33,492 nt of DNA from a virus: positions 1 to 33,492 of the IMG/VR virus record IMGVR_UViG_3300020601_000043. The stretch is one strand, 5' to 3'. The notes beneath the pieces are model-generated. The model was not told where the DNA came from. It saw nothing but the letters and a program-made list of their open reading frames with translations, and did not search any database. The translations under genes and the position numbers were made by a program. Shown here one piece after another: positions 1-33,492 of the stretch; the first letter of the stretch is position 1, and every line of letters begins with the position of its first letter.

Positions 1-30
1 GTATCGATTGATGACATTGTTGATTTTAAT

Positions 31-70
31 TTGTAACATGATTTGACTTTTGCTTTTTAATATGTTACAA
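31..70. promoter_or_regulatory. inverted repeat flanking P1 (possible operator)
   Basis: TTGTAACAT (31-39) and ATGTTACAA (62-70) are perfect 9-bp inverted copies. The second copy overlaps the -10 box of P1 and the first lies just upstream of the -35 box. Their centres are 31 bp apart, about three helical turns, a geometry that suits two protein dimers or a bent complex. That a regulator binds here is inference. Confidence 0.4.
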
Positions 71-71
71 T
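43..71 (+). promoter_or_regulatory. sigma70-like extended -10 promoter P1
   Basis: A -35 box TTGACT (43-48) lies 17 bp before a -10 box TACAAT (66-71). TG sits at 63-64, giving an extended -10. The start of transcription should fall near 78, about 70 nt ahead of the first ORF. The promoter reads into the dense small-ORF cluster, so it is probably an early promoter used by host RNA polymerase. Its ATGTTAYAAT core recurs in P2 and P3. Confidence 0.7.
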
Positions 72-147
72 CGAGTAACACTAACAAAGCAGATAACAAA
101 ATATATATTAATTATTATTTAAATTATTTTAATAAAGGAGAAAAGAA

Positions 148-303
148 TTGAGAGATTATATTAAAGAACTAATAGATAATCATTATGATAGTCAACCTTT
201 AAAAGGTACAAGACCTAATGAGTTTGATTATCTAGTGGATAAAGATGTTAAAAAAATGGAGGAAGAATATGATTCAATATCAAAATCAAAAAGTAACAGC
301 TAA
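148..303 (+). CDS. small early protein, TTG start (51 aa)
   Basis: This short ORF opens with TTG, 7 nt after a strong AAAGGAG site (134-140). No ATG is available in frame until codon 37, so the ribosome site decides the start. The product is charged (rich in Asp, Glu and Lys), has no Cys and no membrane segment, and is probably a soluble early protein. It is the first gene behind promoter P1 and overlaps the next ORF by 35 nt. I recognise no family. Confidence 0.55.
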   Translation: MRDYIKELIDNHYDSQPLKGTRPNEFDYLVDKDVKKMEEEYDSISKSKSNS

Positions 304-514
304 GACTTATGCTAAACATCAAGTATCAGATTACTTAATGAGGTTGTTTGATGACCCTAATGTTCATATGGATGAGGACTTTGAAAACTTTACACATAAA
401 GAACAAGAAGAAATACTTAGGCACGTTAGTTTGTTTGAGGATAGGATTCATAAACTATTAGGGGTATCGTTTAAACAGATCATAAGCTCTAGTAATTTTA
501 CAAAGGCTATATAA
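269..514 (+). CDS. small early hypothetical protein (81 aa)
   Basis: The ATG at 269 follows GGAGGA (258-263). A longer version from ATG 245 lacks a ribosome site, so 269 is preferred. The product is hydrophilic with no membrane segment. Its middle is acidic and the C-terminus resembles a short helical domain. The start lies inside the previous ORF in another frame, as in tightly packed phage early operons. A GTTTAAAC palindrome lies at 469-476. Function unknown; early host-takeover proteins of this size are common in phages. Confidence 0.6.
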   Translation: MIQYQNQKVTAKTYAKHQVSDYLMRLFDDPNVHMDEDFENFTHKEQEEILRHVSLFEDRIHKLLGVSFKQIISSSNFTKAI

Positions 515-527
515 CAGGAGGTTAATT

Positions 528-737
528 ATGGAATTTATATTAATAGTAGTAGGTGTTGTTACATTATTAACGACAACAGTTTTGTACATGTACTTGGTAG
601 ATGAGGAAAAGATAGAACCACACTACCCAACTACTGCACAGCGTGGAAACTTTTGGGATGCAGAGACTAAGAAGTTTTACAAATGGGATGAGTTGATGGA
701 ACTTAAAAAAGAGAGGGAACAAAATGACACAGCATGA
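528..737 (+). CDS. small membrane-anchored early protein (69 aa)
   Basis: The start has a textbook AGGAGG just upstream (516-521). Residues 2-23 form one strongly hydrophobic transmembrane helix rich in Val, Leu, Ile and Thr. A soluble acidic and basic tail of about 45 residues follows, with a W-rich stretch near residue 43. An N-terminal anchor with a cytoplasmic tail is the likely topology. Possible roles such as superinfection exclusion or membrane modification are guesses. The end overlaps the next gene by 14 nt. Confidence 0.65.
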   Translation: MEFILIVVGVVTLLTTTVLYMYLVDEEKIEPHYPTTAQRGNFWDAETKKFYKWDELMELKKEREQNDTA

Positions 738-924
738 TGAAGCTGTTGAACAGCAAAGAGAAATACTTGAGTTAGAAAAACAAGCTAAACGAGTTGTAGG
801 TATTGACACTAGGTACAAAGATGGGTTATGGTATAAACAAATAGTTGACTATGCAGATGGTCGAAGAGTTACAGAGTACAGAGATAAACGCAGAGCAACG
901 ATAGAGGAACATTATGAAAGGTGA
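724..924 (+). CDS. small charged early protein (66 aa)
   Basis: The first half is a Glu/Gln/Lys-rich predicted helix. The second half looks like a small beta domain ending in an Arg/Glu-rich tail. There is no Cys and no membrane segment. The ATG overlaps the end of the preceding membrane-protein gene by 14 nt with GAGAGGGA just upstream, and the 3' end overlaps the next ORF by 11 nt. This suggests co-translation within one operon. No family recognised. Confidence 0.6.
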   Translation: MTQHDEAVEQQREILELEKQAKRVVGIDTRYKDGLWYKQIVDYADGRRVTEYRDKRRATIEEHYER

Positions 925-1102
925 AATATTTGGATTTGGAATTGGGTTAATGGTGACTTTAACATTAATGAATGTAGTATTTATCGTGGAAGAAGTTAAA
1001 GAACAGAAAGGACAAAGCTATGAAGTTTGTCGAGATAAACTGTTCAAAGCTTATCCACAAGAAGTAGATTACAAAGAGTGGAGGACATGTATCAATGGCT
1101 AA
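914..1102 (+). CDS. small early membrane protein (62 aa)
   Basis: Residues 4-25 form a hydrophobic helix with two Gly residues (a GFGIGL-type start), followed by a charged 35-residue tail with two Cys (near residues 39 and 58). The tail Cys pair could form a disulfide if it lies in the periplasm. It is the second single-pass protein in this cluster. It overlaps genes on both sides by 11 and 8 nt. Function unknown. Confidence 0.6.
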   Translation: MKGEIFGFGIGLMVTLTLMNVVFIVEEVKEQKGQSYEVCRDKLFKAYPQEVDYKEWRTCING

Positions 1103-1244
1103 GACATGGAACAAAACTACTCATGTACCTGCTACACAAGGCAGAGGCAAGAAAACAAGTCAAGGTAGAGGTAATGTTGCCTACTCTACCATGAATAAAA
1201 ACAAGAAGGCATCGTTTAAACAATATCGAGGGCAAGGTAAATGA
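1095..1244 (+). CDS. small basic Gly/Lys-rich protein (49 aa)
   Basis: The ATG at 1095 lies in the tail of the preceding gene behind GGAGGACA (1080-1087), and the stop overlaps the next start as ATGA (1241-1244). The 49-aa product is very basic, with a QGRGKK-type segment and a C-terminal MNKNKKASFKQYRGQGK ending. From memory, similar short proteins with a MNK-basic-YRGQG ending occur in marine cyanophages and other marine phages. The charge suggests nucleic-acid binding, but this is not established. It contains GTTTAAAC at 1214-1221. Confidence 0.65.
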   Translation: MAKTWNKTTHVPATQGRGKKTSQGRGNVAYSTMNKNKKASFKQYRGQGK

Positions 1245-1432
1245 ACGAGAAAATAATAACAATTAAAATTCCAGCAAGACATTTAGAATGGATTAAAAAG
1301 AACTATGCTAAATCTAAAAGTGGTCTGACCAGTTTGTTTGAGTATGGGGGTATAGATATCCAAGATGTACATGCCATATCAGACTTACTCTATCATCTTA
1401 ATGAAGCATTAAAAATTGAAGGTGGTGAATGA
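1241..1432 (+). CDS. small early hypothetical protein (63 aa)
   Basis: It is coupled by ATGA overlaps to the genes on both sides (1241-1244 and 1429-1432), which suggests obligatory co-translation. The product begins with a short beta-strand-like stretch (KIITIKIPA) followed by two predicted helices. It has no membrane segment and no Cys. The form resembles a small regulatory or partner protein of the following 165-aa gene. That is inference from position only, and no family is recognised. Confidence 0.6.
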   Translation: MNEKIITIKIPARHLEWIKKNYAKSKSGLTSLFEYGGIDIQDVHAISDLLYHLNEALKIEGGE

Positions 1433-1926
1433 ACATATTTTATTTTGATGAATGTCCAACTATATCAGCAGAAGCACAGCCTGATAAGATGCTGGTGAAG
1501 ATGCCACTTGAAACAGCACAGATGTTATGCACAGCACACAGGTTGTTAGATGGTGACGAGTATGCAGATGCTAATGGGTTATACAAACAAGCATACATGA
1601 ACCACCCATGTACTAAATGGGCTAGAGAATCTAGCTCTAACTACTCATGGTTATATCGCCACTTCCTTGCACTAGGACTTGAGTATGAGTATAGGTACGG
1701 TAGGAAACATGCAAGTGTTGTTAAGTTAGAAGAACCACTGAGCAAGATGCCAGATAATATTACACATACAAGTATGACACCACTAGCACAGGCTATGCCT
1801 GAGGAGTATAAGAATGAGGATGCTATCATTGCTTATCGTGATTACTGCATTAACGAAAAACACTATGCCAAATGGGAACGCAATAGAGCTAAGCCTATAT
1901 GGTGGACAACACAGGAAGCTGTTTAA
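1429..1926 (+). CDS. conserved phage protein of unknown function (165 aa)
   Basis: The opening MNIFYFDECP, the segment LVKMPLETAQMLCTAHRLLDG (about residues 21-42) and the ending PEEYKNEDAIIAYRDYC...W-RN-AKPIWW match what I remember of a widespread phage family of 150-200 aa. In that family the Lys, Met, Glu and His residues of the xVKMxLE-AQxLxTAHR block are invariant. Members are sometimes loosely linked to DNA glycosylases but have no assigned function that I trust. The His and Trp-rich ends suggest an enzyme or nucleic-acid-binding fold. The stop codon lies inside GTTTAAAC (1921-1928). It closes the first early operon, and promoter P2 follows at once. Confidence 0.7.
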   Translation: MNIFYFDECPTISAEAQPDKMLVKMPLETAQMLCTAHRLLDGDEYADANGLYKQAYMNHPCTKWARESSSNYSWLYRHFLALGLEYEYRYGRKHASVVKLEEPLSKMPDNITHTSMTPLAQAMPEEYKNEDAIIAYRDYCINEKHYAKWERNRAKPIWWTTQEAV

Positions 1927-1944
1927 ACATTTTGAAATTAAGTA

Positions 1945-1973
1945 TTGACAAGAGTTTCTATTCATGTTATAAT
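1945..1973 (+). promoter_or_regulatory. perfect sigma70 promoter P2 with extended -10
   Basis: Consensus TTGACA (1945-1950), a 17-bp spacer, and consensus TATAAT (1968-1973), with TG at 1965-1966 for the extended -10. Every element matches the E. coli sigma70 ideal. Transcription should start at about 1980-1981, directly next to the ATG at 1982. Confidence 0.85.
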
Positions 1974-1981
1974 GTCACCTT

Positions 1982-2185
1982 ATGTATTTAAAAGAAAGAG
2001 AACAGTACGATACAGAGATTCTAACTCGTGATGAGTACAGAAGATTTGGTGAGTACCTAACTGTAAACAACCTAAACGTTGGGCACGTTGTTGAAAAGTT
2101 AGACGATACATTCAAGGTAACATTATCTAGTACACCTCTTACCTTTTGGGAGGAGATACTAGCTGAGATTAGAACTCTTGATTAA
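1982..2185 (+). CDS. 67-aa early protein, apparently leaderless
   Basis: The only usable start is the ATG at 1982. No in-frame ATG, GTG or TTG start precedes it after the stop at 1970-1972, and no Shine-Dalgarno sequence lies upstream. Promoter P2 predicts a 5' end 1-2 nt before this ATG, so the mRNA should be leaderless. The product is acidic and soluble, with a short helix (LKEREQYDTEILTRDEY) and a beta-rich middle (HVVEKLDDTFKVTLSS). Dedication of such a strong promoter to one small gene suggests rapid, abundant expression right after infection. Function unknown. Confidence 0.6.
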   Translation: MYLKEREQYDTEILTRDEYRRFGEYLTVNNLNVGHVVEKLDDTFKVTLSSTPLTFWEEILAEIRTLD

Positions 2186-2189
2186 GCAT

Positions 2190-2275
2190 ACTAAGGGACA
2201 GCCCTCAAATGTAACTTCCTTTAGTCCTTGGTATTCAACAGAAGTTGAGCAAGTTTTCGGTGCTTTGTGCAATAA
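2190..2275 (+). ncRNA. candidate structured RNA downstream of the leaderless gene
   Basis: The 197-nt gap between genes holds several inverted repeats. ACTAAGGGA (2190-2198) can pair with TCCTTTAGT (2217-2225), nine pairs with one G-U. Alternatively AGGG (2194-2197) pairs with CCCT (2202-2205), so the two stems exclude each other. TCAAC-AGAA-GTTGA (2235-2248) is a compact hairpin. No ORF or terminator U-run was found here. It could be a 3' UTR structure, a processed small RNA or chance pairing. Confidence 0.3.
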
Positions 2276-2321
2276 GAACCGACTCCGTTTAAACACATTA
2301 ATAAATAAATTAAAATAATAC

Positions 2322-2350
2322 TTTACTTTATGATTATAGTATGTTATAAT
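2322..2350 (+). promoter_or_regulatory. sigma70-like extended -10 promoter P3 for the replication module
   Basis: TTTACT (2322-2327), a 17-bp spacer and TATAAT (2345-2350), with TG at 2342-2343. The block ATGTTATAATG (2341-2351) is identical to the one in P2. Transcription from about 2357 would give a 26-nt leader with a strong AAAGGAGG before the SSB gene at 2383. This is probably the promoter of the DNA replication genes. Confidence 0.7.
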
Positions 2351-2382
2351 GCACAAACTTAATACAACAAAGGAGGAAACTT

Positions 2383-2793
2383 ATGTATGAGTATATAGAA
2401 GGTAGGTCAATGTGGGCTAAGGTTAGCACACCTAACGCAAACTTTGGTGACCCTAAGTATGAGATCACAGTCTTAACAGACCAAGAAACAGCCGATAGGT
2501 TGGAAGGTCTTGGACTATCTCAAGTGAAAGATAGAGCTGGTAATAATAAATTTGAAGAACCTGCATTTGCTTTTAGAAGAAAAGTAGAATCAGGTGGTCG
2601 AGTTAATCCTGCTCCATTGTTAGTAGATGCTGACGGTAATAAACTTGATGTATCAGTTGGTAATGGTTCTGAAGTTAAGGTTAAGTTCAAACCTTATTCA
2701 AGTAAGTACGGAACATTTGCTGAGTTAATAGCTGTTAAAGTTAATAAGTTAGTAGAGTATTCTGAACCTGATGCAGATAACGAGGAGTTTTAA
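2383..2793 (+). CDS. single-stranded DNA-binding protein, T7 gp2.5-like
   Basis: The 136-aa product has the features of a phage ssDNA-binding protein. An OB-fold-like, beta-rich body contains aromatic residues (SMWAKV near residue 10, FRRKVESGGR near 64, KFKPYSSKYGTFAEL near 101). The C-terminal tail is short and very acidic (EPDADNEEF) and ends in Phe, as T7 gp2.5 does. In T7 this tail contacts the polymerase and primase-helicase. It would coat ssDNA at the fork and aid recombination. AAAGGAGG precedes the start. Being the first gene behind P3 and just ahead of the replication enzymes supports the call. Confidence 0.8.
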   Translation: MYEYIEGRSMWAKVSTPNANFGDPKYEITVLTDQETADRLEGLGLSQVKDRAGNNKFEEPAFAFRRKVESGGRVNPAPLLVDADGNKLDVSVGNGSEVKVKFKPYSSKYGTFAELIAVKVNKLVEYSEPDADNEEF

Positions 2794-2795
2794 TT

Positions 2796-3098
2796 ATGAT
2801 TATTACTATTAACAATGACGATGGTAACACATCGTTTGATGTAAACAACATCAGCGATGATACTGTAAAGCAAGAAGCTACTGTTATCGTACAGAAAGTA
2901 GGTAACTTACAAGTTATCATAGAAGCTTTAGACTTTGCAAGTCGTACACATCGAGCTAACTTAGAAGAGTTGCTCAAAGATAGAGACGAAGCAATCGTTG
3001 AAACAGAACGTGCCAGAAATGATAAAGGGCAGTTCGTTGGCGATGACCCTGAGACTATTGAGGATGAATCAAAAGTAGCTAGTAAGTCAGATAAATAA
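2796..3098 (+). CDS. acidic hypothetical protein between SSB and primase (100 aa)
   Basis: The protein has a beta-like N-terminus (residues 1-15), a helical middle (about 25-75) and a disordered acidic C-terminus (GDDPETIEDESK). The segment NDKGQFVGDDP resembles a motif I associate with proteins at this place in marine podoviruses, from memory. GAGGAG precedes the ATG by 9 nt, only 2 nt after the SSB stop. Position suggests a replication accessory role, but no activity can be read from it. Confidence 0.65.
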   Translation: MIITINNDDGNTSFDVNNISDDTVKQEATVIVQKVGNLQVIIEALDFASRTHRANLEELLKDRDEAIVETERARNDKGQFVGDDPETIEDESKVASKSDK

Positions 3099-3119
3099 TA
3101 ACCGTTAGTGAGGGCTAAT

Positions 3120-4799
3120 ATGGAAAACAAAACTTGGGATAAGTTACATCAACCGTGTCCACTTTGCAATAGCAGTGATGCATGTTCTATCAACGCAGAT
3201 GGTTCAGCAAAGTGTTTCAGTTGTGGAGAATTTATGCCTAACTATAATAATTCATGTGAAGGAAAAGATATGGTACAACAAACAACAACAAATCAAACAG
3301 CGTTTAAACAACCTGATAATATAGATGCAGGAGTTTTCTCTACACTAACTGATAGACGTATCTCTCAAGATACTGCTAAGAAGTTTGGTGTTAAGGTAGT
3401 CCATGATCTACAAGGTAAGGTTATTAAGCACATGTATCCATATTACAATGGACATGAAATCTCTGCTACAAAAATAAGAAGTGTTGATAAAAAAGATTTC
3501 TTTGTTAATGGTTCGTATAATGAGACAGGATTGTTTGGTCAGCAGTTGTTTAAGGGTGGCAAGTATGTCACCGTGACCGAAGGGGAGTGTGATGCTATGG
3601 CAGCCTATGAACTACTAGGTAGTAAGTGGGCTGTGGTATCCATCAAGCGTGGTGCACAGGGAGCAGTCAAAGATATTAAAGAAAGCTTGGAGTTCTTTGA
3701 TGACTTTGAAAACGTGATCGTTGCTTTTGATAATGATAAAGCAGGAAAGGATGCATCTGTAAAGGTTGCAAGACTGTTTAAACCCGGCAAGGCTAGGATA
3801 CTCACACTTCCCAATGGGTTCAAAGACCCTAACGACATGCTACGTGAGAACAGACATAAAGATTTTGTCGAAGCGTGGTGGGCTAGTAAAGTGTATACAC
3901 CATCAGGTGTTATTAATGTTACAGAGCAACGTGAGAAGTTTCACAATCGTGAGAAGAAACAAAGCATACCTTATCCTTATGAAGGACTCAACAAAAAGCT
4001 GTATGGCTTAAGACAGGGTGAGCTTGTAACTCTTACAGGTGGAACAGGACTTGGTAAGTCTAGTGTAACCAGAGAGATAGAGCATTGGCTTGTGAAACAA
4101 ACACAGGACAACGTAGGTATTATAGCATTAGAAGAAGATTGGAGACGTACCATTGACGGTATACTTTCTATTGAAGCTAACGCTAGGTTATACATTGATC
4201 AAGAACGTGAGAAGTTTTCTAAAGAAGAACTTGATAAGATGTTTGACATCTTGTACGATGGTGAAAATAAGAACAGAGTATGGGTTCACTCACACTTTGG
4301 TACTAACGACATTGATGATATCTTTACCAAGCTACGCTTTATGATTATAGGTTGCGACTGTAAGTGGGTGGTAGTAGACCACTTGCACATGTTAGTAAGT
4401 GCAGTACATGAAGGTGATGAGAGACGAGCCATTGATACTATTATGACTAGACTTAGAAGTTTAGTTGAAGAGACAGGTGCAGGGATTATTCTTGTGTCTC
4501 ATCTTAGACGTGTCGATGGAAACAAAGGACATGAGAATGGAATTGAAGTAAGTCTCTCTCACCTACGTGGCTCAAATAGTATTGGTCAACTATCAGATTG
4601 TGTGATTGCATTGGAACGTAACCAACAATCAGATGACCCTGATGAGGCTAGAACTACAAGACTACGTGTACTTAAATCAAGATACACAGGTGATGTAGGT
4701 ATGGCAGCTAGAGTTATTTATGATGCAGATACAGGGAGATTAACAGAGCTAACAGACGAGGACATAGAGTTTGACCCGTCAGCAGATGAGGCATTTTAA
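3120..4799 (+). CDS. DNA primase-helicase, T7 gp4-like
   Basis: A bifunctional replication protein that unwinds the fork and makes RNA primers. Domains run in T7 gp4 order: a four-Cys zinc ribbon (C13, C16, C32, C35), a TOPRIM primase core (EGECDA near 154, FDND near 203), and a RecA-type helicase with Walker A GGTGLGKS (near 307-314), a Walker B-like VVVDHLHML (near 418) and a LVSHLRR segment near 460 that fits the nucleotide-sensing helicase motif. At 559 aa it matches T7 gp4 (566 aa). The ATG at 3120 has GAGGG 5 nt upstream; the GTG at 3108 has none, so 3120 is chosen. The SSB gene upstream and the polymerase gene 2 nt downstream complete the replisome. Confidence 0.95.
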   Translation: MENKTWDKLHQPCPLCNSSDACSINADGSAKCFSCGEFMPNYNNSCEGKDMVQQTTTNQTAFKQPDNIDAGVFSTLTDRRISQDTAKKFGVKVVHDLQGKVIKHMYPYYNGHEISATKIRSVDKKDFFVNGSYNETGLFGQQLFKGGKYVTVTEGECDAMAAYELLGSKWAVVSIKRGAQGAVKDIKESLEFFDDFENVIVAFDNDKAGKDASVKVARLFKPGKARILTLPNGFKDPNDMLRENRHKDFVEAWWASKVYTPSGVINVTEQREKFHNREKKQSIPYPYEGLNKKLYGLRQGELVTLTGGTGLGKSSVTREIEHWLVKQTQDNVGIIALEEDWRRTIDGILSIEANARLYIDQEREKFSKEELDKMFDILYDGENKNRVWVHSHFGTNDIDDIFTKLRFMIIGCDCKWVVVDHLHMLVSAVHEGDERRAIDTIMTRLRSLVEETGAGIILVSHLRRVDGNKGHENGIEVSLSHLRGSNSIGQLSDCVIALERNQQSDDPDEARTTRLRVLKSRYTGDVGMAARVIYDADTGRLTELTDEDIEFDPSADEAF

Positions 4800-4801
4800 T
4801 T

Positions 4802-6532
4802 ATGGATTTAGTATTTGATATTGAGACAGACGATTTACAAGCAACTCTTGTACATTGTATTGTAGCTCAAGATGCCGAGACAGGTAAGATATTTAAATTC
4901 CCTCCTCATAAATTAGAAGAGGGATATAGATTTCTTGCAACAGCAGACAGGCTTATTGGACATAACATTATTGGTTTTGACATACCAATGGTTCAAAAGT
5001 TTGGAGGTGTTGATCTCAGTAAGAAAGAAGTAATAGATACTCTTGTACTATCAAGACTATTTAATCCTAACCGAGATGGAGGTCATAGCTTAGAAAGCTG
5101 GGGCTTCCGTTTAGGTCTTGCTAAGATTGAGTTTGATGACTATGAAAATTATTCTAATGAAATGTTAGAGTACTGTGTTCGTGATGTAACCTTAAATACT
5201 TTAGTATATAAAAACTTACGTAATGAATCCAAAGGATTTAGTAAAGGTTGTATTAATCTTGAACAAGCAGTTGCTAAGATTATTAAACAACAAGAAGTTA
5301 ATGGGTTTAAGTTTGACATGCAATCAGCTTTAGTTTTATTAGCAGAGCTAAGAGAAAAGAAACAACAGATAGAAGATGAAGTTCATAATACTTTTAAACC
5401 TAAGTGGGTAGATACTAAATTAGTAACTCCATACATTAGAAAGGATGGGCAACTATCTAAACGTGGCTTAACCGATGATGAATATGAAAGGTGTTTAAAC
5501 ACCATGAACTATGAACCGTTTATGAGACAGACACTGCAAGACTTTAATCTCGGTTCTCGTAAACAGATAGGTGAATACCTAATTGATTTCGGGTGGAAGC
5601 CTGAAAGATTTACACCTACAGGTCAACCTATTGTAGATGAGAAAACTTTATCAGAGGTTACACATATACGTGAAGCTAAACTTATAGCAGACTTTTTATT
5701 AATACAGAAACGTATAGCACAGGTTGATTCTTGGGTCAGTGCTGTTAAAGACGATGGAAGAGTACACGGATTTGTCATACCTAATGGAGCTATTACTGGA
5801 AGGATGACACATAGAAATCCTAACATGGCTCAAGTACCATCAGTTCACAGTCCATATGGAAAAGAATGTAGGGCTTGTTGGGTTGTCGATGAAGGCAACG
5901 TACTGCTCGGAGTAGATGCTAGTGGACTAGAACTTAGAATGTTAGCACACTACATGGACGATGAAACTTATATTAAGGAGATATTAGATGGAGATATACA
6001 CACAGCTAATCAAAAAGCTGCAAAACTTAAATCAAGAAATCAGGCAAAAACATTCATCTATGCACTCATGTACGGTGCAGGAGATGAGAAGCTTGGAAAA
6101 GTGGTCGAAGGAAATACGTCAGATGGTAGACGAGCTAGAGAATATTTCTTCGATAATAACCCTGCATTTAAATCTCTTCGAGATAGAGTTACAAGAGCAG
6201 CAGGAAAAAAATTCCTTAAAGGGTTAGATGGTAGAAAGCTTTTTATACGAAACAATCATGCAGCTTTGAATACTTTATTGCAGGGAGCAGGTGCTATTGT
6301 TATGAAGAAAGGTTTAGAAATATTATCTAATAGATTAAATCTCAGCAGTACACCTCATAAGTTTGTAGCTAACATTCACGATGAATGGCAGATAGAAGTA
6401 TCAGAATGTAGAGCTAACAAGGTAGGACAGATGGCTGTTGAATCTATTATAGAGGCAGGTAAGTTTTATAATCTTCGTTGTCCGTTAGATGGCGAATACA
6501 AAGTAGGGAGGAACTGGAGTGAAACACATTAA
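4802..6532 (+). CDS. family A DNA polymerase with 3'-5' exonuclease, T7 gp5-like
   Basis: This is the replicative polymerase. The proofreading domain shows DIET (residues 6-9), GHNIIGFD (near 53) and EYCVRDVTLN (near 123). The polymerase domain shows motif A VDASGLELR (D372), motif B QAKTFIYALMYGAG (K416, Y420) and motif C HDE (526-528). The link region (GSRKQIGEYL, FTPTGQPIVDEKTL) is typical of T7-type enzymes, and the DnaJ-like insertion known from phage HMO-2011 is absent. At 576 aa it is somewhat shorter than T7 gp5 (704 aa). The residue equivalent to E. coli Phe762 is Tyr420. It starts 2 nt after the primase-helicase stop, and the GIY-YIG gene overlaps its 3' end by 14 nt. Confidence 0.96.
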   Translation: MDLVFDIETDDLQATLVHCIVAQDAETGKIFKFPPHKLEEGYRFLATADRLIGHNIIGFDIPMVQKFGGVDLSKKEVIDTLVLSRLFNPNRDGGHSLESWGFRLGLAKIEFDDYENYSNEMLEYCVRDVTLNTLVYKNLRNESKGFSKGCINLEQAVAKIIKQQEVNGFKFDMQSALVLLAELREKKQQIEDEVHNTFKPKWVDTKLVTPYIRKDGQLSKRGLTDDEYERCLNTMNYEPFMRQTLQDFNLGSRKQIGEYLIDFGWKPERFTPTGQPIVDEKTLSEVTHIREAKLIADFLLIQKRIAQVDSWVSAVKDDGRVHGFVIPNGAITGRMTHRNPNMAQVPSVHSPYGKECRACWVVDEGNVLLGVDASGLELRMLAHYMDDETYIKEILDGDIHTANQKAAKLKSRNQAKTFIYALMYGAGDEKLGKVVEGNTSDGRRAREYFFDNNPAFKSLRDRVTRAAGKKFLKGLDGRKLFIRNNHAALNTLLQGAGAIVMKKGLEILSNRLNLSSTPHKFVANIHDEWQIEVSECRANKVGQMAVESIIEAGKFYNLRCPLDGEYKVGRNWSETH

Positions 6533-7253
6533 TATACCTAACAATTACATCAAAAGAAAAACATCAACTATTGACTTTGGCTACGAAGAAAGCGAAGTAA
6601 GTGGTTACCTTAAGCCTATAAAGGAGGAACTAGAGTTATTAAAAAAAGCAGAATATAAAGTTACACACGGAGAATCTACAAGAACAGTAGCTTCTTGGTT
6701 GTCTGAAAAAAGTAACAGATATATTAGTCATGTAGGTCTTTGGAAACATATGAAACATACTAGAGTAGCAAGTAAAAGATTTGAAGATGGTGAATGGTGG
6801 TATGTAGGTCAGGCAGACGGAAGACGTAGAGTGTCTTCTCACGTAGGGAAAAATGAAAGAAGAATGTTTGTTAATGGTAAATATGTACCACAGTCTCATC
6901 CACTTTATAAAGCAGGAAGATACAAAAGTTTTGATGATGCTGCGTTTAGTTCTTTACAGAATTACGAAACATCTACAGAAGGAGAAGTATATATCATAAC
7001 TAACCCTGCTTGGAAAGGCTGGATTAAAATTGGTATGGCTATTGATGCTGAGGACAGATGTAAAGGTTATCAAACATCTAGTCCACTTAGAGATTTTAAA
7101 TTAAAGTTTAAAAAATACTTTGATGATAGAAGAACTGCTGAACAAACAGCTCATACTTTATGTGCTAAGAAAGCAGAGAAACGTAAAGGCGAATGGTTTA
7201 AGTTAGACTTAAAGACAGCAAAAGAGATAATAAATAATATGGAGGTCGTTTAA
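6519..7253 (+). CDS. GIY-YIG / T5orf172-type endonuclease-like protein
   Basis: The 244-aa protein starts at GTG 6519, supported by GGGAGG upstream (6506-6511), inside the polymerase 3' end. The C-terminal half (about 154-240) fits the T5orf172/MUG113 branch of the GIY-YIG nucleases: VYII for the GIY strand, IKIG for YIG, an Arg in EDRCKGYQTSSP, and a Glu in RTAEQTAH. A GEWFKL ending is also typical. The N-terminal half (1-150) is basic and may bind DNA through a helix-turn-helix-like segment. It could nick host or competitor DNA, or be a free-standing homing endonuclease next to the polymerase gene. The TAA stop lies in GTTTAAAC (7248-7255). Confidence 0.75.
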   Translation: MKHINIPNNYIKRKTSTIDFGYEESEVSGYLKPIKEELELLKKAEYKVTHGESTRTVASWLSEKSNRYISHVGLWKHMKHTRVASKRFEDGEWWYVGQADGRRRVSSHVGKNERRMFVNGKYVPQSHPLYKAGRYKSFDDAAFSSLQNYETSTEGEVYIITNPAWKGWIKIGMAIDAEDRCKGYQTSSPLRDFKLKFKKYFDDRRTAEQTAHTLCAKKAEKRKGEWFKLDLKTAKEIINNMEVV

Positions 7254-7255
7254 AC

Positions 7256-8128
7256 ATGGCTAAATCAAAGAAAACCCTTGACACATTAGTCGAAGATATA
7301 TATAATAAGATAGGTGTACTTGCTGATGGTGAGCATATTGACCTAGATGAGGACACCATAGAACAGTTCGGTGAGTCTATGAAAGACATACTTTACAAGT
7401 GGTCTCACCCTGAACCAAGAGGTGATGCAACCTTACGCATGTCTAACATAGGCAGGAAGTCACGACAGTTATGGTTTGATATGAAGTCAGAAGGTACTCC
7501 TGAAAGGATGCCACCATCTTTATTCATTAAGTTTTTATATGGACATTTACTTGAAGAGATAGTTATATTTCTTATCAAGCTATCTGGACATACAGTTACT
7601 GATGAACAAAAAGAAATCAAAGTATCTGGAATCAAAGGACACATGGACTGTGTTATTGATGGGGAGGTTGTAGATATTAAGACTGCTTCTGGTTATGCGT
7701 TCAAGAAATTTAAAGACGGTACTCTTGCAGAAAATGACATGTTTGGATACATGGCTCAACTTGCTGGATATGAAGAAGCACAAGGCACAAACAAAGGTGG
7801 ATTCCTTGCTCTTAATAAAGAGTCTGGTGAGTTAGCTTTGTACAGACCTGATGAATTTGATAAGCCTAATATTAAAAGTAAAATAAAAAATATTAAAGCT
7901 GCTATTAAGCTAGATAATCCACCAAGTCTGTGTTATAATCCTATACCTGATGGTAAGTCTGGTAACATGCAACTTGCTAGAGAGTGTGTATACTGTAGGC
8001 ATAAGTTTGAATGTCATAAAGATTCTAATGAAGGTAAAGGTTTAAGAGTATTTAAATATTCTAACGGATTGAGATACTTAACTCAGACACCTAAGCCCCC
8101 TAAAGTTATTGAGGTAACACAAATATGA
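7256..8128 (+). CDS. PD-(D/E)XK exonuclease, Cas4/RecB-like with Cys cluster
   Basis: A 290-aa nuclease in the position of T7 gp6 exonuclease. The active site reads D131...D140-I-K142 (HMDCVIDGE-VVDIKT), the PD-(D/E)XK core, followed by a QxxxY-like MAQLAGY segment. C244, C247 and C253 have the C-x2-C-x5-C spacing of the AddB/Cas4 iron-sulfur site, and C226 is a fourth Cys nearby. The N-terminal motif MSNIGRKSRQLW (62-73) has Lys where Cas4-like proteins usually carry the first Cys. It would degrade host DNA to nucleotides and may help recombination. GGAGG lies 10 nt upstream. The next gene overlaps by ATGA. Confidence 0.85.
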   Translation: MAKSKKTLDTLVEDIYNKIGVLADGEHIDLDEDTIEQFGESMKDILYKWSHPEPRGDATLRMSNIGRKSRQLWFDMKSEGTPERMPPSLFIKFLYGHLLEEIVIFLIKLSGHTVTDEQKEIKVSGIKGHMDCVIDGEVVDIKTASGYAFKKFKDGTLAENDMFGYMAQLAGYEEAQGTNKGGFLALNKESGELALYRPDEFDKPNIKSKIKNIKAAIKLDNPPSLCYNPIPDGKSGNMQLARECVYCRHKFECHKDSNEGKGLRVFKYSNGLRYLTQTPKPPKVIEVTQI

Positions 8129-8373
8129 GTGGAAGAAGATCAAAACAATTAAGACGTAGGGCAGAAGACTTACTAATTGAGTGGATTAGAACTATGGTTC
8201 CTGATGGAGAAGACCCTAATAGAATCAAGAGACAAAACCTAGATGAGTTCTTACCTACGCAAACACATATCTTTGCAGGTGGACAATTTAGAATGAGTGC
8301 TTATACTTTAAAATGGTTTTATAAAAAAGTAAAACGTAACCCCAATGTAACACTGGAGAATATCAATGCCTAA
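8125..8373 (+). CDS. small basic conserved phage protein (82 aa)
   Basis: It is coupled to the exonuclease by ATGA and overlaps the endonuclease gene by 8 nt. The N-terminus is strongly basic (SGRRSKQLRRRAEDLL), followed by a helical region and a segment (FAGGQFRMSAYTLKWFYKKVKRNPNVTLENI) that I remember from T7-like cyanophages at the same place between exonuclease and endonuclease genes. A DNA-binding partner of either nuclease is plausible. No activity is known to me. Confidence 0.7.
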   Translation: MSGRRSKQLRRRAEDLLIEWIRTMVPDGEDPNRIKRQNLDEFLPTQTHIFAGGQFRMSAYTLKWFYKKVKRNPNVTLENINA

Positions 8374-8803
8374 AAGAGTACCTCGTAAACCGAGACCAAA
8401 GAAGATAGGAATACCTAAAGGATATGATAGCATGTGGGAAGTTACCTTACATGAAACTATATTACAAGACTGGAAACATCACTATGAGTCTATTAAGTAT
8501 ATCATCAAGAAAGATTACGAAGTAGACTTTGCCAAAACAATAGAAGATAAAACTATATTGTTAGAAGCAAAGGGTAGGTTTTGGGACCACGCTGAATACA
8601 GTAAGTATCTGTGGATAAGAGAAGCACTACCTGCTAACATGGAGCTAGTCTTTTTATTTCAAAAGCCTTTCTCTCCTATGCCGGGAGCAAAGGTAAGGAA
8701 GGATGGAACAAAACGTACCCATGCTGAATGGGCTGAAACAAATAACTTTAGATGGTTTAGTGAAGAGACTTTACCCGATGACTGGAGAAATGATGGAGTA
8801 TAA
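8366..8803 (+). CDS. endonuclease I (Holliday-junction resolvase), T7 gp3-like
   Basis: The 145-aa product matches T7 gp3 (149 aa) in length and catalytic layout: E25, D54 and E67-x-K69 (WEVTLHE, YEVDF, LLEAKGRF) correspond to E20, D55, E65 and K67 of T7. A basic N-terminus (PKRVPRKPRPKK) should help junction binding. It resolves branched DNA before packaging and breaks host DNA for the exonuclease encoded just upstream. Its start overlaps the 82-aa gene, and its end overlaps the DUF3310 gene by 11 nt. Confidence 0.93.
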   Translation: MPKRVPRKPRPKKIGIPKGYDSMWEVTLHETILQDWKHHYESIKYIIKKDYEVDFAKTIEDKTILLEAKGRFWDHAEYSKYLWIREALPANMELVFLFQKPFSPMPGAKVRKDGTKRTHAEWAETNNFRWFSEETLPDDWRNDGV

Positions 8804-9059
8804 ATTTAACGAAAGAAGACATATAATTGAACTTAAAGAATATATTGACAATACTTACGGAGAACACTATGCTTCTGATAAGTATCAAGCAACAGATATT
8901 ATCATTGATTCAGGTCATGGCGAAGGTTTCTGTATCGGAAACATTATGAAGTATGCTAAACGCTATGGAAATAAAGAAGGAAAGAACAGAAAAGACTTGC
9001 TAAAAATCTTACACTATGGTATAATAATGCTTAACATTCACGACACAGAGAACTCATAA
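8793..9059 (+). CDS. DUF3310 protein, T7 gp1.7-like (possible nucleotide kinase)
   Basis: The 88-aa product shows the DUF3310 pattern: SDKYQATDII, then GFCIGNIMKYAKRYGNKEGKNRKDLLKILHYG. The GN-xxKY-xR-xxK-xxxxDLxK core is typical. The family includes T7 gp1.7, reported as a dGMP/dTMP kinase, so a role in dNTP supply is attractive next to the reductase operon. This is inferred from family membership. ATG 8793 has GGAG 5 nt upstream; ATGs at 8790 and 8778 are less well placed. Its stop overlaps the nrdA start as TAATG. Promoter-like P4 lies in its 3' end. Confidence 0.75.
   Translation: MEYKFNERRHIIELKEYIDNTYGEHYASDKYQATDIIIDSGHGEGFCIGNIMKYAKRYGNKEGKNRKDLLKILHYGIIMLNIHDTENS
8997..9025 (+). promoter_or_regulatory. 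candidate internal promoter P4 ahead of nrdA
   Basis: TTGCTA (8997-9002), a 17-bp spacer and TATAAT (9020-9025), with TG at 9017-9018. The -10 is consensus and extended; the -35 matches 4 of 6. It lies within the DUF3310 coding region and would start mRNA near 9032, 27 nt before nrdA. It could give the reductase genes extra expression. Chance occurrence in AT-rich coding DNA cannot be excluded. Confidence 0.4.
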
Positions 9060-10954
9060 TGGTAGAAGATAAAGTAGGAATAAAAGAATACTTAGGTATT
9101 AAAATTAATTACAGTAATGAAAAACTATTAGATAAGTTTAGTCTTGATACATTAAAAGACAGATACTTATGGGAGAATGAAACACATGCACAAGAAGCGT
9201 TTGCCCGTGCCTCGGTCTTCGGGGCAACCTACAAAGGTCACACGGATTTTGAATTGGCTCAAAGGCTTTATCACTACAGTTCCTCTTGTTGGTTCATGTT
9301 TAGCACTCCTATACTTAGTAACGGGGGAACAAGTCGTGGTCTTCCTATTAGCTGTTTCCTCAATTATGTACCTGATAGTCGCAGTGGTTTATCAGATCAT
9401 TATGACGAGAATATTTGGTTGGCATCTTCAGGTGGAGGTATTGGTGGATATTGGGGAAACATTAGGAGTAACGGTATTTCTACTACTCACGGTAGTAAGT
9501 CTACTGGTTCAATTCCTTTTATCCATGTAGTTGATTCACAGATGTTAGCCTTTAATCAAGGCACAACAAGACGTGGTTCTTATGCTGCATACATGGACAT
9601 ATCTCATCCAGAGATTGAAGAGTTTATTAACATGCGTAAAGAATCCGGTGGGGATATCAATCGTAAGAATCTTAATCTTCATAACGGTATCAACATTACC
9701 AATGAGTTTTTAAAAGCTGTTGAAGAAGATGCAGACTTTAGATTGATTGACCCTAAAACTAACGAGCCTACTAAGATTGTAAATGCTAGAGACTTATGGT
9801 GGCAGATCATCAACGCTAGAGCAGAGACTGGTGAGCCTTACATGGTCAACATAGATACATGTAACGAAGCTTTACCAAAAGAACAGAAAGATTTAGGATT
9901 AGAAATTAAACAGAGCAATCTTTGTTCTGAGATTACTTTACCTACTAACGAAGAGAGAACAGCAGTGTGTTGTTTATCTTCTGTAAACTTAGAATACTAT
10001 GATGAATGGTCAGAGAATCCAGTGTTCATAGATGATTTAATAACCATGCTTGACAACGTTCTTCAACATTATATTGATAACGCTGTTGACACAGATAACT
10101 TAGGAGAGTACAATGCAAACTTTAAAAGGTTTCAAAAACATATTAAAGAAGGTAAAGAAGGGTTTACTAAATCTGCCTACTCAGCTTATAGAGAAAGGTC
10201 ATTGGGTCTCGGTGCGATGGGCTTCCATTCGTATCTCCAATCACGCAACATTCCTTTTGAAGGTATCTTCGCTACGGGTTTCAATCATAAAGCGTTTAAA
10301 CATGTTAAGACACATGCAACCAAAGCTTCTGAAAGACTTGCAGATGAAAGGGGGGAAGCTCCTGATGTCAGTGGTAGTGGCAGGAGGAACGCTAATCTAC
10401 TCGCTGTTGCTCCTAACGCTAGTTCTAGTATCATATGTGGTGGTACTTCTCCTTCGATTGAGCCATATCGTGCTAACGTTTATACGCACAAGACTCTAAG
10501 TGGTTCGTTCCAAGTTAAGAACAAATACCTAGAAGAGGTATTACAAGACAAAGGACTAAAGAAAAATGAGTTGACTGCATTGTGGAAAGACATTGCAGGT
10601 AACGAAGGTTCAGTACAACATCTTGATATATTAACTGATGAAGAAAAAGAAGTATTTAAAACTGCTAATGAAATAGATCAGATATGGATTATAGAACATG
10701 CATCTAAACGTCAAGAGTTTATTTGTCAAGCACAATCCGTTAATCTTTTCTTTACACTTCCTAAAGCTACAGAGCCACAGGAAGTACATGATGAATACAT
10801 GCAGTACGTTAATGATGTACACTGGTATGGTATGAACAAACTAAAGTCTTTGTATTACTTTAGAACTAATGCTGCTAGAAATGCAGAAAATGTAAACGTT
10901 AAAGTTCAGCGTATTAAACTAGATGATGCTGAGTGTATAGCTTGTGAGGGTTGA
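9059..10954 (+). CDS. nrdA: class I ribonucleotide reductase large subunit, no ATP-cone
   Basis: This subunit reduces ribonucleotides to deoxyribonucleotides for phage DNA synthesis. Visible catalytic residues are C99 (LPISCFLNY), N287-x-C289-x-E291 (SNLCSE), C304 (AVCCLSS), the Tyr pair 599-600 (LKSLYYFRTN) that relays the radical, and the C-terminal C626-x2-C629 that passes electrons from thioredoxin or glutaredoxin. At 631 aa it is about 130 shorter than E. coli NrdA (761) because the N-terminal ATP-cone is absent. The enzyme should therefore escape dATP shut-off, fitting a lytic phage. The start overlaps the DUF3310 stop (TAATG). The beta subunit is encoded two small genes downstream. Confidence 0.95.
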   Translation: MVEDKVGIKEYLGIKINYSNEKLLDKFSLDTLKDRYLWENETHAQEAFARASVFGATYKGHTDFELAQRLYHYSSSCWFMFSTPILSNGGTSRGLPISCFLNYVPDSRSGLSDHYDENIWLASSGGGIGGYWGNIRSNGISTTHGSKSTGSIPFIHVVDSQMLAFNQGTTRRGSYAAYMDISHPEIEEFINMRKESGGDINRKNLNLHNGINITNEFLKAVEEDADFRLIDPKTNEPTKIVNARDLWWQIINARAETGEPYMVNIDTCNEALPKEQKDLGLEIKQSNLCSEITLPTNEERTAVCCLSSVNLEYYDEWSENPVFIDDLITMLDNVLQHYIDNAVDTDNLGEYNANFKRFQKHIKEGKEGFTKSAYSAYRERSLGLGAMGFHSYLQSRNIPFEGIFATGFNHKAFKHVKTHATKASERLADERGEAPDVSGSGRRNANLLAVAPNASSSIICGGTSPSIEPYRANVYTHKTLSGSFQVKNKYLEEVLQDKGLKKNELTALWKDIAGNEGSVQHLDILTDEEKEVFKTANEIDQIWIIEHASKRQEFICQAQSVNLFFTLPKATEPQEVHDEYMQYVNDVHWYGMNKLKSLYYFRTNAARNAENVNVKVQRIKLDDAECIACEG

Positions 10955-10955
10955 T

Positions 10956-11099
10956 ATGGATTGTTGGCACTGTGGAACACAATTAATATGGGGTGGAGAT
11001 CACGACATAGAAGATGAGAACGATGAGTACATTATGGAAACTAATTTAAGTTGCCCTAAATGTAACTCGGCTGTTATAGTTTATTTACCAAAAGATTAA
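10956..11099 (+). CDS. 47-aa zinc-ribbon protein between nrdA and nrdB
   Basis: It starts 1 nt after nrdA and ends 1 nt before the next ORF. Two Cys pairs (C3-x2-C6 in CWHC and C33-x2-C36 in CPKC) about 27 residues apart should hold one zinc. An acidic loop (DIEDENDEY) lies between them. From memory, near-identical mini zinc ribbons with a WHCG-LIWGGDHD opening occur in many marine and other phages without a known role. Placement in the reductase operon suggests a link to it, or simply co-expression. It could bind protein or nucleic acid. Confidence 0.8.
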   Translation: MDCWHCGTQLIWGGDHDIEDENDEYIMETNLSCPKCNSAVIVYLPKD

Positions 11100-11100
11100 T

Positions 11101-11280
11101 ATGAAACAATCAGAATTTGACAAGGTGTTTAGCCAAAAGTTTTCAGGCTTTACAAGTAGGATGTGGTTAGATTATTGTGATGAAAATAATAATCCATTCG
11201 CAAAAACAAAAGATTACGCAGGATATGTAATTGAAAATTTTAAATATTTAGTTAAGAGATTTAACGAGGAGAACATATGA
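11101..11280 (+). CDS. 59-aa hypothetical protein upstream of nrdB
   Basis: The ATG follows the zinc-ribbon stop by 1 nt, and the stop overlaps the nrdB start as ATGA (11277-11280), so it should be co-translated with nrdB. The protein is helical and charged, with several aromatic residues (about five Phe, three Tyr, one Trp) and one Cys. It has no membrane segment. Function unknown. Confidence 0.65.
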   Translation: MKQSEFDKVFSQKFSGFTSRMWLDYCDENNNPFAKTKDYAGYVIENFKYLVKRFNEENI

Positions 11281-12260
11281 GCTTATTAGACACAAGAGAT
11301 TATTACAAACCATTCGATAACCCTTGGATGTTTGACTACTATGTCTTACAAAACCAAATGCACTGGATGCCGGAGTCAGTACCTTTACACACCGATGTAA
11401 AAGATTGGCAAGAGTTAGACCCCAAAGAAAAGAACTTACTAACACAAATCTTTAGATTGTTTACTCAATCAGATGTAGATGTTGGTGCAGGTTACGTTGA
11501 TAGATACATGCGTATCTTTAGAAAGCCTGAAGCTAGAATGATGATGGGGTCGTTTGCTAACATGGAGTCTATTCATCAACATGCTTACAGCTTACTACTT
11601 GATACAGTTGGTATGCCTGAGATAGAGTACAAAGCTTTTTCAGAGTACGAAGAAATGGCTGACAAACACGAGTACGTTCATAACATCAAGACCATCAAGA
11701 AAGATAAGAAGAGTATTGCAAAAACTTTAGCAGTCTATTCAGCTTTTACAGAAGGACTACAATTGTTTAGTAGCTTTGCAATCTTGTTAAACTTTCCAAG
11801 GTTCGGCAAGATGAAAGGTATGGGACAGATAGTTACTTACTCTATACGGGATGAGTCTATGCACGTTGAAGCTATGACTAAACTCTTTAGAGAATTTATC
11901 CAAGAAAACATAGAGATATGGACAGATGATTTTAAAGCAGAACTCTACGAGATTTGTAGACAGATGGTAACACTAGAAGATAAGTTCTTAGACCTAGTGT
12001 TTGATATGGGAGACCTTGAAGGTCTTACCAAGAAAGATATGTATGCTTACAATAGATACATAGCTGATAGAAGATTGCTACAGCTTGGTCTTAAAACAAA
12101 CTATGACCAACGTGAGAATCCTCTAGGGTGGTTAGATGAAGTGATGGGTGTTGAACACCAGAACTTTTTTGAAGGTCGTGCAACTTCTTATATGAAGGCA
12201 GGACTAAGAGGTAGACAGGATAAGATAACCTTTGCAAACTTGGAGAGTGATAATGGTTAA
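11277..12260 (+). CDS. nrdB: class I ribonucleotide reductase small (radical) subunit
   Basis: The 327-aa beta subunit carries the dimetal site and radical. Ligands can be read as D66 or D68 (TQSDVDVG), E97 and H100 (ANMESIHQHAY), E159 (AFTEGLQL), E193 and H196 (RDESMHVE). Tyr104 has the spacing of E. coli Tyr122 (E-x2-H-x3-Y), so a tyrosyl radical is expected. GAGGAG lies 5 nt before the ATG. It pairs with the large subunit encoded upstream. Subclass (Ia or Ib, Fe or Mn) cannot be settled by eye; no nrdI or nrdH is in the window. Confidence 0.95.
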   Translation: MSLLDTRDYYKPFDNPWMFDYYVLQNQMHWMPESVPLHTDVKDWQELDPKEKNLLTQIFRLFTQSDVDVGAGYVDRYMRIFRKPEARMMMGSFANMESIHQHAYSLLLDTVGMPEIEYKAFSEYEEMADKHEYVHNIKTIKKDKKSIAKTLAVYSAFTEGLQLFSSFAILLNFPRFGKMKGMGQIVTYSIRDESMHVEAMTKLFREFIQENIEIWTDDFKAELYEICRQMVTLEDKFLDLVFDMGDLEGLTKKDMYAYNRYIADRRLLQLGLKTNYDQRENPLGWLDEVMGVEHQNFFEGRATSYMKAGLRGRQDKITFANLESDNG

Positions 12261-12471
12261 TAAAAGTGAAGCTAACTTAGTAAGTTTTAAAGTGCTTCTT
12301 ACACGGAACAATGATATTGTGACAGAGTTTAGTATGCTACCGGAGGATATGGTAGATGAGATATTCCCTCTTGATGAGAGAGACGTAATCAAAACAATCC
12401 TCCGTAACGGTAAGTCAAAGATGGGAGACTTACATAATTATTTTCAAAGAGAGTTAAACGTTTTAAAGTAA
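12253..12471 (+). CDS. 72-aa hypothetical protein ending the + strand unit
   Basis: ATG 12253 has GGAGAG 5 nt upstream and overlaps nrdB by 8 nt; an ATG at 12232 has no ribosome site. The product is soluble, with a beta-like start (NLVSFKVLLTRNN) and an acidic helical middle (LPEDMVDEIFPLDERDVIKTIL). It is the last + strand gene, and its stop directly abuts the stop of the opposing gene. No family recognised. Confidence 0.65.
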   Translation: MVNKSEANLVSFKVLLTRNNDIVTEFSMLPEDMVDEIFPLDERDVIKTILRNGKSKMGDLHNYFQRELNVLK

Positions 12472-12840
12472 TTATCCAGCTAAAGGATTCTTATTCTCTT
12501 CTTTAAATATTTTGATATCAGTCTTAACACTTTCGATATCAGCTTTCATACCTGACATATCAGACTTGATTGCTTCGACTTTGTTAGACTGACTATCAAT
12601 CTTAATTAAAATAGTTTCATCAATCGTCTTGTTCATATAAGACACAGAAGTTTCTAAAGCTTCTATTCTTTTTTCAATCTCACCTAAACCATCATCAGTT
12701 TCTTTAGCTTGTTGAGCTTTAGTTTCTAAGTTCTCAATTCTATTGACATAGGTTGCCCCAGTGTATCCAAATCCGGCTAGTGTTCCTATGATACCCATCA
12801 ACGCAATAAACTGTGTTGTTTTATTTTGTAACCAATCCAT
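12472..12840 (-). CDS. membrane-anchored coiled-coil protein (122 aa)
   Basis: One hydrophobic helix (about residues 11-31, FIALMGIIGTLAGFGYTGATY) is followed by about 85 residues of heptad-patterned coiled coil (ENLETKAQQ... to IKIFKEEN). AGGAGA lies upstream on the - strand. It is the last gene of the late unit, downstream of the lysis-type genes. An inner-membrane anchor with a long helical arm would fit a spanin-like or envelope-bridging role, but no outer-membrane partner with a lipobox was seen. The call is structural only. Confidence 0.7.
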   Translation of the reverse strand: MDWLQNKTTQFIALMGIIGTLAGFGYTGATYVNRIENLETKAQQAKETDDGLGEIEKRIEALETSVSYMNKTIDETILIKIDSQSNKVEAIKSDMSGMKADIESVKTDIKIFKEENKNPLAG

Positions 12841-12849
12841 AATGTTCTC

Positions 12850-14814
12850 CTATAATTTTGGTTGTAGTTCTCTCATTTCCATCAAAGTTTCTAAACTCTG
12901 ACCTGCCATTTGATAAAAGCCTTCGATGTTATCTGACAACATATTGTTGGCATAGATATCTGTAGACTCGTACCATGTTTCTTGGTCGGGCAATGTCACT
13001 AACCTATAGTTATTAAAGTTAGGAACAAATCCCATGTAAGCTATGATAGTATTCTCTGACCCATACTCACCCGTCTCTTCTTGTTTAGCTTCGACATCAT
13101 CTTGTGCATCTTGTAAGTTCTGAGCTATAACATTAGCTACAGTTTGTTCAGCTTCTGTGGCTGATGTATCTGTAGAGACTGACACATCTATTTGACTTTG
13201 TAAACTTTGAGTAGTGGTTGTATCAACTGCAACACTGACTGTCTCAACTGTCTCAGTTTCAACACTTGTAGAGCTTGTAACACTAGCACTCATATCTAAT
13301 ACTTGATTGTTTTGTGCAGTAGAAGATGCAAATTGTTCTGATATACTAGGTGAATTACTAGTACTTACACCACCACCAGAACTAGACGATGATACGCTAG
13401 AAGCTCCTGTCGTTCCACCTGTAGCGTGTATAGAGTTTCCTGATGTAGTCCCACTAACACTAGACTTAGCTGTGCTTAGAGTAGAGGAGACAACACGTAA
13501 CGCTGTTTCTTTACTTATTGAACTCTTTTCTTCTGGTAGTACAGCACCAACAACAACCTCTTCTTCTATTATTTCTTCTATAACTTCTTCTTCTTCAATG
13601 AGTTCTTCAATAAGTTCTTCTTCCGGCTCTTCTGCATACGCAAGTTCTTCTTCCACAGTTGTCTCTTCCTCAAACCACTCCTCCCTTTCTGCAATAAATG
13701 TTTCTTGAAATACAAACTCTTCAACCATTAAATTTTCAACCGGTAGAAAAACTTCTTCTTCAGGCAGAACTTCAAAAGGTTCTACAACTTCTTCATATTG
13801 TTGTACAGGTTCAAAAGATTCTGGTTCGTCAAAAACAAATTCAGGTTCTTCAAAAGTATCATACTCAGGTTCAAAGATATACTCTTCAAATATTTCTGGC
13901 TCTTCATAAGTGTCATACATATCATACTCTTCTTCGTAACCATAATCAAATTGTTCTTCTTGATAGCCATAATCCATTGTATCTTCTTCAAAGTATGCAA
14001 CAGATTCTTCTTGTCTATAGCCTTGACAGAAGGGTCCATACTGTGGGTCAAGGTCACACTGTTGGTCATCATAAGCTTCCCAATATCCGGGACAACTTAC
14101 ATCGTTTAACGCATTGCTACAATCTATAGAGGGTCCAACGAAAATAGACCCACCATTTTCTAAGGTTTGATTTTCACCTATATCATTCCAGTCTTGATTA
14201 ACACAAGTGGTTGAATTAATAACTCCTGTATTACATTCATCGTGAAAATAATAAGGTTCAAACTCATCTTCTTTACCCTGCACTCCTATGAATACATCGT
14301 GGTTTTGAATATCTAACTGACCATAGATAGCTTCATAAGTATTATTAGGATACAACCAAAGCTCAAAAGTATTTTTAGAATCTCTATAGTATTCCCACAT
14401 TTCATACCAACCAAAAATAACTTTATCATCAAAACTTTTGGCTAACATAGAAGAGTTTTGACCCATAATAAGGTCAGTCCAAAAAGGATACATTGTATAG
14501 TTGGTGTTAGGGGATGGGCTAGGATTGTATTGCGTACAGTTCTTTCCCCATGTGTTAGCTGTTGATAATGAGCCTAAGATTAAACAACCATTACTAGCCA
14601 TGTAAGCACTGTTAAAAGTTTCACCAAAGAAAGTAAAATCAAAACCTAGATTAAAGCTTTGTGATGTGCCATCATCACTGGCTGACATATCAGTGGCGTT
14701 ATCTAAACGTAAATCCCAGAGTTGGTTATTAGATGTAACTGTAGTAGTTACTTGACTAAAAAGACTAACGCTTAAAAGACACGCTACTGCGTAGCATAAA
14801 ATTCTTTTCTGCAT
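12850..14814 (-). CDS. exported nidogen-like protein with Glu/Tyr-rich and Ser/Thr-rich tracts (654 aa)
   Basis: A signal peptide (basic QKR, then a hydrophobic core to about residue 20) is followed by a beta-rich domain (about 28-235) with GFDFTFFGETFNSAYMASNG and YPFWTDL segments, like extracellular nidogen-type domains. It contains several Cys that may form disulfides. Residues about 268-428 are a Glu/Tyr/Phe-rich, highly acidic low-complexity tract. Residues about 430-570 are Ser/Thr-rich, and a short globular tail ends the protein. It overlaps the upstream exported gene by 31 nt. It is probably placed in the periplasm or on the cell surface late in infection. It could block re-infection, alter the envelope or sit in the virion; none is shown. 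Confidence 0.7.
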   Translation of the reverse strand: MQKRILCYAVACLLSVSLFSQVTTTVTSNNQLWDLRLDNATDMSASDDGTSQSFNLGFDFTFFGETFNSAYMASNGCLILGSLSTANTWGKNCTQYNPSPSPNTNYTMYPFWTDLIMGQNSSMLAKSFDDKVIFGWYEMWEYYRDSKNTFELWLYPNNTYEAIYGQLDIQNHDVFIGVQGKEDEFEPYYFHDECNTGVINSTTCVNQDWNDIGENQTLENGGSIFVGPSIDCSNALNDVSCPGYWEAYDDQQCDLDPQYGPFCQGYRQEESVAYFEEDTMDYGYQEEQFDYGYEEEYDMYDTYEEPEIFEEYIFEPEYDTFEEPEFVFDEPESFEPVQQYEEVVEPFEVLPEEEVFLPVENLMVEEFVFQETFIAEREEWFEEETTVEEELAYAEEPEEELIEELIEEEEVIEEIIEEEVVVGAVLPEEKSSISKETALRVVSSTLSTAKSSVSGTTSGNSIHATGGTTGASSVSSSSSGGGVSTSNSPSISEQFASSTAQNNQVLDMSASVTSSTSVETETVETVSVAVDTTTTQSLQSQIDVSVSTDTSATEAEQTVANVIAQNLQDAQDDVEAKQEETGEYGSENTIIAYMGFVPNFNNYRLVTLPDQETWYESTDIYANNMLSDNIEGFYQMAGQSLETLMEMRELQPKL

Positions 14815-15863
14815 TGCCTTGTAGTTTTAGTTTTTTTTGTGTAAGTTTTTTTAACTAAACCTACCACATCTTTATTGATTTTATCTCTGTTAGGATTTTT
14901 ATCGTTTTTGCATTGCTGTATAAAAAGTTTCTCTTGTTCTTTAGCATCAGGTCTTTTTGATTTATTTTCTGCCCAAGCTTTGGTAGCTTCCTTACCTATC
15001 TGACCTTGATAAGGGCAAGGCGTACCAGCCATTTCCATAGCCTTAAATACTCTCGGGTCTTGACAAAGTATAGAAACTGAAGCGACTTTCATGCCGGTAT
15101 CGTATAGATACTTGGAAAGTTTTAAGCGTTCACAGTTCTCGTCAGTCACAGTACTACCTGTGGACAGACCAAATACTTGCCCTTGAAAAGCACCAGAACG
15201 ACCTACAGTACAGAGGTCTTGGGAGTAAGACATAATACTAGGTGCAATAGCAGAAGCAGGGGGTGCTTTGCTACGTACATTCTGATTAATTGTTTGGGTA
15301 GAGTTAGACTCGTTAATATTTCTGTTAGTGTTATCAGACTTAGTATTGTTATTATTGGTATTAGTATTATCAGTGGTAACATTAGAATCTGATGTAGATT
15401 TATTAATGTTTGTATTGTTATTGGTATTGGTATTGTTACTAATAGAATTACTGTTGTTATTGACGTTCTGATTTACAGTAGAGTTTACAGTAGAGTTAGA
15501 TGTAGACGTAGAAGTATTAACGTTGTTATTATTGTTTGTATTTGTCGAGGTGTTATTTGATGTCGAGGTATTTACGTTAGTATTATTTGACGTATTAACA
15601 TTAGTATTATTATTAGTGTTAGTATTTATATTTGTATTGTTATTAGTATTAGTATTTGTATTAGTGTTAGTATTTGTATTATTGTTGGTATTGGTATTAG
15701 TCGTTACTGTAGTATTAATGGTAGTTAAACCATTGTCTTCACAATACTGTGTACCGGCTGTACAATCACCAACTGGGTCTGCTTGTACCCCAAACGAAAA
15801 CGTTAGTAATCCTAATATAAATAACGGTCCCAATAAATCTTGGTTTAGCCCTCTCCTTGTCAT
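14784..15863 (-). CDS. exported Asn/Thr-repeat protein with Cys-rich C-terminal domain (359 aa)
   Basis: A clear signal peptide (TRRG..., hydrophobic 11-25, cleavage after VQA at about 28) leads into a short piece with two Cys (GDC, YC). About 150 residues follow of almost pure Asn/Thr/Ser repeat (roughly 48-200). The C-terminal domain (201-359) has six Cys (in QDLC, ENC, ILCQDPR, TPCPYQG, QQC, RQC) and a basic end. From memory, the APPASAIAPS...SYSQDLCTVG block recurs in marine phage proteins next to lysis genes. AAAGGAG precedes the ATG. Cys-rich plus low complexity suggests an exported structural or envelope-acting protein; function unknown. Confidence 0.75.
   Translation of the reverse strand: MTRRGLNQDLLGPLFILGLLTFSFGVQADPVGDCTAGTQYCEDNGLTTINTTVTTNTNTNNNTNTNTNTNTNTNNNTNINTNTNNNTNVNTSNNTNVNTSTSNNTSTNTNNNNNVNTSTSTSNSTVNSTVNQNVNNNSNSISNNTNTNNNTNINKSTSDSNVTTDNTNTNNNNTKSDNTNRNINESNSTQTINQNVRSKAPPASAIAPSIMSYSQDLCTVGRSGAFQGQVFGLSTGSTVTDENCERLKLSKYLYDTGMKVASVSILCQDPRVFKAMEMAGTPCPYQGQIGKEATKAWAENKSKRPDAKEQEKLFIQQCKNDKNPNRDKINKDVVGLVKKTYTKKTKTTRQCRKEFYATQ
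15290..15725 (-). repeat. Asn/Thr codon repeat tract
   Basis: A low-complexity tract built of imperfect AAT/AAC and ACT/ACA codons, read on the - strand, encoding (T-N)n and N-N-N-T-N units with scattered S, V and I. Repeat units vary at the third base, so the tract is old or under selection for protein sequence rather than a recent slippage product. Such tracts expand and contract easily. Confidence 0.8.
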
Positions 15864-15865
15864 TT

Positions 15866-16258
15866 TTATTTAGCTCCTTTTGTAAAGTCTCCTTTAGACT
15901 TAGATGAATTTGTATAGAGACCAAACCAAGCTGCTCCTGCCCCTACGACTACCGATATTAACCCTGATTGTTGCATGGTAGGGTCTTCTAATCCCATGAA
16001 CCAAAATGTGGTATAGTATAATAAATACATGTACACACTTAAAAAAGCACGAGGTATAATTCTCCAGCTATCTACAGCTTGAGCAACAAAGATAAGTTTT
16101 TGATAAGGGTTATCGTTCTTTTCATCTTCTAACTCTCTTATCCTATCTTTTAGTTCTGACTTCTCTTGTAGCAAAGCCATGAATTTATTAAGGTCTATTT
16201 CAACCTCATTCCTATCCATATCTCCACTGAAACCACTCATGCCCATGTTGTTATTCAT
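15866..16258 (-). CDS. two-TM membrane protein, holin candidate (130 aa)
   Basis: The N-terminus (1-50) is charged and coiled-coil-like. Two hydrophobic helices follow: about 69-91 (FLSVYMYLLYYTTFWFMG) and about 98-117 (GLISVVVGAGAAWFGLY, Gly/Ala-rich). A short basic tail (KSKGDFTKGAK) ends it. Two helices, small size and a place three genes after lysozyme fit a holin, which would pierce the inner membrane and time lysis. GAGGG precedes the ATG. The 143-aa neighbour is an alternative holin. Confidence 0.5.
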   Translation of the reverse strand: MNNNMGMSGFSGDMDRNEVEIDLNKFMALLQEKSELKDRIRELEDEKNDNPYQKLIFVAQAVDSWRIIPRAFLSVYMYLLYYTTFWFMGLEDPTMQQSGLISVVVGAGAAWFGLYTNSSKSKGDFTKGAK

Positions 16259-16269
16259 TTTGCCCTCTT

Positions 16270-16701
16270 TTATTTTTTAACTAAACTACCACCAAAATAC
16301 ATGCCTATAATAGCTGATACTAAGTTGGTATCTAGTTGCGTAATTACCAAGCCTTGGAAAGTTATCCACTGAAAGACTTCTCTACCATCAGTAAAGAATA
16401 AAAAGCCCGGTTGAAATAATGTATAGCCTACTGTCACATCGACATCTGGATAATATACTGCTACGAGTTTAGGTAGTATAACGATTGCAAAGATTGCAGA
16501 CAAAGCAATGATACGTCTTGTCCATTGAAAGCCTTTATCTTGTACGTTCCTTGCAGACTCTACAGCTTTGAGTTGAAACTCGCCCCTTGTAATCAACATC
16601 TTCTGCTCATCTTGTTTAGCCTTCATACGTTGAGACCATAGACTTAACACACTACTAAGAAGTGTTGAGCCAAGCATTGTTATAATTTCAAAAGGGAACA
16701 T
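16270..16701 (-). CDS. multi-TM membrane protein, holin-like candidate (143 aa)
   Basis: There are three hydrophobic segments: about 1-22 (FPFEIITMLGSTLLSSVLSLW), about 64-84 (IIALSAIFAIVILPKLVAVYY) and about 117-140. A basic, helical stretch with KAKQDEQK lies between the first two. Size and placement between lysozyme and the two-TM protein suggest a lysis function such as holin or antiholin. The weak GGAT-like ribosome site may keep expression low, as for timing proteins. No family confirmed. Confidence 0.5.
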   Translation of the reverse strand: MFPFEIITMLGSTLLSSVLSLWSQRMKAKQDEQKMLITRGEFQLKAVESARNVQDKGFQWTRRIIALSAIFAIVILPKLVAVYYPDVDVTVGYTLFQPGFLFFTDGREVFQWITFQGLVITQLDTNLVSAIIGMYFGGSLVKK

Positions 16702-16702
16702 A

Positions 16703-16939
16703 TTATTTATCCAAAGTTAAAGTTGATTCAAGTAAATCGTTTATAGAATCTAATAAATACTCTGGCACATCTGCACCGAGTATATCATCTTCGTTGTATG
16801 CAATCATATAAGACTCTATAAGGTCTTCATACAAGGGTCTAAAGTCTTCTCGCTGTATCCAAGGCTCGTTACAAATTGTACGAGCTTTACAATCTATTCT
16901 GTAAGCTTTGTCTAATTGTTTCTCTGTGTAAAGTAACAT
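16703..16939 (-). CDS. 78-aa acidic hypothetical protein next to lysozyme
   Basis: The start overlaps the lysozyme stop (TAATG), with no separate ribosome site, so it is translated by coupling. The protein is acidic and helical, with two Cys (near residues 17 and 23) in an ID-CKARTICNE-W segment and a Tyr/Asp/Glu-rich second half. From memory, similar small proteins sit beside lysozyme in marine phages, with no known function. There is no membrane segment. Confidence 0.65.
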   Translation of the reverse strand: MLLYTEKQLDKAYRIDCKARTICNEPWIQREDFRPLYEDLIESYMIAYNEDDILGADVPEYLLDSINDLLESTLTLDK

Positions 16940-17391
16940 TATATTTGGTCCAGAACAACTTGTTGTAGTTCAATACTACGTCTACCTACTTGTGTAAACC
17001 AACGACTGTCTTGCATTTGAGCTGACATTTCTTTCCAGTTGTGTTCTCTACAAGCCTGTAGCATCTTGCGAAACTTTGAAAGCCTTGTACCACCTAAGTT
17101 AAAACACATGTTGACTAACACATGCTGTATCTTTTCAGGTAGTTTATAAAATTCTTCTTTATCACCAAACACATGTATAGCTTCTGCATAGTGTCTATCA
17201 AAGTCTATGGTGTAGTATCTATCTACAGCCTCTTGAGATACAGGTGTACCAACTTCCCAATCATATTCAGGGTCATTAGGTTGACATAGATGACCAACTC
17301 CTAGAGTCTTATAGCCTAAACTATCCATATAAATCTCTAGGACTTCGCCCTCGTGTCGTTTGATTTCAACCTTACATTGTTCTATGTTCAT
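16939..17391 (-). CDS. T4-type lysozyme (GH24 endolysin)
   Basis: This muramidase cuts peptidoglycan for host lysis. The catalytic triad has exact T4 spacing: E14 (RHEGE), D23 (IYMDSLG) and T29 (YKTLGVGHL), against E11, D20 and T26 in T4. At 150 aa from ATG 17391 it is close to T4 lysozyme (164). This ATG lies 1 nt after the stop of the 1263-aa gene, without a Shine-Dalgarno site, so coupling is assumed. An alternative GTG at 17505, behind a perfect AAGGAGG, would add 38 residues (basic, Leu-rich) but overlaps the upstream gene by 113 nt. Without the extension the enzyme has no signal and needs a holin. Confidence 0.9.
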   Translation of the reverse strand: MNIEQCKVEIKRHEGEVLEIYMDSLGYKTLGVGHLCQPNDPEYDWEVGTPVSQEAVDRYYTIDFDRHYAEAIHVFGDKEEFYKLPEKIQHVLVNMCFNLGGTRLSKFRKMLQACREHNWKEMSAQMQDSRWFTQVGRRSIELQQVVLDQI

Positions 17392-17392
17392 A

Positions 17393-20300
17393 CTATTGGT
17401 ACTTAATAAGGGGTTGATTGTAGGGTAATCCTGTGATGGGGTTGATTCTATCAGCAGCGTTATCCTGTGTAAAAGGTACTTGAGGACCTTCAATAGTTTC
17501 TTCACCGACTAGTCCTCCTTTTGAAAACCCATATAAATTAGTTTTTTTAGTATTTTTTATGTTTGGTTTATCAATAAATAATTGTTCTTCAGTTAACATT
17601 TCTGATGCTCTGTTAGTATAATCTACCAATTCTGAACCTAAAGGAAGTGTTTTAAGAGTAGTTACAGCAGCTCCTGAGTAGTCTCCTGCTTCAAAGTTTC
17701 TATAGGTTTTTCCAAAACCATTCCAAATTCTATCTACCTGACTAAACAAAGGAGATATATTAGAAGTAGCATTGCCCCAACCATTACCTGACCAATTTCC
17801 CGCTACTCTAGCTATTTTCTCTACTCTCCAATCTGTAAAACCCGCTAGTCCAGCACCTTGTGCCCACCATTTAGCACCAAAATTTTCTGGTTCGTTTTCC
17901 TTGTAAAACTCTCTAGCAGGACTTAGCTCCATTTGTAACTCTCTAAGACCACCAAAAATTGTTATTGTCCCCAGCATTTTTATAGCAAGTTTTAAATCTC
18001 CGTCTTCAACTCTTTTAATTAAGCCATTCATTTGAGCAACTTTATACTGTGCCCAAGATAAAAATAAACCAACAGATTTTACTAGAGGATTATTAGATTG
18101 AGAAAATAACATTCTATTACCAACTCCCGGTAATCCAACATCTCGTTTCATTGCTTTGTTACCTGCTTTAATTAAAATACTTTCACCAGTTGGAGAAGCT
18201 AAAGCCTCTTGAACACTTTTAAACTTATTTAAACCTTTTATGTCTTTTAAATCTAAACCATAATATTTTAAACGAGTACTCAAAGACTTACTTATGTTTT
18301 TACGATTACCAATTTTTTTTGATATAGTAAATATTTCATCTATCCCAGAACTAAAAGCAACCTTTGCTGCAAAGTTAGTTGCTGGAGCCATACCGTTGTA
18401 TTTAAAAAATGTTTTTGTCCACTCTCCTAACTTTTCTTGAAACTTAGTTGTAGGGTGCACCCCAGCCGAGAAAGCTCCTTCCAAATCTTTTATAACAGTA
18501 GAGCCAATATCAGTAGCCCTTGTTCCTCCGATACCATACATGGCAGGAACTCCGTCCTTTTTCCATGCTTGACTAAATCCTTTAAACGCTGACCATGAAC
18601 TACTATTTTGAAACGGTTGTAAAAAGTCTCCTAACTGTGGTATAATAGAACGTGGTAACATAGTAGAGTTAGATAAAAATGTTAGTAAAGCAAACCCATT
18701 CTTACCTAAGTTACTTTGAAACGGGTCATTAGCAGCTTTGTGAAGCATACCAAAGTAAGCATTAACACTATTACCCATTAATTTAATTTTAGAAGCATAT
18801 TCTTTTTTTGTAATTAAACCGTCTGCATATTTCTGACTTAAACTTCTTTTTAAAGACTGTAAAACTTCTCCGTTTTGTCCAAACTTTCTAGCAAACTCTA
18901 CACCTTTTACCGTGTTAGTTGTCCATACACTTAATACTCTACTAAGATCATCTTCTAAAATAGGTTCTAAAATTTTTCTAGCTTCAATGCTCTTAAACAT
19001 TCTTTCTTTCTGATAGTTTTTTAATTGAGGAACTCCAGTAAACGTACCTAACTTACCGTTTCCAAAATTAGATTTTTTAAAAACCTTTTCAACTCCGTTT
19101 CCTGTTACATTATCTACTATCTCTTCAGCTACCTTTGATATTTTTTCTGCTTTCCATTTAGGGTACTCAACTTTTAAAGCTTTTTTAACTATAGACTTAG
19201 CACCGTTCATATCAGAAAATAATTTATTAACACTCCATATCTGAGGAAGATCATAGTTTTTTATTTTATCAAAACTAATAACTTCTCCAACATAGTTATT
19301 CATTTCTTTAACATATATCTTAGCATTTTTAACTAAGTTATCTACGTTTTGCATATTTTCTGGAGTTAGTTTGTAAGTGTTTTTTACTTCTGCTCTCGTA
19401 CCTAGCTGCCTAATAATCTTAGCTGCTGCCACTCTTTCAATTTCTGTTCCACCTTGAACAACTTCTGATATTCTTCTACCCCACAAACTTGTTAAAAAAT
19501 CAGAAGCTTCTTCAGCTCCTATAATATTTTTATGTCTTCCGTCCATTTGATGAAACATTAAACGAGACAGTATTTCGTTTTCACCACCGTGATTTACACC
19601 ACGAGTAGCGGTAGTACCAGACCCCTTAACTTTTAAAAAGTTATGTAAGACTCTCATAGCATTATTGTTAATAATACCAAAAGCCTTTTCTTTTTGACCA
19701 GCTAACAGATAATCAGCATCTTTAACTCTATTATAAACAAATCCAAAAGTCATACCCGCACCAATTAAACTATAATTAATTGCATCGTCTTCGTCACCTA
19801 TAAAAGTTCCAGCAGTAAAACCAACACCAGCTCCTACTAGTGGTCTAAAAGTTTCATTTAAAACAGACTGTAAAATACCATCAGTAATTTCTACATTGTT
19901 TTTACGCATAACTTTTAAAGTTCCATCAGTAGCTACATACGCTTGACCTTTAGCATACTTTTCCATTAATGTAAAAAATTCGTTATCTAAAAAATCTTTA
20001 GCTTCTTTAGCTTTCTTTTCTAGATTATTAATTTGTCTATCGCTAAAAGGTTTTTTACCTACATCTTCAATTTTTAATTTACTAGATTTTTTATCAAACT
20101 TAGTGTTTGCTGATTTTGCTTCTGCTAGTTTTTTTCTAGTGTTGTTTGCTGATATATATAGTTTACTTAAAACTAATGAGCCTTCTAGTTCTTTTAAAAA
20201 ACTTGAGTTTTCTTTGAGTGCAACCGGTAAAACTTTTTCCAAATCTTCTGTTTCTTTAGCATTTAATTTTACAACTGGCTCATCTTTAACAGAGCTTTTA

Positions 20301-21184
20301 ACAATTGTATCAGCATCAGGACTATCTATTTTACCCAAATTAATCTCTTCATCTGATAGTGATCTATATCTATTAGAGATAACAGAACCTAATAAAGAAC
20401 TAGCTCCTCCCACACCAGCTCCAAACAAGACATTATTAGGATTAACTTCACCATAAGCAGCGTACTCATACAGTGCCATATCAGTTGCACCTATAGCAGC
20501 ACCAGTAGTGGTTGCTCCGATCTTACCTAACTTTGCAATCTTTGCCCAAGGTATAAAGAATGTTACAGGGTCTGCAATAGCAACTCCTACTCTACCTGTT
20601 ATTGTGGCAGCATCATCAGCACTTTCTCTAAAATCTACACCATACTTTTCTTGCATAGCATTAAAAATTTTATCTGTTCTTTCTTTTTCTATTTCTTTAA
20701 TGTTATCTTGAAAAGATTTATTGTTACCTAACGTTGCCATTCCTGCTTGTACAGTTCTAAAAAGATTTCCGAGTGTAAGCCTTTCTAACTTACCTCCTAA
20801 TTCTACTTTCTGTGCAAACGTAGGTTCAGCACTTGGTAAGTCTTCAGAAGGTTGGGTGTTGTATAAGTTTAAAAAATAATTACCTTTTTCTATAACAGGC
20901 TCTTGCTCTACTGTTTCTTTTTCACCAACATACTTTTTTAACTGTACGTCTTCTTCGAGTACCTGCTCTTGAAGTGCAATACGTTCTTCTTCTTTTTCTT
21001 CCTCTTCTTGTAGTCGAGCCTCTTCCTCATCTTGTACTGATGTGTCTGGAGAGTTATAAAGATTTAAAAAGTAGTTTGTATCTTGTACTTCTTCAGGCTC
21101 TTCTTTTTTTTCTTCATTATCTTTTATATCTGCGTTGTACAGATTCAAAAAATAATTATCATCATAAGATGTTTGGATGGACAT
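17393..21184 (-). CDS. giant internal virion / DNA-ejection protein (1263 aa)
   Basis: Its size, its place with other large late proteins upstream of lysozyme, and long helical stretches fit the T7 gp16 class that enters the host during DNA ejection. The N-terminus has three copies of NYFLNLYN (10-17, 37-44, 102-109) joined by Glu-rich linkers. Gly/Ala-rich hydrophobic stretches at about 195-265 and 445-485 could insert into membrane. No lytic transglycosylase motif was seen, so peptidoglycan cutting must come from elsewhere. The C-terminus (FSKGGLVGEE... RINPITGLPYNQP) matches an ending I remember from marine podovirus internal proteins. AGGAAAC precedes the ATG. Confidence 0.75.
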   Translation of the reverse strand: MSIQTSYDDNYFLNLYNADIKDNEEKKEEPEEVQDTNYFLNLYNSPDTSVQDEEEARLQEEEEKEEERIALQEQVLEEDVQLKKYVGEKETVEQEPVIEKGNYFLNLYNTQPSEDLPSAEPTFAQKVELGGKLERLTLGNLFRTVQAGMATLGNNKSFQDNIKEIEKERTDKIFNAMQEKYGVDFRESADDAATITGRVGVAIADPVTFFIPWAKIAKLGKIGATTTGAAIGATDMALYEYAAYGEVNPNNVLFGAGVGGASSLLGSVISNRYRSLSDEEINLGKIDSPDADTIVKSSVKDEPVVKLNAKETEDLEKVLPVALKENSSFLKELEGSLVLSKLYISANNTRKKLAEAKSANTKFDKKSSKLKIEDVGKKPFSDRQINNLEKKAKEAKDFLDNEFFTLMEKYAKGQAYVATDGTLKVMRKNNVEITDGILQSVLNETFRPLVGAGVGFTAGTFIGDEDDAINYSLIGAGMTFGFVYNRVKDADYLLAGQKEKAFGIINNNAMRVLHNFLKVKGSGTTATRGVNHGGENEILSRLMFHQMDGRHKNIIGAEEASDFLTSLWGRRISEVVQGGTEIERVAAAKIIRQLGTRAEVKNTYKLTPENMQNVDNLVKNAKIYVKEMNNYVGEVISFDKIKNYDLPQIWSVNKLFSDMNGAKSIVKKALKVEYPKWKAEKISKVAEEIVDNVTGNGVEKVFKKSNFGNGKLGTFTGVPQLKNYQKERMFKSIEARKILEPILEDDLSRVLSVWTTNTVKGVEFARKFGQNGEVLQSLKRSLSQKYADGLITKKEYASKIKLMGNSVNAYFGMLHKAANDPFQSNLGKNGFALLTFLSNSTMLPRSIIPQLGDFLQPFQNSSSWSAFKGFSQAWKKDGVPAMYGIGGTRATDIGSTVIKDLEGAFSAGVHPTTKFQEKLGEWTKTFFKYNGMAPATNFAAKVAFSSGIDEIFTISKKIGNRKNISKSLSTRLKYYGLDLKDIKGLNKFKSVQEALASPTGESILIKAGNKAMKRDVGLPGVGNRMLFSQSNNPLVKSVGLFLSWAQYKVAQMNGLIKRVEDGDLKLAIKMLGTITIFGGLRELQMELSPAREFYKENEPENFGAKWWAQGAGLAGFTDWRVEKIARVAGNWSGNGWGNATSNISPLFSQVDRIWNGFGKTYRNFEAGDYSGAAVTTLKTLPLGSELVDYTNRASEMLTEEQLFIDKPNIKNTKKTNLYGFSKGGLVGEETIEGPQVPFTQDNAADRINPITGLPYNQPLIKYQ

Positions 21185-21192
21185 TTAGTTTC

Positions 21193-23430
21193 CTATGCTA
21201 AAGTTTCTACAAACTGTTGAACTAATTCTTGTTTTCTTTTTTCTGAAGTTTTGTTATTTACTTTGATATTATTAACTCGTAACCACTTCCTAAACTCGCT
21301 TCCTGCAGCAGAGTTATAAGTAGCATTACCTTCTAAATAGTCGTTTGCTTTTTTAAGAACTCTTAATCTAACTTGTTCGTCACTTGCACCTAGAATAGAT
21401 AACAGTGCCTGAGGAGCTTCTGAATAAGCCTTACGTGCTGCTTCAGTGTTCATTATATCTTCCTCAGAATCCATATCTAAAATACTAGGTTTTTTATTTA
21501 CTACTGTCTGAGATGACGGACTAATTCCTTTCTTAGAATTTAAATAAGTAATAAGCTTAATATATTCGTCAGTTGTAAAATCATCTTTCTGATTTACCAT
21601 CTCGTTTAAACGAGCATCAATCTCTTCTGAAGACATTTTATCAGCTCCTAAAATTTCAAAATCTTTTACAAGTTCTGCTTGTGTCGGTATGTTAGGCGAA
21701 AGCAAAGAGTCTTTAGGGGCTGGTGTAGGAGCTGGAGCAGGACTAGAAGTTGAAGATGGTGTTCCGGGCTTACCTTCTTCTGTCCATTTTTTTACTAAGT
21801 CTATTGGAGCATCATCAATTAAAATACTTCCTTTTCCATAGTTAGTTAAGTAAGCTGTACCGTCTTCAGTAATACCAACAATTCGTTTTCCTGTAGGACC
21901 TTTAACAGATTCTTCTGCAAGTTGTCCAATCTCATCAGCCGATTCAGGAAACTGTGCAATAAGACCATTCCAAAACGCAGCTTTTTCTTCATTTGTTCTT
22001 GAACCATCCTTCCACTCAGGAGCATTTAAAACTGCTACTACTCTATTTCTATCAAATGTAGGAGTCTCAGGGGTGTCTAGTGGATTTTTAGAAGTATCTT
22101 CTGGTACATCAATAGAACTTTGAGCTTCGTCTATATCGACTGTAATAGTCCCGTCTTTTTTATTAGGAGCAGGAACCTCGATATTATCTTTAGAAGGATT
22201 AAAAATACTTTTAACAAAATTTTCTCTTGCAGTACGTTTATATGTTCCCCTAGGTTCTTCAGACATCAATAAAAATCCTCCTTTACCAACTTTATATGTT
22301 AAATCTGAACCTATAACTTGTTTTAAGGCAGTATCAAAAAAAGATTTAATACCTCCATCAGGAATCATTAAAGGACCGGCTCCTGATTTTTCTTGGTTAT
22401 TTTTAAATATTTTAAATTGATAATCAGCTATAATTAAAGCATCATTAATAATATTTTGTTTTTGTGAATCGGTTAAATGCTTACCATTATCGTCTTCAAA
22501 CTCTTCTAAAAAATTAGCAACTGTTGTTTCTTTTTTACCTATCTCAATTTTAAAATCTGATTTTTTAAATGTTCCCTCTCCTGTTAATACTGACTCAGCC
22601 ACTTGTTTTAACTCTTCAGTAAGGTCAACTTTGGGTTGGAATACTTTTGTCTTAATCATTGATTCTAACTGTACATCAGGAATAGGCTCTTTAATACCGT
22701 AAGCACTATTAACTTTATTCATGTTAATAAAGGTGTTATTTACTAATGTTTTTAGTTCTGCTTTATCTTGTTCAGTATATCCTTCAGGCAGTGTGACATT
22801 AACATCTCCTAGTTGATCGTTAGAAGATTTTAAACCCATGCCTCCAAGTAACCAGCCTCCAACATTATCTTGTTTATTAATAATGTCAACACCTTTTTGT
22901 AGTTTATCTTTTAAAGGTTTTAAGTACGCTGCTCTTGTTTCTTTAGTATCTTTACCTATTGTTCTAAAATCTGAATAACCGCTTACCTTTTGTCTATAAG
23001 CATCTATATCATCTTGTATTAATTTTTCTACTGATCTATTAAACTCTAGTTGATCTTCTGCTAGGGCAGAATTATATAATTTACTATATCGTGGGTCAGC
23101 TTGATACTGCTTAAGTTTTTGTTGTTTTAAAGCATCTACCCAATTTTCACCGGTTACAGAGTCTTTAGATTCACCATAAGTATTTACCATGGTGTTGTGT
23201 TTATCCCAAAACTCTATACCTTTAGTAAACTGACCTGCACGTCTGTCTATAAGTCCTTGATTACTTGTCCAAAACTCATCAGCACGTTTTTGAGCTTTCT
23301 TTCTTAAAAAATGATTACCTACTTGTAGACCTAAAGTTAGACCTGTAAAAATTTTAGCTCTACGTTCTTGCTTTTTACGTTTCTTTCTAGCAGAAGCTAA
23401 TAAAGATTCACCTAATTGTTCAATTGCCAT
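21193..23430 (-). CDS. internal virion protein, gp15-like by position (745 aa)
   Basis: The opening MAIEQLGESLL and the basic segment ARKKRKKQERRAK (residues 14-26) precede a long, largely helical protein. A Pro/Ala/Ser linker lies near 565-585 (SSTSSPAPAPTPAPK). There is no catalytic motif and no strong membrane segment. Order and size next to the 1263-aa protein match the gp15-gp16 pair of T7-like phages, which form the ejectosome core; this rests on context and remembered marine homologues. AGAGGAT precedes the ATG, and the start overlaps the stop of the 191-aa gene by one base. Confidence 0.7.
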   Translation of the reverse strand: MAIEQLGESLLASARKKRKKQERRAKIFTGLTLGLQVGNHFLRKKAQKRADEFWTSNQGLIDRRAGQFTKGIEFWDKHNTMVNTYGESKDSVTGENWVDALKQQKLKQYQADPRYSKLYNSALAEDQLEFNRSVEKLIQDDIDAYRQKVSGYSDFRTIGKDTKETRAAYLKPLKDKLQKGVDIINKQDNVGGWLLGGMGLKSSNDQLGDVNVTLPEGYTEQDKAELKTLVNNTFINMNKVNSAYGIKEPIPDVQLESMIKTKVFQPKVDLTEELKQVAESVLTGEGTFKKSDFKIEIGKKETTVANFLEEFEDDNGKHLTDSQKQNIINDALIIADYQFKIFKNNQEKSGAGPLMIPDGGIKSFFDTALKQVIGSDLTYKVGKGGFLLMSEEPRGTYKRTARENFVKSIFNPSKDNIEVPAPNKKDGTITVDIDEAQSSIDVPEDTSKNPLDTPETPTFDRNRVVAVLNAPEWKDGSRTNEEKAAFWNGLIAQFPESADEIGQLAEESVKGPTGKRIVGITEDGTAYLTNYGKGSILIDDAPIDLVKKWTEEGKPGTPSSTSSPAPAPTPAPKDSLLSPNIPTQAELVKDFEILGADKMSSEEIDARLNEMVNQKDDFTTDEYIKLITYLNSKKGISPSSQTVVNKKPSILDMDSEEDIMNTEAARKAYSEAPQALLSILGASDEQVRLRVLKKANDYLEGNATYNSAAGSEFRKWLRVNNIKVNNKTSEKRKQELVQQFVETLA

Positions 23431-24005
23431 TATATATCCTCTTGTAATTCAGGTTTTTCCAATAAACTTGGTTCTCTCGGTGGAGTCATCTCTTCTATTT
23501 TTTCTTCTATATTTTTAGGTAGAACACCTGCTCTTGCTTTCGGTACAATTTTATCTTGAGCTATATCAATTGCTTTTTCAATGCTGCTTAATTGTTCGTC
23601 TTGGTCTTCTACATCCTCTTCTTCTCCTTGATAGATTACATTATCCATCATACCAGCTTTTTCAGCTAGTGCCATTATCATATACATAGTAGGCTCAATA
23701 AGAAGTAGCAACAAATCTGGGTTCCACATTCCTTTTTGAAATCCATCTGTTAATACTATTTGAGTTACATCTCCAATAGGAACTTCATTCTCAATTAAAT
23801 TTAGTAAAGAATGATATGCTTCTGGTTCAGTAAGCTCTATAAACAAAGCATCAATAGCAGGTTCTAATTCTGTAAACTGAGTTGGTTGTTCCCAAGGATA
23901 AGGTGTATCAGGAGAATTAGTTAAAGATTCTCCGGGTATAGGTCTACCATTAGTAGATAAAAACTTTAATCCTTCTTGGTCGTAATCTTTATAATTCTCT
24001 TCCAT
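23430..24005 (-). CDS. conserved marine-phage late protein (191 aa)
   Basis: The pattern GRPIPGESLTNSPDTPYPWEQP, then LTEPEAYHSLLNLIENEVPIGDVTQIVLTDGFQKGMWNPDLLLLLIEPTMYMIMALAEKAG-type helices, is one I remember from marine phage late genes of podoviruses and cyanomyophages, where it is an unassigned structural protein. The hydrophobic helix at about 97-115 may be buried rather than a membrane anchor. The C-terminal third is acidic and basic and probably disordered. A GGTGGGGGT run precedes the ATG. It probably assembles with the neighbouring internal proteins. Confidence 0.7.
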   Translation of the reverse strand: MEENYKDYDQEGLKFLSTNGRPIPGESLTNSPDTPYPWEQPTQFTELEPAIDALFIELTEPEAYHSLLNLIENEVPIGDVTQIVLTDGFQKGMWNPDLLLLLIEPTMYMIMALAEKAGMMDNVIYQGEEEDVEDQDEQLSSIEKAIDIAQDKIVPKARAGVLPKNIEEKIEEMTPPREPSLLEKPELQEDI

Positions 24006-24007
24006 GT

Positions 24008-24910
24008 TTATCTACCCCCACCATACTGATTAAACCAATTAAAATAAGTGCTTTCTCCAAAATTAGAAGCTCCTATATTTGCACTGTAAGCAGGTCCACC
24101 AAAAGAAAATCCTTGGTTCTGTAACATTGTTTGCTGCTCATTATATTTAGTATAAGTGTTACTGTCTCCTAAAAAATTATAAGGCTCTATATAAGGCATA
24201 CCGCCTTCTGATGTTTGTTCTTGAGGATTAATAGCTCCTTCAATACTTGTACCAATAGCACCTAATGCACTTTCTTTAGCTTTGTCTTTAGCTTGTTCAA
24301 AAAAACTTTTCTTAACTGCTTCCTCAGAAACCTTACCGCTTACTTCTGAAGACACAGCTTCGCTTACATCTAAAGGTTTACCAAGAGTTGCATTGGGACT
24401 TAAGGTTGCTTCTCTTGCTTGTTCTGCTAAATTTTTATCTAATATAGTTGTGTCTATTTCTGGACCATTCTTAACAGCATCTGCAACTAAGTCACCAGCA
24501 TCAGCATTAACACCAAATACTTCTTGAGCTTTGTTTTTTAATCCTGTAAAACCTTCGCTAATCTTTGTTGATATATCTGTGTAAGCAGTTTTAACTCCAG
24601 AAGCTGCCCAATGAACACCTTTCATTACATACCCAACTGCTTTGGTAAATAAGTTTTTACTAGCAATATTAGTTGCAGCTTGTGCACCAAAGTTAGCAAG
24701 AGTAAGTGTCGTTCCCGTCATGCCTGTCCATATAGCACCTGCAGCCCAAGGCATTAACATACCTAAAGCAATAGAGCCTAAGGGTCCAAGTTTAGCAAAA
24801 GGTTTAGCTATCTTAGCCATAATTTTTTTAAGCCCTTTACCTATTTTTTTGATACGCTTACCAACACTTTTGACAATTTTCTTTATACTTTTAAAAGGAT
24901 TAAAACCCAT
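24008..24910 (-). CDS. internal virion protein with cationic amphipathic N-terminus (300 aa)
   Basis: The first 42 residues are a repeated basic amphipathic helix (IKKIVKSVGKRIKKIGKGLKKI, then AKIAKPFAKLG), followed by a hydrophobic Gly/Ala stretch (45-62, LGSIALGMLMPWAAGAIW). The middle is helical, and the C-terminal 60 residues are Gly/Asn/Tyr/Phe-rich. In size and place it resembles the small ejection proteins (T7 gp14 class), which insert in the host envelope. A membrane-disturbing N-terminus would suit that. GGAG precedes the ATG. Confidence 0.65.
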   Translation of the reverse strand: MGFNPFKSIKKIVKSVGKRIKKIGKGLKKIMAKIAKPFAKLGPLGSIALGMLMPWAAGAIWTGMTGTTLTLANFGAQAATNIASKNLFTKAVGYVMKGVHWAASGVKTAYTDISTKISEGFTGLKNKAQEVFGVNADAGDLVADAVKNGPEIDTTILDKNLAEQAREATLSPNATLGKPLDVSEAVSSEVSGKVSEEAVKKSFFEQAKDKAKESALGAIGTSIEGAINPQEQTSEGGMPYIEPYNFLGDSNTYTKYNEQQTMLQNQGFSFGGPAYSANIGASNFGESTYFNWFNQYGGGR

Positions 24911-24921
24911 AATATTCTCCG

Positions 24922-27417
24922 TTAACCTTTATTACCAAATAAACTATTAATTAAATGACTTACACTACTAACATTAGAAGACCAGTCTTTTGCAGAAGCA
25001 CCTTCGTTTGCAAGTGCTTGAGCATACAGTTGAGCTTTTCTATTTTCTTCATTTTCAGCAGATTGCCAAGTGTAGTTAGCTTGATCTCTTAACTCTTGCC
25101 ATAAAAATGACTGAGCTTGTGAAGACATGTTAAATGCATTTTGTGCATTTTGCATTGCTACTTGGTTAGCAGCAGCAGTATTAATTGTGTTAGCTTGTCT
25201 TCTCCATGCTAGATTAGATTGCTCAATTGCCTGTGCGTTAGCAACATTAAATTTACTTCTATCAAATTCTACTTGAGCATTAAATTGATTAATGTTATTT
25301 ACCATAGCAGCATTAGCTTTTTCTAAATCTGCTTCTACTTGAAACTCTAAAGCTTGTCTTGCATTAATTTGTTGTGCATTAAACTGAGACATTGTATTAG
25401 CTTGTTGTGTATTAAACTGTTCTACTTGGGTAGCTAAACTTGTCATAAACTGCTGTGTTTGATTCTCACTAGCAGCATTGAATTGTCTTGCAGCATTTTG
25501 AGCTGCTTGATTACTTAATAACGTTTGTTGAGCTTGTTGAGCTTTTAATATGTTAGCCTGTTGCTCGTTATTAAGATTAGTTAAATCTGTTTGTAAGAAA
25601 GCATTAGCATTATTTATCTGAGCTTTCTGATAGAAGTCTGCTTCAGCTAAGTTAGCTTGAGACATTAGTACAGCATTTTGAATTGTAGCTTGTTGTCTGT
25701 TATTAGCTTCAGTTAAACCTACAGTTTGTAAAAACTTACTGTTAGATAATGCTGTTTGTTGATCAGCACTAAACTGAGCCATGTCCATTTGAAAAACTTT
25801 ACCAGCGTTATCGAGTGCTGTCTGTTGTCTAAACTGAGCATTTTGTAACTCGGCTTGAGCTTCAATTGATTTCTGCTGTCCAACACTTTGCTGTATTGCT
25901 TGTGCGTTAGCTTGTGCTAAAGGAACAGCAGATTGTATAATAGCATTGAGCAAGGCATCTCTACCTACAGTGGATGCTGACATACCACGTTGAGCTAACA
26001 TAGCTTCAACACTAGCTACAGCAGGTCTAGCCCACGCAGGAACTTCACCTTCTTCAATACCACTTAATAAACTGTCTAACTGATTAGATACTAAAGCTTC
26101 TTCAGGAAGACCAGCAATAACTCCACGTTCAGCTTCTGTTAAATCCATTAACCTAGCTTCTAGGTCTTCAGGGTCGTTACCTAATGTGGCTATATCTTCA
26201 GCACTAACACCAGCATTTCGTAATTGTTTCTTAGCCCTTGTAACCCTTGCTAACGTTGTACCTGCTACTTGAGCAGCTTCTGCCATAGCATTAGGGCTTA
26301 TTGTTCCTACAATTCTTTCAGTTAAAGCACCGGGAATAATTTCTACTTCAGCAGCTTCAATAGGAGCTACACGTTCTACTTGTGCAGCTTCAGCTAATGC
26401 TTCAGGTCTTACTTCACCTTCAGCTACAGCAACTTCAGGAGCTTCTGTAATCTGTGCTGCTTCCATCTGTGCAGCAGTTAGTGGTTCAGGAGCAGCTACT
26501 GCTGGTGCAGCTTCTGCTGTTACAGCTTCTGGAGCTGTTGGCATTGCAGCAGTTTCAGCTACTAAATCTTCTCTAGGTGCTAACTCTTGAGCTACACCTA
26601 ACTCTCCTACTTCAACTTGTTGAGGAGTATCTATTTGAGGAACACCTGTCATGTCTCCAGATACTAATTGTTCTGCTCTTGTTCTAGCATCTACTAAATC
26701 TTCTTGTGTTTGAGCAGCAGCTGTTTCTGCAGCTTTTCTTTCTGCTTCAGCTTTTTGTTGAGCTTGTTCAATAGCAGCTTGTTGTTCAGGAGTAAATCTA
26801 TAACCACCCCTATCTAAGTCACCTCTAAAAGCTTTCTGAGCAGCTTCCTGTCCTATTCTTTGAATAGTTTCTCTATCAGGTACCATATAATCTTCTGCAA
26901 TTAACTCAGGTCTTATAACGGGTGCAGGAGCAGATACTCCTTCATTACTAAAAGCCATTGCTTGTTTTGCAGCTTCTTGAGCTGCTACTGATGCTGTTTC
27001 TTCGTCATATCTATTAGCAAATGTAAATGGCTGTGGAGCAGGTCTAGGAGCTGGTGTTGGTGCCGGAGTTGGTCTTGGTGTAGGGGCAGGAATTGGTACT
27101 CTGCTAACTGGCACATCAATAGGCTCTGGTCGATAAACTGGAGCAGGTCTAGGTGCAGGTGTTGGAGCAGGTCTAGGAGCTGGTCTAGGTGCAGGAGCAG
27201 GGGCTGCTACTTCCCTCACAGGTCTAGGTGCTGGAGCTGGTGTAGGTGTTCTTGTAGGAACAGGTGTTCTAGTAGGTATTGCTTTAAAGTTTTCTAAAAC
27301 TTCACCAGTTTCTCTATCTAATACAGCCTTTCCACGTTGATAACCAACTCTACCACCTTTAGTATAGTCTTGTCTAGCTGTTCCACCACTTCTTTTTCTA
27401 TTTCTTCTTTTTGACAT
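24922..27417 (-). CDS. long stalk-like structural protein, Pro-rich then Gln/Asn/Ala-rich coiled coil (831 aa)
   Basis: The N-terminus is basic (SKRRNRKRSGG), followed by a YTKGGRVGYQRG motif common in marine phage structural proteins. Residues about 48-130 are a Pro/Ala/Arg/Thr repeat. An acidic Ala/Glu region follows (about 215-365). A small globular part (about 365-480) includes MSASTVGRDALLNAIIQSA. From about 490 to 790 there is a Gln/Asn/Ala-rich helical repeat with FNAQQ, FLQT and ANAF-like units roughly every 11-14 residues. It probably forms a long fibrous or core element of the virion. AGGAAATAACT precedes the ATG. Confidence 0.65.
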   Translation of the reverse strand: MSKRRNRKRSGGTARQDYTKGGRVGYQRGKAVLDRETGEVLENFKAIPTRTPVPTRTPTPAPAPRPVREVAAPAPAPRPAPRPAPTPAPRPAPVYRPEPIDVPVSRVPIPAPTPRPTPAPTPAPRPAPQPFTFANRYDEETASVAAQEAAKQAMAFSNEGVSAPAPVIRPELIAEDYMVPDRETIQRIGQEAAQKAFRGDLDRGGYRFTPEQQAAIEQAQQKAEAERKAAETAAAQTQEDLVDARTRAEQLVSGDMTGVPQIDTPQQVEVGELGVAQELAPREDLVAETAAMPTAPEAVTAEAAPAVAAPEPLTAAQMEAAQITEAPEVAVAEGEVRPEALAEAAQVERVAPIEAAEVEIIPGALTERIVGTISPNAMAEAAQVAGTTLARVTRAKKQLRNAGVSAEDIATLGNDPEDLEARLMDLTEAERGVIAGLPEEALVSNQLDSLLSGIEEGEVPAWARPAVASVEAMLAQRGMSASTVGRDALLNAIIQSAVPLAQANAQAIQQSVGQQKSIEAQAELQNAQFRQQTALDNAGKVFQMDMAQFSADQQTALSNSKFLQTVGLTEANNRQQATIQNAVLMSQANLAEADFYQKAQINNANAFLQTDLTNLNNEQQANILKAQQAQQTLLSNQAAQNAARQFNAASENQTQQFMTSLATQVEQFNTQQANTMSQFNAQQINARQALEFQVEADLEKANAAMVNNINQFNAQVEFDRSKFNVANAQAIEQSNLAWRRQANTINTAAANQVAMQNAQNAFNMSSQAQSFLWQELRDQANYTWQSAENEENRKAQLYAQALANEGASAKDWSSNVSSVSHLINSLFGNKG
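27020..27275 (-). repeat. Pro/Ala/Arg codon repeat (APxPRPAP units)
   Basis: On the - strand, imperfect repeats of 12-18 nt encode PTPAPRPAP-like units. On the + strand they appear as GGTCTAGGTGCAGG and GGTGTTGGAGC variants. Pro-rich repeats of this kind form stiff extended linkers. The tract is a likely place for length change between strains. Confidence 0.7.
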
Positions 27418-27439
27418 AGTTATTTCCTATATACCTATT

Positions 27440-27682
27440 TTACTTAACTTCAAACAGTTTGTCAAGTTTTTCACTGATTTTATCCATTCTTTCCATGATG
27501 ATTGTCATATCATCTTTTAGCTCATCTTTAGTAACATACTGTTTGGCAATCTCTTCACGTGTTTTGTTCAGCAATATATCGTGTCGTCTAAGCTCTCCAG
27601 AGTTCTGTCTAATCTGAAACCAAATAGGGGCTAAGACTAAAGTTATAAAGATGTTCCAAATGATATATGCTGATAGTTCCAT
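27440..27682 (-). CDS. one-TM coiled-coil protein in the tail module (80 aa)
   Basis: One transmembrane helix (about 5-24, AYIIWNIFITLVLAPIWFQI) is followed by a basic linker and a coiled coil with YVTKDELKDDMTIIMERMDKISEKLDKL. This layout is common among small phage proteins near fibre genes. From memory the DELK-DM--I--R-D-I-EKLD segment recurs, but no role is assigned. GGAG precedes the ATG, and the stop of the 194-aa gene lies one base before it. Confidence 0.7.
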   Translation of the reverse strand: MELSAYIIWNIFITLVLAPIWFQIRQNSGELRRHDILLNKTREEIAKQYVTKDELKDDMTIIMERMDKISEKLDKLFEVK

Positions 27683-27683
27683 G

Positions 27684-28268
27684 TTATGCTCCTAAGATTG
27701 GAAACTCACCTAAAGGTCTTGTGTAAACAGGACTTTCTTCAGTACCTGTATTTGTATAAGCGTATAAAGCTGCTAAAGCATCTACGTCTGCAACACCATC
27801 AATCATTGTACACATGTCATTAGACTTTGTACGCACTGCAGCTCTCCAAGTTGCTATATCGCTTGGTACTGCTGTACCACCTTCTGCAGCTCTGACAATC
27901 ATCCAGTCAGTGCTTTGTAAAATACCACCGGTTTGTTGGTTTATAATCTGCTTGTGGTTGTACTTAAGACCTCTGGTAACGTTACCATCTTCATCGGTAA
28001 CATCATCTATAGCTTTTGCTGTAGCTGTACCGTATGAAGCTGTTACCACACCGTCTGCAAAGTCAAAGCTTTGATTGGTGTTGATGTAATACTCTTTATC
28101 TTTTAAGTTTGTGTTGTCGATAACGATTTCATAAATCCCTATAGCTTCTAATTCTGAAGCTGTCCAAAGCATAAAGATATTACTAGGGTAATTTACTTCT
28201 CCTATGGTTATACTTTTAGGTCTTGTAAAGACTTGTGTTACGTTATCTGATTCTACTAAAGCCCACAT
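27684..28268 (-). CDS. DUF4376-like tail fibre accessory protein (194 aa)
   Basis: The opening MWALVESDNVTQVFTRPKSITIG and the C-terminal helical part (DWMIVRAAEGGTAVPSDIATWRAAVRTKSNDMCTMIDG) resemble DUF4376 proteins. These are usually encoded just after fibre or tip proteins and are thought to act in fibre assembly or as minor fibre parts. GAGG precedes the ATG. It follows the two tip-protein genes in the same direction. Function inferred from similarity and place. Confidence 0.65.
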   Translation of the reverse strand: MWALVESDNVTQVFTRPKSITIGEVNYPSNIFMLWTASELEAIGIYEIVIDNTNLKDKEYYINTNQSFDFADGVVTASYGTATAKAIDDVTDEDGNVTRGLKYNHKQIINQQTGGILQSTDWMIVRAAEGGTAVPSDIATWRAAVRTKSNDMCTMIDGVADVDALAALYAYTNTGTEESPVYTRPLGEFPILGA

Positions 28269-28271
28269 AAT

Positions 28272-29315
28272 TTACCTCGCTGTTGTTGGGATTCCTGTTG
28301 ATGTTGTGAATGGATTTTCTGCAAATGCCATGTAGATGTATGTTCCACCTGATGCGTTTATAGCTGCGTTAGTGGTTCTTAGCTTAAACCCATTTGAAAC
28401 AAAATCTGCCCAATCGCTTACACTTTGTATATTACCTAAATTAAGGTTAAATCTTTCATCTATTACATTTTCTTGAATTGTTGCACCTGTAATTATATTC
28501 CAGTTCTTTGCTGAGTCTGTTCTCTTTAAAATAACCACAGCAGGTTTAAAGCCTGTATAGATAAATGAACCATCTGTACTTCCATTGCCGACATACTTGC
28601 CGAACTTGCTGTAGCCTTGTTTTTCTGCGAAGCAGTAGGCTAGATATTCTCCACCATTTATATTGAAATCACTTGAAGTTCCTATTGAATATACTGATGT
28701 AGTAGGCTCAGTAGTTGTCCAAGTTGCAGTAGGATTAGAAACAGCAGCACTGGTTAAGTTTAAGTTTAAGTATGAAGTTCCAGTAGAAACGTGTCTAACA
28801 TACCAGCTTATTGCTCCGTTCCTTTTCTTTAACAAAATTACATCAGGTTTTGCACCAAGACCATGTCCAATTGTTGCTGTTGAACCTGCTGTTGTATAAG
28901 TAACAATGCTAAACCCTGCATCTTGATTGGCTTGAACTGTAGAAGTTATAGAACCATCCGTATTGCTTGAGGTCGTACCACCATTGGCTTTCCATTGCCA
29001 TGCTACATAGTTTGAACTACTAGAATTTGAATTACTGTTAGTTCCTACAGAAAAACCATTTGTATCAAAAGATTTAACTATAGATGTAGAAGTTCCTTCA
29101 GCATCAGTGCCGCTACTTATTAAAAATTTTGTAACACCTCTACTAGAATTTAAAAGAAATTTATCGCCTGGTGTATCATATCTTGCAAACCAAATTAAAT
29201 CAGGTTGTAAATTACTATTACCATCGTTGGTTATTGCTGTATTATCAACGCTATTACCAGCATAACCTTTAGCCTGAAAATATGCAGATGGGTCGTCTAT
29301 CGTTGTATAAGCCAT
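28272..29315 (-). CDS. receptor-binding / tail tip protein, DUF7483-like (347 aa)
   Basis: Diagnostic stretches are NYVAWQWKANGGTTSSNTDG, GFSIVTYT...IGHGLGAKPDVILLKKR, YLAYCFAEKQGYSKFGKYVGNG, FIYTGFKPAVVILKRTDS and the end TYIYMAFAENPF. Together they match the beta-rich domain repeated in marine phage tip proteins. It has two similar halves (about 100-245 and 245-335) in which FSIVTYT and FIYTGFKP take equivalent places. It should contact the host surface. Its start overlaps the stop of the LamG-type gene as TAATG, so the two are translated together and may form one tip. Confidence 0.75.
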   Translation of the reverse strand: MAYTTIDDPSAYFQAKGYAGNSVDNTAITNDGNSNLQPDLIWFARYDTPGDKFLLNSSRGVTKFLISSGTDAEGTSTSIVKSFDTNGFSVGTNSNSNSSSSNYVAWQWKANGGTTSSNTDGSITSTVQANQDAGFSIVTYTTAGSTATIGHGLGAKPDVILLKKRNGAISWYVRHVSTGTSYLNLNLTSAAVSNPTATWTTTEPTTSVYSIGTSSDFNINGGEYLAYCFAEKQGYSKFGKYVGNGSTDGSFIYTGFKPAVVILKRTDSAKNWNIITGATIQENVIDERFNLNLGNIQSVSDWADFVSNGFKLRTTNAAINASGGTYIYMAFAENPFTTSTGIPTTAR

Positions 29316-30745
29316 TATCCGTACTCCGCTAAGTTTTTAGTGCATAAGGCGTAACCACCTTTTGTATCAAACTCAAAATTACCATAGCCATTGGGGTCTG
29401 TATTTCCTGAGGCTATTGAAAAACTAGATGCTGGATTTAAAAAATTTAATCGTGCATCTACACTTGTTCCTTTTACTGTTATATAAGGAAACATTAAAGT
29501 ATCAAAACTAACACCACCACTTCCGTGAGTTGCGGTATAAATTAAACCATCATTACGATAAAGTTTCATAACTGGTGTTGTCCCTGTTTCTAAAAGTACA
29601 CCCCAAATATCTCCAGCAGCATTTGCTGTTTGTGAAGAATATCTTGAAATACCATCTGCATAAACATTATTGTAAGCAGTTGAGCCACTTGTAATTCTTG
29701 ATTCTTTTATCCAACCTATACCAATATCAGTATCAGAACCACTAGTTCCAATAGATGTTTCAATCTCCCAATACCAATCTACAGTAGAGTTAAATGGGTC
29801 AATTCCGATTGTTCCATAAGTTCCATTAAAGTTTCCACCACCACCAGCCTTACCAGTGCTTACTAAAGCTCCTTCTGTTATGTCGTTGCTTCCTTCTAAA
29901 GATGCTAAAACATTAAGAGTACAGCCATTATTAGTAGGTGTGTCAGTTGCAATATCTGCTGATGACCAATTATCTAAATTGACAAAAGGATTAGTATTAC
30001 CACTAAAGTCTTTTCCTACTCCAGTATTATTTGCATTACTATTAGCACTACCAAAATCAGACCAATTTAAATAATATCCTTGGTCTCCATATGTAACATC
30101 AGCTTCTTTAGGAATCCAAATACCGCTATCATCATCATATTCACCAAAGTCTGATGCAGCATATTGAGTTCCATCTATACAATGTAATTCTGCGATATAC
30201 CCACCTTTAAAATAAGCCTGATTACCTATTGTATGAGATGTATTAACTTTCCAAAGTTGATTATCATTATTTTGAGTACCATAGTTTTCTGTTGAAAAAG
30301 ATGTTTGTAAAACTCCATTAACATATAAATTAACTCTATCAGATGCTGTGCTTTGTGTTGTATCTACTGCACATACTAAATGATACCAAGCCGAAGTGTC
30401 TCTAAAAAGTGCATTTGTTGCCAAACTCCAACCTGCAGAATCATCATAAGCAGCAAACTTTTCATCTTGAAATTTTACAACTGTTGCATTCCCACCAGCT
30501 ATTGCTATCCAAGGTATATTTTGTCCACTTGCTAGTAGTTCAGTTTTCTTAACCCAGTATGAAACAGTGAATTTTTTAGCATTAGTTGTACTATTATTTG
30601 CTATACAATTTGCACCTGTACTTGCATCATAGTTTCTTGTAATTGCTTCGCTATTATCTGATTCAAATTTATTTGAATATTCAATATCATACCCAGTATC
30701 AGTAGCGATACTTCCACGATTAGCTGTGCGTTGTAATACTTCCAT
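29315..30745 (-). CDS. tail tip protein with LamG-like and SPRY-like domains (476 aa)
   Basis: The opening MEVLQRTANRGSIATDTGYDIE is one I remember from marine phage tip proteins. A concanavalin/LamG-like domain follows (about 30-200, with KKFTVSYWVKK and AWYHLVCAVDTTQS...VNLYVNGVLQ). A short linker repeat (YLNWSDFGSANSNANNTGVG, FSGNTNPF) leads to a SPRY-like domain (about 320-465, with WYWEIETS and IGIGWI). The end KGGYALCTKNLAEYG closes that domain. It probably binds a glycan or other surface feature. No Shine-Dalgarno was seen; translation is probably coupled to the fibre gene ending 6 nt upstream. Confidence 0.75.
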   Translation of the reverse strand: MEVLQRTANRGSIATDTGYDIEYSNKFESDNSEAITRNYDASTGANCIANNSTTNAKKFTVSYWVKKTELLASGQNIPWIAIAGGNATVVKFQDEKFAAYDDSAGWSLATNALFRDTSAWYHLVCAVDTTQSTASDRVNLYVNGVLQTSFSTENYGTQNNDNQLWKVNTSHTIGNQAYFKGGYIAELHCIDGTQYAASDFGEYDDDSGIWIPKEADVTYGDQGYYLNWSDFGSANSNANNTGVGKDFSGNTNPFVNLDNWSSADIATDTPTNNGCTLNVLASLEGSNDITEGALVSTGKAGGGGNFNGTYGTIGIDPFNSTVDWYWEIETSIGTSGSDTDIGIGWIKESRITSGSTAYNNVYADGISRYSSQTANAAGDIWGVLLETGTTPVMKLYRNDGLIYTATHGSGGVSFDTLMFPYITVKGTSVDARLNFLNPASSFSIASGNTDPNGYGNFEFDTKGGYALCTKNLAEYG

Positions 30746-30751
30746 AGATTA

Positions 30752-33492
30752 TTAAGTTTGTGCCATGTTTTGTGTTCTACCAATTTCTTGCCAGACTGAA
30801 CCGTTATATCTAAACGAGAATATATCAGTCTTGTTAGCTGTGGCAGTCACAGTAGGTGCAGTCGATGCTGCAAATTCAAACACTGTGTTCCAAGCCACTG
30901 TATAAGGTGTACCGCCTTGTGCAATTTCTACAGAGATTATAGCACCTTCTACAGCGTTACTTGGTGCTGAGAATGTTGTGTTCTCTGTGGTTGCGTAGTA
31001 GGCGTTGGCTGCTGCTGTAGCATTCCAAGCTACTGCATTAGAACTTGAGGTTATTGCTACTTGACTAATGTTAGCTGATTGACTTGCTGTAAGTTGAGTT
31101 GTAGGCGAAGCAGTACCAATTCCAACGTTGCCTGATGTGTCTAACCTAACCGCCTCAGTGCCTTTATAATCAAAAACTAAATCAACCTCTCCAGTTGTTC
31201 CAGCAGCTTCTTGGAATATTTCCCATGTAGTAAGACCAGTTTGTGAGGCATCGTTTGTTTCCCACCCAATACCGCCATAATCAGCACCATTTGTCATGGT
31301 AGTATCTGTTGCAGTAATTAAAAGTCGATGCAGAGCATTAGCTGAAATTTCGACCAGTTCAGTTGGTGAAGAAGTACCAATTCCAACATTTCCAGAGCTA
31401 TCAATGCGAAGTCTTTCGCTGCCAACAGTAGAGAAGACAAGTTTATCGTTAGCTCCTGCTGCATCAATATTTATTTCATTGGTTGTTGAGTTATCTATTG
31501 TTAGCTGTGCATTTGCTCCTGCAAATTTTACTAAATCTCCAGTTCCTTCAACCTCTAATTTAAATGTAGGACTAGCAGTTCCAATTCCAACATTTCCTGA
31601 TGAGTCTATGACTGATACTACTCCTGAAGCACCTGTTTCAAACTGAAAGCCACCACCATTTGTTGTAAAATTAACATGTCCTTCTGAGTTTTCAGCTCTT
31701 AAACCTACAGCACCAGCAGTACTTGTATCTGAAACATGTAATATTTCAGCAGGACTAGCAGTACCAATACCCACGTTTCCAGAGCTATCAACCCTTAGTC
31801 TTTGTGATGCCCCAGCATATACTACAAAATCGTCTCCAGCTGCACCTATATTAACTGTAGAATCGCCTGTGGTATTTGCATCTTTCAAAGAAAGTCTAGC
31901 AGCAGTAGTACTATTGCTACTAAAAACTGATGTAACTTGTTCTCCACCAGAGTTTACTTCAAACCTTCTGCTTGGGCTGCTAACATTAATGCCTACTTTG
32001 CCTGATGAGTCTATTCTTAGGCGTTCTGTATTGTTATATCCAGTCAATTGTAAACTGTTATCTGAATTGTCTAGGCGAATACCACCTTTAATTGTATCCG
32101 ATGTACTTCCGAAATATAAAGCTGATGTTCCTGTATCTGAGGACACAATAAGCTGTGCTGTTTCTGAAGTATCTGATACTAATTCAAGTTTTTTAGTTAC
32201 AGCACCAGTTGTACCGATACCCAAATTCTCAGTACTTGCATCCCAAAATAACTTAGCAGTTGTGCCTGTATCCTCGTAGAAGGAAATGTCGTTGTTAGAT
32301 TCTATTTTTAATAAATCTTTACCTGCAAGGTCTTCTATTATAAAGCCAAAGTCAGAAGATGCACTTGCATTAGCCTTTAACTGATACCCGTTTGTCTCAG
32401 TAGCATCCGCAATTACAATGGTGTTTGATGCTGCTCCAAGCACTTTTGCAACACCATCAACAGTCAAACCATCAGTAGTAATCGTACCAGTATTATTAAT
32501 ATTACCTGTACCTGTAATGTCATTAGAGTTTAAGTCTAAATCTCCACCAAGTTGAGGAGTTGTATCTTCAACAACTTCATTAGTTGCAGCAACGGTAGTA
32601 TCTACATAAGCTTTAATAGACTCTGAAGTCGCTAAAGTTGTTGCTGTAGCTGTAGCAAAGGTATCATCATCAAGTACTCCTGTACCTGATACGCCTGTAT
32701 TGATTACAGGGCTTGTAAGTGTTTTATTTGTTAAAGTCTGTGTATCTGTCAGTGTAGCAACTGTAGAGTCTATTGCAACTGTTACAGTGTTACCTGAACC
32801 TACTGTATCTAAACCTGTTCCACCAGCGATTGTGAGAGTCTCTGAGTCGAGGTCAATTGAAAGTGCACCTCCGGTATCTCCTTGAAAATCTAAGTCCTGT
32901 GCGGTCACCTGAGAGTCTACATAAGCCTTTACAGATTGCTGTGTCGGTACAAGCGTTGCAGAGTTTGATACCATAGTATCTTCATCTACAAAAGCTGTAA
33001 CAGTTATGGTGCCATCGTTAAGGCTACCAAAGGTTAAATCTGTTATGGTTGTTGCAGCTATTGTGCCACCTTCAACCTTGTCACCACTGATTTGATTATC
33101 AGCAAGTGTTAGAGTACCTGCAGAGACATCTAAAGTTTTTGAAGCTCCTACAGTTATGTCAGACGTTGCTATGGTAGCACCGTCAATGGTACCTCCATCA
33201 ATGTCTGCTGTATCAGCTACTAAGCTGTCAATGTTAGCAGTACCATCTATATAGAGGTCTTGCCATTCTTTGGTAGCACTACCTAAATCGTAAGTACCAT
33301 CTGTGTTTGGTATAATGTCTGAATCAATCTCTGCAGCTAAGTTAATGCTGTCAGTGTCTGCATCACCAAAAGTAAGGTTGCCGGAGATAGTAGCGTTACC
33401 TGTGACTGTAAGATTACCACCAACAGTCACGTTACCAGTTGTAGTAACGGTATCTGTGTAAGTATCTTTAAAGTATAATGAGCTAGTTCCTA
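30752..33492 (-). CDS. modular tail fibre protein, N-terminus beyond the window
   Basis: The frame is open to the right edge (GTSSLYFKDTYTDTV... precedes the GTG at 33430), so the gene is partial and starts outside. The protein is a chain of beta-rich modules. NLTVTGNATISGNLTFGD and TYDLGSATKEWQDLYI come first, then IDGGTIDGATI and TLTNKTLTSPVINTG. Five modules with LRIDSSGNVGIGTASPT-like joints follow, and a C-terminal domain ends FSFRYNGSVWQEIGRTQ. Such fibres trimerise. No S74 self-cleaving chaperone domain is present. It probably links the tail to the two tip proteins encoded downstream. Confidence 0.85.
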   Translation of the reverse strand, partial: GTSSLYFKDTYTDTVTTTGNVTVGGNLTVTGNATISGNLTFGDADTDSINLAAEIDSDIIPNTDGTYDLGSATKEWQDLYIDGTANIDSLVADTADIDGGTIDGATIATSDITVGASKTLDVSAGTLTLADNQISGDKVEGGTIAATTITDLTFGSLNDGTITVTAFVDEDTMVSNSATLVPTQQSVKAYVDSQVTAQDLDFQGDTGGALSIDLDSETLTIAGGTGLDTVGSGNTVTVAIDSTVATLTDTQTLTNKTLTSPVINTGVSGTGVLDDDTFATATATTLATSESIKAYVDTTVAATNEVVEDTTPQLGGDLDLNSNDITGTGNINNTGTITTDGLTVDGVAKVLGAASNTIVIADATETNGYQLKANASASSDFGFIIEDLAGKDLLKIESNNDISFYEDTGTTAKLFWDASTENLGIGTTGAVTKKLELVSDTSETAQLIVSSDTGTSALYFGSTSDTIKGGIRLDNSDNSLQLTGYNNTERLRIDSSGKVGINVSSPSRRFEVNSGGEQVTSVFSSNSTTAARLSLKDANTTGDSTVNIGAAGDDFVVYAGASQRLRVDSSGNVGIGTASPAEILHVSDTSTAGAVGLRAENSEGHVNFTTNGGGFQFETGASGVVSVIDSSGNVGIGTASPTFKLEVEGTGDLVKFAGANAQLTIDNSTTNEINIDAAGANDKLVFSTVGSERLRIDSSGNVGIGTSSPTELVEISANALHRLLITATDTTMTNGADYGGIGWETNDASQTGLTTWEIFQEAAGTTGEVDLVFDYKGTEAVRLDTSGNVGIGTASPTTQLTASQSANISQVAITSSSNAVAWNATAAANAYYATTENTTFSAPSNAVEGAIISVEIAQGGTPYTVAWNTVFEFAASTAPTVTATANKTDIFSFRYNGSVWQEIGRTQNMAQT
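31105..32025 (-). repeat. fibre module repeat (SSGNVGIGT joints)
   Basis: Five degenerate DNA copies of a 35-40 bp joint begin near 31111, 31374, 31579, 31761 and 31985 (+ strand text like CCAATTCCAACATTTCC). Spacing between copies is about 180-265 bp. They encode (L)RIDSSGNVGIGTASP. Sequence between joints differs, so modules could be exchanged by recombination. Confidence 0.75.

Follow-up and report, generated by a model that had tools for sequence, protein, structure and literature searches.

A three-gene module of SAR11, roseobacter and freshwater phages as a candidate for the outer-membrane step of lysis

Introduction

The closest described counterparts of the locus analyzed here are the two-component spanins (Rz/Rz1 and, in T4, PseT.3/PseT.2), which pair an i-spanin, with a single N-terminal membrane segment and a periplasmic coiled coil, with an o-spanin, an outer-membrane lipoprotein bearing a lipobox. 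In T7, the Rz/Rz1 spanins are encoded between the holin and TerL. Disulfides recur among spanins (PMC6139136). SAR11 phages are among the commonest viruses of the sea, and the way in which they breach the outer membrane is unclear, given that the genomes examined here yielded no classical spanin. A second group of exported phage proteins, the CsgGF of pelagimyophages and of Melnitz (phages of SAR11 and OM43), has been proposed to have a role in the timing of lysis (PMC9004378).

The genes considered here, A, B and C, lie on the IMG/VR virus record IMGVR_UViG_3300020601_000043 (hereafter the window, meaning the whole stretch of 33,492 bp that was analyzed; GC 36%). Its plus strand carries early genes (primase/helicase, DNA polymerase and ribonucleotide reductase) and its minus strand the late genes (tail fibre, virion proteins and lysozyme), and the module is transcribed A first, then B, then C (Table 1). 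The large and small subunits of the ribonucleotide reductase occupy positions 9059-12260 (+), with the small subunit gene directly facing the end of C. The genes of the module had been annotated separately, as hypothetical proteins, as a 'carbohydrate-binding' protein and as what is likely a mis-annotated 'lysozyme', and no description of the module was found in the open-licence literature on pelagiphages. A matches phrog_20531, for which, as for related pelagiphage hypotheticals, the sources covered record neither a function nor a link to B or C. In metaviromic islands no identifiable gene is commoner than the annotated B family, which lies beside tail fibres there and has been listed as a likely receptor-binding protein for host recognition by the virion (PMC3909814). 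Here we propose, with a probability of roughly 0.4, that A-B-C forms a late-made, envelope-bridging complex acting at the outer-membrane step of lysis, spanin-like in its action. The module offers a concrete and testable candidate for outer-membrane opening.

Table 1. Features of the module and of the adjoining lysis genes, in order of transcription (positions in the window).
Feature	Position	Strand	Basis
Endolysin, phage lysozyme	16939..17505	-	PF00959 E 7.5e-8; phrog_7 endolysin E 4e-17
Putative holin, 3-TM, GTA_holin-like in position and size	16270..16701	-	phrog_38283
Small membrane protein adjoining A	15866..16258	-	phrog_10198; near A in many window-type relatives
Gene A, predicted exported Asn/Thr-repeat protein with conserved 4-Cys domain, 359 aa	14784..15863	-	ORF; phrog_20531 E 8e-14
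A, predicted signal peptide, cleavage after VQA (residue 28)	15780..15863	-	Sequence and signal-peptide rule
A, N-terminal cysteine pair C34/C41 (CTAGTQYC)	15741..15764	-	Co-occurrence with C318/C351
A, Asn/Thr/Ser repeat, variable-length linker	15255..15722	-	Composition; short tandem arrays in DNA
A, conserved 4-Cys domain, C218/C244/C267/C283, C-x25-C-x22-C-x15-C	14967..15251	-	Alignment of relatives, AF2
A, charged tail with clade-specific C318/C351	14787..14966	-	Alignment
A end/B start overlap, 31 nt	14784..14814	.	Coordinates
Gene B, predicted exported protein, 654 aa	12850..14814	-	Between A and C in relatives
B, N-terminal beta-rich domain, exchanged among close relatives	13975..14751	-	AF2; identity to L019
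B, Glu-rich stalk, then Ser/Thr-rich stretch, predicted disordered	13150..13968	-	AF2 pLDDT mostly <50; sequence
B, C-terminal region, conserved WY....IY......DN motif	12853..13149	-	Alignment of divergent B C-termini
Gene C, N-terminal membrane segment, coiled coil and C-terminal NPLAG, 122 aa	12472..12840	-	Alignment

Results and Discussion

Gene A and its conserved cysteine domain

The predicted signal peptide of A (MTRRGLNQDLLGPLFILGLLTFSFGVQA, followed by DPVG) precedes a stretch in which 64 Asn, 38 Thr and 18 Ser make up most of the 143 positions between residues 53 and 195. The reading frame, the composition and a signal-peptide rule thus agree with a preliminary description of A as an exported protein joining a signal peptide to a Cys-rich part through an Asn/Thr repeat. 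The rule is a strict home-made heuristic and not SignalP, and the export of A and B is accordingly a prediction; it fires on 85 of 101 A and 52 of 66 B proteins, against 91 of 752 other genes.

Relatives of A were gathered by tblastn from pelagiphages and roseophages and then from IMG/VR (at least 592 matching stretches). They bear out the claims that the Cys-rich head is conserved in proteins of other phages and that it is better conserved than the repeat, median identities over 1046 pairs being 79.6% and 47.5%, respectively. The variation in repeat length that had been proposed as a check is considerable, with linkers of 14-498 residues in the relatives and a constant cysteine spacing. The head had been taken for a six-Cys domain, and its conservation stands, but the mature protein holds eight cysteines (34, 41, 218, 244, 267, 283, 318 and 351), the invariant core comprises four, and C318 and C351 are clade-specific. 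The spacing of the core is exact in 265 of the 268 A proteins among the matches listed, and the other three carry a 6-residue insertion.

The outer cysteines behave as linked pairs: 34/41 and 318/351 are both present in 80 relatives and both absent from 130, the tail pair occurs alone in five, and three further exceptions are proteins cut off at a contig end. This linkage may reflect an N-to-C closure, making the repeat a loop and not a stalk, or shared ancestry alone. Within the core, the third and fourth cysteines are both replaced by Ala in four relatives (L359, L360, L362 and L364), a joint loss that would imply a C3-C4 disulfide and hence a C1-C2 disulfide, even though the four cases may be a single evolutionary event.

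The AF2 model of A consists of a beta hairpin and helices (pLDDT 78.6, pTM 0.60), with pLDDT >90 across most of residues 250-320. Foldseek returned no match to this model in the PDB with E <1.5, and its structural neighbours in BFVD are uncharacterised phage proteins. Searches of Pfam, NCBIfam, PADLOC and PDB sequences yielded no usable family for either A or B, and the anti-phage defence models of PADLOC gave no hit to A or B of the window and weak coiled-coil or low-complexity matches to C and one relative.

Gene B and its readings at the cell surface and in the virion

The AF2 model of B shows pLDDT values of about 80-94 over much of residues 31-80 and 101-190, lower toward residue 280. Comparison of this model with the PDB by Foldseek returned nothing significant, calreticulin-like noise being the only output (E 0.02, prob 0.08), and we therefore claim no lectin or nidogen-like identity. 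The N-terminal domain is 51% identical to that of the relative L019, against 96% for the C-terminus, and hence it appears to be exchangeable on an otherwise similar protein. Roseophage B proteins are short and all-helical and lack the variable N-terminal domain, which must consequently be optional.

The exchangeable domain brings up a real rival to the lysis reading, surface exclusion or receptor masking, whereby the module would act as a surface or periplasmic shield on the infected cell that masks or occupies receptors against other phages, or against adsorption of the progeny to debris, the variable domain of B tracking the receptor. The prevalence of the B family in metaviromic islands (PMC3909814) fits this picture, as do the tail-fibre and fibre-assembly genes that are frequent neighbours of the module, and the A domain of Achromobacter phages lies away from the lysis genes, the phiAxp-2 copy standing beside another exported repeat protein. 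We nevertheless consider a shield less likely than a role in lysis. Surface display had also been suggested for A, but nothing in A-B-C resembles a passage through the outer membrane, and the module encodes no export route across it; an inner-membrane coiled-coil partner (C) is obligatory, and the variable domain is dispensable in roseophages. Moreover, among pairs whose A domains are at least 90% alike, the median identities are 70% for the B N-terminal domain, 70% for the B C-terminus and 75% for C, so that the N-terminal domain is not the more variable part.

The carbohydrate-binding annotation and the nearby tail fibres would also suit a component of the virion, namely a receptor-binding protein, as the metaviromic-island study took the B family to be. 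This is highly improbable: A and B each have a predicted cleavable Sec signal, whereas tail parts assemble in the cytoplasm and a receptor-binding protein of the tail would be a virion protein devoid of an export signal, and C is a membrane protein. The predicted export signal of B conflicts with the host-recognition reading (PMC3909814) and calls into question the receptor-binding interpretation of a highly variable marine phage gene family.

Gene C

A strict 18-residue hydropathy cut-off calls the membrane segment in 45 of 66 C proteins. Their C-terminal end is nearly invariant: among C proteins found independently of A, 239/240 terminate in NPLx0-5 and, conversely, 74 of the 75 open reading frames that terminate in NPLx0-7, out of 1273 tiled ORFs, match the C model. 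C also matches phrog_739 (Rz-like spanin), albeit weakly (E 1.8e-5) and as one among many coiled-coil matches, and its kinship to Rz families does not extend beyond coiled-coil similarity. The correlations of pairwise identities revealed a coupling between the C-terminus of B and C no greater than that among neighbouring genes. In HTVC115P the best match to C (gp49; MN698247.1, 31233-31661) lies four genes past B, and another membrane coiled-coil gene, gp52, directly follows B, possibly through duplication or insertion.

Linkage and spread of the module

A C-type gene lies downstream of A in all of the 73 loci analyzed, 67 of them by a strict rule and six by inspection. The latter are L079 and L105, with longer tails past NPL, L008, with an unannotated ORF, the roseophage loci L010 and L011, with C annotated as 'lysozyme', and L012, with a C ending in NPMQ. 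The L008 ORF (podovirus ctXG6705; 7203-7610, +) ends in MNPLSK. The 'lysozyme' label on CRP-207 gp73 (L010:3292-3873) and CRP-810 gp51 (L011:7162-7584) is likely a mis-annotation, both products having the membrane segment, coiled coil and NPL end of C. In the reverse direction, A precedes C in 142 of the 143 loci that could be tested (those with enough upstream sequence, from three divergent groups of the 240 C proteins), with a long ORF between them in 136. A C profile matches 20/20 module-bearing phage records and 0/2 Achromobacter phages.

These samples include close relatives, and the counts do not equate to independent events. A stronger argument than raw linkage is the spread of the module over T7-like (S28-C10), T4-like (Mosig) and other phage types (HTVC033P, HTVC202P and the roseophages), with SAR11, roseobacters and freshwater bacteria as hosts; as judged from sequence, the module moves among these unrelated phages. 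Within this phage group A and B are inherited together and each appears to be exported, as the preliminary description had anticipated, and its refuting outcome, independent occurrence of the two genes or export of neither, was not encountered. The picture of a closed two-part system does not hold, given that C is also obligatory and that the A domain occurs elsewhere without B or C. The 31-nt overlap of A with the gene then called the previous one is real, yet B is transcribed after A and the overlap is not general, the A/B junction of other phages being a 14-nt or 1-nt overlap or a gap.

Lysis context and comparison with spanins

An endolysin or holin lies within -2.5/+4.5 kb of the module in 14 of 28 non-redundant loci, a raw count without a matched control, and no recognised endolysin or holin is near it in the other half. 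Twelve of the 14 have an endolysin, of four unrelated types (lysozyme, GH19, amidase and M15), and two more a 3-TM holin, and in 14/14 these neighbours are on the strand of the module. The seeds for the endolysin tally leave out the two roseophage 'lysozymes' that are gene C. In Mosig, the gene at the position matching the holin of the window scores above the gathering threshold for PF11351 (GTA_holin_3TM). The T7-like S28-C10 has the order tail fibre, holin, A, B, C and TerL, its module occupying the place of the T7 spanins. Of the functions initially suggested for the exported genes, late lysis or particle release is thus the one that gene context favours.

The likeness to two-component spanins extends to the predicted topology of C, which has the single N-terminal membrane segment and periplasmic coiled coil of an i-spanin together with a conserved C-terminal end, to exported partners that are adjacent or overlapping and contain cysteines, and, in about half of the non-redundant loci, to a late position close to a holin or endolysin. 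The differences are equally clear. The module has no lipoprotein, has two exported partners instead of one, both of them large (160-965 aa), and brings in a beta-rich domain as well as a conserved Cys domain. PF03245 (Rz) was above cut-off in none of the 22 genomes tested and in none of the 20 that bear the module, and a scan of the window, S28-C10, Baldr and HTVC202P for lipobox proteins yielded no credible candidate. A functional lipobox was detected in neither the A nor the B family, the five pattern matches falling within the hydrophobic stretch of a normal signal peptide. A and B thus lack the hallmark of an o-spanin and any known outer-membrane anchor, and A-B-C fails the spanin class on the lipobox. 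A unimolecular spanin was also considered and rejected, for want of a lipobox and with a C-terminal hydrophobic segment in just four of 101 A proteins. The T7-like layout recurs in HTVC011P, a phage that lacks both the module and a lipobox spanin, which indicates that some SAR11 phages lyse without either.

Sequence comparison shows co-inheritance, a constant gene order, conserved motifs and a lysis-gene context in about half of the non-redundant loci. That a coiled-coil protein of the inner membrane, ending in a conserved tail, is linked among the late genes to two exported partners argues for an envelope-spanning complex whose formation, docking and disruption of membranes we infer. On the predicted export and topology of the three proteins, C would be anchored in the inner membrane, its coiled coil lying in the periplasm and its NPL tail acting as a docking peptide, and A and B would be sent to the periplasm. 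The disulfide-stapled domain of A and the C-terminus of B might then bind one another and/or the tail of C, with the repeat of A and the stalk of B serving as flexible spacers and the N-terminal domain of B as a changeable binder of the surface, glycan or protein, on the side of the outer membrane. After opening of the wall by the endolysin, the complex could collapse or draw the membranes together.

More tentatively, A-B-C might represent a new class of three-protein machine that disrupts or spans the envelope and takes the place of spanins in phages infecting SAR11, roseobacters and many freshwater bacteria. Such a machine would combine a disulfide domain that has no solved-structure match and also occurs in exported repeat proteins of bacteria, an NPL docking tail that hardly varies, and a swappable domain facing the glycans that was earlier taken for a virion receptor-binding protein.

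Relatives outside the module

Without B or C, the A domain was detected in about 2% of the sampled genomes of Pseudomonadota (8 of 397, of which one is a phage contig) and in the Achromobacter phages phiAxp-2, JWAlpha and JWDelta; in phiAxp-2 and JWDelta it is distant from the lysis genes. In Variovorax, Burkholderia and Novosphingobium a homologous Cys domain follows a signal peptide and a low-complexity S/N/T-rich stretch, as in A, but these are chromosomal or megaplasmid genes, with no B or C seen alongside and in some cases with Pro/Ala-rich or OmpA C-terminal extensions. Found in both bacteria and phages, the A domain is therefore a common envelope building block, coupled to B and C only in the marine and freshwater phage group.

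These relatives suggest that A might be a bacterial exported repeat protein captured by phages, which would stiffen or modify the periplasm or wall, or make cells sticky. Several of the bacterial proteins (L121, L122 and L124) adjoin other exported repeat proteins, and that of a Novosphingobium humi plasmid (L110:11608-12726) is fused to an OmpA peptidoglycan-binding domain. Among T4-like pelagiphages, HTVC008M (KC465899) has CsgG without A and Mosig (MT647606) has A without CsgG, a contrast of two genomes that would be compatible with functional replacement (n=2). Such a role in envelope remodelling or adhesion is improbable in our view, as the bacterial relatives have no known function and it leaves the fixed late-gene position unexplained. 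Phage CsgGF resembles the module in consisting of exported phage proteins but has no homology to it. A curli-type secretion route was rejected as well, PF03783 (CsgG) matching none of 15 A-bearing genomes but giving hits in the control genomes.

Finally, A, accompanied by B and C on contigs of sufficient length, was also observed in metagenome-assembled genomes of implausible hosts, among others Trichodesmium (L094), Woesearchaeota (L098) and Euryarchaeota (L102), which are probably wrongly binned phage contigs.
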